Source of the DNA: Spirochaetes bacterium ADurb.Bin215
GTDB lineage: Bacteria > Spirochaetota > Spirochaetia > Treponematales > Treponemataceae
Direction of reading: 5' to 3'
Assembly: GCA_002070025.1 (NCBI GenBank)
Contig: MWCL01000008.1
Span: forward strand, 1-59,861
DNA length: 59,861 nt
Positions 1-59,861 of this stretch are shown piece by piece (the first letter of the stretch is position 1; each line of letters begins with the position of its first letter). The position numbers and the translations under genes were made by a program. Below the pieces are notes generated by a model. It was given only the letters and a program-made list of their open reading frames with translations, did not search any database and had not been told where the DNA came from.

Positions 1-1
1 C

Positions 2-193
2 TCGGACACCTCCGGTTGGGTAATGCTTTCACAACTGATGCAGTACATCCGCCAGGTAAAACCGGACTTTGACCTCCGGGAACTGGGCGTCCGGAAAACG
101 CTCGATTATTTCACCAGCAGAAAAGACAAGTACCTCGTGAAGAAAGAACGGGACGACGCCCCCGGAGCGATTTTTATTTCCAAGCTCAGGTAG
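2..193 (+). CDS. C-terminal end of an OST-HTH/LOTUS domain protein (partial)
   Basis: Only the last 63 codons are in the window; the gene begins upstream. The fragment reads as one OST-HTH (LOTUS) winged-helix domain: a GWVMLSQLMQYIRQ helix, the PDFDLRELG turn and a KTLDYF helix. In bacteria such domains commonly form the C-terminus of NYN/PIN-like ribonucleases or RNA-binding proteins, so an RNA-related role is likely, but the catalytic part cannot be seen. The stop codon lies 3 bp from the stop of the convergent nicO-like gene, leaving no room for a separate terminator. Confidence 0.6.
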   Translation, partial: SDTSGWVMLSQLMQYIRQVKPDFDLRELGVRKTLDYFTSRKDKYLVKKERDDAPGAIFISKLR

Positions 194-196
194 CGG

Positions 197-1111
197 TCAA
201 CGTACCGGAATCATGCGAAGAAGGCTCACCAGGAACGGCTGGGCCATGTACAGTGAAAACCCCAACAAAAGCAGATACCCCGCGAATTCAACGCCGGCAC
301 TTAGTCGCGCGATCCGGTCTTCCCGGGCCCGCAGACCCAGAAATATGCCCGTCCGGCCGAACCAGGCAAGATACCCGGCGGCAATAATCGGAATACTCAT
401 CCCCAGCGACATGGCAAATACGGCCAACACGCCCACAAACAACATGTCCAGGGTTAACGCCAGAACAAGAACCAGAACGGCACCGGGGCAGGGGTATATC
501 CCGCTCACCAGAACCGCGCCAAGACTTGCAGCGGCTTTTTTCTTCCCGCCCGGTACCCGGACAACCTCAACAAGGGCACGGACGGCAAGAACCAGGGCAA
601 GAATGATAAGGAGTACATAAGATCCGCCTTCCATCCACCGGGAAATGTGGTCTGCCCGTGCGGATATTGCACCGGTGACCCCCTGAAGCGCAAGCAGAAC
701 CACAACCGCTGTTCCGCCATGCAACAGGGCAAGAAGCAGGCCCGTCAGTCCCGGTTCCATGACCGGCGCTTGTCTGGCAAGGTATATCGAAAAAATAACT
801 GTCTTGCGGTGACCCGGACCCAGCGCATGAAACACCCCGTAAAGAAACGACAACACAAGAAGTATCCGGAGTGCGGAGGGGTTTGACCCGTCCTTCCATT
901 GCACGAACATTTCAGCGATGCGGTTCCGGAGCGCCATCTGGCGTTGTATCAGGTTTTCATCAGGCCGCGCGGTCCGGACCGCGGCGGGATCGGGAAGCCC
1001 GCCAGGACCATCACGAGCGGAGGGTTCTGACGTAAACGGGTTCGCCCGGAGCACAACGGAGAACAGCAGAAGAAGCACTACAGTCAGCAGGGAGATTCGT
1101 GCGCTATTCAT
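197..1111 (-). CDS. NicO-family nickel/cobalt (divalent metal) transporter
   Basis: A 304-residue inner-membrane protein with an N-terminal signal-like hydrophobic segment (about residues 6-22), a hydrophilic periplasmic stretch, then about six membrane segments. The family signature HALGPGHRKT is at residues 95-104, with a second motif (GIYPCPGAV) in the middle of the membrane domain. NicO/RcnA proteins move Ni2+ or Co2+, as exporters or as parts of uptake systems; direction cannot be read from sequence. The start overlaps the DUF1007 gene by 8 bp, so it is the last cistron of feoA-feoB-DUF1007-nicO. DUF1007 and NicO proteins are frequent neighbours. Confidence 0.85.
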   Translation of the reverse strand: MNSARISLLTVVLLLLFSVVLRANPFTSEPSARDGPGGLPDPAAVRTARPDENLIQRQMALRNRIAEMFVQWKDGSNPSALRILLVLSFLYGVFHALGPGHRKTVIFSIYLARQAPVMEPGLTGLLLALLHGGTAVVVLLALQGVTGAISARADHISRWMEGGSYVLLIILALVLAVRALVEVVRVPGGKKKAAASLGAVLVSGIYPCPGAVLVLVLALTLDMLFVGVLAVFAMSLGMSIPIIAAGYLAWFGRTGIFLGLRAREDRIARLSAGVEFAGYLLLLGFSLYMAQPFLVSLLRMIPVR

Positions 1112-1757
1112 AGTAAATTGTTATTTCACGGGGATAATAGGTTTCAAGACCGGGCTTCCATTCATAATACACTGTGGTGTCCTCAATGTCGCCAAGCGGA
1201 TTGTAGTACACCGGATTGTTACGGTTTTCGCGAATTTCCCATCTGGGCAGTACCTGTTCCCGATCATACCGCAGGGTCACCGGGTTCCCGTCCGGGTAGC
1301 GGATATCGCAGAAAAAAGTATAGTCGTACACGGCAAGGTGAAGCGTTCCCGCGTTCCATGACCGGAGATCCACATAAAAGCGGTATACCAGCGTGCCGTT
1401 TCGTTGGAAGGCGCTGAATTTCTCGACCGAAGCGGGAGTTTCCCTGCGGTCACCCTGGCGTATGAACGTGAAAAAATAGTAATGCCGGAGATTGGAAAAG
1501 GCTCCTTCAAAAACAGCGCGGGTTTCCGCCTCGTCGAACGATCCGTCGGCATTAACGTCATAGGCACGGATAATGTCCGCACTAAAAAAGGAATCGAACT
1601 GCCACTCGAGAAACACTCCGGCAAGCTTTTTTCCTTCCCAGACAAATTCGGCGGTACTGTTGAACTGCATGTGCGGATGCGCCGACAGTAACACCGGAAG
1701 GAAAAAGAGGAGGACAAAGAATAGGCCTCGGAGTCTACCAGGTATTTCCGCTTTCAT
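1104..1757 (-). CDS. DUF1007 family periplasmic protein
   Basis: A 217-residue exported protein. A signal peptide (basic start, hydrophobic run about residues 9-25) is followed by AHPHMQF, the His-containing start of the mature protein typical of DUF1007. A stretch near residues 60-75 (DVNADGSFDEAE) resembles an EF-hand-like Asp-rich loop, giving two possible metal-binding sites. The family is routinely found beside NicO/RcnA transporters, and this copy overlaps the nicO-like gene. It is inferred to be a periplasmic metal-binding partner of that transporter. It starts 17 bp after feoB, in the same operon. Confidence 0.8.
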   Translation of the reverse strand: MKAEIPGRLRGLFFVLLFFLPVLLSAHPHMQFNSTAEFVWEGKKLAGVFLEWQFDSFFSADIIRAYDVNADGSFDEAETRAVFEGAFSNLRHYYFFTFIRQGDRRETPASVEKFSAFQRNGTLVYRFYVDLRSWNAGTLHLAVYDYTFFCDIRYPDGNPVTLRYDREQVLPRWEIRENRNNPVYYNPLGDIEDTTVYYEWKPGLETYYPREITIYYE

Positions 1758-1774
1758 GATGGCGGTATTCTACC

Positions 1775-3778
1775 TCAAAAACCCAACAACTGTCCAACCT
1801 GGAACACAAGAACAGATACTGCCCAGGCGGTAACCAGTTGGAATAAAACCGCCGCGATCGTCCATCTGAGAGACCCCATTTCCCGGCGGGTAGCGGCAAT
1901 CGCCGCCATGCAGGGCGTGTACAACAGGGTAAAGACCAGAAACGCAACAGCGGTCAGCGGGGTAAAATAGGAGGCGATTCCTGCGGGGAGCACAACCGAA
2001 AGCGTGCTCACGACTGCTTCTTTCGCCGCGAAACCGCTCAGCAAAGCGGCAACGGCCTGCCAGGAATCAAATCCGTTCAATGAAAACACGGGGGCGATGG
2101 CCGAACCGAGCGAGGCAAGCATGCTCTCCGCTCCGTCTTCAACCATGTGAAAGGCCCAGTTGAGATTGGTCAGAAACCAGATAACAAGCGATCCAAGAAA
2201 AATGATGGTAAATGCTTTTGTCAAAAAATCTTTTACCTTGCCGCCAAGATGGTACAGCACTGTCTTCAGCGATGGAAAACGGTACACAGGAAGCTCCAGA
2301 ACAAAAGGTACGGAATTTCCCCTGAACACGGTGGACTTTAACAACAACCCGGTCACAATGGCGACGACAACTCCCGTCCCATACAAAAGACCGATTACGA
2401 GCGCGGTATTCTTGGGGAAAAATACGCTACAAAAAACAAGATATACCGGAACTTTTGCCGAACAGGACATAAAGGGCGTAAGCAGAATGGTCATGCGCCG
2501 GTCCCGGTCGCTGGAAAGGGTGCGGGTTGCCATGATCGCAGGAACAGTACAGCCAAACCCCACGAGCATGGGAACAAATGAACGGCCGGAAAGACCTATT
2601 TTGCGGAGCAGGGAATCCAGAACAAAAGCGACCCGTGCCATGTAGCCGGTATCTTCCAGGAGAGAAAGAAAAAAGAACAAAATGATAATCAGGGGAAGAA
2701 AGGAAAGAACACTTCCGATGCCCACAAACGCCCCGTCAATAATCAGGGAATGCATCCAGGGGCTTACCCCGGCGCTCATAAGCGCCCGCGACGAAAGATT
2801 CGTCAGGGATTCGATTCCCTGCTCAAACAGTCCGCTGACCCAGGATCCTGCGGGACCGAATGTAATCCAGAAAATCACCATCATGATGGTTACAAAAAAA
2901 GGAAGCGCGTACAACCGATGTGTAAGTACGGTATCTATCCGTATGGAACGGATTTGCTCTTTTGACTCATGTTTCTTTTTCACGGCGTCCCGGACAAGCC
3001 GCTCGATGAACGCGTACCGCATATCGGCGATTGCCGCTTCCCGGTCTGTTCCGAGATCCGTTTCCATTTCACGAACGATTCGCTTGATTATATCCCGGTC
3101 CGCCGCCGACAACTTGAGATCGGTCTCAAGGAGCGGGTCGCCCTCAATCAACTTGGTTGCGGCAAAACGGGGTTCGTACCCTGCTTCACCAGCCGGCTCT
3201 TCCACAAGATGGGTAATGGCATGAAGCGCTTTGTGCACCGGACCGTCGCAAAAATCAATACGCCGAAGGATGGGGTTTGTCCCGGATTTTGAATCGGATA
3301 CGGCATCATACACCCGCTCGACAAGTTCGTGGATCCCTTCATTCTTGTTTGCGACAATGGGAACCACATACACACCGAGTTCTTTTTCAAGCGTCGCGAT
3401 GTCAATTGTCCAGCCGTTTGATCGCACTTCATCCATCATGTTCAGCGCGAGAACAATGGGCAGTCCCAACGGGAGGAGCTGAATGGTCAGATACAGATTT
3501 CGTTCAAAATTGGTTGCGTCAACAATATTGACAATCACGTCCGGCCGGTGATGAACCAGGTGGTCGCGGGCAACAACTTCCTCGGAGGTATACGGAGAAA
3601 GGGAGTATATACCGGGCAGATCAATTACCGTGAGATCCGGATGGCCAAGAACCTCTCCGGTCTTTTTCTCAACCGTTACGCCGGGGAAATTACCTACATG
3701 CTGATTGCTTCCGGTTAACTGGTTGAACAGCGTAGTTTTACCGCAGTTCTGATTTCCTGCAAGAGCTATCCTGATCAT
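1775..3778 (-). CDS. feoB: Ferrous iron transporter FeoB
   Basis: A 667-residue Fe(II) uptake permease with a cytoplasmic GTPase domain fused to a polytopic membrane domain. G1 is GNQNCGKT at residues 8-15, G3 is DLPG at 53-56 and G4 is NMMD at 113-116. The membrane part has the paired Gate motifs, including GFGCTVPAIMATR and PFMSCSAKVPVY with conserved cysteines. Length is near the short end for FeoB (usually 650-800). The ATG shares one base with the feoA stop codon (TGATG), suggesting translational coupling. Operon order is feoA-feoB-DUF1007-nicO. Confidence 0.97.
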   Translation of the reverse strand: MIRIALAGNQNCGKTTLFNQLTGSNQHVGNFPGVTVEKKTGEVLGHPDLTVIDLPGIYSLSPYTSEEVVARDHLVHHRPDVIVNIVDATNFERNLYLTIQLLPLGLPIVLALNMMDEVRSNGWTIDIATLEKELGVYVVPIVANKNEGIHELVERVYDAVSDSKSGTNPILRRIDFCDGPVHKALHAITHLVEEPAGEAGYEPRFAATKLIEGDPLLETDLKLSAADRDIIKRIVREMETDLGTDREAAIADMRYAFIERLVRDAVKKKHESKEQIRSIRIDTVLTHRLYALPFFVTIMMVIFWITFGPAGSWVSGLFEQGIESLTNLSSRALMSAGVSPWMHSLIIDGAFVGIGSVLSFLPLIIILFFFLSLLEDTGYMARVAFVLDSLLRKIGLSGRSFVPMLVGFGCTVPAIMATRTLSSDRDRRMTILLTPFMSCSAKVPVYLVFCSVFFPKNTALVIGLLYGTGVVVAIVTGLLLKSTVFRGNSVPFVLELPVYRFPSLKTVLYHLGGKVKDFLTKAFTIIFLGSLVIWFLTNLNWAFHMVEDGAESMLASLGSAIAPVFSLNGFDSWQAVAALLSGFAAKEAVVSTLSVVLPAGIASYFTPLTAVAFLVFTLLYTPCMAAIAATRREMGSLRWTIAAVLFQLVTAWAVSVLVFQVGQLLGF

Positions 3779-4008
3779 CAGGAAACCGTCCGGTGAACCT
3801 TGATTTTTTTAGCATCCTCGTTTCTCAGGGTGAGCTCATAGCCCCGGAGAGAAAGTTCCAGCGGATCGCCGAATGGCGCAACCTTCCGGACAAAAATCTG
3901 TGTCCCGGGAGTTAATCCCATATCAAGAAGACGCCTGCGGAGGGACCCGGTCCCGCCGACTGCTGCAATTACGGCCTTTTCACCCGGCCGAATCTGGTCA
4001 AGACTCAT
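3778..4008 (-). CDS. feoA: Ferrous iron transport accessory protein FeoA
   Basis: A 76-residue SH3-like protein. The family pattern RRLLDMGLTPGT followed by a beta-rich C-terminus (GDPLELSLRGYELTLR) is clear. FeoA is a small cytoplasmic partner required for FeoB function. The ATG is preceded by GAGG at good spacing. It is the first gene of the metal operon and is divergent from the DtxR/MntR-type regulator at 4086; a -35/-10 pair for this strand lies at 4054-4059 and 4031-4036. Confidence 0.95.
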   Translation of the reverse strand: MSLDQIRPGEKAVIAAVGGTGSLRRRLLDMGLTPGTQIFVRKVAPFGDPLELSLRGYELTLRNEDAKKIKVHRTVS

Positions 4009-4030
4009 TTGTTAACCTCAAACTACTTTT

Positions 4031-4085
4031 ACAATACAAGAATTCTGTTGTCTAGTCAAATACTTTGCAGTATAGTTGGACATGT
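4031..4085. promoter_or_regulatory. Divergent feoA / metalloregulator promoters with inverted-repeat operator
   Basis: Minus strand: TTGACT (4054-4059), 17-bp spacer, TATTGT (4031-4036) for feoA. Plus strand: TTGTCT (4048-4053), 17-bp spacer, TATAGT (4071-4076) for the regulator. A perfect inverted repeat ATACT-TTGC-AGTAT occupies 4060-4073, between the regulator's -35 and -10 and immediately next to the feoA -35. That is a natural place for a repressor to silence both genes. The regulator's -10 ends 9 nt before its ATG, so its mRNA would have almost no leader. Confidence 0.65.
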
Positions 4086-4466
4086 ATGCCGGATTCATTA
4101 AGCGCATCAAAACAGGACTATCTCGAGACCATACTGGATTTTTCGCAGGAAACCGGAGTTGCCCGTTCTGTTGATATTGCCCGAACGCTCGGCGTATCCC
4201 GGGCAAGCGTTAACAAGTCGCTGGGAGCACTTCGCGATTCAGGACTAGTTGAACATGAGCATTACGGTAATATCCGGTTAACAACTGTAGGCCTGAAGAT
4301 GGCACGCGCGGTGCGAGCTCGCCATAACGCGCTCAAGATGTTTCTCACCGAAATTCTCGGTGTTGATGAAGAAACAGCCGAACATGATGCTTGCAGAATG
4401 GAGCATGCGATAAGCCGTACTACCGCCCAAAAACTTGAGGAGTATCTTGCTTCGTTAAAAAAGTAG
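4086..4466 (+). CDS. DtxR/MntR-family metal-dependent transcriptional regulator
   Basis: A 126-residue regulator with an N-terminal winged helix (about 8-65; recognition helix near SRASVNKSLGALR) and a metal-binding dimerisation domain. It lacks the C-terminal SH3 domain of long DtxR proteins. Candidate ligands are D11, E14, H80, C103, E106 and H107. D11/E14 match MntR, whereas Cys at 103 (C-x-x-E-H) is the DtxR/IdeR iron-type ligand where MntR has Glu, so this is a mixed set. The ATG at 4086 was chosen because a TTG at 4065 lies upstream of the -10 box. No Shine-Dalgarno is present. Divergence from feoAB suggests iron-responsive control of that operon. Confidence 0.85.
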   Translation: MPDSLSASKQDYLETILDFSQETGVARSVDIARTLGVSRASVNKSLGALRDSGLVEHEHYGNIRLTTVGLKMARAVRARHNALKMFLTEILGVDEETAEHDACRMEHAISRTTAQKLEEYLASLKK

Positions 4467-4490
4467 GAGCGTACCGAAAAGGAGCATTCG

Positions 4491-5303
4491 ATGGAGCACA
4501 CCTTTCCAGGAACGCAGACAGGAAAATCAACTGTCGGTAATTTACAGGAGTTTTACTCCCGGATAGTTGAATATTACGACGAACTTTTCCCGATGGATGA
4601 AGGAGCGCTTTCCTGTGTCCTCCGGCTCGTCGAACAGCTTAAAAAGGATTCAACCGTTTCGCCGCCGCCAATATTCCGCTATCTCGGAATCGGTTGCGGT
4701 ACCGGGACTCTGGAGAACCGTCTTTCAACCCACAATCTCGATATCACCGGAATTGATGCCAACGCGGACATGGTCGCGACCGCACAGCGGAGAATAAAGG
4801 CGTCCTTTTCAACCATCAGATTTTTTGAAATGAATTCGCTCGATATCGGTCGTTTTCTCAAGGCCTCATCGTTCAACATCATTGCCTGTGTGGACAATAC
4901 ACTGCCCTACCTCGGAGACAGAACCCTGGTACGGAAGTTTTTCCACGACACAAAAAAGCTTCTCGCTCCGGGAGGATTCCTCCTCCTGCATGTGTACAAC
5001 TTTGGGCCGGATGGCGAAAACTCCAGTATCATGCTTCCTGAGCGTTCTTCAATCAGGGTAAAACTCAACCGCAAACTTGTTCCGGACGGAGCCGGTTCGC
5101 TTCTGCTGGACGCACAACTGGAACTGGGAAACGGACAAATTGTACAACTGTTCAAATCAACGAATATTCTGCCGCTTCAGGTATCAGAAATCGTCGAGTA
5201 TGCCCGGGAAGCGGGTTTCACCGGAACAACCGCCTTTGGCGGGTATGGTGAAGAGCCGCTTTCTCCGAAGGACCCGTTTGCGTCCATCATCTGCCAGTCG
5301 TAA
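4491..5303 (+). CDS. Class I SAM-dependent methyltransferase (paralogue of the gene at 39043)
   Basis: A 270-residue cytoplasmic protein with a Rossmann-type methyltransferase fold. Motif I reads YLGIGCGTG (residues 64-72), with Gly where Asp is usual. An acidic residue ending strand 2 (GIDANADMV) and a VDNTLPYL motif IV follow. The substrate is unknown. AAGGAG precedes the ATG, 24 bp after the regulator's stop. The second methyltransferase in the window shares EHYDLLFP versus EYYDELFP, the NTLP motif and a similar C-terminal pattern, so the two are probably paralogues. Its stop faces the PSP1 gene with 8 bp between. Confidence 0.8.
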   Translation: MEHTFPGTQTGKSTVGNLQEFYSRIVEYYDELFPMDEGALSCVLRLVEQLKKDSTVSPPPIFRYLGIGCGTGTLENRLSTHNLDITGIDANADMVATAQRRIKASFSTIRFFEMNSLDIGRFLKASSFNIIACVDNTLPYLGDRTLVRKFFHDTKKLLAPGGFLLLHVYNFGPDGENSSIMLPERSSIRVKLNRKLVPDGAGSLLLDAQLELGNGQIVQLFKSTNILPLQVSEIVEYAREAGFTGTTAFGGYGEEPLSPKDPFASIICQS

Positions 5304-5311
5304 GGCCCGGG

Positions 5312-6250
5312 CTACTGGATCCGCCACTTCCCGTCAACGCGCTGCATGCGGGTAGACGGAATTTTAAGAACCCGTCCGTCTTCCCCAAGCAACCGGATCA
5401 TGCCGGTCAGGGGATTCACTTCCGTAACGCGGAAATTGATTTCCTCGTAGCGAAGACGGATTCCTTCGTTCGGCAAGGACTTTTTCGCTTCGCAGTACCA
5501 TTCATGCTCGTAGGCGAGGCAGCAGAGAAGCCGTCCGCACTGACCGGAAATCTTCATGGAATTGAGGGACAATCCCTGATCTTTTGCCATCCGTATAGAA
5601 ACCGGACGAAGTTTGTCGGTAACCGCATGGCAGCAAAACGGCCGCCCGCAAACGCCAAGACCGCCGGTGATACGGGACTCGTCCCGAACACCGATCTGGC
5701 GCAGTTCGATACGCATCTTGAATATGGAAACAAGATCTTTCACGAGATCCCGGAAGTCAACCCGGTTTTCAGCGCTGAAAAAAAACAGAATTTTCGGCTC
5801 TTCAACCAGATAGTGAGTTGCAATCAACTTCATTTCAAGATGATGCTGTTCAACCTTTTCCCGGAAAATGGAAAAAGCCTGGGTTTCTTTTTCCCGCAAG
5901 TCTTCTCGTTGCGCAAGATCATGGTCCGTTGCTTTCCGTTCGATGAAGACTACATCGTCGGCGCGAATACCGATCGGCACGCGGACCTTTCCCATCACAA
6001 GCGCCAGATCCTTGCCGTATCGGGTTGGAACGAGCACCTGGTCTCCTGCCGCATACTCGTCCGCTTCCGCGGTCGCGTAGAGGCTTTCACTGGAATATTC
6101 CAGCTTCAAATGGTACAACGGTTCGGGAAAAACGACCTCCCCGGAGGAAGGAGCTGTTTCGTCAACTTGCGGATCCTCAAGAGCCGCTATTTCTTCCGGT
6201 GTTTCTTCCGGCAAGTCATGGTCAAATACTGAACCCATACGTGTTTCCAC
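5312..6250 (-). CDS. PSP1 domain protein, RicT/YaaT family
   Basis: A 312-residue protein. An acidic N-terminal extension (about 1-45) precedes the PSP1 region. Six cysteines are arranged as C201-x4-C206-C207 and C238-x4-C243-C244, the pattern that in Bacillus RicT (YaaT) contributes to [4Fe-4S] binding within the RicAFT complex, which affects RNA maturation, sporulation and biofilm formation. No RicA or RicF genes are nearby. It is the last gene of the M23-bactofilin-YaaR-PSP1 operon, 14 bp after YaaR. An internal ATG at codon 5 is an alternative start. Confidence 0.88.
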   Translation of the reverse strand: METRMGSVFDHDLPEETPEEIAALEDPQVDETAPSSGEVVFPEPLYHLKLEYSSESLYATAEADEYAAGDQVLVPTRYGKDLALVMGKVRVPIGIRADDVVFIERKATDHDLAQREDLREKETQAFSIFREKVEQHHLEMKLIATHYLVEEPKILFFFSAENRVDFRDLVKDLVSIFKMRIELRQIGVRDESRITGGLGVCGRPFCCHAVTDKLRPVSIRMAKDQGLSLNSMKISGQCGRLLCCLAYEHEWYCEAKKSLPNEGIRLRYEEINFRVTEVNPLTGMIRLLGEDGRVLKIPSTRMQRVDGKWRIQ

Positions 6251-6264
6251 CTTGAAACGGAGTA

Positions 6265-6792
6265 TCAGGACATAAGGTCTACCAATAATCCGTTGATTTC
6301 TTCGATCCTTCCCAACAGATCCATCTGGGACCGCTGATTGGAAAGAATACCTGCAGCCAACTGCTCCAGTTTCTCGTCTAGTACCTGAATCTGCGTGAAC
6401 TTCTTACGCTTCAGGATATTTGTACCCGAAATGGTCTCGGATACATCAAAAGTCCGGCTGACTATATATCGGACAAAATGCCGGACTGCCTCTTTATACG
6501 CAATAATGGTATCGGGAAGCTGTTTTTCCTTCAATACATCGCCCGCAGAATGCACTTCATCAAGAAGTTTTTCAAGAATGACTTCGGGCGGAAGCCCTTC
6601 AAGATGATGCGGAATAACTGCCGTATCCGGACGATCCGCTTCAGCGGCTTTTTCGTCCAGAAGCCGATCAAACCGGCGGGCGGCAGGCGCATCCTTCTTC
6701 TTTTCTCCCTTCCGGACCGCACCGCCGGCGGCATGACCGGCTATCGAGGCAAAGAACGGAGATACGGGATCAAGGGGTCCCGCGGCTGACAT
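6265..6792 (-). CDS. YaaR family protein (DUF327)
   Basis: A 175-residue mostly helical cytoplasmic protein matching the YaaR/DUF327 type: a charged, low-complexity N-terminus (1-60), then helices including FVRYIVSRTFDV and a C-terminal coiled-coil-like stretch. Function is unknown. In Bacillus, yaaR and yaaT flank holB; here they are adjacent with no holB between. The start codon overlaps the end of the bactofilin gene, implying co-translation. Confidence 0.75.
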   Translation of the reverse strand: MSAAGPLDPVSPFFASIAGHAAGGAVRKGEKKKDAPAARRFDRLLDEKAAEADRPDTAVIPHHLEGLPPEVILEKLLDEVHSAGDVLKEKQLPDTIIAYKEAVRHFVRYIVSRTFDVSETISGTNILKRKKFTQIQVLDEKLEQLAAGILSNQRSQMDLLGRIEEINGLLVDLMS

Positions 6793-7214
6793 TACACAGC
6801 TCCCGCGGCGGCACGCGAAGAATGCCTCATGGCCTGGCGATTGTTGTATCCGGCCACGGCGTCATTATAACGGTCTTCATCGTTAACGGCAAAACAGGAT
6901 CCGTGAAGCAGTACCTCAGGCTCCACCTGGAGCTTCCGGGTTATAACCGAGCCGAGAACGGTTCCCGAGGAGAGAATGGTTACGCCGTCAGGAGCAATAA
7001 CATCTCCCTGGATAACACCGCCTACAGTAATGATCCGGCATCGTACCGTTCCCCGGATTCTCGCACGTTCTCCCACGATAACCCGACCGGTTGTTTCCAG
7101 GTTGCCTTCAAGGTCCCCATCAACACGTACAAAGCCCGCGACGGAAAGTTCTCCGCGAATAACCGACCCCGGTCCCACGAGCGTATTGATGGATACATCG
7201 TCAGAAGACTGCAT
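6792..7214 (-). CDS. Bactofilin (polymer-forming cytoskeletal protein)
   Basis: A 140-residue protein built around a right-handed beta-helix core of short repeats (GSVIRGELSVAGFVRVDGDL, then GRVIVGERARIRG, then GGVIQGDVIAPDG). Unstructured tails flank it, as in bactofilins, which polymerise without nucleotide and scaffold cell-shape enzymes at the membrane. It lies 5 bp downstream of an M23 peptidase gene, the recurrent bactofilin-LytM pairing seen in Helicobacter (CcmA) and other curved or helical bacteria. A role in spirochaete cell shape is inferred. Confidence 0.9.
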   Translation of the reverse strand: MQSSDDVSINTLVGPGSVIRGELSVAGFVRVDGDLEGNLETTGRVIVGERARIRGTVRCRIITVGGVIQGDVIAPDGVTILSSGTVLGSVITRKLQVEPEVLLHGSCFAVNDEDRYNDAVAGYNNRQAMRHSSRAAAGAV

Positions 7215-7219
7215 AGAAC

Positions 7220-8248
7220 CTACTTGCTGCTGGAAGTCTTGATATTCAGATACTTCATTGGATCTACAACATCGGAACCGATATGTACTTCATAGTGAAG
7301 ATGCGGACCGGTGGACACCCCGGTATTTCCAATGTACCCGATAATCTGTCCCTGCTGTACATACTGTCCGCGCTGTACACGGAAAGAAGACATGTGCGCA
7401 TACCGGGTATAGAATCCATGTTTGTGCTTGATGATTATGTAGTACCCAAACCCGGGGTCATATTCAGCGGTAACGATCTGTCCGTCTGCCGTTGCCAGAA
7501 TGGGGTCCCCGGCGCGATAGGTTGAAAGATCAATTCCCTTGTGAATGTACCATTGCCCGGTAAAGGGATGTTTGTTTTGTCCGAACGGCATGGAAATATG
7601 ACCTATCCCGCCGCGAATGGGCCACAGACTCGGAATGTCGGAAAACAGTGCGCTCTGGGAGTCCAGCAGTTTCCCTATTTCTTCAATGGGCTGTACCGCG
7701 TCTTCCAGATAGCCGGTCAGCCGTTGAAGTTCTGCAACTTCCCGCACAGAACCCTGAACCGTTTCCCGGGCATTGAACAGGGAAGAGAGGTCTCCGGTTT
7801 GCAGACTGCTTTTTACCGCAGCGTTGTCCGTATCAATTCCGATAAGGGAAAGGGTTCCGGAAAAAGCAGCCTGAAAATTGCGGGCGGCTTTTACCAGATT
7901 CCCGGTTTCATCTTTTAATTGATCCAGACTGGCCCGGGCGGTCCGCGCTTCATTACGCAGTTTGGCCAGATCCTGTCCGGTCGTGAGCGACTGCTGCGAA
8001 AACCAGAAGAAAGACGCGATTATCCCGCCAAGGATGACAAGGAAAAAAACCATCGAAAAAACAGTTGTCTGAAAGTTGACAACCTGCTTCTGGGAATGCG
8101 GCACAACCATGATGGTGAGCTTTCTTCGTCCTCCCCGAAAAAATCGGGAAAGGCCTGAGCCCAGCAACATAAAAATCCTTTGTATGGAAAGGCCTATTGA
8201 GCGGATTATTGTATTTTCAACGCGCTTATACCCACGGGTTCTGGGCAC
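7220..8248 (-). CDS. Membrane-anchored M23 (LytM) metallopeptidase
   Basis: A 342-residue type II membrane protein: a basic cytoplasmic start (1-58), one membrane segment (about 60-83), a coiled coil (about 88-200) and a C-terminal M23 endopeptidase domain (about 210-335). Zinc-site residues are intact: H236 and D240 (HKGID), H285 (YAHMS), and H316/H318 (GPHLHYE). It probably cleaves peptidoglycan cross-links in the periplasm. The start is GTG with GGGAG 6 nt upstream. It is the first gene of the operon with bactofilin, which likely positions it. Promoter at 8289-8318. Confidence 0.93.
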   Translation of the reverse strand: MPRTRGYKRVENTIIRSIGLSIQRIFMLLGSGLSRFFRGGRRKLTIMVVPHSQKQVVNFQTTVFSMVFFLVILGGIIASFFWFSQQSLTTGQDLAKLRNEARTARASLDQLKDETGNLVKAARNFQAAFSGTLSLIGIDTDNAAVKSSLQTGDLSSLFNARETVQGSVREVAELQRLTGYLEDAVQPIEEIGKLLDSQSALFSDIPSLWPIRGGIGHISMPFGQNKHPFTGQWYIHKGIDLSTYRAGDPILATADGQIVTAEYDPGFGYYIIIKHKHGFYTRYAHMSSFRVQRGQYVQQGQIIGYIGNTGVSTGPHLHYEVHIGSDVVDPMKYLNIKTSSSK

Positions 8249-8288
8249 GGTAAACTCCCTTATGGAAAACGGGTTTCGTCTGCCTGTT

Positions 8289-8318
8289 ATAGTACCATAG
8301 ATTAAAATTACCTGTCAA
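8289..8318 (-). promoter_or_regulatory. Promoter of the M23-bactofilin-YaaR-PSP1 operon
   Basis: Read on the minus strand: TTGACA (8313-8318), 18-bp spacer, TACTAT (8289-8294). The transcript would have a leader of about 35 nt before the GTG start at 8248, with a usable GGGAG. Confidence 0.6.
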
Positions 8319-8337
8319 ACAATGAATTTATCGGCAG

Positions 8338-8441
8338 AATTCGCAAAAACCCGAATTTTGTTGACGGTTATGCATTCGTGTGGTATCGTTACGGTAACAT
8401 TTATCCAGTTTGGGTATGGCCTCGCTGCCGGATAGGCAGCT
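8338..8441 (+). promoter_or_regulatory. Promoter and leader of the tatD-like/dusB genes
   Basis: TTGACG (8361-8366), 17-bp spacer, TATCGT (8384-8389). An inverted repeat AATTCG-8 nt-CGAATT (8338-8357) sits just upstream of the -35. GTTAC-G-GTAAC (8388-8398) overlaps the -10 end and the start site. The leader contains a perfect 6-bp hairpin, GCTGCC-GGATA-GGCAGC (8425-8441), followed by only TTT, so it is not a convincing terminator. Confidence 0.5.
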
Positions 8442-8468
8442 TTACTACTCTCGTATCGGATGTCAGCC

Positions 8469-9242
8469 ATGCAGTTTTTTGATACTCACGCTCATATCGG
8501 GCTTATCTATGACGACCCTATTGAGCAGCTTCGTGTTGTACAGGAAGCAAAACAGGCAAACGTAACCCGCATCATAAGCATCTGCAACAGTTTGCATGAT
8601 TTTAACGTTGTCTACCCCACCCTCAAGTCCGCATCGTCGGTATACCACGCTGTTGGTGTATCCCCGTCGGAAGTGACCAATCCCGGAAAGGACTGGATTC
8701 ACACTATCGAGGAAAGTCTCAAGCTTCCCAATGTCGTCGCGCTCGGAGAAATCGGGCTCGACTACTTCCGGAAATTCGGCGACAAACGGTCCCAGATCGA
8801 ACTTTTTATTACCCAGCTTGAACTGGCGAACAAAGCGGACGTTCCGGTCATTATCCACAACCGGGACGCGGGCAAGGATGTTCTGGACATACTCGCGGAA
8901 CGGCTTCCTCCCGCAGGCGGCGTACTCCACTGCTACTCGGAAGACGCTGAATATGCCCGTATAGCGCTTGATTTGAACCTGTATTTCTCGTTTGCCGGCA
9001 ACCTGACGTACCGGAACGCGCGAAATTTGCATGAAACCGTTCTTACCCTGCCCATAGACCGTATTCTGATAGAATCCGAAAGCCCCTTCATGGTACCCGC
9101 GGAATATCGGGGAAAACGGAACATGCCGGCATACACGCCGTCTACCGTAAAATTCCTCGCCGAGATGCTCGAGATGGACCTTGAGGAACTGGCCGACCAG
9201 CTGTGGAAAAACAGCTGCGCCCTGTTCCGCCTTCCGGAATAA
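8469..9242 (+). CDS. TatD-family metal-dependent hydrolase
   Basis: A 257-residue TIM-barrel amidohydrolase of the TatD/YcfH type (3'-5' DNA exonuclease or D-aminoacyl hydrolase activities are known in the family). Metal-site motifs are DTHAHIG (H7, H9), GEIGLDY (E94), IIHNRD (H130) and LHCYS (H154). The usual catalytic Asp of E-T-D-S/A-P is replaced by Glu (E204 in ESESPF), which is unusual. The start at 8469 gives the canonical MQFFDTHAH beginning; an ATG at 8460 is also in frame. It is followed 6 bp later by dusB. Confidence 0.88.
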   Translation: MQFFDTHAHIGLIYDDPIEQLRVVQEAKQANVTRIISICNSLHDFNVVYPTLKSASSVYHAVGVSPSEVTNPGKDWIHTIEESLKLPNVVALGEIGLDYFRKFGDKRSQIELFITQLELANKADVPVIIHNRDAGKDVLDILAERLPPAGGVLHCYSEDAEYARIALDLNLYFSFAGNLTYRNARNLHETVLTLPIDRILIESESPFMVPAEYRGKRNMPAYTPSTVKFLAEMLEMDLEELADQLWKNSCALFRLPE

Positions 9243-9248
9243 CCGCCC

Positions 9249-10274
9249 ATGCCGCACACCGGACATACCGCAACGACACTATATCATCCGGTACGAATCG
9301 GACCGCTTGAACTGTCCGGCAACCTGTTTCTCGCACCGGTTGCCGGATACAGCGACCGGGCGTTCCGGTCGCTTTGTGTCTCCTGCGGCGCGAATTTCAC
9401 GTACACGGAAATGGTATCCTCCGAAGCCCTTACCCGGGACTCTGCGAAAACGCTTGATCTGATGCGCCGTGCCGACAATGAACGGGTTTTCGCGGTGCAG
9501 ATTTTCGGAGGCGACCCGCAACGCATGGCCACGGCGGCGCAAATCGCCGTGAAACAGGCACACGCGGACTGTATAGATATCAATGCCGGGTGTCCCGTCC
9601 CGAAAATCGTTAAAACCGGCGCCGGTTCATCCCTGACCAGGGACCCGGACCGGTTATATGCCGTAACAAACGCGGTCGTACAGGCCGTCGCGCCGATTCC
9701 GGTCACGGTAAAGATACGATCCGGCTGGGATGAAAAACACCTCACCTGGGACGAAGCCGCGCGTGCGGCCCTTTCCGCGGGAGCCGCCGCGATTACCCTG
9801 CATCCCCGCACAAAAATGCAGGGGTATGAAGGCAAGGCCCGCATCGAACTGGTCAGGGAGCTGGTTCTTCTTGCCAGGGCTGAATTTCCCGCGATTCCCG
9901 TTTTTGCGTCCGGAGATCTGTTCAGCCCGGAAGACGCGAAGAGAACCCTCGAAACGACCGGATGCGACGGAATCATGTTTGCGCGCGGGGCAATGGGAAA
10001 TCCGTTCATTTTCACCCAGAGCAAGGAATACCTCACAACAGGAACATTCGCGGAAATTCCGCCGGACAAGCGCATGCAGGCCGGATGGAAAGAGCTTGCA
10101 GATCTTGTACGGGATTCAGGCGAAAAACCGGCCTGCCGCATCATGCGGAAACGTTTCAGCGCGTACTCGAAGGGCATTCAGGGCGGTGCTGCCCTTCGCG
10201 CGGCTTTGGTACGGGCTGAAACCGTTGAGGACTACCGAATCATTCTTGAACAAGCCGGAATCAATCCGGTGTGA
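9249..10274 (+). CDS. dusB: tRNA-dihydrouridine synthase (DusB-type)
   Basis: A 341-residue FMN-dependent enzyme that reduces uridine to dihydrouridine in the tRNA D-loop. TIM-barrel motifs are in order: FLAPVAGYSDRAFR near the start, EMVSSEAL, VQIFGG, and the catalytic Cys C115 in INAGCPVPK. VKIRSGW, ITLHPRT and FARGAMGNP (FMN phosphate binding) follow, with the helical tRNA-binding domain after residue 245. Length is typical. It is co-directional with the TatD-like gene and probably co-transcribed with it. Confidence 0.93.
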   Translation: MPHTGHTATTLYHPVRIGPLELSGNLFLAPVAGYSDRAFRSLCVSCGANFTYTEMVSSEALTRDSAKTLDLMRRADNERVFAVQIFGGDPQRMATAAQIAVKQAHADCIDINAGCPVPKIVKTGAGSSLTRDPDRLYAVTNAVVQAVAPIPVTVKIRSGWDEKHLTWDEAARAALSAGAAAITLHPRTKMQGYEGKARIELVRELVLLARAEFPAIPVFASGDLFSPEDAKRTLETTGCDGIMFARGAMGNPFIFTQSKEYLTTGTFAEIPPDKRMQAGWKELADLVRDSGEKPACRIMRKRFSAYSKGIQGGAALRAALVRAETVEDYRIILEQAGINPV

Positions 10275-10287
10275 CAACGGCTTTTAC

Positions 10288-10321
10288 TTGCCAAAACCCC
10301 GGCACCCCTCTACAATGAATC
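10288..10321 (+). promoter_or_regulatory. Promoter for a leaderless transcript of the 10322 gene
   Basis: TTGCCA (10288-10293), exactly 17-bp spacer, TACAAT (10311-10316). Only 5 nt separate the -10 from the ATG at 10322, and no Shine-Dalgarno is present. Transcription would begin at or next to the A of the ATG. Confidence 0.6.
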
Positions 10322-11959
10322 ATGGCCTTTCTGAGCAGAATCCTTGAGATGCTCCAGGGATTCCTTGAATCCATTTTTGCCTCCTCATCTCCCGAATACA
10401 AGAAAAAACGTCAGCTGCGTGCCATGAATCAGGAGCTCCGGCAAATGGAGCCCCCCATCTATCAGAATACCGGCATTCTGCTCCCGGCGTTCGCAACCGC
10501 ACTTTTCCAGATCTACCAGTTTCTTGAACCGGTCAGAACGCTTTTTTCCGAAACGATTGCATCAACCGACAGCAGGACCGCACAGCACTACCGCGAGTAT
10601 CTCATTGAACTGGCCATGACGGCAGAACAGCAAAAAATGAGAGAATCCTTCTCGTTTACCGTACGCGCGGAGGCGCTGGTCGCCGGAACACAAACACCTG
10701 AACACACGATCGAAGAACAGGCGCGGAAATTTTCCCAATTCATGAAATCGCTGGACGTTCCCGCACTGGTTCAGGCAGGAGTCCTCCTTCAAAAACTGGA
10801 CTGCCTCCATGACTTTTGTTCATTCGATTTCAACAATTTTCTTGCACTTTTCGATCCCGCGTTCAAAACGCATTCCGGCCTGGAAACATCGGTTGAATCT
10901 CCCAGCTTCAAGGCGGTGGAGGTTGTGGAAACCGTTCCCCTGCTTCTTGATTTCTACTATGTTCTTTCAGCACTCGATCTTTCCTCTCCGGTGACCGATA
11001 TTGTCTCGATACTGGAAGCAAAACATACCGGCCAACAGCTTGGAGAGGAAATACGCGGTAAAACCGGGAGAATTTTTCAGGCCGTCATCTGGCTGGTTAC
11101 CCGACAGCTGAGCAGGGAAAATCTCCTTGCAATCATCCGGATTACCAAGGAAGATCCGGACTATGAGCCCGAGCAGTCAAAACCGGCAAACAACTATATT
11201 GCCTCGTACAAGGAACGACTGACCGAACGATTTCACAACGATTCAAAGAAGCTGCTCAAGCAAAAGCAGGAAAACGAGATGGAATCGCTTATTCATGATA
11301 CTTTCGGCTCGCTCCAGCTTGAAGCAATCAATGGATACAATGAAACAACCAACACGCTTCTCCAGGAATTCACCGTTTTATCGTTAGAATGGATAAAACC
11401 GCTCCAACTCATCAAAACCTTTTCCCGTCATTATTTTGATGCCCATTTCAAGGTGCTTCTCAAATCGGTAATTGTAGAAGGATATTTCACCAACAGATCC
11501 ATGCAAAGCGCCCTTTCCTCAGCGTATTATTACTGTGAATCGATTCCGGCAAAATTCGCGGAATTCGAACAGCTCTTTGAAGACAAGGAACCTTGCAGCC
11601 TGAAAGTTGTTACCGGCTATATTACCGAGCTCGAAAAAGGAATGGATTTCGAAAAACCTCTCCGTAAAATGGTGGAAAACATGAATAATCATGCCAGATC
11701 GCTTGTCCAGGACTCGGTAAACAATTTTGCGGATGTTTTCAATTTCGCAACACTGCTGCTGGAAGACAACAAACGGTCTGTTCCGGAAACGGTGACCAAT
11801 ATCAGGACGCTTTCCGGATCGTCAAAAAACATCGATTCCTTCCGCGCTCTTGAGCAAGAAATTGGAGTTTTTCGCAATTTTCTTGAAATAATGAAGAAAT
11901 ATGCTATAGTGGGTACGTTATCTGGTTCTGCCAGCGTTACTGCTGAAACGGAGATTTGA
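10322..11959 (+). CDS. Spirochaetal protein of unknown function (DUF5312-like)
   Basis: A 545-residue, mostly helical cytoplasmic protein with no signal peptide, membrane segment or catalytic motif that I can recognise. The sequence style (opening MAFLSRILEMLQGFLESIF, long charged helices, a C-terminal ARSLVQDSVNNFADVFNF stretch) recalls large proteins annotated as DUF5312 in Treponema; that assignment is from memory and tentative. It is followed 7 bp later by the diguanylate cyclase. A promoter for that gene lies inside its last 80 bp. Confidence 0.6.
   Translation: MAFLSRILEMLQGFLESIFASSSPEYKKKRQLRAMNQELRQMEPPIYQNTGILLPAFATALFQIYQFLEPVRTLFSETIASTDSRTAQHYREYLIELAMTAEQQKMRESFSFTVRAEALVAGTQTPEHTIEEQARKFSQFMKSLDVPALVQAGVLLQKLDCLHDFCSFDFNNFLALFDPAFKTHSGLETSVESPSFKAVEVVETVPLLLDFYYVLSALDLSSPVTDIVSILEAKHTGQQLGEEIRGKTGRIFQAVIWLVTRQLSRENLLAIIRITKEDPDYEPEQSKPANNYIASYKERLTERFHNDSKKLLKQKQENEMESLIHDTFGSLQLEAINGYNETTNTLLQEFTVLSLEWIKPLQLIKTFSRHYFDAHFKVLLKSVIVEGYFTNRSMQSALSSAYYYCESIPAKFAEFEQLFEDKEPCSLKVVTGYITELEKGMDFEKPLRKMVENMNNHARSLVQDSVNNFADVFNFATLLLEDNKRSVPETVTNIRTLSGSSKNIDSFRALEQEIGVFRNFLEIMKKYAIVGTLSGSASVTAETEI
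11883..11910 (+). promoter_or_regulatory. Internal promoter for the diguanylate cyclase gene
   Basis: TTGAAA (11883-11888), 16-bp spacer, TATAGT (11905-11910) preceded by TGC, an extended -10. It lies within the 3' end of the upstream coding sequence, about 57 bp before the cyclase ATG, so the cyclase could be expressed independently. Confidence 0.45.
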
Positions 11960-11966
11960 TACTATA

Positions 11967-13013
11967 ATGGCAAAGGCAAAGAAAAACAGCGCTGCGGAAG
12001 CCTCGTTGGAAAAACAGATCTACGATTTGCGTCAGCTGCTTGAAATCTCGAAAAGCCTGAATTCGGTTATCGATTTTACATCCCTGATAGACGCTCTGTT
12101 GTATACCTGCATGGGGCAAATGAAAACCCTCGGCGTAGCGATTTTTACCAAGAAAAACTTTGACGCGACCTGTTTCCAGTTGAACCGGAACTATTATGGT
12201 TTCGAACTCGACAATGATAATGACTACTCGATACCCGAAGATCACCCGCTCATCAAGAAAATGGCCGAGCTGAATACCAGCATGACCATTGCGGATATCA
12301 AAAAGGCAAAGATTTCGATTGATGAACCAATCAAGGGTCTCATCTCTCTTGAACCGTCTCTCGTTGTTCCCCTCAAGTCGAGAAATCATGTAAACGGACT
12401 GCTCGTTCTCGGGGAACAGATTACCACCGAACCCTACTCCGACTATGACAAGGAACACATCCTCAACATAGCCTCCCTCGCCGCAATCGCCATCAGCAAT
12501 GCCGCGCTCATCGAAATGACCACTACGGACATGATGACCCATCTCAAGATGAAGCACTATTTTTATACAGTCCTTCTTGAGAAACTTGAGCTCAGCGAAT
12601 CCCAGAAAATACCCCTGTCCGTCCTCATGCTTGATATTGACTACTTCAAACGCTTTAATGATACCTACGGCCATGCCTGCGGCGACGTCGTACTCCAGAT
12701 GGTCGCGTCCGTAATTCAGCAAAACACCCGTAACCAGGACATGGCCGCCCGGTACGGCGGGGAAGAATTTGTCGTCATGCTGTGCGACACTCCCGATACC
12801 GCCGCGGTCAAGATCGCTGAACGCATCCGGAGTTCCATAGAAAACCTGGACATCCTGTACGAAGGACAGCACCTGAGCCTGACCATCTCGATCGGCGCCG
12901 CGGAATATCATCCTGAAACGGACACGTCGGCGAAACATCTCGTTGAACGTGCCGACAAGGCGCTGTACGAGTCCAAACAGACCGGAAGAAACCGGGTTAC
13001 CCTTGCAAAATAA
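11967..13013 (+). CDS. GAF-like domain diguanylate cyclase (GGDEF)
   Basis: A 348-residue soluble protein. An N-terminal helix (10-35) leads into a GAF-like sensory domain (about 35-185), then a GGDEF domain (about 190-348). The active-site loop is GGEEF (264-268) and the metal/substrate Asp region LMLDIDYFK is intact, so cyclic-di-GMP synthesis is likely. The inhibitory I-site RxxD is present as RNQD (255-258), exactly five residues before the loop, implying product feedback. A PilZ-like possible receptor is encoded about 6 kb away. The GAF ligand is unknown. Confidence 0.92.
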   Translation: MAKAKKNSAAEASLEKQIYDLRQLLEISKSLNSVIDFTSLIDALLYTCMGQMKTLGVAIFTKKNFDATCFQLNRNYYGFELDNDNDYSIPEDHPLIKKMAELNTSMTIADIKKAKISIDEPIKGLISLEPSLVVPLKSRNHVNGLLVLGEQITTEPYSDYDKEHILNIASLAAIAISNAALIEMTTTDMMTHLKMKHYFYTVLLEKLELSESQKIPLSVLMLDIDYFKRFNDTYGHACGDVVLQMVASVIQQNTRNQDMAARYGGEEFVVMLCDTPDTAAVKIAERIRSSIENLDILYEGQHLSLTISIGAAEYHPETDTSAKHLVERADKALYESKQTGRNRVTLAK

Positions 13014-13070
13014 CCGCTCTGCCACATTTACTGCTTGCCGAAAGGCGCTATCAGCTGGTAAGTTTCTGAT

Positions 13071-13715
13071 ATGTCGTTATTAACCGCCGCAAGAAAACCG
13101 TTCCGGTATGAATTTCATAATACCGCACTCGTGCTTATCGGACTGAATGTGCTCGTCTATCTCCTGACCAGCACCTCTCCCGATCTTGTCCGTCTCCTTT
13201 CCATGAATCCCCTCTACGTAACCCGGGGCGGTTATTTCTGGCAGGTCTTTACCTATCAGTTTGTCCATGGCGGAATTGGACATCTTCTGTCCAATATGAT
13301 CGGTTTGCTTTTTTTCGGAATAACGGTGGAACGCAAGATCGGCTCAAAGGAATTCCTTCTGCTCTACCTGCTCTCCGGAACCCTGTGCGGCATACTGTCC
13401 CTGTTCGTGTACCTCGCCATGGGGGTGACCTATGTATTCCTCATGGGTGCTTCGGGCGCGGTATTTGCCATCCTGCTTGCCTATGCCGTCCTCTATCCCC
13501 GCTCGGTTATCTACCTTTGGGCCATTGTACCCATTCCCGCGCCTGTCCTCGTTATCGGATATGCGGTCATGGAAACCCTGCACCTCATTGGGGGCGTCAA
13601 TACCGGAGTTGCACACGCAACACATCTGATCGGATTCGCGGTAGCCTGGCTCTATTTCCTTATCCGTTTCGGGATCAACCCGCTGAATGCCTGGTTCGGA
13701 GGACGGAGATACTAA
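13071..13715 (+). CDS. Rhomboid-family intramembrane serine protease
   Basis: A 214-residue membrane protein with about six transmembrane segments. The catalytic serine is S128 in GASGA and the partner His is H186 in HATHLIGF; HGGIGHLLSNM forms the loop with the conserved His and Asn. It cleaves substrates within the membrane plane. The next gene's start codon is 4 bp beyond its stop. No clear Shine-Dalgarno precedes the ATG at 13071. Confidence 0.9.
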   Translation: MSLLTAARKPFRYEFHNTALVLIGLNVLVYLLTSTSPDLVRLLSMNPLYVTRGGYFWQVFTYQFVHGGIGHLLSNMIGLLFFGITVERKIGSKEFLLLYLLSGTLCGILSLFVYLAMGVTYVFLMGASGAVFAILLAYAVLYPRSVIYLWAIVPIPAPVLVIGYAVMETLHLIGGVNTGVAHATHLIGFAVAWLYFLIRFGINPLNAWFGGRRY

Positions 13716-13719
13716 CGGC

Positions 13720-14379
13720 ATGAAAACGGTTGCCGCGGCACTTTTCCTGTTTATTTGCGCAACGCTGACTCCGGAAAGCCCGCGTGTACTCCGTGCGCCC
13801 GTATGGATTTATCTTGAGCCGGTCCCCGGCTCCTTCTCCGAATCCGCGCCACAAAAAAATCCGCCTGTTGAAGAACTCCGTGAAACGGCCCGGTACATCC
13901 TCTCCGGAATGGCCGGCGGCTGGAATTTCTCCTATGTTCCATCCGACCGCCGGCGGAATGTATCGGAAGAATTCACCCTCGTGCCCATTCTGCCGGTACA
14001 GTCGGATGATCCGCGCTTTTCGATGGACTCGCTCACACCCGAATACCCCCGGCTTACCTGCTGGGCACAGTTCACTGTGGATGATGCCGTTGCGCGGCGG
14101 CTGAACTACTGGGAATCAATCCGCTTTGTTCCGGGAAAAGGCCGCGGAACCGGAGAGAGGACAAGGGAAAGCGCCGGCATACAGGACGCCTACAAAAATG
14201 CAGTTCTGAACGCGGTGCGAACAATCGCGCGCGGTCTGGAAAAGAATAAACCGAAAGAAATTACCGGTGAAGTTCTGCTCCGGGAGGGCCCGCGGCTTTT
14301 CGCCGACGAAGGACGCTTTGTTGCGGAAGTCCGTGTTTTGGTGAATATCCGGGAAGTGGTTCCCTACACCCTGTATTAG
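13720..14379 (+). CDS. Secreted protein of unknown function
   Basis: A 219-residue protein with a signal peptide (MKTVAAALFLFICATL). No known domain was recognised. The mature part is soluble, with a Gly/Arg/Glu-rich patch (GKGRGTGERTRE) and a C-terminal beta-type segment (GRFVAEVRVLVNIREV). The ATG at 13720 was chosen because it starts the signal peptide and has GGAG upstream; a longer in-frame start at 13687 overlaps the rhomboid gene. Its stop codon overlaps that of the convergent sensor kinase. Confidence 0.65.
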   Translation: MKTVAAALFLFICATLTPESPRVLRAPVWIYLEPVPGSFSESAPQKNPPVEELRETARYILSGMAGGWNFSYVPSDRRRNVSEEFTLVPILPVQSDDPRFSMDSLTPEYPRLTCWAQFTVDDAVARRLNYWESIRFVPGKGRGTGERTRESAGIQDAYKNAVLNAVRTIARGLEKNKPKEITGEVLLREGPRLFADEGRFVAEVRVLVNIREVVPYTLY

Positions 14380-16058
14380 GCAGTCGGAAACTGTATGGTT
14401 GCCCGGGTCCCCGAGGAACCGCTTTCTACGTTCATGGTTCCCCCGAGTTGATCTACAAGGGCATGCATCATTTCAAAACCGAATGAATCATTCTCCGACG
14501 AATTCCAGTCAAAACCCCCGCCGTTATCGCTCACGGTCATGAGTATTGATCCATCGTTCTTCCGCTCAAAGAAAATGCCGACCGATCCCTCTGTACGGTC
14601 CGGAAAGGCATGCATGAGGCTGTTGGATACCAGTTCATTTATAATCAGCGCAAGCGGGAGCGCTTTGTCCAGCGTTAACGCAATATCTACACCGCACACA
14701 TCACAAAGGATGGTTTTCCCGACGTCGGCATACAGGGCAACGAGATATTCGCACAGTCCTTTGCAATACCGGTGCAGATAGACTTCCTGAACATCCGAAT
14801 AGCGGTAAATGGTTTCATACACCATGGCAAGCGCCATGACCCGCGAATGAGTTGTCAGAAGGGAAATGCGCGCGCTGTCATTTTCGGTGTGGTCAAGCTG
14901 CAGGGATATCATGCTGGACAGAAGCTGCAGGTTGTCCGAAACCCGTTTTTGCAACTCGGTAAGCAGGCGCTCCTTTTCCCGAAGCGCCTGATCATTGGCC
15001 GCGCTCCGTTCTTCAAGCGTCTCGGCCATGGTATTGAACGACTCCACCAGTTCGGTGATCTCGTCGCGGGCCGTGTTAATGCCCGAACGCACACTCAAGT
15101 TTCCCATGGCGAGAGATCGTGTGTACTCGGTAAGTTTTTCCACCCGCCCTACAAAGAGACGGCGTGCCATGAGGAGGGAAATTACGGAAGCGCCGGCGCA
15201 GGACAACAGCATGACGACGAGCAGGATTACCACCGGAGCATACGACTGATACAAAACGTCGTCGTATGAAGCCCGAACGGCCACATAGACCGGCACACCG
15301 CTCCGGGAATAACTCGAAATGCTTGCAAGCCAGGATTCGCTGTCAATCTCAACAATTTCGGAAAAAGCCGGGCCTTCCTTCGCCCGGGCATACAGGTTCT
15401 CGCACACCGGTTCCCCAGGGGGCATTTCCTCGTCATCCCCTGCATAAAAAAGACGCTTGCCGTCCACGTCAAATACTTCAAGAATCAGGCCCGGCGGCAA
15501 CCCGGCCAGGGACATTTCGTCCAGATAGCTGTCGAGGGCATAGGTAGCAATGAGATACAAGGTATCCCCTGCACGGTCTTGTACTGGCAAGGTAAAGGTA
15601 ACCGACGGAATCCCGGTTGAGCGGCTTACAATAAAGTGCCCGATGGTGAAGGCCCGGGAGTTCATTGCCCGCTGGAGATAGGGGCGGTCGGTAAGCGAAT
15701 ATCCGGTTTCGTGGACACCGGATGCCACAACAACAGCGTCCTCATTCGCGGCAAGGAGCACGGAATACCCCGGGTACTGTTTCATGAGATCGGCAAGATA
15801 TACCGTAAGATACTCATAATCCTTGTTTTGCACGGACCGGGTCTGGGAAATGGCAAGCAACATTTCTTCCGCGTTCCGGGCTATATGCCGTTGTTCGTTT
15901 ACATACCCGCTGCATACCGTGTTTATCTGGGTTTTATTCCGGGTCAGATAGAGGTTCTTGAACGAAAACGCGGAATACAGGGAAACAATAACCGTGGGGA
16001 TTACGGCAACCAGGACGATAAAAAAGATCTTTGTCCGAATATGTACTTTCCTGGTCAC
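14376..16058 (-). CDS. Cache-HAMP sensor kinase-like protein with a degenerate phospho-acceptor site
   Basis: A 560-residue membrane protein: TM1 (about 10-30), an extracytoplasmic Cache-type ligand domain (about 32-270), TM2 (about 272-295), HAMP (about 296-350) and a HisKA_2/HWE-type kinase core. The family H-box (E-x-H-H-R-V-K-N-N) reads ELQKRVSDN, with Q370 and K371 where the histidines belong. The ATPase part looks intact: NELVSNSLMHAF (N box), SDNGGGF (G1) and a GTRATI end. It may therefore bind ATP without normal autophosphorylation. No response regulator is adjacent. The start is GTG 16058, with a possible TACAGT -10 only 5-6 nt upstream. Confidence 0.85.
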   Translation of the reverse strand: MTRKVHIRTKIFFIVLVAVIPTVIVSLYSAFSFKNLYLTRNKTQINTVCSGYVNEQRHIARNAEEMLLAISQTRSVQNKDYEYLTVYLADLMKQYPGYSVLLAANEDAVVVASGVHETGYSLTDRPYLQRAMNSRAFTIGHFIVSRSTGIPSVTFTLPVQDRAGDTLYLIATYALDSYLDEMSLAGLPPGLILEVFDVDGKRLFYAGDDEEMPPGEPVCENLYARAKEGPAFSEIVEIDSESWLASISSYSRSGVPVYVAVRASYDDVLYQSYAPVVILLVVMLLSCAGASVISLLMARRLFVGRVEKLTEYTRSLAMGNLSVRSGINTARDEITELVESFNTMAETLEERSAANDQALREKERLLTELQKRVSDNLQLLSSMISLQLDHTENDSARISLLTTHSRVMALAMVYETIYRYSDVQEVYLHRYCKGLCEYLVALYADVGKTILCDVCGVDIALTLDKALPLALIINELVSNSLMHAFPDRTEGSVGIFFERKNDGSILMTVSDNGGGFDWNSSENDSFGFEMMHALVDQLGGTMNVESGSSGTRATIQFPTA

Positions 16059-16060
16059 CC

Positions 16061-16090
16061 TTTACTGTACTCCAAAGAAAATGATATAAA
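16061..16090 (+). promoter_or_regulatory. Promoter of pheST
   Basis: TTTACT (16061-16066), 18-bp spacer, TATAAA (16085-16090), followed by a short leader with AGGAG before the pheS ATG. No T-box-like structure was seen. Confidence 0.55.
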
Positions 16091-16118
16091 TGTATCCACA
16101 TTGTAACAGGAGAAAGTA

Positions 16119-17669
16119 ATGGATGTACAGTCAATCTTAAAAAATCTGCATCCCCTGGAAATCCGCGTTTTGCGCGCGTTCAAACCGGGAGATGAACTGA
16201 CCGCGGAAACGCTGGAACGGGATCTCGAATACAAACCCGGACACGCGAATCAGGCTTTTTCCTGGCTTGGCGGAAAAGAACTCGTTGCCGAAACCCGGCG
16301 GGAAGCCCGTACTTTTTTTGAACTCACCGACCTTGGCCGGCAAACCGCAGACAAGGGTACCCCCGAAGAACGAATCGCAGCCCTTCTCAGGGACAAGGGA
16401 GCGCACACCCTGCCGGAAATAACCGCCGCGCTTGGCCTCGAACAGCGCGATGTCGGTTCCGCCTTCGGAAAACTGTCCAAATCGGGCGCGATCGCCATGG
16501 ATGCGGACAAAAAAGCGTCTTTTGTTAAAGAAACTCCCGAAATTACCGCGACCGCGGCGCTATTGAAAAAAGCTGCCGCGGCTGAAAACGGAATACTCAC
16601 GGAAGAAACCCTTTCCGCGGACGAATCCGCCATCATGAAGGGCCTCGCCAAAAAACGCGGCGCCGCCGATGCCCTGTTCCGTATCGTTGAACGCGAAACG
16701 GTGTACTACACCCTCACCGCCGCTTCTGCGGACGTAAAAAATGGCCTCGACGCCGCGGGCATTACCGGCGACGAAATAGGCTCCATAACCCCGGACCTCC
16801 TCAAAAGCGGCAGCTGGAAAACCGGCACCTTCCGCGGATACAACATCGCGGTACCCCCGGCGCGCATTGTGCCCGGCCGGACCAATCCCTATGTCAGCTT
16901 CCTCGAAAGCGTAAAGGACAAGCTGTGCTCGCTCGGCTTTGAGGAATTTGACGGGCCGCTCGTGGAAACCGAGTTCTGGAACTCCGACGCGCTGTTCATG
17001 CCCCAGTTCCACGCGGCCCGCGACATTCACGATGTGTACTATGTAAAAGAACCCACCAAGGCGAAGTCCATTGAGGAGCCCTTCCTCTCAAATGTTGCGG
17101 CCGCCCACGAAACCGGCGGCAACACCGGAAGTCGCGGCTGGAATTATACGTTTGACCGCGAGTTTACCAAACGCCTCATCCTGCGCAGCCAGGGCACGGT
17201 TCTTTCTGCCCACCAGCTTGCCACGGCAAAGGTTCCCGGCAAGTACTTCGGTATCGCCCGCTGTTTCCGGTACGACAAGGTTGACGCCACCCATCTTTCC
17301 GACTTCTATCAAACCGAAGGTATCGTTCTGGGAGACGAAGTCAATCTCAAGACGCTTCTCGGCTTCCTCGAGATGTTCGCGGTGGAAATCGCGGGCGCCA
17401 CGGATGTCAAATACGTTCCCGGCTACTTCCCCTTTACCGAACCGTCCATCGAAGTGCATATCAAGCACCCCGTTCTCGGCTGGTTCGAGCTCGGCGGCTC
17501 CGGCATTTTCCGGCCGGAAGTTACCAAAGCGATGGGTGTGGATGTTCCCGTCCTTGCCTGGGGTATCGGTATTGACCGCATGGCGCTCATGGCGCTCGGC
17601 CTCAATGACCTCCGCGAGCTTTTCAGCTACGACATCGAAGGCGTCCGGCTGAGAAAAGCCAAGTATTGA
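16119..17669 (+). CDS. pheS: Phenylalanine--tRNA ligase alpha subunit, archaeal/eukaryotic type
   Basis: A 516-residue class II synthetase subunit, much longer than the bacterial alpha subunit (about 330-350). The N-terminal 200 residues form winged-helix-like repeats (LEIRVLRAFKPGDELT; IAALLRDKGAHTLPEI), as in archaeal/eukaryotic cytosolic PheRS. Class II motif 2 is at GIARCFRYDK and motif 3 at GIGIDRMALM. It forms an alpha2-beta2 enzyme with the next gene, 24 bp downstream. Spirochaetes are known to carry this type, attributed to old transfer from archaea. Confidence 0.95.
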   Translation: MDVQSILKNLHPLEIRVLRAFKPGDELTAETLERDLEYKPGHANQAFSWLGGKELVAETRREARTFFELTDLGRQTADKGTPEERIAALLRDKGAHTLPEITAALGLEQRDVGSAFGKLSKSGAIAMDADKKASFVKETPEITATAALLKKAAAAENGILTEETLSADESAIMKGLAKKRGAADALFRIVERETVYYTLTAASADVKNGLDAAGITGDEIGSITPDLLKSGSWKTGTFRGYNIAVPPARIVPGRTNPYVSFLESVKDKLCSLGFEEFDGPLVETEFWNSDALFMPQFHAARDIHDVYYVKEPTKAKSIEEPFLSNVAAAHETGGNTGSRGWNYTFDREFTKRLILRSQGTVLSAHQLATAKVPGKYFGIARCFRYDKVDATHLSDFYQTEGIVLGDEVNLKTLLGFLEMFAVEIAGATDVKYVPGYFPFTEPSIEVHIKHPVLGWFELGGSGIFRPEVTKAMGVDVPVLAWGIGIDRMALMALGLNDLRELFSYDIEGVRLRKAKY

Positions 17670-17693
17670 TCAGACTAGTAAGGAGAATCCGAC

Positions 17694-19433
17694 ATGCCCA
17701 AAATAGAAGTAAACGAAAAACTTTTTTTCAACCTCCTTGGCACCACCCTCGACTACGACGAGCTTGAAGCCCGGCTCACCTGCGGCAAGGCGGAGCTGGA
17801 CGAAAAGCCGGACGCGACCCTCCCCGAGGCGGAACGCACCATAAAGATCGAACTGAACGACACCAACCGCCCCGACCTCTGGTCCACGGCCGGAATCGCA
17901 CGCCAGCTCCGCCAGCACGCGAAGCTGACCGTACGCGGGGCAAAACCCGTCGATTACCGGAGCTTTTTCTCCACCGCAGAGAAAGCCTGCGACTCGGGAA
18001 ACCGGGTGGTAACCGTAGACCCCGGACTCAAGGACATCCGCCCCTTCATGACGGCCTTTGTTATCTCCGGTAAACCCATAGACGAGCCCATGCTCCTCGA
18101 CATTATCCAGACGCAGGAAAAACTCTGCTGGAACTACGGCCGCAAGCGCCGCTCAATATCCATGGGTATTTACCGCTCGGCGAACATTACCTGGCCGGTA
18201 CACTACACCGCCGTTGATCCGGACACAACCAGCTTTGTTCCCCTCGCCTGTACCGAGCCCATGACCTGCCGCCAGATTCTCACCGATCATCCCAAGGGAA
18301 AGGAATACGGCTGGATTCTCCAGGACATGCCCAAATTCCCCCTGCTCATCGACGATAAAAAAGAAGTGCTCTCCATGGCGCCGATCATCAACAGCGCCAC
18401 GCTCGGTGCCGTTCAGGTAGGAGACGCTGACCTTCTCGTCGAAATGACCGGTACCGACATGCCCACGCTGACCCTGGCCACCAGCATCGTCGCCTGCGAC
18501 TTCGCGGACGCCGGCTATACCATCCTACCGGTACGGGTAGAACACCCCTATGACACCGGATTCGGTAAAACCATCACCACGCCGTATTACTTCCAGGAAC
18601 CGACCAAAGCATCCCTTGCCACAATAAACCGCCTCCTCGGCTCAAATCTGACCGCGGACGAAGCGAAATACGCACTCGAGCGCATGGGCTGCAGCCTTTC
18701 CATCGACGGCGACATCCTGACCGTACGCCCGCCCGAGTACCGGAACGACTTCCTGCATGAAGTAGACGTTATGGAAGATGTCATGATGGGGATGACGGTG
18801 GAATACTTTACCCCCACAAAGCCCCACGACTTCACCATCGGGCGGCTCACCCCGGTAACCCTCTACAGCCGCAAGGTAAAAAACCTCATGGTTGGCATGG
18901 GCTATCAGGAAATGATTTTCAATTATCTGGGATCCGGGAAGGACTATATTGAAAAGATGAACATTGCCGGTACGGATGCGGGGAACGCGGTTATCGAAAT
19001 ATCCAACCCCATGACAGAAAACTTCCAGTTTGTGCGTCCGTCAATCCTTCCGAGCCTCCTCGCCGCCGAAGCGGTATCCGGAAACGCCGTGTACCCGCAC
19101 AAAATTTTCGAAGCAGGCAAGGTTGCGTTCCGCTGCGAGGAAGAAAATACCGGAACCAGAACACGTCAGTATCTCGGATTCCTGACTGCGTCGAACAACG
19201 CGAATTTCAACGACATGGCCAGCGAGGTTTCCACCCTGCTGTACTATCTTGATCACGAGTACACGGTTGTCGAGTCACAGGATCCCCGCTTTATCGCGGG
19301 ACGGCAGGCTTCGGTTCTGAAATCGGGAAAACCGGTTGGCATCTTCGGCGAAATTCACCCGGAAGTATTGGAAAACTGGGACATCGGCATGCCCTGCTCC
19401 GCTGCTGAATTCGACCTTGAACTGCTCATGTGA
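17694..19433 (+). CDS. pheT: Phenylalanine--tRNA ligase beta subunit, archaeal/eukaryotic type
   Basis: A 579-residue beta subunit. Bacterial PheT is about 800 residues with an N-terminal tRNA-binding domain and a C-terminal anticodon-binding domain; both are absent, matching the archaeal/eukaryotic form. The B3/4 editing-like region is in the first half, a B5 domain around LGSNLTADEAKYALERMG, and the catalytic-like core in the last 200 residues. GGAG precedes the ATG. The last 79 bp overlap the convergent PilZ-like gene. Confidence 0.95.
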   Translation: MPKIEVNEKLFFNLLGTTLDYDELEARLTCGKAELDEKPDATLPEAERTIKIELNDTNRPDLWSTAGIARQLRQHAKLTVRGAKPVDYRSFFSTAEKACDSGNRVVTVDPGLKDIRPFMTAFVISGKPIDEPMLLDIIQTQEKLCWNYGRKRRSISMGIYRSANITWPVHYTAVDPDTTSFVPLACTEPMTCRQILTDHPKGKEYGWILQDMPKFPLLIDDKKEVLSMAPIINSATLGAVQVGDADLLVEMTGTDMPTLTLATSIVACDFADAGYTILPVRVEHPYDTGFGKTITTPYYFQEPTKASLATINRLLGSNLTADEAKYALERMGCSLSIDGDILTVRPPEYRNDFLHEVDVMEDVMMGMTVEYFTPTKPHDFTIGRLTPVTLYSRKVKNLMVGMGYQEMIFNYLGSGKDYIEKMNIAGTDAGNAVIEISNPMTENFQFVRPSILPSLLAAEAVSGNAVYPHKIFEAGKVAFRCEEENTGTRTRQYLGFLTASNNANFNDMASEVSTLLYYLDHEYTVVESQDPRFIAGRQASVLKSGKPVGIFGEIHPEVLENWDIGMPCSAAEFDLELLM

Positions 19434-20281
19434 CGAAGCTCTTTACGGGAAGCCTCAAACGCTGTCTTGAGGATTCCCATGATCTTTTCGGTAAGCGATT
19501 GATGAACAATATTGTTCACCTTGATCACATGTTCCGGATCCATCCCTTCCCGGTCATCGCTGGTTCTGAAAACAAAAACATGTATCAAGTCTTCGCCAAG
19601 AACCCGTTTCAAACACAGCACGGCATCAATTTTGATAAGGATACCGCGTAGATTCATTTGAATTTCCCGAATTTTCTCATGCAGGGGAATTTCTGGTGCG
19701 TCTCCGGTAAATATGCAGGAAAAATGAGTAATACTTATATCCCGTAGAGCACAACGAAACCCCTGCCCACGAAATGCAAGGTTCGCCTTGAAAGATTCCC
19801 CGCACATCGCCCGTAAAAACCGTCGCTGTCCGTTTGCCTGATTCGCGCTCAGTACATTTAACAACCGATACAGGTTTTTCGATTTCTGGAATTCCAGGGG
19901 AACACAACCGCAAATAATGCCGATTGTGTACAAATACAGCCATTCGAGTTTCCGTACCTCTTCCTGATTGTTCCGTTTTTGATAGAGAACACCGATCATA
20001 GCCCGCTCGCCATACTGTTCCTGAAGCTTTGCTATGAAGACAGGCCAATCGATACCCTGAACCGGGCGATCAATATTGAAGAAGAGAATTACCTGGGGGA
20101 ACACTGAAAAAAGCGTGTGAATCTTGGTTTCAAGAGAGCAGTAGGGATCGTCATGAATAAAATAAGTCTCGTACCCCTTCAAAAAGAAACTTTTTAAAAA
20201 TTCTTCAGGGATCAGTGACATATCCGGCACAATAAAGAAGGTCTTTACGCCCTGCACCGATTCATGAAAATCATCGCTCAT
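19355..20281 (-). CDS. PilZ-like domain protein with receiver-like N-terminus
   Basis: A 308-residue soluble protein. The N-terminal 120 residues have an alternating beta/alpha pattern reminiscent of a degenerate response-regulator receiver. Around residue 150, RRFLR fits the PilZ RxxxR motif, followed by a beta-rich region with DISITHF, where the PilZ D/NxSxxG motif would be but the Gly is replaced. Binding of cyclic-di-GMP is plausible, not certain. The ATG at 20281 was chosen because GGGAGG lies 7 nt upstream. It overlaps the end of convergent pheT by 79 bp, an unusually long tail-to-tail overlap. Confidence 0.6.
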   Translation of the reverse strand: MSDDFHESVQGVKTFFIVPDMSLIPEEFLKSFFLKGYETYFIHDDPYCSLETKIHTLFSVFPQVILFFNIDRPVQGIDWPVFIAKLQEQYGERAMIGVLYQKRNNQEEVRKLEWLYLYTIGIICGCVPLEFQKSKNLYRLLNVLSANQANGQRRFLRAMCGESFKANLAFRGQGFRCALRDISITHFSCIFTGDAPEIPLHEKIREIQMNLRGILIKIDAVLCLKRVLGEDLIHVFVFRTSDDREGMDPEHVIKVNNIVHQSLTEKIMGILKTAFEASRKELRHMSSSRSNSAAEQGMPMSQFSNTSG

Positions 20282-20338
20282 AGCAGTCCTCCCGGTCAAT
20301 TTTACACTTATAGTATCAGGAAGACTTTTAGTTTCTGG

Positions 20339-20370
20339 TTGAAGTATACCAAGACTCTGGTATAATTCAA
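20339..20370 (+). promoter_or_regulatory. Promoter embedded in a 12-bp inverted-repeat operator
   Basis: TTGAAG (20339-20344), 16-bp spacer, TATAAT (20361-20366). The same bases form an inverted repeat: TTGAAGTATACC (20339-20350), 8-nt gap, GGTATAATTCAA (20359-20370), 11 of 12 positions pairing. A dimeric repressor bound here would cover both promoter boxes. The regulated gene is the esterase at 20423. Confidence 0.65.
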
Positions 20371-20422
20371 GGAGATTTATCCGGTAAAACTTTATTTAAT
20401 CTTTTTTTAAAGGAACAGCATC

Positions 20423-21268
20423 ATGATTTACGAGTCTTTGGACGTTTTTGAGTTTTGTTTAAGCCAAAAAATCACCGCACCGGAGACCGGGGCTGTTCTG
20501 ACAGTTTTTATTCCGGACAATTACAAAGAAATCGATCCTGAAAGGAAACGCCCGGCGGTTATCATCTGTCCCGGAGGATGCTATGAATATACTTCCGTTC
20601 GGGAAGCAGAACCCGTCGCGCTCCGGTTTGTCGCGCTCGGGATGGCGGCGTTTGTCCTGAATTACAGCTGCAGCCCCGCCGTGTACCCCACCGCCCTGCA
20701 GGAGCTGGCGGCGTGCGTTGCGGCAATACGCAAAAAAGCGGGCGAATGGCCCATTGACGCGAAACAAATCGCCGTATGCGGATTCTCGGCGGGAGCGCAC
20801 CTCGCGGCAAGTCTCGGCTGCCTGTGGAACACGCCGGATGCGGCGCAGCCGGATCGAAGCGCCCGCCCGGACGCCCTGATTCTTTCTTATCCCGTTATCA
20901 CTTCAGGGGAATTCCGCCACGACGGATCTTTCCGCGCGCTGCTCGGTTCAGACTATGAGACGCGTCTTTCCGAGTTTTCACTGGAAAACCGGGTTACCGG
21001 TCAAACACCTCCGGCTTTTATCTGGCACACCCATGATGATGATATTGTCCCGATGGAAAACTCCCTCCTTTTCGCGTCCGCCCTGCGAAAAAACGGGGTT
21101 CCCTTCGAGCTTCACGTGTACCAGCCGGGCGGCCACGGACTTTCCACAGCGACGGAGGAAACCCGTGATGCTAAGGGAGAAGCGGTTATGCCCGAATGTG
21201 AAAACTGGATGGAAATGGCGGTAACCTGGTTTGTCAACAACCCGAATGCCGGACCCCGGCGCTGGTAG
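20423..21268 (+). CDS. Alpha/beta hydrolase, acetylxylan-esterase/BD-FAE-like
   Basis: A 281-residue cytoplasmic alpha/beta hydrolase with no signal peptide. The oxyanion motif CPGGCYEYTS is near residue 50, the nucleophile elbow is GFSAG (about residue 118), the acid is in HTHDDDIVP and the His in GGHGLS. The pattern matches the bifunctional feruloyl/acetyl-xylan esterase group that removes acyl groups from plant polysaccharide fragments; the substrate is inferred. AAAGGAA precedes the ATG. The strong inverted repeat over its promoter suggests a specific inducer. Confidence 0.82.
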   Translation: MIYESLDVFEFCLSQKITAPETGAVLTVFIPDNYKEIDPERKRPAVIICPGGCYEYTSVREAEPVALRFVALGMAAFVLNYSCSPAVYPTALQELAACVAAIRKKAGEWPIDAKQIAVCGFSAGAHLAASLGCLWNTPDAAQPDRSARPDALILSYPVITSGEFRHDGSFRALLGSDYETRLSEFSLENRVTGQTPPAFIWHTHDDDIVPMENSLLFASALRKNGVPFELHVYQPGGHGLSTATEETRDAKGEAVMPECENWMEMAVTWFVNNPNAGPRRW

Positions 21269-21281
21269 TGCGGAAAAAGCG

Positions 21282-22274
21282 CTACTGTTCCAGGACGGCT
21301 TCCACGTCCGCACGGTTCGGCATTGCGGGAATGGCGCCGCGCTTTTGAACGCAACACGACGCAGCGGCATTCGCAAACCGGACATCTTCTACCAAATCGT
21401 CAAAGTTCAGATCCCTAAGCGGAGCAGCCCTTCGGGTAATCCGGTACAAAAACGCTCCGGCGAAAGAATCCCCTGCGCCCGTCGTATCAACAACCGGTGC
21501 GGGAAAAGCGGGAACGCTAGCGACACGATTCCCGTATACAACAAGCGATCCCGCCGCGCCCATCGTAACCAGTACAAGCGACGGTCCGTTGCCAGCAAGG
21601 CGGCGCGCCAGCCCGGCAAGGACATCTTCCGGCATATCAACCGCCGCGGACTCATCCATATCCGAAAGAAGCGCAAGTTCCACATCGGAAACTTTGACAA
21701 TATCCGCAAGGGATACCAGCGTTTTCATGGCGGCAAGCCCGGCACGCTTGTCGCTCCACAGCGATGCGCGCCAGTTTGGATCGCAGGAAACAAGGGCTCC
21801 GGCGGCTTTAGCCTCCCGGACAGCCAGAAGGGTGCTTTCCCGCAACGGTTCATGGGTAAACGAAAGAGAACCGGCATGGATAATCCTGCAAGCGCGAATC
21901 AGTGAACGATCGAGCTCATCCGGGGATAACAGACAGTCCGCGCCGGGGTTCCGGTAAAAGGAAAAATCGCGTTCACCGGTATCGGAGAGGGAAACAAAGG
22001 CCAGGGTCGTATGATGATCGGGCGAAACCCGCAGACCGGTTGTGTCGACTCCTGCCGCGGAAAGGGTTTGTTCCAGATAGCGGCCAAAGGAATCATTGCC
22101 AACCTTGCCAACAAAGGCCGCGGATCCGCCCAGACGCGAAACGGCGACCGCAACATTTGCGGGTGCCCCGCCCGGATTTCGTTCGTACAAGGCTTCCCCC
22201 GCCGGAGAGAGCCCTGCGGGCGTAAAATCTATGAGAATTTCTCCAATAGCGAGAACATCAATTTGCCTGGCCAC
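21282..22274 (-). CDS. PfkB-family carbohydrate kinase (fructokinase-like)
   Basis: A 330-residue ribokinase-superfamily kinase. The sugar-binding motif NPGGAPANVAVAVSRLGG is near residue 33, and the C-terminal signature DTTGAGDSFAGAFLY supplies the catalytic Asp and anion hole. The sequence style is that of fructokinases. The start is GTG with AGGAGG 5 nt upstream. It overlaps the end of the Crp/Fnr regulator gene by 17 bp, so the two form an operon. Confidence 0.9.
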   Translation of the reverse strand: MARQIDVLAIGEILIDFTPAGLSPAGEALYERNPGGAPANVAVAVSRLGGSAAFVGKVGNDSFGRYLEQTLSAAGVDTTGLRVSPDHHTTLAFVSLSDTGERDFSFYRNPGADCLLSPDELDRSLIRACRIIHAGSLSFTHEPLRESTLLAVREAKAAGALVSCDPNWRASLWSDKRAGLAAMKTLVSLADIVKVSDVELALLSDMDESAAVDMPEDVLAGLARRLAGNGPSLVLVTMGAAGSLVVYGNRVASVPAFPAPVVDTTGAGDSFAGAFLYRITRRAAPLRDLNFDDLVEDVRFANAAASCCVQKRGAIPAMPNRADVEAVLEQ

Positions 22275-22932
22275 GACCGCCTCCTTCGAGTCCGCCGATA
22301 CTCTTTGTCAGGCCCTTGGGATCTATTACCTTCAGCTTACCCCGCGAGAGTGTAATGTAACCGTTTTTTTCAAAGTACTTGAGCATCCGGCTCACCACTT
22401 CCCGGGCAGTTCCCAGTTCAAAGGCAATTTCCTCGTGTGTCGCATAAACAACCGTACTCGGCTGCTCAAGCAGAAAGCGGCCAATCCGGCGATCCATTCC
22501 GTGAAAGGCAACCTGTTCAACAACCCACATCACGTCCGCCAGACGTTCGTTCATTTTTTCCAGCAGATAGGTTTGCACCGCCGGAGTCCGCTCATGAATT
22601 CCGGAAAACACATCATTGGAAAGGCTTGCGATGGTACAGTCCGTGTCAGCTTTTATCATCGCTTGCATGGGAAGTTTTCCCATCAGGCAGGATATCGAAA
22701 GCGTGCATATATCGTTTTCGAACAAACGATACAGCGTTATTTCCCGGCCCGTTTCGGAAAGAATGTACACCCGGATTACTCCCCGGATAACGGCAAGAAT
22801 TCCCTTGCAGCTCGTCGCATCAAATATGACCGTTCCGGACGGCGCTTCGCTTATTACCAATTTATCCCGGATCAATTCCCGGTCGCGGGGAGCAAGAAGC
22901 TTGTTCAGCGGAAAATCGTAGTTGTCGCTCAT
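22258..22932 (-). CDS. Crp/Fnr-family transcriptional regulator
   Basis: A 224-residue regulator: an N-terminal cyclic-nucleotide-binding-type beta barrel (about 15-120, with the GREITLYRLF motif common in this subgroup), a dimerisation helix (125-150) and a C-terminal winged helix (about 155-215). The recognition helix TAREVVSRML has the E-x-x-S-R pattern of Fnr. There is no N-terminal Cys cluster, so it is not a classical Fe-S Fnr. The start at 22932 lies 6 nt after a GACAAT -10 and has no Shine-Dalgarno. It is upstream of and overlapping the PfkB kinase. It is a candidate regulator for the palindrome before hcp. Confidence 0.88.
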   Translation of the reverse strand: MSDNYDFPLNKLLAPRDRELIRDKLVISEAPSGTVIFDATSCKGILAVIRGVIRVYILSETGREITLYRLFENDICTLSISCLMGKLPMQAMIKADTDCTIASLSNDVFSGIHERTPAVQTYLLEKMNERLADVMWVVEQVAFHGMDRRIGRFLLEQPSTVVYATHEEIAFELGTAREVVSRMLKYFEKNGYITLSRGKLKVIDPKGLTKSIGGLEGGGRGQAN

Positions 22933-22967
22933 AGCACCATTGTCACCGAAAACGGACGGACAGGCAA
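22933..22967 (-). promoter_or_regulatory. Promoter for a leaderless Crp/Fnr regulator transcript
   Basis: Minus strand: TTGCCT (22962-22967), 17-bp spacer, GACAAT (22939-22944), then 6 nt to the ATG at 22932. No Shine-Dalgarno is present, so the mRNA probably begins at the start codon. Confidence 0.55.
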
Positions 22968-22999
22968 GCAAATTGACACACAGAATGGTGAAGAAGTGA

Positions 23000-23005
23000 T
23001 ATAGT
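23000..23005 (+). promoter_or_regulatory. Extended -10 promoter of the DUF898 gene
   Basis: TATAGT (23000-23005) preceded by TGA gives the extended TGn form. A TTGACA at 22973-22978 is 21 bp away, too far for a standard pairing. AGGAG precedes the ATG at 23034. Confidence 0.45.
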
Positions 23006-23033
23006 AAGACAAAACAGAACAGGAGTGTAGTAT

Positions 23034-24038
23034 ATGAAAGAGCCTATAACATGTTCCCTGACCGGGCATCAGTGGTGGAAACCTTTTTTGGGGTTTCTGG
23101 TTCTGTCCGTAGTCATCATGGTTCCCCTGCAAACCGCGTCGAATTCAATGTCCGAAATAACCGATTTGAGAATTCTTCTCAGTTCCTTTTCATTCATGCT
23201 TGTGCTTTCAGTGCTTCTTACCCTGGTACAAGCGGCCTTTACCATTACTCTTTCACGGATAGCCTTACCGTTGATTGCCTTCAGGGGAAAACAGTTTTCA
23301 TTCAATGGCAGTGCCGGAGAATATGTGTCCCTGCATCTTGTCTGCATTCTCCTGTCGCTGATTACCTTCGGTTTCTACCTTCCCTGGTATTACACCCGAA
23401 CCATGCAGTACTACGTGAGCCATATTTCGTACGACGGCGAAGCGGCGAAGTTTGAAGGCAAGCCGGGAAAGCTTATGAAATACTATGTCCTCGGACTGAT
23501 CCTGCCGCTTTTGGTATTGTTTGTCGCGTTCGGGGTGCTCCTTTCAACTGCTATCATGTATCAGACAAACAATTATCCTGAAAATGCCGAGAAGCTCTTT
23601 TTCCTTGTCGGAGTTGTATACATAGTCTTTTTTATTCTTATTATCCCGTTCATGTACAACCTGTACAAATGGTTTGTCAACATCTCATGGAAAAACCTGC
23701 GGTTCTACTGGAAAACGGAATTCTGGGGGTCCTTCTTTTTCCTGGTCGGCCAATTGCTGCTATCCCTTATTACCCTGGGAATTTACCTCCCCGCGGGTAT
23801 TCTGGCGATATACAAGTATTTCATTGACCGTACGGTTATAGACAAGGACGGACAGCCGGCGGGTCGTTTTGAATTTGCCCGTGAGCGGGGCGGCTTCGCC
23901 TTCCTCTGGGGACAGATTCTTCTCTCAATTGTAACGGTCGGAATCTATCTTCCCTGGGCATACGCCAACATCCTCCGGTATGTGCTTTCTCATGTAACGG
24001 TTGATGAAACCCCGGCGGAATTACCCCAAAACTATTAA
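23034..24038 (+). CDS. DUF898 (YjgN-like) membrane protein
   Basis: A 334-residue integral membrane protein with about seven or eight hydrophobic segments and a repeated motif (FGFYLPWYYTR, LGIYLPAGILAIYKYF, VGIYLPWAYANILRY). This internal repetition is typical of the DUF898/YjgN family. Function is unknown. The start is supported by AGGAG. It ends before a bidirectional terminator shared with the convergent PspC gene. Confidence 0.85.
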   Translation: MKEPITCSLTGHQWWKPFLGFLVLSVVIMVPLQTASNSMSEITDLRILLSSFSFMLVLSVLLTLVQAAFTITLSRIALPLIAFRGKQFSFNGSAGEYVSLHLVCILLSLITFGFYLPWYYTRTMQYYVSHISYDGEAAKFEGKPGKLMKYYVLGLILPLLVLFVAFGVLLSTAIMYQTNNYPENAEKLFFLVGVVYIVFFILIIPFMYNLYKWFVNISWKNLRFYWKTEFWGSFFFLVGQLLLSLITLGIYLPAGILAIYKYFIDRTVIDKDGQPAGRFEFARERGGFAFLWGQILLSIVTVGIYLPWAYANILRYVLSHVTVDETPAELPQNY

Positions 24039-24041
24039 GAA

Positions 24042-24073
24042 AAACAGCCGCGGTATTCCACGGCTGTTTTTTT
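24042..24073. terminator. Bidirectional terminator between DUF898 and PspC genes
   Basis: AAACAGCCG (24042-24050) pairs with CGGCTGTTT (24061-24069), with a partly paired CGG/CCA inner stem. A T-run follows on the plus strand and an A-run precedes it, so it can end both convergent transcripts. Confidence 0.85.
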
Positions 24074-24269
24074 ATACCTCAATTTCACTTTTATTCGGCA
24101 GCACGAGCGCCGCCACAAAGTACAACAGGATTCCCGCACCGTAAAACAGGGCAAATACCAGCCAGACAATCCGGACAAGAACCACATCAATATTAAAATA
24201 CTCGGCAAGCCCTCCGCAAACGCCGAAAAGCTTTCTTCCCGCTTCTATCTTGTATAACCGCTTCGCCAT
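24072..24269 (-). CDS. PspC domain protein
   Basis: A 65-residue small membrane protein consisting of one PspC domain: LYKIEAGRKLFGVCGGLAEY followed by one or two hydrophobic segments (IVWLVFALFYGAGILLYFV). Such proteins act at the envelope, sometimes in stress responses. The ATG at 24269 was chosen for its GGGAGG 5 nt upstream and because it begins the domain; a longer frame starts at 24341. It is probably monocistronic. Confidence 0.88.
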   Translation of the reverse strand: MAKRLYKIEAGRKLFGVCGGLAEYFNIDVVLVRIVWLVFALFYGAGILLYFVAALVLPNKSEIEV

Positions 24270-24345
24270 GAATACCTCCCTGCGCGTACAACATGTCCCC
24301 TGTACTGTAGCATGTTCAACGAATACGTCAATATGTTCCAAAAAA

Positions 24346-24374
24346 ACCCCCGAAAAGCACGTTTCCGGGGGTAG
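24346..24374 (-). terminator. Terminator of the lipoprotein gene
   Basis: On the minus strand, ACCCCCG pairs with CGGGGGT across a 13-14 nt loop and is followed by a run of T, about 30 bp beyond the lipoprotein stop. Confidence 0.8.
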
Positions 24375-24402
24375 TACAAATCAGTACTGAACGTGATCTG
24401 CG

Positions 24403-24996
24403 TTAGCGGCTTACGCCTGCTTCCGTTTCTTTTTCCAGGAAGGAAAGAGCTTCTTCCGCCTTGAACTCGGCAAACGCGGCGGCCTCATTACGCTGGAAAT
24501 CGCCCACAGCATCCGTAAAGCTCTTGTTCACATTTTCCCGGGGGAACGAACAGAGCATGTACACGCCGCCTTCGGCATCAACCCAGATTTCATCTTCTTC
24601 AACACCCACCAGGGTCTGCTCCGCTACCTGCTTTGAAATGTTTTCAAAGTGGGACAGTGTCTGGGTGTTGGTTCCCTCGCCGCCTTCGCTCGTGTAGCTT
24701 ACCAGCGCGTTTTTTACACTGGTGCCGATCCATCGGGCAATCTGGTCACGGGCATCCTGTCCGGCCGCTGTTTTGGAAATGTTCCGGTTGGACATTTTGG
24801 AATAGCCGACCGCAAAGAACGTAGTGTCGCTCTTGGGATTTTTGGTAACCCAGTTCGGCATCGGAATACCGTCCATGCCGATAACGGTGCTTACCGTCTC
24901 TTTCTCTTCTTTTTCTTCCGGTGCAGATGAACAGGATACAAAGCCTGTAAGCACAAGGGCACTAATCATTACAATTGAAACAACCTTTCTGATCAT
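24403..24996 (-). CDS. Putative lipoprotein, LPP20-like
   Basis: A 197-residue exported protein. The signal peptide (MIRKVVSIVMISALVLTGFVSC) ends in a Cys that fits a relaxed spirochaetal lipobox (F-V-S-C). A short Glu/Lys-rich linker follows, then a domain with PNWVTKNP and a FFAVGYSKMSNRNISKTAA segment like LPP20/LPP20-like proteins, in which a conserved A-x-x-x-A-R helix follows. Function is unknown; surface or periplasmic location is expected. The ATG at 24996 has AGGAGG upstream; the extended upstream frame is rejected. Confidence 0.7.
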   Translation of the reverse strand: MIRKVVSIVMISALVLTGFVSCSSAPEEKEEKETVSTVIGMDGIPMPNWVTKNPKSDTTFFAVGYSKMSNRNISKTAAGQDARDQIARWIGTSVKNALVSYTSEGGEGTNTQTLSHFENISKQVAEQTLVGVEEDEIWVDAEGGVYMLCSFPRENVNKSFTDAVGDFQRNEAAAFAEFKAEEALSFLEKETEAGVSR

Positions 24997-25014
24997 AGAA
25001 GATCCTCCTGAAAA

Positions 25015-25129
25015 ACTTGTATACACACAAGTGTAACACACAGACAACAACAAAACCACACCAACAACGTAACAGAACCGCCGGTCCCCTTGCAAAAAAA
25101 CTTGTGGCGGAGTATTTTAATGGTATAAA
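25015..25129. promoter_or_regulatory. Divergent lipoprotein/nifJ promoter region with inverted repeat
   Basis: Minus strand: TTGTCT (25042-25047), 18-bp spacer, TATACA (25018-25023) for the lipoprotein. Plus strand: TTGTGG (25102-25107), 16-bp spacer, TATAAA (25124-25129) for nifJ. A perfect inverted repeat ACTTGT-ATACAC-ACAAGT (25015-25032) covers the lipoprotein -10. Confidence 0.5.
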
Positions 25130-25184
25130 TGGTAAATTTTTACCTATATCTTTTTCACTCCAATACTTTTATAAGGACGGAAAT

Positions 25185-28100
25185 ATGTCTGAGAAAAACC
25201 TTGTAATGATCGACGGAAATACTGCCGCCGGTCATGTCGCCCATGCATTGAGTGAAGTTATCGCGATTTATCCGATTACTCCCTCCAGCCCCATGGGTGA
25301 AGTTGCCGACGAATACTCGGCAAAAGGCAAAAAAAACATCTGGGGAACCGTTCCCGATGTTGTCGAACTGCAGTCTGAAGGCGGCGCTTCGGGAGCCGTG
25401 CACGGAGCCCTGACAACCGGTGCTCTTTCTTCGACCTTCACCGCTTCGCAGGGTCTCCTGCTCATGATCCCGAACATGTACAAGATCGCAGGCGAGCTCA
25501 CCAGCACCGTGTTCCACATCGCGGCACGTGCAATCGCGGCGAGCGCGCTTTCCATTTTCGGCGACCATTCCGACGTTATGGCCTGCCGCCAGACCGGATG
25601 GGCAATGCTTTCTTCCAACAACGTTCAGGAAGTAATGGACCTTGCGGTTATTTCCCATGCGGCGACACTGGAGTCACGCATTCCCTTCCTGCATTTCTTC
25701 GACGGATTCCGGACATCCCATGAAATTCAGAAAATCGAAGAGGTTTCTTATGAAACCATGCAGAAAATGATCGACAACGAGCTTGTCCGCGCGCACCGGG
25801 CACGGGGCCTTACCCCTGAAAACCCGGCAATCCGCGGAACCGCCCAGAACCCGGACGTATACTTCCAGGGTCGTGAAGCGGTAAACAAGTACTACCTCGA
25901 AGTTCCGGCAATCGTCCAGAAAGCCATGGACAAGTACGCAAAGCTCACCGGACGCCAGTACAAGCTGTATGAATATGTCGGTCCGGCTGACGCAGACCGC
26001 GTCATCATCATCATGGGTTCGGGCGCCGATACCGTTGAAGAAACAGTAGAAGCCCTCAACGCGAAGGGTGAAAAAGTCGGTGTACTCAAGGTACGCCTCT
26101 ACCGCCCCTTCAGCGCGGAACTCTTCGTAAAAGCACTCCCCGCGACCGTGAAGGCAATCGCCGTTCTCGACCGCACCAAAGAACCCGGATCGCTCGGCGA
26201 ACCCCTGTACGAAGACGTACGGACCGCGATCGGCGAAACCCAGGCCGCCGGAACCTGCCCCTTCAAGGACTTCCCTCTCGTACTCGGCGGACGCTACGGC
26301 CTCGGATCAAAAGAATTCACCCCCGCCATGGTTAAAGCAGTCTTTGACAACCTCGTGAAGGGCAAGAAAGCCAACTTCACCATCGGTATCGAAGACGATG
26401 TGACCGGAAACAGCCTGTCCTACGACGCATCCTTCCAGCTCGAAGACCGCGACATGCACCAGGCCATGTTCTTCGGTCTCGGCTCTGACGGAACCGTCGG
26501 TGCGAACAAGAACTCCATCAAGATCATCGGTGAAGCCACGGACAACAAGGCTCAGGCCTACTTCGTGTACGACTCCAAGAAGTCCGGCTCAATCACCACC
26601 AGCCACCTCCGGTTCGGCAAGCATGCAATCCGCAAGCCCTACCTGGTCACCCAGGCGGACTTCGTAGCCTGTCACAAGTTCACCTTCCTTGAAAAATACG
26701 ACATGCTCGCGAACGCCAAGAAGGGCGGAACCTTCCTCCTTACCAGCCCCTATGGCAAGGACGACGTATGGAACCACCTCCCGGTTGAAGTTCAGAAGCA
26801 GATTATCGACAAGGACCTCAAGTTCTATGTAATTGACGCGGTATCCATTGCCGAAAAAGCCGGTATGGGTGGACGCATCAACGTTGTCATGCAGACTGCC
26901 TTCTTCAAGATTTCCGGAATCCTTCCCGAAGCGGAAGCCGTTTCGCTCATCAAGAAGTTCATCGAGAAGTCCTACGGAAAGAAGGGCGCGGACGTCGTCA
27001 AGAAAAACATCGACACCATCGACATGGCTCTTGCCGGAGTCGAGAAAGTCGACTATCCCAAGACTGCATCCAGCTCGCTCAAAATGCTTCCCGCCATGAC
27101 CGCTGATGCACCCGACTTTATAAAGAACATTCTCGGAACCATCGCCGTCAACAAGGGAGACGATGTCAAGGTAAGCGAATTCCCCGAAGACGGAACCTTC
27201 CCGAGTGCCTCAACCCAGTACGAAAAGCGGGCAATCGCCGAACGCATGCCCATCTGGGAACCGGATCTCTGTATCCAGTGCGGTCAGTGCACCATGGTCT
27301 GTCCCCACGCGGTAATTCGGGCCAAAGCCTTTGACCCCGCCGAACTCAAGAACGCTCCGGCATCCTTCAAAAGCGCAGACTATAAAACCAAGGAATTCCC
27401 CGGATGGAAGTTTACCATTCAGGCTTCCGCGGAAGACTGCACCGGCTGCGGACTCTGCGTACAGCAGTGCCCGGCCAAGTCCAAGGACAATCCCGAGTTC
27501 AAGGCAATCAATATGAAAAACTTCGCGGAACACCGCGAAGAAGAATCCGCGAACTGGAAGTTCTTCTTTGATCTTCCCGATCCGGAAGCCGACAAGCTCA
27601 ACCTTTCCAACGCCAAGTTCATTGCCATGAAACGCCCGCTCTTCGAGTTCTCCGGCGCCTGCGCAGGCTGCGGTGAAACACCCTATGTAAAGCTTCTTTC
27701 ACAGCTCTACGGCGACCGCGCGGTTATCGCCAACGCGACTGGCTGTTCCTCGATCTACGGCGGAAACCTGCCCTCTACCCCCTACGCAAAGAACGCGGCG
27801 GGACAGGGTCCGGCATGGTCCAACTCCCTCTTTGAAGACGCCGCCGAATTCGGCTACGGAATGCGCCTTACCAGCGACAAGCTCGCCGTGTATGCCCGTG
27901 AAGTTGCCGCAGCGGTCAAGGCAAAGGGAATCGCAGCCGGTGTAATTGACCGCCTGCTCGCCAACGGACAAGCCGACGACACCGCGGTAGAAACCCAGCG
28001 CAAGGACATCGAGGTTCTCAAGAAAGAACTCGCTTCTTCGAATGATGAACAGGCAAAGGAACTCGCGTCCCTCGCCGATCACTTCGTAAAGCGCTCTGTC

Positions 28101-28739
28101 TGGGTAATCGGCGGTGACGGATGGGCTTACGACATCGGTTACGGCGGTCTCGACCACGTTCTCGCATCCGGCCGCAACATCAACGTGCTCGTTCTCGACA
28201 CCGAAGTGTACTCCAATACCGGCGGACAGATGTCCAAGGCAACCCCGATCGGCGCTGTCGCGAAGTTCGCGGCGGGCGGAAAGGACACCAGCAAGAAAGA
28301 CCTCGGCATGATGGCCATGAGCTACGGCTATGTCTACGTTGCCAAGATCTCCATGGGCGCGAACATGAACCAGGTTATCAAGGCGTTCCGCGAAGCGGAA
28401 TCCTACGACGGCCCGTCGCTCATCATCGCGTACAGCCACTGTATCAACCACGGAATCAACATGGAAAAGGGTATGACCAACCAGAAAGAAGCCGTGACAA
28501 CAGGACTCTGGCCGCTGTACCGCTTTGATCCCCGTCTTGCCGACGAAGGAAAGAATCCCTTCCAGCTCGACAGCAAAGAACCGGATTACAACATCGCGGA
28601 TTTCATGTACAAGGAAGTCCGCTTCAAGACCCTGAAGGCTGCAGATCCGGCCCGCGCCGAAATGCTCCTGAAGAAGGCTGAAGCAAAGGTAAAACGCCAG
28701 TGGCAGGAATACAAATATCTTGCCGACCGGCCGTTCTAA
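25185..28739 (+). CDS. nifJ: Pyruvate:ferredoxin (flavodoxin) oxidoreductase
   Basis: An 1184-residue single-chain enzyme converting pyruvate + CoA to acetyl-CoA + CO2 with reduction of ferredoxin. Domain I begins with the pyrimidine-binding region (HALSEVIAIYPITPSSPMGE). Two [4Fe-4S] motifs lie at about residues 696 (CIQCGQCTMVCP) and 750 (CTGCGLCVQQCP). The TPP domain has CAGCGETPYVK near residue 823 and GGDGWAYDIGYGG near 975. Length and order match canonical PFOR. The ATG at 25185 follows AAGGA; an upstream extension to 25017 lacks family similarity. Codon use is the most biased in the window, consistent with high expression. Confidence 0.97.
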   Translation: MSEKNLVMIDGNTAAGHVAHALSEVIAIYPITPSSPMGEVADEYSAKGKKNIWGTVPDVVELQSEGGASGAVHGALTTGALSSTFTASQGLLLMIPNMYKIAGELTSTVFHIAARAIAASALSIFGDHSDVMACRQTGWAMLSSNNVQEVMDLAVISHAATLESRIPFLHFFDGFRTSHEIQKIEEVSYETMQKMIDNELVRAHRARGLTPENPAIRGTAQNPDVYFQGREAVNKYYLEVPAIVQKAMDKYAKLTGRQYKLYEYVGPADADRVIIIMGSGADTVEETVEALNAKGEKVGVLKVRLYRPFSAELFVKALPATVKAIAVLDRTKEPGSLGEPLYEDVRTAIGETQAAGTCPFKDFPLVLGGRYGLGSKEFTPAMVKAVFDNLVKGKKANFTIGIEDDVTGNSLSYDASFQLEDRDMHQAMFFGLGSDGTVGANKNSIKIIGEATDNKAQAYFVYDSKKSGSITTSHLRFGKHAIRKPYLVTQADFVACHKFTFLEKYDMLANAKKGGTFLLTSPYGKDDVWNHLPVEVQKQIIDKDLKFYVIDAVSIAEKAGMGGRINVVMQTAFFKISGILPEAEAVSLIKKFIEKSYGKKGADVVKKNIDTIDMALAGVEKVDYPKTASSSLKMLPAMTADAPDFIKNILGTIAVNKGDDVKVSEFPEDGTFPSASTQYEKRAIAERMPIWEPDLCIQCGQCTMVCPHAVIRAKAFDPAELKNAPASFKSADYKTKEFPGWKFTIQASAEDCTGCGLCVQQCPAKSKDNPEFKAINMKNFAEHREEESANWKFFFDLPDPEADKLNLSNAKFIAMKRPLFEFSGACAGCGETPYVKLLSQLYGDRAVIANATGCSSIYGGNLPSTPYAKNAAGQGPAWSNSLFEDAAEFGYGMRLTSDKLAVYAREVAAAVKAKGIAAGVIDRLLANGQADDTAVETQRKDIEVLKKELASSNDEQAKELASLADHFVKRSVWVIGGDGWAYDIGYGGLDHVLASGRNINVLVLDTEVYSNTGGQMSKATPIGAVAKFAAGGKDTSKKDLGMMAMSYGYVYVAKISMGANMNQVIKAFREAESYDGPSLIIAYSHCINHGINMEKGMTNQKEAVTTGLWPLYRFDPRLADEGKNPFQLDSKEPDYNIADFMYKEVRFKTLKAADPARAEMLLKKAEAKVKRQWQEYKYLADRPF

Positions 28740-28760
28740 GCTGACGCCTGTCCAACAAAA

Positions 28761-28793
28761 AACCCTTCCGGTTTGCCCGGAAGGGTTTTTTTA
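28761..28793. terminator. Bidirectional terminator between nifJ and the EFR1 gene
   Basis: AACCCTTCCGG (28761-28771) pairs with CCGGAAGGGTT (28777-28787) across a short loop. T-runs follow on both strands. Confidence 0.9.
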
Positions 28794-28810
28794 TTCGGCG
28801 CAGCAGTGTG

Positions 28811-29602
28811 TCAGTTGATGGAATATACCGTAAGTTCGTCTACCTGAACCTCCGGCTGATGATACCGCGCACGGGAAGCCGTTTTGGGACCGTCCTGAAT
28901 ACAGGCTACCGGACAGAGATGCAGACAGGCATAACAGCCTTCGCACCGTTCGCCGAAAACCGGACGAGCGTCTTCCATCCAGATATTTCCCGCGGGGCAT
29001 ACCTCGGTACACAGTTTGCATCCCGTACAGGCATTGGTAACCTCATAGCGCTTTGCACTCCGATGAACATCTTTCATAAAAGCGGGATACACGCGGCCAG
29101 TCATGAGCCTACCCAGCCATCCGAGGTTGGATCTGACACCCGATTTCCTGCCCGCACCAATTACTTCCGCGATTTTTTCCACGGTTTCCGCTTCTTTTGC
29201 GAACATCTTGTTGCGTTTTTCCAACGCAGCAATATCATACGCGCTCACGCAATTCCCCGGCATGTGTACGGCGAAATGCCCGCTGAACCGGAAACCCCGC
29301 GTCTGTATACGCTTTTTCAGCATAATTCCCGCAGCGCATAGAAGTCCGCCATAGGTAGCAACGCCGTAGACCAGCGGATTATCCGGGAAGCGGACGAGTC
29401 CGAGCCAGCCATGGACCATGGCCGGCAAGCCAAAGCAGTACACCGGATAGAGTATAATAACCTTGTCCGCCCTGATTTCCTCAGGGAAGCTCCGATGACT
29501 TAGTCTGATAATTTCTGTTTCTTCCGGCAAGGCTGCCGCAAGATCCCGTGCAACTTTGAGCGTATTGCCCGTTCCGGTAAATACAACAAGTACAGTTTTC
29601 AT
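28811..29602 (-). CDS. EFR1-type flavodoxin/ferredoxin fusion protein
   Basis: A 263-residue protein. An N-terminal flavodoxin-like domain (FTGTGNT FMN phosphate loop at about residues 8-14) is joined to a C-terminal two-[4Fe-4S] ferredoxin domain (CTGCKLCTEVCP, then CEGCYACLHLCP). EFR1 proteins are thought to shuttle electrons in anaerobes. It lies tail-to-tail with nifJ across a shared terminator, so it could be a partner of PFOR. The ATG at 29602 begins the flavodoxin strand; TATACT ends 7 nt before it and there is no Shine-Dalgarno. Confidence 0.88.
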   Translation of the reverse strand: MKTVLVVFTGTGNTLKVARDLAAALPEETEIIRLSHRSFPEEIRADKVIILYPVYCFGLPAMVHGWLGLVRFPDNPLVYGVATYGGLLCAAGIMLKKRIQTRGFRFSGHFAVHMPGNCVSAYDIAALEKRNKMFAKEAETVEKIAEVIGAGRKSGVRSNLGWLGRLMTGRVYPAFMKDVHRSAKRYEVTNACTGCKLCTEVCPAGNIWMEDARPVFGERCEGCYACLHLCPVACIQDGPKTASRARYHQPEVQVDELTVYSIN

Positions 29603-29638
29603 GGTATTCAGTATAGCAAGCAAACATACCGCGCACAA
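29603..29638 (-). promoter_or_regulatory. Promoter for a leaderless EFR1 transcript
   Basis: Minus strand: TTGTGC (29633-29638), 17-bp spacer, TATACT (29610-29615) preceded by TGC (extended -10), then 7 nt to the ATG at 29602. Confidence 0.6.
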
Positions 29639-29681
29639 TAAAAACATATTTTTCCCGGTGTACCCCCGATGCGAAGTACCG

Positions 29682-29687
29682 TATACT
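29682..29687 (+). promoter_or_regulatory. -10 box of the amylase-SAM hydrolase-ECF operon
   Basis: TATACT about 30 bp before the ATG at 29717, followed by a short leader with AGGAGG. No good -35 is visible at 16-18 bp, so an activator may be needed. Confidence 0.4.
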
Positions 29688-29716
29688 TATAGCAAGAACC
29701 TTGTCAGGAGGAACGC

Positions 29717-31273
29717 ATGCCCAAATGGCTTGATACCGCGGTTTTTTATGAAATTTATCCACAGAGTTTCCAGGATACCAATGCCGACGGCATTGGGGAC
29801 ATACCCGGAATCATCCGGCGGCTCGACTATATCCGGGAGCTTGGCTGCAATGCACTCTGGCTCAATCCCTGCTTTGAATCTCCGTTCAATGACGCCGGAT
29901 ACGATGTAGCCGATTACAAGAAGGTCGCGCCCCGCTACGGCACGAATGACGATCTCGTCCGTCTTTTTACCGAGGCCCACAAACGGAACATGCGGGTTAT
30001 TCTCGATCTGGTTCCCGGTCACACCTCCTCGGCTCATCCCTGGTTCCGGGAGTCCATGAAACCGGAGCCGAATGAGTATTCCCACCGCTACATCTGGACC
30101 GACAGCATCTGGAAAGATGTGGAAAACGTTTCGTCGGTTTCCGGTTCCCTCCGGGGAATCTCGTCGCGAGACGGCAGTTGTGCGCTCAACTTTTTTACTT
30201 CACAGCCCGCGTTGAACTACGGTTTCGCACACCCGTCCGAACCCTGGCAGCTCCCTGCCGATTCGCCCGAGGCGCTTGCCACCCGGGAAGCCATGAAAGA
30301 CGTCATGCGTTTCTGGCTCGGTCTCGGTTGCGACGGATTCCGCGTGGACATGGCATTTTCCCTCGTCAAAAACGATCCCGAACAGAAAAAGACCATAGAA
30401 CTATGGCAGGATTTCCGGCATTTTCTGGATACAGACTACCCCGACGCGGCCTTCCTTTCCGAATGGGGAGACCCCGCCAAGGCCCTGCTTGCCGGTTTTC
30501 ATATGGACTTTTTGCTCCACGTAGGGCCGTCGCATTATCCTGAACTTTTCCGTACAGAGAATCCTTATTTCTCGCACAAGGGTACCGGAGACGCGTCAAA
30601 ATTCGTTGCCTATTACGAACAGGCCCGAAAAACCTCGGGAGGAAAAGGGTTGATCTGTATACCTTCGGGAAACCACGACATGTGCCGGATTGCGCGCCAC
30701 CTCGATATTCAGGAAAGAAAACGTGCGTTCGCGTTTCTTCTTTCCATGCCGGGCGCGCCATTCATCTACTACGGCGATGAAATCGGGCTCCGGCATGTAG
30801 AAAACCTTGTCTCGGTGGAAGGCGGCTATGACCGTACCGGTGCGAGAACGCCCATGCAGTGGGACACGAGCCCCAACGCCGGGTTCTCAACCGCGGCACC
30901 GGAAAAACTCTACATCCGGCAGGATTCCTCGCCGGATCGTCCCGTTGCGGAAAAAGAGCGGGCAACGACCGATTCCCTGTATGCGGAAGTTCGGCGGCTT
31001 ATTGCGCTCCGCCTTGAGCATGAACCGCTGCAAAACAACGCGGACATCAAATTTCTATCGGGACATGAAAAGGGCTCTCCGCTGGTGTACCTCCGCTCCG
31101 GAGTCTCCGGCAAGATCCTCTGCGCGTTCAATCCTTCACCAAAGGCAGCAACGGTGAAAACACCGGCACTCTCGCCGCAGGCAACCTTGTACCAACAGGG
31201 TGACGCCGCAACGCTTTCGGGAGGAATCCTTTCACTACCGGCTGGCTCGGCCACATTCATCCAGGTGGATTAA
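29717..31273 (+). CDS. GH13 alpha-amylase family glycosidase
   Basis: A 518-residue cytoplasmic glycosidase (no signal peptide) of the oligo-1,6-glucosidase/trehalose synthase-like subgroup, opening with AVFYEIYPQSFQDTNADGIGD. Catalytic residues are D211 (GFRVDMA), E249 (LSEWG) and D321 (NHD). A C-terminal beta domain follows about residue 420. Likely substrates are imported alpha-glucosides. AGGAGG precedes the ATG. The SAM hydrolase begins within 42 bp of its stop, so all five genes to 35342 may be one transcript. Confidence 0.93.
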   Translation: MPKWLDTAVFYEIYPQSFQDTNADGIGDIPGIIRRLDYIRELGCNALWLNPCFESPFNDAGYDVADYKKVAPRYGTNDDLVRLFTEAHKRNMRVILDLVPGHTSSAHPWFRESMKPEPNEYSHRYIWTDSIWKDVENVSSVSGSLRGISSRDGSCALNFFTSQPALNYGFAHPSEPWQLPADSPEALATREAMKDVMRFWLGLGCDGFRVDMAFSLVKNDPEQKKTIELWQDFRHFLDTDYPDAAFLSEWGDPAKALLAGFHMDFLLHVGPSHYPELFRTENPYFSHKGTGDASKFVAYYEQARKTSGGKGLICIPSGNHDMCRIARHLDIQERKRAFAFLLSMPGAPFIYYGDEIGLRHVENLVSVEGGYDRTGARTPMQWDTSPNAGFSTAAPEKLYIRQDSSPDRPVAEKERATTDSLYAEVRRLIALRLEHEPLQNNADIKFLSGHEKGSPLVYLRSGVSGKILCAFNPSPKAATVKTPALSPQATLYQQGDAATLSGGILSLPAGSATFIQVD

Positions 31274-31314
31274 TCAGCTTGACAATACAGAGTCCCCCCG
31301 GTGACAATGAAACC

Positions 31315-32175
31315 ATGAACACAGCTTCACTCGTTTTTCAAACGGATTTCGGAACGGGAGACGGAGCGGTTTCCGCCATGTACGGCGTAGCAAACTCGAT
31401 TGACCCCACGCTCCGGATTTTCGATCTGACTCATGACATCCCCCAGTACAATGTCTGGGAAGCTTCGTACCGGCTCATCCAGACCGTACAGTTCTGGCCC
31501 GCGGGGACTGTATTTGTCTCGGTTGTGGACCCCGGCGTCGGCTCGGACCGGAAGAGCGTCGCCGTCAAGACAAAAACCGGACACATCATCATAACCCCGG
31601 ATAACGGAACGGTTACCCATGTACACCGCTGGCTCGGCATAACCGAAGCCCGCCTCATTAACGAGATGAAAACCCGCCTCCCCCACTCGGAGCGCTCCCA
31701 CACCTTTCACGGACGGGATGTCTATGCCTATGTCGGTGCGAAAATCGCCTCCGGACAGCTTTCCTTTGAACAGACCGGTCCGGTTCATCCGCAGGAAGAC
31801 CTCGTCATGCTGCCGGTCGCCAAAGCGTTCCGGGAGAAAGACACCATTCACGGCCAGATAGACGTACTCGATGTCCGTTTCGGAAGCCTGTGGACCAATG
31901 TTCCCCTGGATCTTTTTGCCGAACTCGATATTCCCTACGGACAGCGGGTGGAAGTTGAAATCCGGAACGATACCCGCGCGGTCTACCAGAACTTTCTGGT
32001 CTATGCCCGCTCGTTCGCGGACGCGAATGTGGGAGAATCGCTGGTGTATGTCAATTCTCTTCATAACATGGCTGTCGCGATTAATCAGGGATCGTTTGCC
32101 CATGCATACAATATCGGTACGGGTTCTACCTGGAAAATCCAGTTGAGAAAGGCGCCAAAGCTGGTATATGAATAA
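31315..32175 (+). CDS. SAM hydrolase (SAM hydroxide adenosyltransferase, DUF62 family)
   Basis: A 286-residue enzyme of the family related to fluorinase/chlorinase; non-halogenating members convert SAM + water to adenosine + methionine. Family motifs: QTDFGTGDGAVSAM at the N-terminus, DLTHDIPQYN, VVDPGVGS, TPDNGTVT and FHGRDVYA. The C-terminal beta domain contains NSLHNMAVAINQGSFA. The ATG at 31315 was preferred to a TTG at 31279 because it begins just before the conserved strand. It stands directly upstream of a complete ECF transporter. Confidence 0.9.
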   Translation: MNTASLVFQTDFGTGDGAVSAMYGVANSIDPTLRIFDLTHDIPQYNVWEASYRLIQTVQFWPAGTVFVSVVDPGVGSDRKSVAVKTKTGHIIITPDNGTVTHVHRWLGITEARLINEMKTRLPHSERSHTFHGRDVYAYVGAKIASGQLSFEQTGPVHPQEDLVMLPVAKAFREKDTIHGQIDVLDVRFGSLWTNVPLDLFAELDIPYGQRVEVEIRNDTRAVYQNFLVYARSFADANVGESLVYVNSLHNMAVAINQGSFAHAYNIGTGSTWKIQLRKAPKLVYE

Positions 32176-32205
32176 ACCGGCTTTCAAATACGCAAGGAGG
32201 ATGAA

Positions 32206-32757
32206 ATGGGAAATAAAAAACTTTCAATCAGAACGGTCGTGGCGGTCGGAATCGGAGCCGCCATCATGTTTGTGCTCATGCGCTTTGTCGCCGTTCCTTC
32301 GGGAATACCGAACACAAACCTGAATCTTTCGTCTGCAGTGCTTGCCCTGTTCGCGGCAATATTCGGCCCGATCGCCGGGCTCCTCATCGGTTTTATCGGA
32401 CATACCCTGACCGACCTTACCTGGGGCGGCGTATGGTGGAGCTGGGTTATCGGAAGCGCCCTGTTCGGGTTCCTCATTGGCCTGTTCAGGAAACAGTACC
32501 GGATCGAAGAAGGTGAATTCGGCTTACGCCAGGCGGTCTTTTTCAACTGTATCCAGATTTGTGTGAATCTTGTTGTCTGGGCGGGCGTCGCACCCGTTCT
32601 GGACATCCTCATGTTCAAGGAACCGGCAAACAAGGTGTTCGTCCAGGGGCTGACTGCCGCGGGGCTCAACGCTGCGGTCGTGCTCGTTCTGGGAACCATT
32701 CTGGCGATCGGATACTCCAAAACCCGCACCAAAGCGGGAAGCCTTTCCGCGGAATAA
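32206..32757 (+). CDS. ECF transporter S component (UPF0397 family)
   Basis: A 183-residue membrane protein with five or six segments and the UPF0397 signature: IPNTNLNLSSAVLALFAAIF, GPIAGLLIGFIGH and WGGVWWSWVIGSALFG. It is the substrate-binding subunit of an energy-coupling factor importer whose ATPase and T subunits follow. The ligand of UPF0397 proteins is not settled; the adjacent SAM hydrolase points to a methionine- or adenosine-related compound, as inference only. AAGGAGG precedes the ATG. Confidence 0.88.
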   Translation: MGNKKLSIRTVVAVGIGAAIMFVLMRFVAVPSGIPNTNLNLSSAVLALFAAIFGPIAGLLIGFIGHTLTDLTWGGVWWSWVIGSALFGFLIGLFRKQYRIEEGEFGLRQAVFFNCIQICVNLVVWAGVAPVLDILMFKEPANKVFVQGLTAAGLNAAVVLVLGTILAIGYSKTRTKAGSLSAE

Positions 32758-32787
32758 CATCCGGGTACCGCAAGGATCGAATGCCAC

Positions 32788-34509
32788 ATGAATACCGAGA
32801 CAAAACCGATCCTTGCCTTTTCCGCCTTTTCGTTCAAATACACCGCCCAAAAAGAGGCGACCCTCCACGACATAACCCTGAACATATTTCCGGGTGAAAA
32901 AATCCTCATCGTCGGTCCTTCCGGATCCGGAAAATCTACCCTGGGAAACTGCATCAACGGACTCGTTCCCAATGCCTTTCCCGGAACGGTGTCCGGCCGG
33001 TTCGAAATAGGCGGAGAAACGGCGGAAGGGAAAAGCATTTTTGACCTGTCTGCCCTGGTGGGAACCGTGCTTCAGGATCCTGACGGCCAGTTCGTCGCAC
33101 TGAACGCCGGAGAAGACATAGCTTTCGCGCTGGAAAATGAATGTGTTCCGCAGAACGAGATGGTGCCCCGTGTTGCGGATCTGGCCCGGCTTGTCGCGAT
33201 GGAACCGCATCTGGACAAATCACCGCAGGATCTTTCCGGCGGACAAAAACAGCGAATTACCCTGGCCGGCGTGCTCACGAACGACGCCCCGATACTTCTT
33301 TTTGACGAACCCCTCGCAAACCTTGATCCGGCAACGGGAAAACAGGCGATGGAACTCATAGACGACCTGTATAAAACAACCGGTAAAACGATCATCATCA
33401 TCGAGCATCGCCTTGAAGACGTGCTCCACCGCCCGGTAGACCGGATTGTGGTGCTCGAAAACGGCAGAATAACCGCGGATCTGCCGCCTGCGGACATTCT
33501 GTCCCGGCCAATTCTGTCCCGGGCCGGTATCCGCGAACCGCTCTACCTGGCCGCACTCCGGTATGCCGGTGAACCGCCCGCTCCCGAAAAACATCCCCAG
33601 CAGGTGGAAACCGTCGCCTTTTCACCGGCGAAACTTGCCGCCTGGGATGCGGCCCAACCGGAAGAAGCGCACCAGACACGGGGAAAACCGATTCTTGCAC
33701 TTGATACGCTTTCTTTCTCCTGGGACACCGCCGGAACCGCACCGCCGGTTCTGGACCGGGTATCGCTTACCCTGCACGCGGGAGAACGCGTCAGTCTTGT
33801 GGGAAAAAACGGCGCAGGAAAATCCACCCTGGCAAAAATCGTCTGCGGTTTTGAAACACCGTCGTCGGGGTCCCTTTACTTTGACGGCGAAGATCTCTCC
33901 CGGCTTTCCATCAAGGAACGTGCCGGCAAGATCGGCTATGTAATGCAAAACCCCAACCAGATGATTTCTCATCCCATGATTTTTGACGAAGTTGCCTTCG
34001 GCTTGAGAAACCGGGGTGTTCCCGCTCAGGAAGCGGAACAACGCGTACATGAGGCGCTCGAAACCTGCGGATTGTTTCCGTTCCGGAACTGGCCGATCAG
34101 CGCGCTCAGCTTTGGCCAAAAAAAGCGGGTCACCATCGCGTCAATTCTTGTTCTCAATCCCGAACTCATCATTCTGGACGAGCCGACCGCCGGACAGGAT
34201 TTCCGACATTACACGGATATAATGGATTTTTTGGAATCGCTGAACAGCACCACCGGGCTTTCCCTGCTCATGATTACCCACGACATGCATTTAATGCTTG
34301 AATATACGACCCGCGCAATGGTGCTTTCCGACGGAAAACTCATTGCGGATGATACACCGGCAAAAATATTGACCAATGACGACATTATTGAACAGGCGAG
34401 CCTGAAACGAACCTCGCTCTATGACCTCGCGCTCCGGGCCGGCCTTTCCCATCCCGACGGCTTTGTACAGCGGTTTATAGAATACGACCGCAAGGAGCGC
34501 CGTCGATGA
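32788..34509 (+). CDS. ECF transporter ATPase, two fused ABC domains
   Basis: A 573-residue protein with two complete ABC ATPase domains. The first has Walker A GPSGSGKST, signature LSGGQKQR and Walker B ILLFDEPLAN. The second has Walker A GKNGAGKST, signature-like SFGQKKRV and Walker B LIILDEPTAG. It replaces separate EcfA1/EcfA2 subunits and powers import with the S and T components. It overlaps ecfT by 4 bp (ATGA). Confidence 0.95.
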   Translation: MNTETKPILAFSAFSFKYTAQKEATLHDITLNIFPGEKILIVGPSGSGKSTLGNCINGLVPNAFPGTVSGRFEIGGETAEGKSIFDLSALVGTVLQDPDGQFVALNAGEDIAFALENECVPQNEMVPRVADLARLVAMEPHLDKSPQDLSGGQKQRITLAGVLTNDAPILLFDEPLANLDPATGKQAMELIDDLYKTTGKTIIIIEHRLEDVLHRPVDRIVVLENGRITADLPPADILSRPILSRAGIREPLYLAALRYAGEPPAPEKHPQQVETVAFSPAKLAAWDAAQPEEAHQTRGKPILALDTLSFSWDTAGTAPPVLDRVSLTLHAGERVSLVGKNGAGKSTLAKIVCGFETPSSGSLYFDGEDLSRLSIKERAGKIGYVMQNPNQMISHPMIFDEVAFGLRNRGVPAQEAEQRVHEALETCGLFPFRNWPISALSFGQKKRVTIASILVLNPELIILDEPTAGQDFRHYTDIMDFLESLNSTTGLSLLMITHDMHLMLEYTTRAMVLSDGKLIADDTPAKILTNDDIIEQASLKRTSLYDLALRAGLSHPDGFVQRFIEYDRKERRR

Positions 34510-35342
34510 GTTCCTTCATGCTTGCTTACATTCCCCGGAAAACCCCGCTCCATGCCCTCTGCGGTACCACGAAGTTTGTGTTTTTCATCCTCTGGTCCGT
34601 GCTCGCCATGATAACGTACGACACCCGCATCATGCTCATAATGGCCGCGGTCTCCGCCGTGGTTTTCGTAGTGTCCCGCACGAGATTTTCCGAGATCAGT
34701 TTCATTGTAAAATTTCTTGTCGTGTTCATGATGGTGAATCTCGTCACCATCTACCTGTTTGAACCCGAACAGGGAGTGCTTGTCTATGGAACGAGAACCG
34801 TTCTCGCGGAAGGATTCGGCAGATACACCCTTACTGCCGAGCAACTGTTCTATGAATTCAACGTGCTACTCAAATACAACATGGTGGTACCGGTCGCCAT
34901 AGTACTGATTGTAACCACCCAGCCGAGCGAATTCGCTTCGTCGCTGAACCGCATCGGCGTTCCCTACACGGTTGCCTACGCAGTGAGCCTGACGCTCCGG
35001 TACATTCCGGATATCCAGCGGGACTTCCGCGACATTTCCCGGGCCCAACAGGCGCGGGGCGTGGAACTTTCCCGTAAAAACTCATTCCGCAAGCGGCTCA
35101 AGGGCGCGGCCGCGATTCTGCTTCCGCTCATCTTCTCGTCCCTTGCCCGCATCGACACGATTAGCCAGGCAATGGAACTCCGCGGTTTCGGCAAACACCG
35201 GAAGCGTACCTGGTACTCCGGCAAACCCTTTACCCGCACCGATGCCGCAGTTGTCTGCATCGGGGTGCTTTTCTTTGCCTTCGGCGCGTGGTTCACCTTC
35301 CGGGACGGAAACCGCTTCTACAATCCGTTTACCGGCCGGTAA
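34506..35342 (+). CDS. ECF transporter transmembrane subunit EcfT
   Basis: A 278-residue membrane protein with an N-terminal bundle of segments and the EcfT coupling helices containing Ala-Arg-Gly-type motifs (RAQQARGVEL and AMELRGFG), which contact the two ATPase domains. It completes a group I (dedicated) ECF cassette. Its end overlaps the convergent tcdA by 14 bp. Confidence 0.93.
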   Translation: MSSFMLAYIPRKTPLHALCGTTKFVFFILWSVLAMITYDTRIMLIMAAVSAVVFVVSRTRFSEISFIVKFLVVFMMVNLVTIYLFEPEQGVLVYGTRTVLAEGFGRYTLTAEQLFYEFNVLLKYNMVVPVAIVLIVTTQPSEFASSLNRIGVPYTVAYAVSLTLRYIPDIQRDFRDISRAQQARGVELSRKNSFRKRLKGAAAILLPLIFSSLARIDTISQAMELRGFGKHRKRTWYSGKPFTRTDAAVVCIGVLFFAFGAWFTFRDGNRFYNPFTGR

Positions 35343-36021
35343 TGGCCCGTACGGCCGCACCGGCAAGGATGAGACCGGCGGCGGAAGGCACGAAGGAAAC
35401 ACTCCCCGGGACGCGGCCTTCCACCGGAACCGGTTCTTCCCGCGAGTAGAGGACGGAAACCTTCCGGAGGCCCCGGGCGCGGAGCTCGCGGCGCATGACC
35501 CGCGCAAGCGGACACACCGAGGTTTTTTCTATTACCGCAAGTTCAAGCCGGGTCGGATCCAGCTTGTTCCCCATTCCAAGGCAGCTCAACACCGGTACTT
35601 CCGCGGCGCGCGCGTGTTCAATGATGAGGAGTTTTGCGGTTACCGTGTCCACGCAGTCAAGCACATAGGTCCAGGGTGAAAAATCAAAATGAGCGATGGT
35701 CTCTCCGTTCACAAAAACCGGACGGGGTATAACGTTCACGGCGGGATTGATGTCGCGCGCGCGTTCAGCGAACACGTCAACCTTGAGCCGGCCGAGCGTG
35801 CTCCGCAGGGCGATGAGCTGACGGTTCAGGTTCGATTCGGCGACCGTATCGTTATCCACCGCCACAATCGTTCCCACACCGGCGCGCACAAGGGCTTCCG
35901 CCGCGTAAGACCCCACGCCGCCGAGGCCGAACACCGCGACAGTCGCGGCCGCGAGTTTCTCTACCCCGTCCTGCCCGAGAAGGAGCGCGGTTCGGGAAAA
36001 CTGGTCGTCCACCCTACTCAC
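35329..36021 (-). CDS. tcdA: tRNA threonylcarbamoyladenosine dehydratase (TcdA/CsdL)
   Basis: A 230-residue E1-like adenylating enzyme that cyclises t6A37 of tRNA to ct6A. The ATP-binding motif [17 protein letters not shown] is near residue 33, with [13 protein letters not shown] (metal/ATP contact) following and CVDTVTAK further on. The start is GTG, overlapping the end of yjbQ by 8 bp; another in-frame GTG at 36012 is equally possible. Confidence 0.93.
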
Positions 36022-36430
36022 CTATTATTTTAACGAGGACCCTTTTGCGCCGGCCGCCGTCGAATTCACCGTAAAAAATCTGCTCCCAGGGGCCGAAGTG
36101 CAGTTTCCCGCCCGTTATCGCGACGACCACTTCCCGTCCCATGATTTGCCGTTTCATGTGTGCGTCGGCGTTTTCCTCGCCCACGTTGTGGCGGTATGAC
36201 GAAACCGGTTCATGCGGCGCGAGTTTTTCCAGCCAGAGATCAAAGTCCTTGTGGAGCCCGCCTTCGTCATCATTGATAAACACCGACGCGGTAATATGCA
36301 TGGCATTTACCAGACATAAGCCTTCCTGGATCCCGGATTCCCGGACCAGCTCTTCGACCGTCGGAGTTATATTGATAAACTCCCGCATCGTCCGGGTGTT
36401 GAACCAGAGTTCTTTGGTCAAATGCTTCAT
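36014..36430 (-). CDS. YjbQ/UPF0047 family protein
   Basis: A 138-residue small enzyme of the YjbQ family; some members have weak thiamine-phosphate synthase activity, but the physiological role is unclear. Conserved residues are present: [26 protein letters not shown] and [12 protein letters not shown]. Its ATG overlaps the stop of the aminotransferase gene (ATGA), so aminotransferase, yjbQ and tcdA form one operon. Confidence 0.92.
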
Positions 36431-37290
36431 GGTGTCCCCCTCAGTTCCGCTTCACGCGCCGAAAGCCAGGCGTCATAATGAGCGGAAAGTTTTTTAAGTT
36501 CGTCAAACACCGGCAGGGTGTGTACGCCGGTTCCTTCCTGGTCAAGAAGCCGGGCCACCGGCACCAGCGTGGTTGAGGTACTGCTCACAAGAAGACCGTA
36601 ACGACCACCGAGGACCTCGTCGAGGCGAAGCGGGGCTTCTTTCCAGGGGCGGCCGGCCGCATCCAGAGACTGCAGAAAGGTCTTTCGGGTAATACCCGAA
36701 AGCACCCGGGACGCCTGCGGGGTATATACCGTATCCGGCGCGTCTTTATCCACAAAAAACACGTTGGTCCGGGTTCCTTCGGTTATTTCACCGGTCCGGT
36801 CCACGAGCAGGGCATCGTAGCAGCCCCGTCTGGACGCCGCCCGGAATGCAACGGTGGAAAGAAGCATGGAAAGGCTTTTTGCTTTGGGAAAGTGCCGCTC
36901 TCCCTCATAGAGAAGACAGTCAACGCCGCTCGTTTTCGCATTCTTTGGCGGGAAAAAGGCCGGTTGCGGAAGGATGTACCAGTCCGCCGGACGACCGTCG
37001 TGGGCAAGCACGACAATCCGGAGATTTGCGTCCACCAGTTCAAGCGAAACGACGAGCATACGGAGCGCGGTGATCAGATCATCACGGTCAAGATCATGCT
37101 CAAACCCGAGAATTTCCGCGGAGGAAAGAAGGCGTTCAACATGATCTTCCGGAAAATAGAGGAGTCCGTTACGGACCTTGAGGACCTCATAACACCCGTA
37201 TCCGTACAGCAAATCGGTATCGTTCAGTGAAAACCGCACGGTTTCTTCGTCAACAAGCCGGCCATTGTGGATTATTTTCGTTTCGTTCAT
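36427..37290 (-). CDS. Class IV PLP-dependent aminotransferase
   Basis: A 287-residue fold-type IV enzyme (branched-chain/D-amino-acid aminotransferase or aminodeoxychorismate lyase group). Motifs: [14 protein letters not shown] near the N-terminus, a Lys in KAKSLSML that aligns with the PLP lysine, and the PLP-binding [12 protein letters not shown]. Which member it is cannot be decided from sequence. The ATG at 37290 follows AAGGA, preferred over an upstream start at 37305. Confidence 0.85.
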
Positions 37291-37320
37291 GGTTCCTTCC
37301 TGCATTCAGGATACCACAGG

Positions 37321-37361
37321 AAAAAACAAGACGCCACTACCGGATACCGGCAGCGGCGTCT
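37321..37361 (-). terminator. Terminator of hcp
   Basis: Minus strand: AGACGCC (plus 37355-37361) pairs with GGCGTCT (37329-37335). An inner CTGCCGG/CCGGTAG stem around TAT gives one long hairpin, followed by TG and a T6 run. It isolates hcp from the downstream aminotransferase gene. Confidence 0.9.
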
Positions 37362-37381
37362 ACAGGAAACGAGGAGGATTC

Positions 37382-38953
37382 TTAGCCGAGGATTTTCTTG
37401 AGGTCCGCTTCCGGCGTTGAAATCGGTGTTACATTCCAGTTGTCAACGAGTACCTTCAGCACGTTCGGCGAAACGAAGGCGGGAAGGGTGGGACCTAAGA
37501 AAATATCCTTGATTCCGAGTGAAAGCAGGGTGAGCAGGACACAAACCGCTTTCTGTTCGTACCAGGAAAGGACGAGGGAAAGCGGGAGTTCATTGACTCC
37601 GCAGTTGAACGCGTCGGCAAGGGCGAGCGCGACCTTGATGGCGCTGTAGGAGTCGTTGCACTGTCCCATGTCCATGATGCGGGGCAATCCACCGATTTCT
37701 CCAAGATCAAGATCGTTGAACCGGTACTTTCCGCAGGCCAGAGTCAGGATAATGGAATCCTTCGGGGTCTGCTTCACGAAATCGGTGTAGTAGTTCCGTC
37801 CGGGCTTCGCGCCGTCGCAGCCGCCAACGAGAAAGAAATGCGAAATGGCGCCGGCTTTAACCGCGTCTACGACCTTCCCCGCGACCGAAAGTACGGTTCC
37901 ATGTCCGAAACCGGTAGTCAGAACATCGCCGCCGTTAATACCGGTCATCTTGCGCTCTTCGGCATACCCGCCAAGCTCTTTGGCTTTTTCGATGACCGCG
38001 GTAAAATCTTTCTTGCCGTCTTTTCCGTCAATGTGCACAAGGCCGGGGAATCCGACAACACTGGTGGTAAACACACGGTCGGAATAACTTGCCTTCGGCG
38101 GCATGATGCAGTTGGTGGTAAAGAGGAAGGCGCCGGGAACCCCGTCGAATTCCTTCTGCTGGTTCTGCCAGGCGGTACCGAAGTTGCCCTTGAGGTGTTT
38201 GTGCTTCTTGAGATCGGGATAGGCGTGACAGGGGAGCATTTCTCCGTGTGTGTACACATCAACGCCCTGTCCTTCAGTTTGCAGGAGCAGCTGCTTGAGA
38301 TCGAGCAGGTCGTGACCGCTCACCACAATGAACGGTCCGGGGGCCACATTGGTGGTTACCTTTGTCGGTTCGGGGGTGCCATAGGCGCCGGTGTTCGCCG
38401 CGTCCAGCAGTTCCATGCAGGCAAGGTTCACCTTGCCGAATTCCATATTGAGATCCAGAAGTTCGGGAACGGTGTGTTCTGCTCCAAGAGCTCGCAGGCC
38501 TTTGTAGAAAAACTCGTTGACCGAGTTGTCGGTCTTGCCGAGCGCTGCCGCGTGGTGGGCATAAGCCGCCATTCCGCGCATACCAAAGAGGAGGAGCGAC
38601 TTGAGACTGCGCGTGTCTTCGTCTCCCGCCTGCCACAACTCATTGAGATCCATTTCGGGATAGGAGCCATACCCGCCCAGATCCGCAACCGCCGTGTCTA
38701 TACGTGCGGCAAGCGCCGAAATCTGCGCATCATCAAAACTCACGTTGGTAATTGCAGTAAAGAGCGCATCGAGAACCAGTTCGTCGGTTTTGGCCGAACG
38801 ACCCTTGTCCTTGACGGCCCGTGACAGGGCAATGAGCTTGCCGGTGAGTCCGTCCTGGAGATTGGCGGTTGATTCCTTTTTTCCGCAGGCGCCGGCAACC
38901 GTACAGGCTTTTCCTCCGGCGGTCTGTTCGCACTGAAAACAAAACATTGACAT
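37382..38953 (-). CDS. hcp: Hybrid cluster protein / hydroxylamine reductase
   Basis: A 523-residue enzyme of the Hcp family (NO or hydroxylamine reduction; protein S-nitrosylase in some bacteria). The N-terminal Cys pattern C-x2-C-x8-C-x5-C (FCFQCEQTAGGKACTVAGAC) is the class I form with a [4Fe-4S] cluster, as in Desulfovibrio, rather than the E. coli [2Fe-2S] form. Hybrid-cluster ligand regions follow (VSGHDLLD, TTNCIMPP, GCDGAKPGRNYYT, TLACGKYRFN). GAGGAGG precedes the ATG. It is monocistronic, with its own promoter/operator and terminator. Confidence 0.96.
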   Translation of the reverse strand: MSMFCFQCEQTAGGKACTVAGACGKKESTANLQDGLTGKLIALSRAVKDKGRSAKTDELVLDALFTAITNVSFDDAQISALAARIDTAVADLGGYGSYPEMDLNELWQAGDEDTRSLKSLLLFGMRGMAAYAHHAAALGKTDNSVNEFFYKGLRALGAEHTVPELLDLNMEFGKVNLACMELLDAANTGAYGTPEPTKVTTNVAPGPFIVVSGHDLLDLKQLLLQTEGQGVDVYTHGEMLPCHAYPDLKKHKHLKGNFGTAWQNQQKEFDGVPGAFLFTTNCIMPPKASYSDRVFTTSVVGFPGLVHIDGKDGKKDFTAVIEKAKELGGYAEERKMTGINGGDVLTTGFGHGTVLSVAGKVVDAVKAGAISHFFLVGGCDGAKPGRNYYTDFVKQTPKDSIILTLACGKYRFNDLDLGEIGGLPRIMDMGQCNDSYSAIKVALALADAFNCGVNELPLSLVLSWYEQKAVCVLLTLLSLGIKDIFLGPTLPAFVSPNVLKVLVDNWNVTPISTPEADLKKILG

Positions 38954-38986
38954 AATTTTTCCTCCTCAGGGTTTCTATCTGTCTGT

Positions 38987-39029
38987 AGTGTATCGATAAT
39001 GACCGGGGCGCAATGTTGCAATTGCAACA
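38987..39029 (-). promoter_or_regulatory. hcp promoter with a Crp/Fnr-type palindrome at -41.5
   Basis: A perfect 16-bp palindrome TGTTGCAATTGCAACA lies at 39014-39029. On the minus strand the -10 box TACACT is at 38987-38992; counting it as -12 to -7 puts the palindrome centre (39021.5) at -41.5, the class II activator position for Crp/Fnr proteins. No good independent -35 is needed. HcpR-type Crp/Fnr regulators are known to control hcp in other anaerobes. Confidence 0.75.
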
Positions 39030-39042
39030 AGACGGTGCGTTT

Positions 39043-39777
39043 TCAGGAGCACACACCAATAGTTAAAAACGATTCGGGGGTCCAAAGTTCACCGGAGAAT
39101 GAACCGAAGAAGCGCGCCCGGGTGAATCCCGCGCTATAGAGATACTCTTCAAGCTGTCGTTTGCGTACCGGCGTCAATTCAACGGAATTTTCTATTTCCA
39201 GCTCCTCTTCCGGGTCGGTAAGAATCGTATCAAAATCGATCCGGCCGTTCGGCTTGAGAAGGGAGTAGTACCGGCTAAAGGTTACTTCCCCGCGTTCAAG
39301 GGTTGGAAGGCCGCGCAGGGCATTGTCGAGAATACGGTCATAATTGATTATCTGAAAAATGAAGACTCCCCCGCCTTCCAGATGCCGTGAAACGCTTTCC
39401 AGAAAAGGTCCGAATTCCGGCAGCTCCAGATGGGGAAGGGTGTTTCCCATACACGTAATAACGGAAAACTCTTCTTCGGGGAACAGCGTGTCCAGATCGG
39501 CCATGCTGGCTTCCAGCAATTCGGTTTTACCCGTATCTACCGGAAAAAGTTTTTTTGCCGCCAGGGAAAGAAGGGCCGGATCGAGGTCGAGACCATACAA
39601 ATGACGAAATTTCCCGCTGAACGCCGAAAGCAGTGCTCCGGTTGCACAACCGATATCAAGATACCGGTCAAAGGGTATCTCGAGGGACATCATTTCCTTT
39701 TCAAGAAATGAAACAACCTGCGCGTCCAGCGGGAAAAGGAGGTCATAATGTTCTGCAATCCTGGTATACATGTCCAT
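39043..39777 (-). CDS. Class I SAM-dependent methyltransferase (paralogue of the gene at 4491)
   Basis: A 244-residue methyltransferase. Motif I is YLDIGCATGALL (about residue 40), motif II GLDLDPALL and motif IV TCMGNTLPHL. The opening RIAEHYDLLFPLD and closing FFGSFSGELWTPESF resemble the first methyltransferase in this window. The substrate is unknown. The second ATG (39777) is chosen because AAGGGA is 8 nt upstream, while the first (39783) is only 2 nt from it. It stops 14 bp before the hcp palindrome. Confidence 0.8.
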   Translation of the reverse strand: MDMYTRIAEHYDLLFPLDAQVVSFLEKEMMSLEIPFDRYLDIGCATGALLSAFSGKFRHLYGLDLDPALLSLAAKKLFPVDTGKTELLEASMADLDTLFPEEEFSVITCMGNTLPHLELPEFGPFLESVSRHLEGGGVFIFQIINYDRILDNALRGLPTLERGEVTFSRYYSLLKPNGRIDFDTILTDPEEELEIENSVELTPVRKRQLEEYLYSAGFTRARFFGSFSGELWTPESFLTIGVCS

Positions 39778-39868
39778 TGGCATCTTCCCTTGTCTTAAAG
39801 AGTAACGGTTCCTGGTGCGGAGTCAATAGCGCCAATTCATTTTTTATGGCATAGTTGGGTACGCATAC

Positions 39869-40555
39869 ATGTTTAAACGATGTTATTCCTGTTTCAGACC
39901 AAAACAACACTGTCTCTGTCCGGAAGTCACCGTTATTGATCCCGGCGTGTCCTTTCTTTTTCTGATGCATCCGAAAGAAGCCTATCAGCAAAAAACCGGG
40001 ACAGGCCGGCTTTGCGCGCTTTCGCTCGTGGAATCTGAAATTCTTGTGGGGATTGATTTTACGACCAATGTACGGCTGCTCGAATTGACCAGCGGCCGGG
40101 AGGGCAGCACTCCCTACGGAGACGGGACAAAGTACTATCCGGTTGTATTGTTTCCGTCGCAACAGGCGTTTACCGCGGCGGATCCCCGGCTCCGAAACGC
40201 TTCGGCAGGGAAAAAACTGCTGATTATCGTTATAGACGCCACCTGGTTTTTCGCGAAGAAAATGTGGAAGCTCTCACGGAGCCTCCACGACCTTCCCTGC
40301 CTTTCCTTTGAAAATGACTATCGATCGCGGTTCATCTTCAAAAAGCAGCCCGCACCAGAGTATCTATCAACAATGGAATCTGTCGGCTACCTCATCCGCG
40401 AGCTCAAAGCGGCGGGTTTGGCCGAGCCCGGGGCGGACGAATCCGCCCTTTTCCGGCTGTTTGATACCATGGTTCGCTTTCAGCTCTCCTGTGAACAAAC
40501 ACGGAACGAAGAACAGGCCCGGGACCTTCACCCGGAACTATTTAAACGACAATGA
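39869..40555 (+). CDS. DTW domain protein (TapT-like tRNA aminocarboxypropyltransferase)
   Basis: A 228-residue protein. An N-terminal zinc-type Cys motif (CYSCFRPKQHCLC) is followed by FLMHPKEA, and the DxTW motif appears as IDATWFFAKKM. The family transfers the 3-amino-3-carboxypropyl group of SAM to uridine (acp3U) in tRNA. No Shine-Dalgarno precedes the ATG; a CATAGT lies 13 nt upstream. Its end overlaps the convergent DUF4139 gene by 18 bp. Confidence 0.88.
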   Translation: MFKRCYSCFRPKQHCLCPEVTVIDPGVSFLFLMHPKEAYQQKTGTGRLCALSLVESEILVGIDFTTNVRLLELTSGREGSTPYGDGTKYYPVVLFPSQQAFTAADPRLRNASAGKKLLIIVIDATWFFAKKMWKLSRSLHDLPCLSFENDYRSRFIFKKQPAPEYLSTMESVGYLIRELKAAGLAEPGADESALFRLFDTMVRFQLSCEQTRNEEQARDLHPELFKRQ

Positions 40556-42571
40556 TTCCAGATAGCGTTGATACTGCTTCTGCTGCTGCTGGAGAGCCTC
40601 CCTGCCAGTTGCAATATCCGCTGCCAGGCGAGCCAACAGAACATCCAGTTCCGTCAATTGTTTCAGATACTCCTGACCCTGCCGGGACGAATTGCCAACC
40701 GCATGAAGATTGCTTCTAACCCGTTCCTGTTCGACAATCTGTTCATTCCGTTCCCGGTTTAACTCGCTCAACGCAGATTCCTGATCCGCTATACCCCGAC
40801 GAAATTCCACCGCCTTTTCAAGCGCCTTCCGGATATCTGCGGGAACCGCCCCCGACGTCGCATAATAGAGAAGCGTGTCGGTATTCTGCTGTAAAAGCGA
40901 AACGGTTTCCGAAACCGGTCGATCCTCCTGAACCGTGTACAGAGCCGTTTTGCCGGCAGCTGCATCAAGCGCAAACCGGTAGTGGCCGACTGTTTGCTCC
41001 GCGGGTTTCTTCGGTTCTACTAGTGTTGTGCCGGGCGTTATCGGGTGTTCTATTACGAGGGAACGGGATTCAGATGTCGTATTTCGGAATTGATAGGTGG
41101 TCGTCTTTTTTTGTGTCCGGGTAATGGTTAAAACTCCACGGGAAACGCTCACGGAAGCAACATCCCTGGTCGTTTCTTCACGAAGACTTCCCGCAACACC
41201 AAGATCTTCCCCGTAGGCCAGAAGACGGGTATCGTTCTCCGGTAAAAATTCGAGCAATGCGTCTCCGGCATACGAAGCTCCGTCAAAAACGGTTACCGGT
41301 CCCGCGGGAAGCCGCATGTTCGACTCATTAACGAGTTCGACACAAAGCATGGGGTGCGATTCACCCGAAAACGCGTTCTCCCCGGAAAAAACCGACACTT
41401 TTTTCGTGGTGACCGCTGCTTCGGCAAGCGGAACCATGGCGCTTTGCCGCCGCGGAATGGACACAGGATTTTTCAAGGTAAACAAAAACAACTCTCCGGC
41501 CCTGGCGGCAGCCGCGGTTTCCACCTGCCCCGTTGAAACTCCGGCGGCACTCCGCTCCGCCTTCTTTGCATAACTCATTGAGGGAACCGGCGCAGCCGCC
41601 TCCATTTCATACGCATAGTCGCTCATCAGTTCACTGTCCATGGCTGAATCGTACACTTCCGGAGCGGCCGCGCCGGCGATGGCAAGAGGCACCTCGGGAC
41701 GGGAAAGGTAGTAGGGCGGATACAATTGCTGGATAAACGAAACGGGCCGGCCGGAAACAAGCGTCAATTCGATATTCTCCCAGTCAGAATCGCTCGTGTT
41801 ATCAATAATGGCCCAACCCTGCAGCACCGGCTTTTTTTGCGAAAGATCCAGCCGGTAGGAAATCTTCCATACCGGGGACGGTACAATGTACCCAAGAGAA
41901 ACCGGGCGGGTCCCCGTTCCAGGGAGATGTACAGAAAGCGTTCTGGTTTCATCATCCCGCGCGGACGCAAGCAAATCAAGCGCACGATTAAAATCCTGCA
42001 TAATGACGGGGTCGGTAAAAGTAATGGAAGAAATTTCCGAAAGACTGATTTTCCGCAACCCTTCGGTAGTCATGAGATTCATGCTCCCGCGGTTCATGAC
42101 CGGCCGTTTTCCGTCGGGAAACGCGGCGATTCCGCCAGCCGCTTCAATACTGACAATTCTGCCGGTCAGCGGATCCGGAACCGTCACCTGTACTTCATTT
42201 CCCTGAAGGCTCTGAAGAATTTCTGACAATCCGGGATTTCCGGAGAGATTTACGGAAAGACTCTGGAGCGTCCGGGCAAGAGTATCTTCGGAATCGTATG
42301 TTACGGACGGATTCCGGCTTTCTGAATCATGAATTACGAGCGATTTGAGAACATCGTTAACTGCATCCCGCTGAAACGCCAGAGGAAAACTTGCCGGTCC
42401 GGTTACCGAACCTGAATGTTCTATAAAACTCACACCCGAAGAGAATAATGCGATTCGGGTAACCGGTAGCAGGGCTTTCCCGGTATCACCTTCCTGGGCC
42501 AATACCGGAACAATACTGCAAAGCATAACAAATACGGAAAGGCAACTCCGGTATAAAACTCGGTTCATCAT
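40538..42571 (-). CDS. Exported DUF4139 domain protein
   Basis: A 677-residue exported protein: a signal peptide (cleavage near VLAQ, about residues 22-25), an N-terminal beta-type domain, the DUF4139 region (about 210-560, with PSPVWKISYRLDL and GWAIIDNTSDSDWENI typical of the family) and a C-terminal coiled coil (about 600-677). Function is unknown; relatives are envelope proteins. It overlaps the upstream hydrolase gene by 4 bp. AGGAGG precedes the ATG. Confidence 0.85.
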   Translation of the reverse strand: MMNRVLYRSCLSVFVMLCSIVPVLAQEGDTGKALLPVTRIALFSSGVSFIEHSGSVTGPASFPLAFQRDAVNDVLKSLVIHDSESRNPSVTYDSEDTLARTLQSLSVNLSGNPGLSEILQSLQGNEVQVTVPDPLTGRIVSIEAAGGIAAFPDGKRPVMNRGSMNLMTTEGLRKISLSEISSITFTDPVIMQDFNRALDLLASARDDETRTLSVHLPGTGTRPVSLGYIVPSPVWKISYRLDLSQKKPVLQGWAIIDNTSDSDWENIELTLVSGRPVSFIQQLYPPYYLSRPEVPLAIAGAAAPEVYDSAMDSELMSDYAYEMEAAAPVPSMSYAKKAERSAAGVSTGQVETAAAARAGELFLFTLKNPVSIPRRQSAMVPLAEAAVTTKKVSVFSGENAFSGESHPMLCVELVNESNMRLPAGPVTVFDGASYAGDALLEFLPENDTRLLAYGEDLGVAGSLREETTRDVASVSVSRGVLTITRTQKKTTTYQFRNTTSESRSLVIEHPITPGTTLVEPKKPAEQTVGHYRFALDAAAGKTALYTVQEDRPVSETVSLLQQNTDTLLYYATSGAVPADIRKALEKAVEFRRGIADQESALSELNRERNEQIVEQERVRSNLHAVGNSSRQGQEYLKQLTELDVLLARLAADIATGREALQQQQKQYQRYLESLSFK

Positions 42572-43617
42572 GTGGACCTCCTGACAAAATCCATAATTTT
42601 CTGCATATAAAAGTCACGGGCATAGAAAAACGCGCCTACATGGGGCGCTTCCGGTACAACAACCATTTCATCCGATGGTTTCACCGCGCGGGAAAAGAGC
42701 TTTCTTGCCATCCCGACCGGAATAAGTACGTCCTTTTGTCCATGAAACAATAAAATCGGAACCGGAATGGTATGGGTTATCTTTTCAGGACTCATTCTCC
42801 CGAAACGAACGCCGGTATGACAGATGGAGGTAATATTGGCACCAAAAACAATTGACCGCGCCAAAAACCGGTACTTTACCATTGATTCCACAACCTTGAT
42901 GAGCGCTTCCCGGTAATCCGAATAACTGGAATCTGAAATTATGCCCTTTACCGCCTCATGCAGATTTTTCTTCCCGGCGCCGTAAAAAAGTCCGGTTGCG
43001 GCTCCCATGGAAACACCATGAATGAAGATGATTTTGAGTGCATACCGTTCCACAAGAAGCCGCACCCAACAGGCGAGATCGCCGGATTCCCGGATTCCCA
43101 GCGTCCGGTATTTTCCTTCGCTTTCACCATGAGAGCGCATGTCCGGTGAAAACACATTCCATCCAAGTTGATGATAGGCTTCGGCAAGATAGTTCATGCC
43201 GGAGGCTGAATCCATGAGTGCATGAAGCAATACCACCGTCCGCTCCGGATAAGAACTGAACCTGTTCGGCCCGCTGGACCGGTTTAGTCCAGGATTTCTT
43301 CCCGCCGGCCAATAATATCCGGACAGGGACAATCCATCATGCGTAACAAGGCTCAGTTCATCGAACAAACCCTCTTCCCGGTACGTTTCCCATCGCGCGC
43401 GTCCTTCATTTACGATATCCATAAGCCGGGGATCTTTGGTATGGGAATACACGACTGTCTTTTTTTCCGCCTCCAGAATGGATCTGGTTTCAAAAGCCGC
43501 AGGCGTCGTACTCATGGAAGAATGATAAACGATTATTCCGGCCGCGAGAAAAAACAAAAACCAGCCGAGCAAAATTAATGCGGAAAATAAAAGTAAAAAA
43601 GAAAACACAGCTTCCAC
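42568..43617 (-). CDS. Membrane-anchored alpha/beta hydrolase
   Basis: A 349-residue protein: one N-terminal membrane segment (about 5-32), then a serine hydrolase fold. The HALMDSASGMNY loop is the oxyanion region, the nucleophile is in GVSMGAATG, the acid is likely in FHGQKDVLIP and the His in EAPHVGAF. The type resembles FrsA/YfhR-like hydrolases. The start is GTG. It is translationally coupled (ATGA) to the DUF4139 gene, suggesting joint envelope function. Confidence 0.85.
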   Translation of the reverse strand: MEAVFSFLLLFSALILLGWFLFFLAAGIIVYHSSMSTTPAAFETRSILEAEKKTVVYSHTKDPRLMDIVNEGRARWETYREEGLFDELSLVTHDGLSLSGYYWPAGRNPGLNRSSGPNRFSSYPERTVVLLHALMDSASGMNYLAEAYHQLGWNVFSPDMRSHGESEGKYRTLGIRESGDLACWVRLLVERYALKIIFIHGVSMGAATGLFYGAGKKNLHEAVKGIISDSSYSDYREALIKVVESMVKYRFLARSIVFGANITSICHTGVRFGRMSPEKITHTIPVPILLFHGQKDVLIPVGMARKLFSRAVKPSDEMVVVPEAPHVGAFFYARDFYMQKIMDFVRRST

Positions 43618-43703
43618 CGGGACCAGACCTCTCTCCCGTTCAGGATATACAGTTCCTCCGTTATTGACAACTCAATTACAGTACAGAAAAAATGCGTCAC
43701 CTA

Positions 43704-43720
43704 TGCTATACTTCTCTGCA
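43704..43720 (+). promoter_or_regulatory. Extended -10 promoter for a leaderless MoxR transcript
   Basis: TGC followed by TATACT (43707-43712), then 8 nt to the ATG at 43721. No convincing -35 and no Shine-Dalgarno are present. Confidence 0.5.
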
Positions 43721-44716
43721 ATGAGCACAAAAATAACTGCGGAACGGTTAATCGCTGAAATTTCATCCGTTATTCGCGGCAAACCTTCAGAACTGGAACG
43801 TTTTGTAACGGCGTTTCTCTCCGGCGGTCACATACTCCTGGAAGATGTTCCCGGCCTTGGCAAGACAACGCTGGCGAAAACCCTTTCCCGGATTGTTGGT
43901 ACCGGAACCACAAAAAACCCGCATCCCGTCAATTTCAAGCGTATCCAGTTCACGCCGGACCTTCTTCCCTATGATATAACCGGTGTTGACGTATTCAATC
44001 CGGAAAAACATACTTTCGAATTCATGCCCGGACCCGTTTTTTGCGATATTCTCCTTGCGGACGAAATAAACCGGACAACACCCAAGGTCCAGTCTGCGCT
44101 TCTGGAGGTTATGGCCGAGCACCAGGTAAGCTCCGGAGGTATAACCCGGCCCGTAAGCCCGCTCTTTTTCGTTGTCGCCACGCAAAATCCGGTTGAAACT
44201 GAAGGAACCTACCCGCTTCCCGCAGCACAACTCGACCGCTTCATGATGCGGCTTTCTCTTGGGTATCCCGATGAGGACGCAGAACGGACCATTCTTCATG
44301 ATGATCCTTCGGAAACCATTCTTCCTTCCCTGCAGCCCGGGGTAACCGACGAGGACATTTTCGCGTCCCGGAAAGAACAAAAAACGGTCTATTGCCATCC
44401 CGCCCTCGAACAGGCCATCGTTTCACTGGTACGAAAAACAAGAAAGCACCCCGCGGTCAAACTGGGTGTTTCACCCCGCGGTGCGCTCCAGCTTCTTCAT
44501 GCCGGACGAACGCTGGCACTGATACGGGGACGAACCTGGCTGCAGGACGATGATATTGCAGATCTCGCCGAACCCCTGCTTGCACACCGGATCATACCCC
44601 GTGACAACCGGACCGGAACCGCTGAAATAATCAAGGAAGTAACCGGTTCCGTACTCGAGAAAATGTCCCGAATAACTGACTGGACACAAGATGCCGCTCA
44701 CGAAGAGATCGTTTAA
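43721..44716 (+). CDS. MoxR-family AAA+ ATPase
   Basis: A 331-residue AAA+ chaperone-like ATPase. Walker A is DVPGLGKTT (about residues 41-49), Walker B LLADEINR, sensor 1 VVATQNPVETEG, and sensor 2 lies in SPRGALQLLHAGR. MoxR proteins usually act with DUF58 and VWA-domain proteins in envelope assembly. The ATG at 43721 begins the domain; the extended frame from 43664 runs upstream of the -10 box. It overlaps the DUF58 gene by 26 bp. Confidence 0.93.
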   Translation: MSTKITAERLIAEISSVIRGKPSELERFVTAFLSGGHILLEDVPGLGKTTLAKTLSRIVGTGTTKNPHPVNFKRIQFTPDLLPYDITGVDVFNPEKHTFEFMPGPVFCDILLADEINRTTPKVQSALLEVMAEHQVSSGGITRPVSPLFFVVATQNPVETEGTYPLPAAQLDRFMMRLSLGYPDEDAERTILHDDPSETILPSLQPGVTDEDIFASRKEQKTVYCHPALEQAIVSLVRKTRKHPAVKLGVSPRGALQLLHAGRTLALIRGRTWLQDDDIADLAEPLLAHRIIPRDNRTGTAEIIKEVTGSVLEKMSRITDWTQDAAHEEIV

Positions 44717-45950
44717 GCCTTATTGTCCCGTAACGGTTCCTGGAGCCCTGTATCTGCTTGCTGCTGCGGTTCTCCTGCTGCTTGGCAGGATCAGGGGCGA
44801 ATTGGGCTCCGCGCTGGCCGGTCTGTTAATCCTTGCGTATGCGCTTTTTTCCCTTGCCGCCTGCCTCGCCGCCCGGCCCTTCTGGAAAAGGACCCAATTC
44901 CGTATCGAGCAACTGCCCCATGGCCGGGTTTCGCTTACAGGAACAGCCCTCCCTCCACTGTGGATCCGTTTTTTGTGCGGTGCACGGCTGCATGTCCACT
45001 TTCACCGCTTGCATAGTTCCCGGAAAGTAGACGGCTGGTCGCTTGATCTTCCGATTGGCCGGGTACAAACCGAACACACGCCTCCTTCACCCGATAGGGG
45101 CCTATTTTCAAGCCGGGAAAAATACCTGGTTCTTCACGATTTTGCCTCGTTTTTTGCATTCCGCCTCCAGGCTCCCGCCGTAAACGCCATTGAACAGATG
45201 CTTTTCCCTGCAACCCCGGAGCCCCATGCTGCCGGAGGCGTCGTTTCGGGTAAAAGCGGCAGGGTGAGCGGAACAAGTACCTTTAACCGTTCTGACAACC
45301 TGTACGAAACACGGACCTATCTTCCCGGTGATGATCCCCGGAAAATCAACTGGAAAGTGTATGCCCATAGCGGGTCTCTTTCCATTCGGGAAGGAGAACT
45401 CCTGCCGCCGCCGGCCGCGGAACTCTTTTGTTTTTTCAATACAGACGGTCCGGATACAGCAGGAAAAACAGCAGACCGGGCCTTTACGAGCCTGATTAAC
45501 CGGGCGGCGGCGTTTCTCCTGGAAGCGCTTGAAAACAGGATGACCATCATCCTGGTATGGAGCAACCCGGACGATACCATCGAATTGCTCCGGGTTGAAC
45601 CGGGAATTAACGATACCCGCAAGACAATTACCGATGCCCTCGCCATCCCGGCTCTTTCTTCCCCGGTTCCGGACTTCACAACTATAACAAGCCGTATCCC
45701 CCCCAAAGCGACAATTTTGCTCTTTTCGCTTCCCGGCGCCCGTATTCTGAAATCATCTGGACACCGGATTCTCTGGTTCACCGGACCCTATCCCGTGCAA
45801 GCTGAGGCTCACAAGCCCGGAGCGTATCTGCGAAAATGGCTCTTTGTTTCCAACAATTTTGATAGCAGAGGCTCCGTTTTCCGCCCCATCGATTTTGAAC
45901 GCTTTGGTACCCGTCTGGAACAGGAAGGCATACATGCGCACATACTGTAA
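44691..45950 (+). CDS. DUF58 domain protein
   Basis: A 419-residue protein with two N-terminal membrane segments (about 15-60), a beta-rich middle and the DUF58 signature near residue 210 (YETRTYLPGDDPRKINWKVYA). It usually partners MoxR ATPases. A VWA-like fold may follow (FCFFNTDGPD; MTIILVWSNP), but a metal-site motif is not obvious. It overlaps both neighbours, consistent with a tightly coupled three-gene operon. Confidence 0.9.
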   Translation: MPLTKRSFKPYCPVTVPGALYLLAAAVLLLLGRIRGELGSALAGLLILAYALFSLAACLAARPFWKRTQFRIEQLPHGRVSLTGTALPPLWIRFLCGARLHVHFHRLHSSRKVDGWSLDLPIGRVQTEHTPPSPDRGLFSSREKYLVLHDFASFFAFRLQAPAVNAIEQMLFPATPEPHAAGGVVSGKSGRVSGTSTFNRSDNLYETRTYLPGDDPRKINWKVYAHSGSLSIREGELLPPPAAELFCFFNTDGPDTAGKTADRAFTSLINRAAAFLLEALENRMTIILVWSNPDDTIELLRVEPGINDTRKTITDALAIPALSSPVPDFTTITSRIPPKATILLFSLPGARILKSSGHRILWFTGPYPVQAEAHKPGAYLRKWLFVSNNFDSRGSVFRPIDFERFGTRLEQEGIHAHIL

Positions 45951-48900
45951 CCAGGGAACCATCTTCCGGACCATATCCCTCCTTCTTCTTTCGCTGTTGC
46001 CAGCCCGTTATCTGCCCGAGTTTTTTACCGGGTACTCACTGCCCCTTGTTACGCTGGCAGCCGTTCTGGGCGGCCTCGTTGCCGCACGGTCACGCATACG
46101 ATTGCTGCCGTTGGGGCTTTTCGCAGGGTTGAGCTGTCTTCTCGTCAGGGTTCTTCTGTCAGCGGCCGCAACCCTTCCGGTTTTTTCCGTTCACCGAATC
46201 TACCTGCATATCACGCTCGTTTTTTATCCGTCAGCGCTCTTTTTCGTTCTCGTATTTACCGCTACTGCGGCCGGCTTCCGCAAGCGCGCCTGGAGATCAC
46301 TAGAACCGCTTGTTCTCCTCATCCTGTTTGCTGCCTTTTTCTGGGCACAGGGAAACCATTCGCTAACCCTTTTCCCGCACCCCTTCAAGGCTGCGCTGTA
46401 TGTCGTCTTTTTCATTGTGACGATTATCGGTTCGCTGATTTTTTCCAATACCGATTCCCGGAAACCATACGGAATCCTGGCCGGCATTGTTCCCATTTTC
46501 CTCGCGCTGACGGTCCTCTTTCTTGGAACCTACAATGCGCAATCGGTCGCAAACACCGGCGGACTTATTCAGCCGACCCTTTTCCGCTTTGATTTTTCCC
46601 CCTACCTCAGCCTGCAAAACGAAATATCCCTGAACAACAAGCTTGTTTGCATTGTTCACACACCCGAGCAGTACAGCAGAAATTTTCTGAGGAGGGTGTA
46701 TCTTTCCGGGTGGGATCCCGAACGCGGTTTTTACGAGAAGCCGGTACCGGGCGAACCGCCGCAGATAACTTCTGTCCCCGCAATACCGACCACAATCCCT
46801 GCAGAGGAACGGCTGTTACGCGAAGAAGTTTCTCAAGAAGTTTTTATCGTCAATTTTGATCCGAAGTCTCTCATTGCCATGGATTATCCTGTGGAAGTAA
46901 CCCCGTATGCCATGTGGCAGCATGCTTCATTCAACGGAGCCTACAAGGTTACCAGCCATACAACCGGGTTTATACCCTTCGAGCTCTACGATTCTCCCTT
47001 CCCGGTTCCCGGCACGGATCTTCCGGATGAAACCTACGAGGTTTACACGGAAATCGATCCTGAAACAAAAACCATGCTGCAACCCCTTGTCGAGGACATC
47101 TCGGGGCAGTTTACCGGCTATTACGACATCATTCTTCTGTTGAACGAATTTCTCCGAAACGGAGAATACCGGTATTCACTCAAGCCCGGACCGTCGCAAA
47201 CCGGAAACCAGCTGGAACATTTCCTGTTTTCGTCACGAAAGGGTTATTGCACGTACTTTGCGTTTTCACTCTGTCTCATGCTCAGAACCGCCGGAATTCC
47301 CTCCCGTGTCGCGGCAGGCTTTTTTCTCGACAGCGAATCTTCCTCGCTGGATTATTTCCCCGTCAGGTCAAACATGGCGCATGCCTGGGTTGAAGTTTTT
47401 TTCCCTGAATACGGCTGGATATCTTTTGATCCCACGACAAACCGTATTGCCGAAGGCGAAGAACTGTTGCTCATGAATAATGCGGGAGGAGACGACTTCA
47501 TCTCCCTTCTCAATGAGATTATTGATAACCGCGGTCTCCTTCATTCTCCTTCCCCGGGGGAAGAACCGCAAACGGGGAACGGCTTCCTCCAGCAGGCAGC
47601 ACAGTACCTGCCAACACTTGCGCGCACAGTATCGCTCATTGTTCTTGTATGCCTGCTGCTTGCCGTTCCCGCTATCCGTCTCCGGGAGCGAGTAATTCTG
47701 CGTTATTCAACAAATAACCGGCGCATCATTCTCCTGTGTGCGAAACGGGTATATCGGCACAAGAAGAAGCATAGAAATCCCCCGCCCATACTCGCGGAGA
47801 ACCTGCACCGCTTGCATGCTCTGGAGCAAAAAGCACGCTTTGCGCCCCGGTGTACCCGGGAAGACGCAGACGAGGCGTTGGATCTTGCGAAGACCCTTTC
47901 ATCAAAACGGTCTTCCTTGCATAGATCGGTACTTCTCCTCTTCGTCGTGCTTCTTGCCGTTCCATCGCTTGAGGCGCAAACGACCGCACAGGAACTTGTT
48001 TCGCTGGCGGAGAAATCCATTGCAGGAGAGAACTGGGAAACAGCCGTAGCGACGCTTACCCGGGGGAAAGCCCTGTATCCGGAAGATCCCCGCTTCCCGT
48101 TTGTGTTGGGAACCGTGTATGAAAAGGAAAAACTCTACGAACCGGCAAAGAAGGAGTTTCTCACCGCTCTTTCCCTCGGGATGAACAACCACGCAGACCT
48201 GTATGAACATCTTGCGTCATGTTACGGCTATCTCAACGAGGACGAGGAAGCGCTGGTGTGGCAGCGCAAATATCTGGCCCTTGTTCCTGACGACCTGTAC
48301 GGCTGGTCAAATTTCGGTTGGCTTTGCTACAAGACAAACAAGCTTGAAGAAGGGATAACCGCCCTTCTTGGCATACTGGAACACTACGGACCGGACGGAA
48401 ATCTGTACGTGGGACTGGGAAATCTCTATACTTCGGCCTTCGATTATGAGAATGCGAAAAAATTCTACACCCTGGCCGTGTCCTTCGCGCGCGAGAACCA
48501 GCAGAATTTTCTCGGTTCCATCTATTTGTACAATCGCTCCATTCTGGAGGAAATCTTTTACAAATTCGACGACGCGTATGAAGATACCGCACGATCTCTT
48601 CGCGCGGCCTCCCGGTCTTCCGGATATCTCATGCAGGGAGAACTGGAACTGCGCAGACTCGATTTTTCAGCGGCATTAACCCGGTATCAAAAGGCGTATT
48701 CCCTCGATTCAACCCCGCTTGCGTCCCTGGGTCTTGCTGATACTCTTGTCCAGGCCGGATTTCCGGAAGAAGCGGCTCCCTATCTTGAAGCAATAACGAA
48801 CCGTAAAGATCTTTCCTGGATAGCGAATTATGGAACAACCCCCGATCAGTTCAAAGCTGATATAAGCAGGATCCAGCGGGACCGCAACAAGATTCTTCTT

Positions 48901-49662
48901 TCCCGTGAAAAACGTCGTATTATCCACAACTTTTCCACAGCAGTTACACGATTTGTGGACACAATCAGATATTCCGCCCGGGTCTGGTTTCACGACGGTC
49001 TTTTCCGGATTTACAGCAAGCGCGTGGCCCATTTTTACGAACGCGGTGGTAATCCCTTATACTATAACAGTTTTTATTATCTCGCGTATGACGCCTGGCC
49101 GAACATCGCGCGTCAATATCTTGCACGCGCGCAAGAACAGGAAGTATTGCTCATTCCCCAGGCAAAACCGTCATATCGTTTTGAACAGGCCCGGATGGGA
49201 CGAAATCCGACTGGTTTTCTCGAAGTTATACAAGAATTACATCCCGTCTGGGAGAAAAACTATCTTTCCAAAGCGGTATCAGAGTATCTTGTACCGGTAA
49301 ATCCAAAAAAATCACGGAATAGCCGACAATTATACTCGTTCCTCTACACACTTCAGCCGGCCGCTTTCCTTGTTCAGGATATAGACCTTCCTGTATCACT
49401 ACACATTTCCGGAACAAACAGCCGGGAAGAACGGATTCTGCGGCGGGGCCTGACACGGGCAGGCTTTGTCAGTACCCCGGAGGCAGCCTTCACCTGCTCC
49501 ATCCGGTGCTCGTCGGATTCAATACAAATTTCCATACATAATGCACAGAACGCAGAAGTTTATGCACAGGTTATCCACAGAAAAGACACAATGCAGAAAG
49601 ACGTGGCGGAAATGATCAATTCGATGGTAAAGGAGCTGTTCCGTACGTCTCTCGGGATATAA
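45934..49662 (+). CDS. Membrane transglutaminase-like protein fused to a TPR domain
   Basis: A 1243-residue protein. About six N-terminal membrane segments (10-195) precede an extracytoplasmic region with a transglutaminase-like core. The Cys is in GYCTYFAF (about 440), the His in HAWVEVFFP (about 482) and the Asp in WISFDPT (about 496). After a membrane segment (about 563-583) and a basic linker comes a signal-peptide-like stretch (about 662-682, ending PSLEAQ), then TPR repeats (about 690-930) and a C-terminal beta domain. The ATG at 45934 has AGGAAGG and overlaps the DUF58 gene by 17 bp. It may be a fusion of two genes. Confidence 0.85.
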   Translation: MRTYCNQGTIFRTISLLLLSLLPARYLPEFFTGYSLPLVTLAAVLGGLVAARSRIRLLPLGLFAGLSCLLVRVLLSAAATLPVFSVHRIYLHITLVFYPSALFFVLVFTATAAGFRKRAWRSLEPLVLLILFAAFFWAQGNHSLTLFPHPFKAALYVVFFIVTIIGSLIFSNTDSRKPYGILAGIVPIFLALTVLFLGTYNAQSVANTGGLIQPTLFRFDFSPYLSLQNEISLNNKLVCIVHTPEQYSRNFLRRVYLSGWDPERGFYEKPVPGEPPQITSVPAIPTTIPAEERLLREEVSQEVFIVNFDPKSLIAMDYPVEVTPYAMWQHASFNGAYKVTSHTTGFIPFELYDSPFPVPGTDLPDETYEVYTEIDPETKTMLQPLVEDISGQFTGYYDIILLLNEFLRNGEYRYSLKPGPSQTGNQLEHFLFSSRKGYCTYFAFSLCLMLRTAGIPSRVAAGFFLDSESSSLDYFPVRSNMAHAWVEVFFPEYGWISFDPTTNRIAEGEELLLMNNAGGDDFISLLNEIIDNRGLLHSPSPGEEPQTGNGFLQQAAQYLPTLARTVSLIVLVCLLLAVPAIRLRERVILRYSTNNRRIILLCAKRVYRHKKKHRNPPPILAENLHRLHALEQKARFAPRCTREDADEALDLAKTLSSKRSSLHRSVLLLFVVLLAVPSLEAQTTAQELVSLAEKSIAGENWETAVATLTRGKALYPEDPRFPFVLGTVYEKEKLYEPAKKEFLTALSLGMNNHADLYEHLASCYGYLNEDEEALVWQRKYLALVPDDLYGWSNFGWLCYKTNKLEEGITALLGILEHYGPDGNLYVGLGNLYTSAFDYENAKKFYTLAVSFARENQQNFLGSIYLYNRSILEEIFYKFDDAYEDTARSLRAASRSSGYLMQGELELRRLDFSAALTRYQKAYSLDSTPLASLGLADTLVQAGFPEEAAPYLEAITNRKDLSWIANYGTTPDQFKADISRIQRDRNKILLSREKRRIIHNFSTAVTRFVDTIRYSARVWFHDGLFRIYSKRVAHFYERGGNPLYYNSFYYLAYDAWPNIARQYLARAQEQEVLLIPQAKPSYRFEQARMGRNPTGFLEVIQELHPVWEKNYLSKAVSEYLVPVNPKKSRNSRQLYSFLYTLQPAAFLVQDIDLPVSLHISGTNSREERILRRGLTRAGFVSTPEAAFTCSIRCSSDSIQISIHNAQNAEVYAQVIHRKDTMQKDVAEMINSMVKELFRTSLGI

Positions 49663-49664
49663 AA

Positions 49665-49690
49665 AAAACCGCCCGAAGGCGGTTTTGATT
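49665..49690. terminator. Bidirectional terminator between the transglutaminase and PPIase genes
   Basis: AACCGCC (49667-49673), CGAA tetraloop, GGCGGTT (49678-49684). An A8 run lies before the stem, so it is strongest for the minus-strand PPIase gene; a TTTTGATTT tract serves the plus strand. Confidence 0.85.
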
Positions 49691-50769
49691 TACCGGGCTG
49701 AAAGAAGCTCCAGATCAAAGGCTATGTAGGAATCCGCCGGGATAACTCCGGGAACGCCTGCAGCTCCGTAAGCAAGTTCTGGCGGAATAACGATTGTCCG
49801 CTTTTCTCCCACCTTCATCTGAAGCGCCTGGGAATCAAAGCCGGGAATGAGCTGTCCCCGTCCAACCTGGAATTCCAGCGGTTTGTGCATATCGGAATCA
49901 TCAAAAACGGTTCCATTCAGCAGATATCCGCGATATTTCATGGTGAGGGTCTGGCCGGGCTTGAGATCGGTGCCGGATCCTTCGTTGGTTATTTCAAAAA
50001 AGACTCCGGACTCGGCCTTTCGCGCATTCGGCCATTTCCTGGCAATTTCTTCAACTACCGCTTTTTTCGCGTTTTCCTTCGCGGCCTTGCCTCGTTCCGC
50101 GACTCCTGCAAGAAGACTGTCGAAATCGGCCTGTGAAGCACCAAAGGCTTTCGCCTCGGAACCCTTGCGGATAATGCGTACCTTGTTCATGACATCGCCG
50201 TTCGCAATGGCGTTTACCACATCCTGACCCGTCACAACCCGTCCGAATACGGTGTGTTTACCGTCCAGCCAGGGCGTGGGAACATGGGTTATGAAGAACT
50301 GGCTTCCATTGGTTCCCGGACCCGAGTTCGCCATCGAAAGAATACCGGGAACGTCATGTTTGAGTGAAGGATCAAATTCATCCGGAAAACGGTATCCGGG
50401 TCCGCCCGTACCGCGGCCCTCTGGATCACCGCCCTGTATCATGAAATTCTCGATAACCCGGTGAAAAATCAGTCCGTCATAGAATGGCTTGCCCTTCGCG
50501 GCGGTCAAGGTTCCTTCCGCAAGGCCGACAAAATTGCACACGGTGAGCGGGGTCTGCTTGTAAAACAATTCAAGCGTAATGGTCCCTTTTTCTGTTTCAA
50601 TAACGGCGTATAAACCGTCTTTGCTAATCGCGGGATCAATTTCCTGTTTCATTCGTATATCTCCTGTATTCGGGCCGAATCCGCCCATCAGTATGGCTGC
50701 TGCGGTAACTCCGCCCATTACAACCAATAATATTGCGCCGATAACCAGCATTTTTCCGGTATTTGCCAT
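49690..50769 (-). CDS. Dual-family peptidyl-prolyl isomerase (cyclophilin-FKBP fusion)
   Basis: A 359-residue exported, membrane-anchored protein. After a hydrophobic anchor (about 7-30) comes a cyclophilin domain (about 55-210; active-site [36 protein letters not shown]). A linker and a C-terminal FKBP domain follow (about 255-359; [18 protein letters not shown]). The usual FKBP pocket Trp (IPGW) is Phe here (IPGFD). Two prolyl isomerase families in one chain is uncommon but known in spirochaetes, Bacteroidetes and Apicomplexa. The ATG at 50769 has AAGGAG upstream. Confidence 0.93.
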
Positions 50770-50782
50770 TTTTTGTCTCTCC

Positions 50783-51562
50783 TTACTGTTGATATTCATC
50801 TATAAACCAGCCGTATACCGCGTCCGCGCGGGAAGAAAAAGAAGCGTTCAGTTTTTTCTCCATTCCCGGAATCGCAAGAAATTCCGCCCGGGTAAGATTG
50901 TATACCAGAAGATAGTCTCCCAAATCATGGACAAGGAGTGCTATCCGCAAGTTTCCGGGTTTGATTATCCTGATAAAGCCGTAACTGAGTGAATCAATAT
51001 TGGTGGAGTAAAAGGCCGCGGTATCATCTGTCTGGCGGTAATCATACCGGTATGCATATTCGCCAAACGTAAGATCTTCCTGAATCGCCACAACAGAAAG
51101 ACCGTCTGCCGGAGCAGAAACCGGATCGGCGATTCTCGTCCGGTTTTCTTCCGATTCAACCGCGTACGAACTCTTGTACAGGGTACGCATGGTTTTCCGG
51201 CTGTTGGAATAATATTCGAGACCTTCCAGACGGGACAGGGACCGGAGTATCACCGATATTCCGGGAACATCCTCTCCGGTCGGAACGGCCGCAGATTTTT
51301 TGTATAAAAAGAGGGTTTCACTTACAAAAGGAGCCGGATCGCCCGACCAGAATTTTTTCGCATCTTCTGCGAGCGTGATCCGGGGAAGGAGCGGCAGACT
51401 TGTTCCGTCTTCACGATATGAAGTTTTCCGGAGAACCCCGTCACGAAGCAGAACTTCTGCGTAATCACCGGAAAGCAGCACATCAAGTCGCGACCGAATG
51501 TCTTGCGCTTCCGCTGTCAGGATTCCTCCGATAATCAGCAGAAACAGAACAAGTCTTCTCAT
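50783..51562 (-). CDS. Secreted protein of unknown function
   Basis: A 259-residue protein with a signal peptide ([19 protein letters not shown]). No known domain was recognised; the mature part is beta-rich with many aromatic residues ([12 protein letters not shown]) and no obvious catalytic motif. Its ATG directly abuts the TAA of jag, and the Shine-Dalgarno GGGGAGA lies within the last jag codons, so it is translated from the origin-cluster transcript. The PPIase gene starts 13 bp after its stop. Confidence 0.7.
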
Positions 51563-52267
51563 TTATCTCCCCTTGTAAAACACGCGGACCTGCTTGTACA
51601 GTCCTTCTCCCTCGCTCTTGGTGTCAACATCGCCGATGTCGTTCAGCGTTGTGTGAATAAGCCGGCGTTCGAACGGGTTCATCGGCTCAAGCAGCATGGA
51701 TCCCCTGCTCGTACGAACCCGGTCTGCGGTGGTATAGGCGAGGCGAACCAGTGTTTCCTCTCGCCGGATCCGGTAATTTTCCGAGTCCAGAATAACCCGG
51801 GTACCTTCGTGTCCGAGTTTTCCCGAATACACATTCGCCAAGAGCTGCAGTGCGTCGAGATTCTTACCCTTCCGTCCAATCAGGATGGAAGAGCTGGGCG
51901 AATTGAGCCGGAGCCCAATCTTGCGCTCCTCACGGGAAACAACATCAACCGTAACATCGTAACCCATTTTTCTGATCATTGAGGCCACAAAATCAACCAT
52001 GGCTTTCTCATAATCATCCTGCGGAAGCGGATCCTGGAAGAGGGCGGTTCGGCGGGGAGCTTCACGATCCTGCTTCAGGTTTCCATCCGGGGTGTTTTGC
52101 ACCGCGTCGTCAGTATGAACACAGATTTTGACAAAGCCTTTCTTGAAAATGCTGTTCTTCTGTGCTTCCACAATCTCCACGTCAAACTGATCTTTTTCCA
52201 GACCAAGTTCTGCCGCGGCCAGCTCTATAGCCTCTTTTTCCGTTTTTCCTTCAAATTCGTATATCAT
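51563..52267 (-). CDS. jag: RNA-binding protein Jag/KhpB
   Basis: A 234-residue protein with three domains: Jag-N (1-52, opening YEFEGKTEKEAIELAAAELG), a KH domain (about 85-160 with LIGRKGKNLDALQ) and an R3H domain (about 165-234, with R-x3-H as RRLIH in the MNPFERRLIH segment). It binds RNA and in other bacteria affects cell division and envelope growth. Its position after yidC is conserved across bacteria. Confidence 0.95.
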   Translation of the reverse strand: MIYEFEGKTEKEAIELAAAELGLEKDQFDVEIVEAQKNSIFKKGFVKICVHTDDAVQNTPDGNLKQDREAPRRTALFQDPLPQDDYEKAMVDFVASMIRKMGYDVTVDVVSREERKIGLRLNSPSSSILIGRKGKNLDALQLLANVYSGKLGHEGTRVILDSENYRIRREETLVRLAYTTADRVRTSRGSMLLEPMNPFERRLIHTTLNDIGDVDTKSEGEGLYKQVRVFYKGR

Positions 52268-52291
52268 GGTAACGCTCCTGGCGAAATAAAG

Positions 52292-54082
52292 TTACTTGCT
52301 TACAAGCGATAGTTCTTTTTTTGCGTGCATCATCTTGTTGATTACAACTTGTTGTCCCAGCGTAAGAATGTTCGAGAACGTCCAGTAGAGCAGAAGCCCC
52401 GCCGGTGCATTATAGAACAGGAAGAAGAACATGAGCGGCATACCGTACATCATGAACTTCATGGATCCCTTCTGCGCAGTGGCAGTCGGAGTCTGGGTAA
52501 CTTTGCTGAACAAGAGCTGTGAAACAACGTAAATTATGGGCAGGAGCCGCAATTCTCCCCAGTTCACAATGGGAACCAGGAAGGGCAACTGCATGAGACT
52601 GTCTCCGCGGGAAAGATCGGGGATCCATCCGGGAATGAACATTGCACCGCGGAATTCAAAGTAGTTGTTGAAAAGATTGTACATCGCGAAAATAAGCGGG
52701 AACTGGATAACCAGCGGTAAACAGCCGGAAAGGGGATTGTACCCGGACGACTGATAGAACTTCGCCATTTCTTCGTTGAGTTTCTTGGGATCGTTCTTGT
52801 ACTTTGCCTGAATCTCCTGCATTTTCGGAGCATGTTCCTGCATTTTCAGGGTTGCTTCGGTGCTTTTCTTGGTAAGCGGGAAAATGACGATTCTCATGAG
52901 TATGGTCATAAGCAGTATGGAAATACCCCAGTTCGGGATCATTTTATAAAACAGTTCCATGATTGCTTTGAGAAGGAATTCAAGCGGGGCAAGAATACCG
53001 CTCGATCCCACCATTTCATTCAACCGCGCATCGGTTAGAAGATACGGGTTATTGGTTGCCACATTGTACCGGGCCAGTTCACGTTCAGTCCGGGGTCCGA
53101 GATAAAAACGCCAGGTATCCGTTACCTGCCGTCCCGTAACCGGCGCGCGGACCAGTATCATCTGGGAAACCGGCTTTTTCGGATCTTTGGAAATTGTGGA
53201 GTAGGTTACGCCCTGAATCGGTATTTCCGGGAGCGCTACAATCGTAAAATACTTTCCGGCCATCGCGGACCAGGTAAACCGGCTGGAAATGGACTTGGTA
53301 TTTCCCTGATTCAGGGTTACCGTTTTCTTTTTTCCGTCCAAAAGATAGTAAAACTTCCGGTATTCATACCGGTCCTGCTTCTGGTCCCATTCAGGGCCGA
53401 TCTGCGGAGAGGTACGAAGACTGTACGCCGCGTTGCCAAACTGGAGTCCTTTCAGGGTTTCATCGCCGTCTATTGTTACTTTCAGCTCGAAGAGATAGTC
53501 GTCCGGCGCGAAAGAATATTGCTTGACCAGGGTAAAATTGCTCGTGGTACCATCCGCGTTCCGTACGGAAAACGTCCGGTAAAAGCCTATCGCGGTATCG
53601 CTGATTTTCCGTACATTGAAAAGCTCATCGACTACCTTGCCGTTTTCCTGCCCCAGGACCAGAGAAAACGCCCGATTGTCATCATGGCTGTACGCCATTT
53701 CGATCGGGTCTCCGTTATCCCGGTGCTCCTTGAGCTGATAGGAAACAACATCGCCGCCGCGGTTCGTAAAGATAACCCGTACCAGATCGGTTTCAATGGT
53801 ATACCGGGCTTCTGCTACCGGATTTTTCGCGTCTTCTTCGGTGTCAATGGTTTCTGTGGCAGCGGAATCCGCTTCATTGGTAATAACCGTATCATCAACG
53901 GCGGTAACGAGCGCGGTGTCGCCGGAAAGAGTTTCTTCCGTGACGGGTTCATTTACCATTTCAATGCTACGGGGAGCCGCTTGCGCCGTCTCCTGCGGGG
54001 GAAACAGTTTTGCCTGAAGGGTGAATCCCAGAACGATAACCAGGGTGGAAAGAATAATCGCTATTACCGTATTTTTTTCCAT
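52292..54082 (-). CDS. yidC: Membrane protein insertase YidC
   Basis: A 596-residue Oxa1/YidC insertase: an N-terminal membrane anchor (about 5-25), an acidic linker, a large periplasmic beta domain (about 90-350) and a C-terminal five-helix core (about 375-585) with the conserved Pro/Gly-rich segment SGYNPLSGCLPLVIQFP. It inserts inner-membrane proteins with or without SecYEG. It is preceded by AAAGGAG and follows yidD, as in many bacteria. Confidence 0.96.
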   Translation of the reverse strand: MEKNTVIAIILSTLVIVLGFTLQAKLFPPQETAQAAPRSIEMVNEPVTEETLSGDTALVTAVDDTVITNEADSAATETIDTEEDAKNPVAEARYTIETDLVRVIFTNRGGDVVSYQLKEHRDNGDPIEMAYSHDDNRAFSLVLGQENGKVVDELFNVRKISDTAIGFYRTFSVRNADGTTSNFTLVKQYSFAPDDYLFELKVTIDGDETLKGLQFGNAAYSLRTSPQIGPEWDQKQDRYEYRKFYYLLDGKKKTVTLNQGNTKSISSRFTWSAMAGKYFTIVALPEIPIQGVTYSTISKDPKKPVSQMILVRAPVTGRQVTDTWRFYLGPRTERELARYNVATNNPYLLTDARLNEMVGSSGILAPLEFLLKAIMELFYKMIPNWGISILLMTILMRIVIFPLTKKSTEATLKMQEHAPKMQEIQAKYKNDPKKLNEEMAKFYQSSGYNPLSGCLPLVIQFPLIFAMYNLFNNYFEFRGAMFIPGWIPDLSRGDSLMQLPFLVPIVNWGELRLLPIIYVVSQLLFSKVTQTPTATAQKGSMKFMMYGMPLMFFFLFYNAPAGLLLYWTFSNILTLGQQVVINKMMHAKKELSLVSK

Positions 54083-54120
54083 AGTGCTAGTAGCTCCTTT
54101 TAGGGCTTATTCCTTCGAAG

Positions 54121-54342
54121 TCAGGGCACCGGATCGTATCCACCCGCATGAAACGGATGGCAGCGCAGAATACGTCGAACAGCAAGATACAAACCCTTTG
54201 CCGGTCCGTATTTTGTAATCGCTTCATACGCATACGATGAACATGTCGGGTGGTACCTGCACGAAGGAGGAAAAAGCGGAGAAAGAAATCGTTGATACAG
54301 GCGGATTACTCCGCGCAGTATGTTCGTCAGAATTTTATTCAT
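54121..54342 (-). CDS. yidD: Membrane protein insertion efficiency factor YidD
   Basis: A 73-residue small protein with the YidD pattern: an N-terminal amphipathic helix, then [22 protein letters not shown] and a [17 protein letters not shown] end. The start at 54342 lies inside the last codons of rnpA (8-bp overlap), as is usual for this gene pair. Confidence 0.93.
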
Positions 54343-54691
54343 GTATTTCCGACCAAAGGCCGGCCTTCCTGAAAAGCTTTTCAAGCTGTGTTTTCCGTTC
54401 CGGAAAGGAATCTTTCCCCGGAAAAACCAGGACTGCCATATCGAAACCGGTTGCCAGATTTTGCCTGCAAAGACGGTATGCTTCCCGACTTAACCGGCGG
54501 GAGTAATTCCGCGCTACTGCGTTTCCATATCCACGCGGAAAAGTAAATACTACCCGGTTCTGTTCGCACCCGTTGGGAAGGATAAAAATTTTTATCCCGT
54601 CCGCGTAATATTTTCTTCCTTTTCGAAATACTGTCTGAATGGCAGCGGAACGCCGGAGGCGTTCCGCCTTGGGAAATCCTGAGCGTTTCAC
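54335..54691 (-). CDS. rnpA: Ribonuclease P protein component
   Basis: A 118-residue basic protein that assists the RNase P RNA in 5' maturation of tRNA. The signature segment reads [18 protein letters not shown], a variant of the usual R-N-R-x-K-R-x-x-R-E core in which Tyr/Ser replace Arg/Ile. The start is GTG, 14 bp after rpmH. Confidence 0.93.
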
Positions 54692-54705
54692 AGCTCACAA
54701 CACAA

Positions 54706-54861
54706 TTAATACGGTTTCTTTTCGTCTGATACCGAAAGCTTGTAGCGTCCCTTTGCTCTCCGCCGTTTGAGAATTGCGCGTCCTCCGCGGGTAGCCATGC
54801 GGGCACGGAAACCGAACTTCCGGTTGCGTTTGACTTTGCTGGGTTGATATGTCCGTTTCAT
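54706..54861 (-). CDS. rpmH: 50S ribosomal protein L34
   Basis: A 51-residue, very basic protein: [19 protein letters not shown] at the start, then [19 protein letters not shown], the L34 consensus. The C-terminus ([11 protein letters not shown]) is slightly longer than usual (44-46 residues). It is the first gene of the rpmH-rnpA-yidD-yidC-jag series, with its own promoter upstream. Confidence 0.97.
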
Positions 54862-54950
54862 GGAACTTTAGACTCCTTTATTTGTAAGAACCCTGACTTG
54901 TGCAAGACCGGTTCAAATGATCAAAATTCTACCCCTAAAACAGGGAGTGA

Positions 54951-54980
54951 AGTATACCGCACCACCGCGAAGCTGGTCAA
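54951..54980 (-). promoter_or_regulatory. Promoter of the rpmH-rnpA-yidD-yidC-jag operon
   Basis: Minus strand: TTGACC (54975-54980), 18-bp spacer, TATACT (54951-54956). The leader of about 80 nt contains a small CCCT-GTTTT-AGGG hairpin. Confidence 0.7.
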
Positions 54981-54987
54981 GACAACC

Positions 54988-55449
54988 TTACTCCGGTTTC
55001 CCTTTGCGTATACTGCTTTGCAGCCGGGTCAATACATCCTTGAGCGGATCATCAAGTGTTTCGTCAACCGGAACCGCCGCTTCGTTTTCGTCAACAACGC
55101 GGGTAACGCCGCCTCCGACCGGGGTATCCTGCCGATGGTAGGGAACTGAACAAACTGACGAAACTCGGATTATCATTGCAGTTATTCCCAGCTCGGGGAA
55201 CTGCGCGGCCAATTCGTGAAGAGCCTTTTTCCTGATCATCTGCAGTTGCTGGCTCCATCCGGGATGATCAACCTCAACGATAATGCTTCCCCGGTTTACG
55301 TCCAGAACTTTGCTGTGCGCGGCAATACGCTCGCCTACAATCGTTTTCCAGCTGTGTATAAACCGGTCGGCCTGTTCAAAATTTTCCCGTTCAAGAGAAT
55401 CAAAAAGCCGCGAGATTATCTCTGCCGCCGATCGTACCTTTTTATCCAT
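54988..55449 (-). CDS. DciA-like protein (DUF721)
   Basis: A 153-residue protein with the DUF721 fold: an N-terminal helix, then WKTIVGERIAAHSKVLDVNRGSIIVEVDHPGWSQQL, the signature of DciA, which loads the replicative helicase in bacteria lacking DnaC/DnaI. The C-terminal 50 residues are low-complexity. Its start overlaps recF by 8 bp. No dnaC or dnaI gene is visible in this window. Confidence 0.85.
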   Translation of the reverse strand: MDKKVRSAAEIISRLFDSLERENFEQADRFIHSWKTIVGERIAAHSKVLDVNRGSIIVEVDHPGWSQQLQMIRKKALHELAAQFPELGITAMIIRVSSVCSVPYHRQDTPVGGGVTRVVDENEAAVPVDETLDDPLKDVLTRLQSSIRKGKPE

Positions 55450-56515
55450 TCCAGGTTCCTTCGCTTACATGATACACCCTGGTAGAAGAACGTTTATACC
55501 GTTCATACGGTTCTCCCGGTAAAAACGTGCAAAACAGTTGATCATATTCGGGAAGCAAGGCGGTAAACCGCTGCCGCTTGTCCGGATCCAGCTCAAGCAT
55601 CACGTCGTCCATGAGCAGAACCGGCTTTTTTCCGTTCTTTTCCGTGTAAAACCGCGCTTGCGCGGTCCGCAACAACAACGAAAGGAGCCTTCTCTGACCG
55701 GTCGAAGCAGTCGGGACAAAAGCCGTTCCTTTCCGCACAAAACGGATTCGGTCGCGGTGCGGCCCGGAAGTACTCGTTCCGAGCGTACTGTCCAGCTCTC
55801 GGCGTTCCGCAAGACTGACCAGAATGTCGGATAGTGCATCCTTTTTCCAGGACGGGGAATACTCTATCGAGACCCCTTCAATACCGCTTACCTCGCGATA
55901 CAGGCGGGCGAAGACCTGGTTGAAGTCCCTGATGGTTTTTTCCCGGCGTTCAATTACTTCCATACCCGCTTCCGCAAGCTGTGTATCCAGGATATCCAGC
56001 ATGTCATGCCGTTTTTCCCGGATTATGGAGTTTCGGGTTTTAAGCACCTTTTTGTACTTCCGCAGAACATCGATGTAGGAACTGTCATACATGGAAAGCG
56101 ACTGGTCAATGAAAAACCGTTTCCTTTCAGGGTTCCCGGTTGCAAAATCAAGATCGTCATGACAAAAAAGAACACAAGGAATGGTATCAACCAGTTCCTT
56201 GCGGTCGGTTATGTTTTTGGCGTTTTTCTCGATACGCTTTTTTCCATCCTGGTAGACCACGGAAATGGTGTGGGTCCGGTCGCCGGAATCGCGGAAAAGA
56301 ACCCGTATGCTGTAGGCGCCGGTTCCCCGAGCTGCCAGTTCGGCATCATTTCGTGTGCGGAATGATCCACCGTACGCTGCGACATACAAACTTTCCAGAA
56401 TGTTCGTTTTCCCCTGCCCGTTGTCGCCTACAAAGAACACCTCGCCGGACAACAAATCCAGCGTATCGTTGCCGATATTCCGGTAATCGGTGAATGAAAC
56501 AGATAAAAACGGCAC
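55442..56515 (-). CDS. recF: DNA replication and repair protein RecF
   Basis: A 357-residue SMC-like ATPase that helps load RecA at gaps. Walker A is GDNGQGKTNILE (about 31-42), the signature TSGPHRDRIRF (about 247), and Walker B LLMDDVMLELD. The start is GTG, 9 bp after dnaN, so the genes are co-transcribed. Confidence 0.95.
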   Translation of the reverse strand: MPFLSVSFTDYRNIGNDTLDLLSGEVFFVGDNGQGKTNILESLYVAAYGGSFRTRNDAELAARGTGAYSIRVLFRDSGDRTHTISVVYQDGKKRIEKNAKNITDRKELVDTIPCVLFCHDDLDFATGNPERKRFFIDQSLSMYDSSYIDVLRKYKKVLKTRNSIIREKRHDMLDILDTQLAEAGMEVIERREKTIRDFNQVFARLYREVSGIEGVSIEYSPSWKKDALSDILVSLAERRELDSTLGTSTSGPHRDRIRFVRKGTAFVPTASTGQRRLLSLLLRTAQARFYTEKNGKKPVLLMDDVMLELDPDKRQRFTALLPEYDQLFCTFLPGEPYERYKRSSTRVYHVSEGTWNG

Positions 56516-56524
56516 CGCGGACTA

Positions 56525-57628
56525 CTATTCCATCTGCATGGGCATGATGATGTGGAAGAAGTCTTTCGCGGGTTCAGCCTTGAGTGTTACTGCCTTCATC
56601 GGTTCGGTAAATTCAAAACAAACCCGTTCGGAACCGATTACCTTGAGCGGTTCTTCCATGTAGAGGTAATTGAGCGCTATGGTAATTTCTTCACCGTCAT
56701 ACCGGCAGGGTATTTCTTCCCTGGCTGTTCCTATTTCCGTTTCCTGTGAGCTTATGGTAAGCGATCCCGGACCAACCGTCATGTAAATCCTGCGGGACTT
56801 TTGTTCAACCAGCAGGGCGACGCGTTTGAGTGCTTCCACCATATCTTTGGTGTCAACCTCAAAACTGTGCTCCTGGCTCTCGGGAATTACCCTGCTGTAA
56901 TTGGGGAACTGACCCTCAATAAGCACCGAAGAAAACTCATAGTTGGCGAAACGGAAAAATACATTCTTTTCTCCAACCGCAATAGCCAGAGGTCCTTCAT
57001 CATGGGCGCGACGATTGATGAGGGACAAAATTTTGGGAGGAATGATGACGCCCCTGAAGTCCGGAATTGCAATACCGAATTCCTTGGAAATAAACGCAAG
57101 ACGGCGTCCGTCCGTCGCGACCAGCTGCAATTTTTCGTCAACCTTTTCCATGTACACACCATTCATGAAATAGCGTGTCTCATCATCGGAAACGGAAAAT
57201 ACCGTCTGGTTAATCATTTCCTTGAAATCTTTAACCGGAACCTCAAAAAAGGACAAATTCTCGGGAACGGTAAATTCAGGATACTTGTCGCTTGATATGC
57301 TTTTTAACTGGAACCGGGCTTTTTTGGTAGCGGGACGAATAAAAATCTTGACATCATTTTGCTCAAACTCAATTTCCCCGGGAGGAAGCGACGATATGAT
57401 ACTCATGAACTTGTCGCAAAATACCGTTGTTGAACCGCCTTCCTGAACATCCACCGGAATTCTGGTTTCAAAATTGACTTTGATGTCGGTTGCGCGAATG
57501 GTAAGGGATCCGTTGTCAGCGGAAAGAAGAACATTGGAAAGTATGGAAATATTGTTCTTTGTGGCAATTATTTCCTGAGCGATGGAAATTTCCTTCAAAA
57601 GAGCGTCCCGATCAAAACTGAATTTCAT
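56525..57628 (-). CDS. dnaN: DNA polymerase III beta subunit (sliding clamp)
   Basis: A 367-residue clamp protein with the usual three repeated domains; it opens MKFSFDRDALLKEISIAQEII and ends in the conserved KDFFHIIMPMQME. GGAGG lies before the ATG. A -35/-10 pair (TTGTTA, 17 bp, TTAATA) in the AT-rich oriC region could drive it. Confidence 0.96.
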   Translation of the reverse strand: MKFSFDRDALLKEISIAQEIIATKNNISILSNVLLSADNGSLTIRATDIKVNFETRIPVDVQEGGSTTVFCDKFMSIISSLPPGEIEFEQNDVKIFIRPATKKARFQLKSISSDKYPEFTVPENLSFFEVPVKDFKEMINQTVFSVSDDETRYFMNGVYMEKVDEKLQLVATDGRRLAFISKEFGIAIPDFRGVIIPPKILSLINRRAHDEGPLAIAVGEKNVFFRFANYEFSSVLIEGQFPNYSRVIPESQEHSFEVDTKDMVEALKRVALLVEQKSRRIYMTVGPGSLTISSQETEIGTAREEIPCRYDGEEITIALNYLYMEEPLKVIGSERVCFEFTEPMKAVTLKAEPAKDFFHIIMPMQME

Positions 57629-57856
57629 AGTTCCTCCAATTCAGGCTATTCATATTAATATATATATAATAGCAGTAACAATAATAGGGCTTGTTGAAAT
57701 CCGGATAACCCGAATTTGTTCTTGCAATACAAGGATTTACACCTTTAACAACTTGCTTATTACCAAAACCCTGTTATACACATATCAACAGAATCCGGCA
57801 ATTTGAAATTCTGTCCACAGCATGGTAGCATGATATGAACAGATCATAAACAACTT
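57629..57856. other. oriC: Candidate replication origin (oriC) between dnaN and dnaA
   Basis: A 228-bp AT-rich intergenic region, the longest in the window. One perfect DnaA box TTATACACA is at 57774-57782 and a weaker one CTGTCCACA at 57811-57819. An alternating AT tract at 57646-57690 could serve as the unwinding element. The position between dnaA and dnaN is the common bacterial oriC location. The number of boxes is low, so further weak boxes may lie within dnaA or dnaN. Confidence 0.7.
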
Positions 57857-59251
57857 TTAACTGTTATAATCCTTTATCAATTCCTTGATTTTATTGATCG
57901 TCATTTCAAGAGTCGGTTCCGCTTTCAGGCGTTCCTCTATTTTCTGACATCCATGCATAACGGTACTGTGGTCGCGACCGCCGAATTCAATACCGAGTTC
58001 GGTCGTTGAATATTCTGTAATCTCACGGGCAATGAACATGGCAAGCTGACGGGGAAACGAAATGGCTTTGGTGCGCTTTTTCCCGCGGATGTCGGCATAC
58101 GAAAGGGAAAAATACTCCGCTACGACTTTCTGGATGGTTTCAACCGTAACGTTTTTCTGTCTCGGAGAGCCAAAGGAATCCCGAAGCTGCTGTTGCGCTA
58201 CCTCGAGCGTTACCGGCTTTTTGGTCAGTTCAAAGTAGGCAATGAGTTTGGTCAGGGATGCCTCAAGATCACGGACATTGGACGATATGTTTTTAGCAAT
58301 GAGATTGATAACTTCCTGGGGAATTGAAACGCCTCGTTGTTCAAGCTTCATGGACAGAATGGCACAGCGGGTTTCATAGCTCGGCGGAAGAAGATCCACC
58401 GTAAGTCCGCGCTCAAAGCGTGACCGCAGTCGTTCGGAGAGGTTCTTGAGCTCGGAAACGGGCCGGTCACAGGTAAAGATAATCTGCTTGCTTGCGTCAT
58501 ACAGTGCGTTGAACGTATGAAATAACTCTTCCTGGGTCTCGTTTTTTTTCTGCAAAAAGTGAATGTCATCTATAAGGAGAACATCCGCGGTACGGTACTT
58601 GTTCTTGAATTTCTGGGTGGTTGAGGTTTTAATCGCGTCTACGAACTCGTTGGTGAAGTTTTCCGCGGTAATATAGATAACCTTGTTGCCCCGTTCCTTC
58701 CAGGAAAGATTTCCGATAGCCTGCATGAGATGGGTCTTTCCGAGACCGACGCCTCCGTAGATAAGACAGGGGTTATACGCCAAACCGGGATTCTTCGCTA
58801 TGGCTATGGCGGCGTTTGCCGCAAACGAATTGTTCTCTCCGATTACGAAATTTTCAAAGGTATAGTCGTTCCGGAGCTGCGGGTGGTTTTCGCGGGGCAC
58901 CGGCTGAATAACGCGCGCCACCGGAGCAGAGCGTGCCGCCGAGCCGGAATTCTCGGGGTGGTCACCGGATTCCCGGGCGGCCGGATGTTCTTCCCGTTTT
59001 CTGGTCTTTACTTCGAACACTATTCCGATTTTATGCCCGGAAAGATCATACAAGGTGTTTTCTATTTGATTCTGATAGCGTTGAACAACCTGATCCCGAT
59101 AAAAAGCAGAGGGAACTGATACGACAACAGAGGATTCGAGGGAGGTTTCATATTCCATATTAAACCACATCGCGAATTCCTGTTCGGTAAGTTCTGATTT
59201 TAACTGATTGAGTGCTTCTTTCCAAAATATGCTGTAGTCCCAGTTACCCAT
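57857..59251 (-). CDS. dnaA: Chromosomal replication initiator DnaA
   Basis: A 464-residue initiator: domain I (1-85, MGNWDYSIFWKEALNQL), a short linker, the AAA+ domain (about 125-340; Walker A GGVGLGKTH, Walker B LLIDDIHF) and DNA-binding domain IV with the signature GGRDHSTVMHG. The ATG at 59251 is chosen over 59260 because the latter lies inside the -10 box and could not be in the transcript. With TATAAT ending 7 nt before it, the mRNA would be leaderless. Confidence 0.95.
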   Translation of the reverse strand: MGNWDYSIFWKEALNQLKSELTEQEFAMWFNMEYETSLESSVVVSVPSAFYRDQVVQRYQNQIENTLYDLSGHKIGIVFEVKTRKREEHPAARESGDHPENSGSAARSAPVARVIQPVPRENHPQLRNDYTFENFVIGENNSFAANAAIAIAKNPGLAYNPCLIYGGVGLGKTHLMQAIGNLSWKERGNKVIYITAENFTNEFVDAIKTSTTQKFKNKYRTADVLLIDDIHFLQKKNETQEELFHTFNALYDASKQIIFTCDRPVSELKNLSERLRSRFERGLTVDLLPPSYETRCAILSMKLEQRGVSIPQEVINLIAKNISSNVRDLEASLTKLIAYFELTKKPVTLEVAQQQLRDSFGSPRQKNVTVETIQKVVAEYFSLSYADIRGKKRTKAISFPRQLAMFIAREITEYSTTELGIEFGGRDHSTVMHGCQKIEERLKAEPTLEMTINKIKELIKDYNS

Positions 59252-59288
59252 AGCGCGCATTATACCCCTTCTTTACTTTTTTTGACAA
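59252..59288 (-). promoter_or_regulatory. dnaA promoter
   Basis: Minus strand: TTGTCA (59283-59288), 18-bp spacer, consensus TATAAT (59259-59264), then 7 nt to the ATG at 59251. A possible second -10 (TATAAT on the minus strand) lies further upstream, near 59295-59301. Confidence 0.7.
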
Positions 59289-59335
59289 TGACGATATTAT
59301 ACAATTCACGCGTTTCTACTATATAAGGATACAAA

Positions 59336-59861
59336 ATGAGTTCGGCCACTTATTCAGCAAGCAATATTACAGTTCTCAAGGGTCTTGAAGCTGTCCGTAA
59401 AAGACCGGGTATGTATATCGGATCAACCGGACCGGACGGTCTGCATCATCTGGTCTACGAAGTTGTAGATAACTGTATCGACGAAGCAATGGCGGGTCAT
59501 TGTGACACAATTACCGTCGTTCTTGAAAAGAACGATGTTGTACGTGTCGAGGATAATGGACGCGGAATTCCCATTGATATTCACGAGGGAGAAGGGGTAA
59601 GCGCCCTTGAACTCGTTTTGACCCGTCTTCATGCCGGCGGTAAATTTGACAAGGGCTCCTACAAGGTCTCCGGCGGTTTGCATGGTGTCGGTGTTTCCGT
59701 TGTAAACGCCCTTTCGGTCTGGCTCGAGGCGTTTGTCTCGCGCGACGGGTATGTACACCATCAGAAATATGAAAAAGGCACACCGGTTGAATCGATCAAA
59801 CGGTTGAACGAGACGGACAAGCACGGAACCACCATACGATGGATGGCCGACAATTCCATAT
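59336..59861 (+). CDS. gyrB: DNA gyrase subunit B (partial, N-terminal)
   Basis: The first 175 codons are present; the gene runs off the right edge. It is the GHKL ATPase domain of Gyr[32 protein letters not shown] (Mg/ATP Glu/Asn), [11 protein letters not shown] and [15 protein letters not shown]. Gyrase introduces negative supercoils. The ATG follows AAGGATACAAA. It is divergent from dnaA, as in Borrelia. Confidence 0.97.

Follow-up and report, generated by a model that had tools for sequence, protein, structure and literature searches.

HcpR regulons are already known. The distinction between HcpR1 and HcpR2 goes back to a comparative study that also related positions 180 and 181 of these regulators to bases of their DNA motifs (Rodionov 2005, PMC1274295). 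HcpR2 proteins with proline at position 181, which are associated with the motif GTAAC-N4-GTTAC, were assigned to most Clostridium and Bacteroides species, Thermotogales and Treponema denticola, while in C. thermocellum and C. difficile, whose proteins have Ser181, the hcp motifs deviated; hcp, frdX and hemerythrin genes were all named as targets of the predicted regulons (PMC1274295). In a C. difficile hcpR::Tn mutant, hcp and frdX are lowered (PMC12915319). The HcpR2 of D. desulfuricans, which shares 34% identity with its C. difficile counterpart (PMC12915319), has been described as an Fe-S protein (PMC5701242), and the HcpR of P. gingivalis binds heme through Met68 and activates hcp on NO (PMC12750200).

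The locus analyzed here adds a further case, from a spirochaete. We consider it very probable that a palindrome upstream of hcp is the operator of an HcpR protein encoded on contig C16 of the same genome, which would activate hcp from position -41.5 within a small nitrosative-stress regulon. As in the Ser181 HcpR2 regulons of C. difficile and C. thermocellum, the regulator is a Ser181 Crp/Fnr protein whose targets include hcp and frdX (PMC1274295, PMC12915319); unlike in those regulons, the host is a spirochaete, hcp and hcpR are far apart, and a hemerythrin gene joins the predicted targets. With the Pro181 HcpR2 loci that we read, the system shares hcp as target, the register and a spacing of 21 nt, but the predicted half-site of the C16 HcpR is GTTGC rather than GTAAC, Ser190 (position 181) replaces proline, and a Cys/Cys/Cys/His signature of the C16 protein is absent from Pro181 proteins. 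The D. desulfuricans HcpR2 likewise regulates hcp but has been modelled as a repressor (PMC5701242), whereas the spacing found here predicts activation. The P. gingivalis HcpR (PDB 9DAY) is the best fold match of a modelled relative of the C16 protein; it differs in being heme-based (Met68; PMC12750200), in having Gln181 and in lacking the signature. The assignment would name a regulator and a small nitrosative-stress regulon for a poorly studied spirochaete genus.

The preliminary description suggested that the half-site may define a new motif. GTTGC does differ from GTAAC and TTGAC; the motif as such is probably not new, because deviating motifs were reported for Ser181 proteins in 2005 (PMC1274295) and relatives of those clostridia in Acetivibrio (L137) and Metaclostridioides (L135) carry GTTGC-N4-GCAAC. 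From these sequences, it may well be the same as the 2005 Ser181 motifs. No paper describing the GTTGC motif was found in a search that most subscription papers lay beyond.

The palindrome upstream of hcp and its promoter geometry

The window, a stretch of 59,861 nucleotides from Spirochaetes bacterium ADurb.Bin215, carries hcp on the minus strand (37382-38953). Its product, a hybrid cluster protein of 523 aa, matches the Prismane family (Pfam PF03063, E 1e-162) and the hydroxylamine reductase/hybrid-cluster equivalogs TIGR01703 and NF003658 of NCBIfam. Upstream, on the same strand, lie a Shine-Dalgarno sequence, GAGGAG (38962-38967), and an inferred -10 element, TACACT (38987-38992), followed by the perfect 16-bp palindrome TGTTGCAATTGCAACA (39014-39029, assigned to neither strand), a predicted HcpR operator of the form TGTTGC-N4-GCAACA. 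The palindrome is 60 nt from the hcp ATG, and TACACT starts 21 nt downstream of it. Its centre lies 29.5 nt from the first T of TACACT, which corresponds to -41.5 if this T is -12, a value that depends on a start site inferred from the -10-like hexamer. These coordinates and this spacing agree with the preliminary description. The window contains five perfect 16-bp palindromes compared with about 1.1 expected under a first-order model, so that palindromic form alone is weak evidence; the other four are at 968, 5766, 19503 and 54581. A near-match, AGTTGCACACGCAACA (13607-13622), was discarded as a chance occurrence, since it falls within the coding region of a rhomboid-family gene and no -10 element stands at the right distance.

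Conservation upstream of hcp orthologues, which the preliminary description had proposed as a check, was observed throughout most of the genus. Across 12 genomes of the genus, there are 13 occurrences of the exact pattern TGTTGC-N4-GCAACA and one of the reversed control; the three occurrences of the pattern in the source genome are confined to functionally linked places (reversed control, 0). Ten of the 11 hcp genes in the genus carry a site 50-60 bp upstream of their start codons. The GTTGC-N4-GCAAC core is perfect in nine of these promoters and has one mismatch in the other (L025), and TAnnnT lies 21 nt downstream of the site in all ten. The sole hcp gene without a site (L026) belongs to a genome that is 77% complete (G077), in which HcpR was not detected either. 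Another member of the genus, G022, lacks hcp, the site and a clear hcpR, its HcpR match being only weak (E 3e-5).

The same geometry extends across phyla. When all hcp and frdX promoters with a GTTG-N6-CAAC site in the examined loci were counted (Spirochaetota, Bacillota and others), the distance from the 16-bp palindrome to TAnnnT was exactly 21 nt in 31/34 hcp promoters (mean per offset, 2.0) and in 36/43 frdX promoters (mean per offset, 3.1); for frdX, the offset is 22 in the source genome and two close relatives. Loci of the Pro181 type (L044, L045 and L046), which served as a positive control, show GTAAC-N4-GTTAC at hcp with the same 21-nt offset. A site centred at -41.5 with a fixed spacing is the arrangement of class II activators such as CRP and FNR. 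The near-invariant spacing, measured to inferred -10 elements, is what class II activation predicts, and the proposal of a class II Crp/Fnr (HcpR) site at hcp stood up in that the site is kept upstream of hcp orthologues at a fixed distance. HcpR, as a homodimeric activator, would be turned into its DNA-binding form by a signal, most likely NO or nitrite-derived stress, would dock at -41.5 and would recruit RNA polymerase to hcp. For hcpR itself, we also considered autorepression via a -35 element inside the site but do not propose it: of 81 distinct hcpR promoters, no more than 15 have TAnnnT at offset 9, and that of the source genome is not one of them.

One alternative is the opposite reading, that HcpR represses at this site and that destruction of its Fe-S cluster by NO derepresses hcp, as proposed for the D. 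desulfuricans HcpR2 (PMC5701242). Its sensor side finds some agreement in the proteins: of 129 relatives, 100 have the full set of Cys24, Cys115, Cys119 and His122, which disappears as a whole from the Pro181 and Thr181 groups, and an alignment revealed no such signature in the P. gingivalis HcpR. Because the D. desulfuricans protein is described as an Fe-S protein (PMC5701242), these four residues are natural candidates for cluster ligands. However, repression needs no near-invariant -10 spacing across phyla, -41.5 is the classic position of an activator, and hcp and frdX drop in the C. difficile hcpR mutant (PMC12915319). We therefore regard repression as improbable here. The 21-nt spacing provides comparative evidence of hcp activation by the HcpR branch of the C16 type and argues against the repressor model for that branch, although Desulfovibrio could differ.

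Candidate regulators and the predicted regulon

The C16 protein, encoded at C16:29629-30279, comprises 217 aa with a cNMP-binding domain (PF00027, E 1e-17) and a Crp-type HTH (PF13545, E 5e-12). Its recognition helix, VDRSALSRE, has Arg180 and Ser at CRP position 181, and its own promoter carries the same palindrome as hcp. It is likely the HcpR of the source genome, because the three exact sites of this genome lie before hcp, between the C16 gene and the divergent 4Fe-4S ferredoxin gene frdX, and before a hemerythrin-domain gene. Relatives of the C16 protein are encoded directly divergent from hcp in several genomes of the family, and among 80 named relatives, drawn from Spirochaetota, Bacillota and other groups, most have hcp or frdX as a neighbour. 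Furthermore, the AlphaFold model of one relative (L119; mean pLDDT 90.5) matched the P. gingivalis HcpR (9DAY) best among all PDB chains. Fold, helix, N4-spacer site before hcp and frdX, and genomic linkage all correspond to a Ser181 protein of the HcpR2 type. The invariant cysteines 24, 115 and 119 are not the N-terminal set of FNR, the half-site is GTTGC instead of the FNR half-site TTGAT, and Ser181 with GTTGC half-sites separates the protein from Pro181 HcpR2 with its GTAAC half-sites.

The same type of site would serve the divergent hcpR/frdX promoters and the hemerythrin gene, which together with hcp would form a small nitrosative-stress regulon. The hemerythrin site is shared with a divergent Na+/H+ exchanger gene; on the hemerythrin side TATTTT stands at the 21-nt spacing, and the exchanger side has no TAnnnT at that spacing. 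In the genus, the motif likewise precedes a hemerythrin gene in L086, and it occurs before frdX and/or hcpR in L048/L085, L054/L077, L056 and L078. Some HcpR genes (e.g., L050, L052 and L053) have no site before themselves. The frdX gene of the source genome (L016, about 201-925, on contig C16 of G000) is interrupted by a stop after about 67 residues, with the C-terminal part encoded in a different frame. Its counterparts in relatives within the genus are intact, in a single open frame of about 220-250 aa; the frameshift may be genuine or may stem from the assembly. At L079 (G083:C65:3762), the motif with TATATT at offset 21 precedes a gene for a 113-aa protein without a Pfam match, possibly a new member of the regulon.

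The preliminary description, made from the window alone, had picked as candidate the Crp/Fnr-family protein P0003 (22258-22932, minus strand). Control of hcp by P0003 through the palindrome would place regulator and target within the same 60 kb, and the protein is kept across the genus. However, its orthologue (68% identity) persists in G022, which has neither hcp nor clear hcpR nor site, and its helix, AREVVSR, has R180, E181 and R185, a combination that the published correlation associates with CRP-like motifs (PMC1274295). Additionally, the palindrome is absent from the P0003 gene and present at the C16 gene. P0003 is probably not the regulator, and we give this reading very little credence; the C16 protein takes its place as candidate. 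No site was seen near the gene of a third Crp-like protein (C39, L015). That the palindrome arose by chance, or terminates the upstream methyltransferase gene (39043-39783), can practically be dismissed: the window does hold five such palindromes and that gene ends about 14 nt before this one, but its sequence and spacing before hcp are kept across phyla, the motif recurs at hcpR, frdX and hemerythrin genes, no T run follows, and the arms are not G+C-rich.

Residue 185 and the innermost base of the half-site

An alignment of the 129 relatives of the C16 protein revealed invariant Arg at CRP position 180, predominantly Ser at 181 and a variable residue at 185. We compared residue 185 with the half-site in relatives that have a GTTG-N6-CAAC site before hcpR, restricting the count to symmetric C.G or T.A sites. 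Arg185 occurs with GTTGC..GCAAC in 37 cases and Asn, Ala, His or Thr185 with GTTGT..ACAAC in 49, with no crossed combination (86/86 symmetric sites; Fisher p 3e-25 for residue 185 against base, a value that ignores relatedness). Five other sites fall outside both symmetric classes: L127 (R185, T.G), L130, L149 and L156 (N185), and L064 (T185, A.T). The helix DRSALSN is found in two relatives from Desulfovibrio MAGs (L149 and L197).

When the recognition helix was left out of tree building, the tree required five changes for residue 185 and five for the site, and the independent pairs all run in the same direction; well-supported branches force only two changes, which leaves a sign test without power. 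Both kinds coexist in the genome G029: a His185 protein is accompanied by GTTGT at hcpR and hcp, and the gene of an Arg185 paralogue carries GTTGC. A third half-site variant occurs in another genus of the family, g4 (L028-L031), where GTTGG-N4-CCAAC precedes frdX and the HcpRs have ERSALSA helices; the non-Arg side is therefore not limited to T.

We lean towards the view that Arg or non-Arg at position 185 sets C or T as the innermost half-site base in Ser181-type HcpRs, that it has switched several times together with the sites of whole regulons, that it insulates paralogous regulons, and that a single class II geometry has been kept throughout. In the C16 protein, the residue at CRP position 185 is Arg194, which goes with C as the innermost base of GTTGC. 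FNR has Arg at the equivalent of position 185 and the half-site TTGAT, and the rule is therefore not general for the superfamily. No description of it was found in the literature searched, with most subscription journals outside the reach of the search. The rule offers a testable link from residue to base for HcpR proteins across phyla.

Two further groups were observed beside these proteins. In genomes of the family, a separate Crp/Fnr paralogue of the DRSAVSR type (L105, L108, L110-L113 and L115) is preceded by palindromes of the GTTGC type and lacks Cys115 and His122. The genomes with Thr181/Lys185 HcpRs (ERTALSK; L038, L041 and L042) have TAAACGCAAGCGTTTG in common upstream of hcp; this may be a further HcpR motif, but no TAnnnT stands 21 nt downstream of it.
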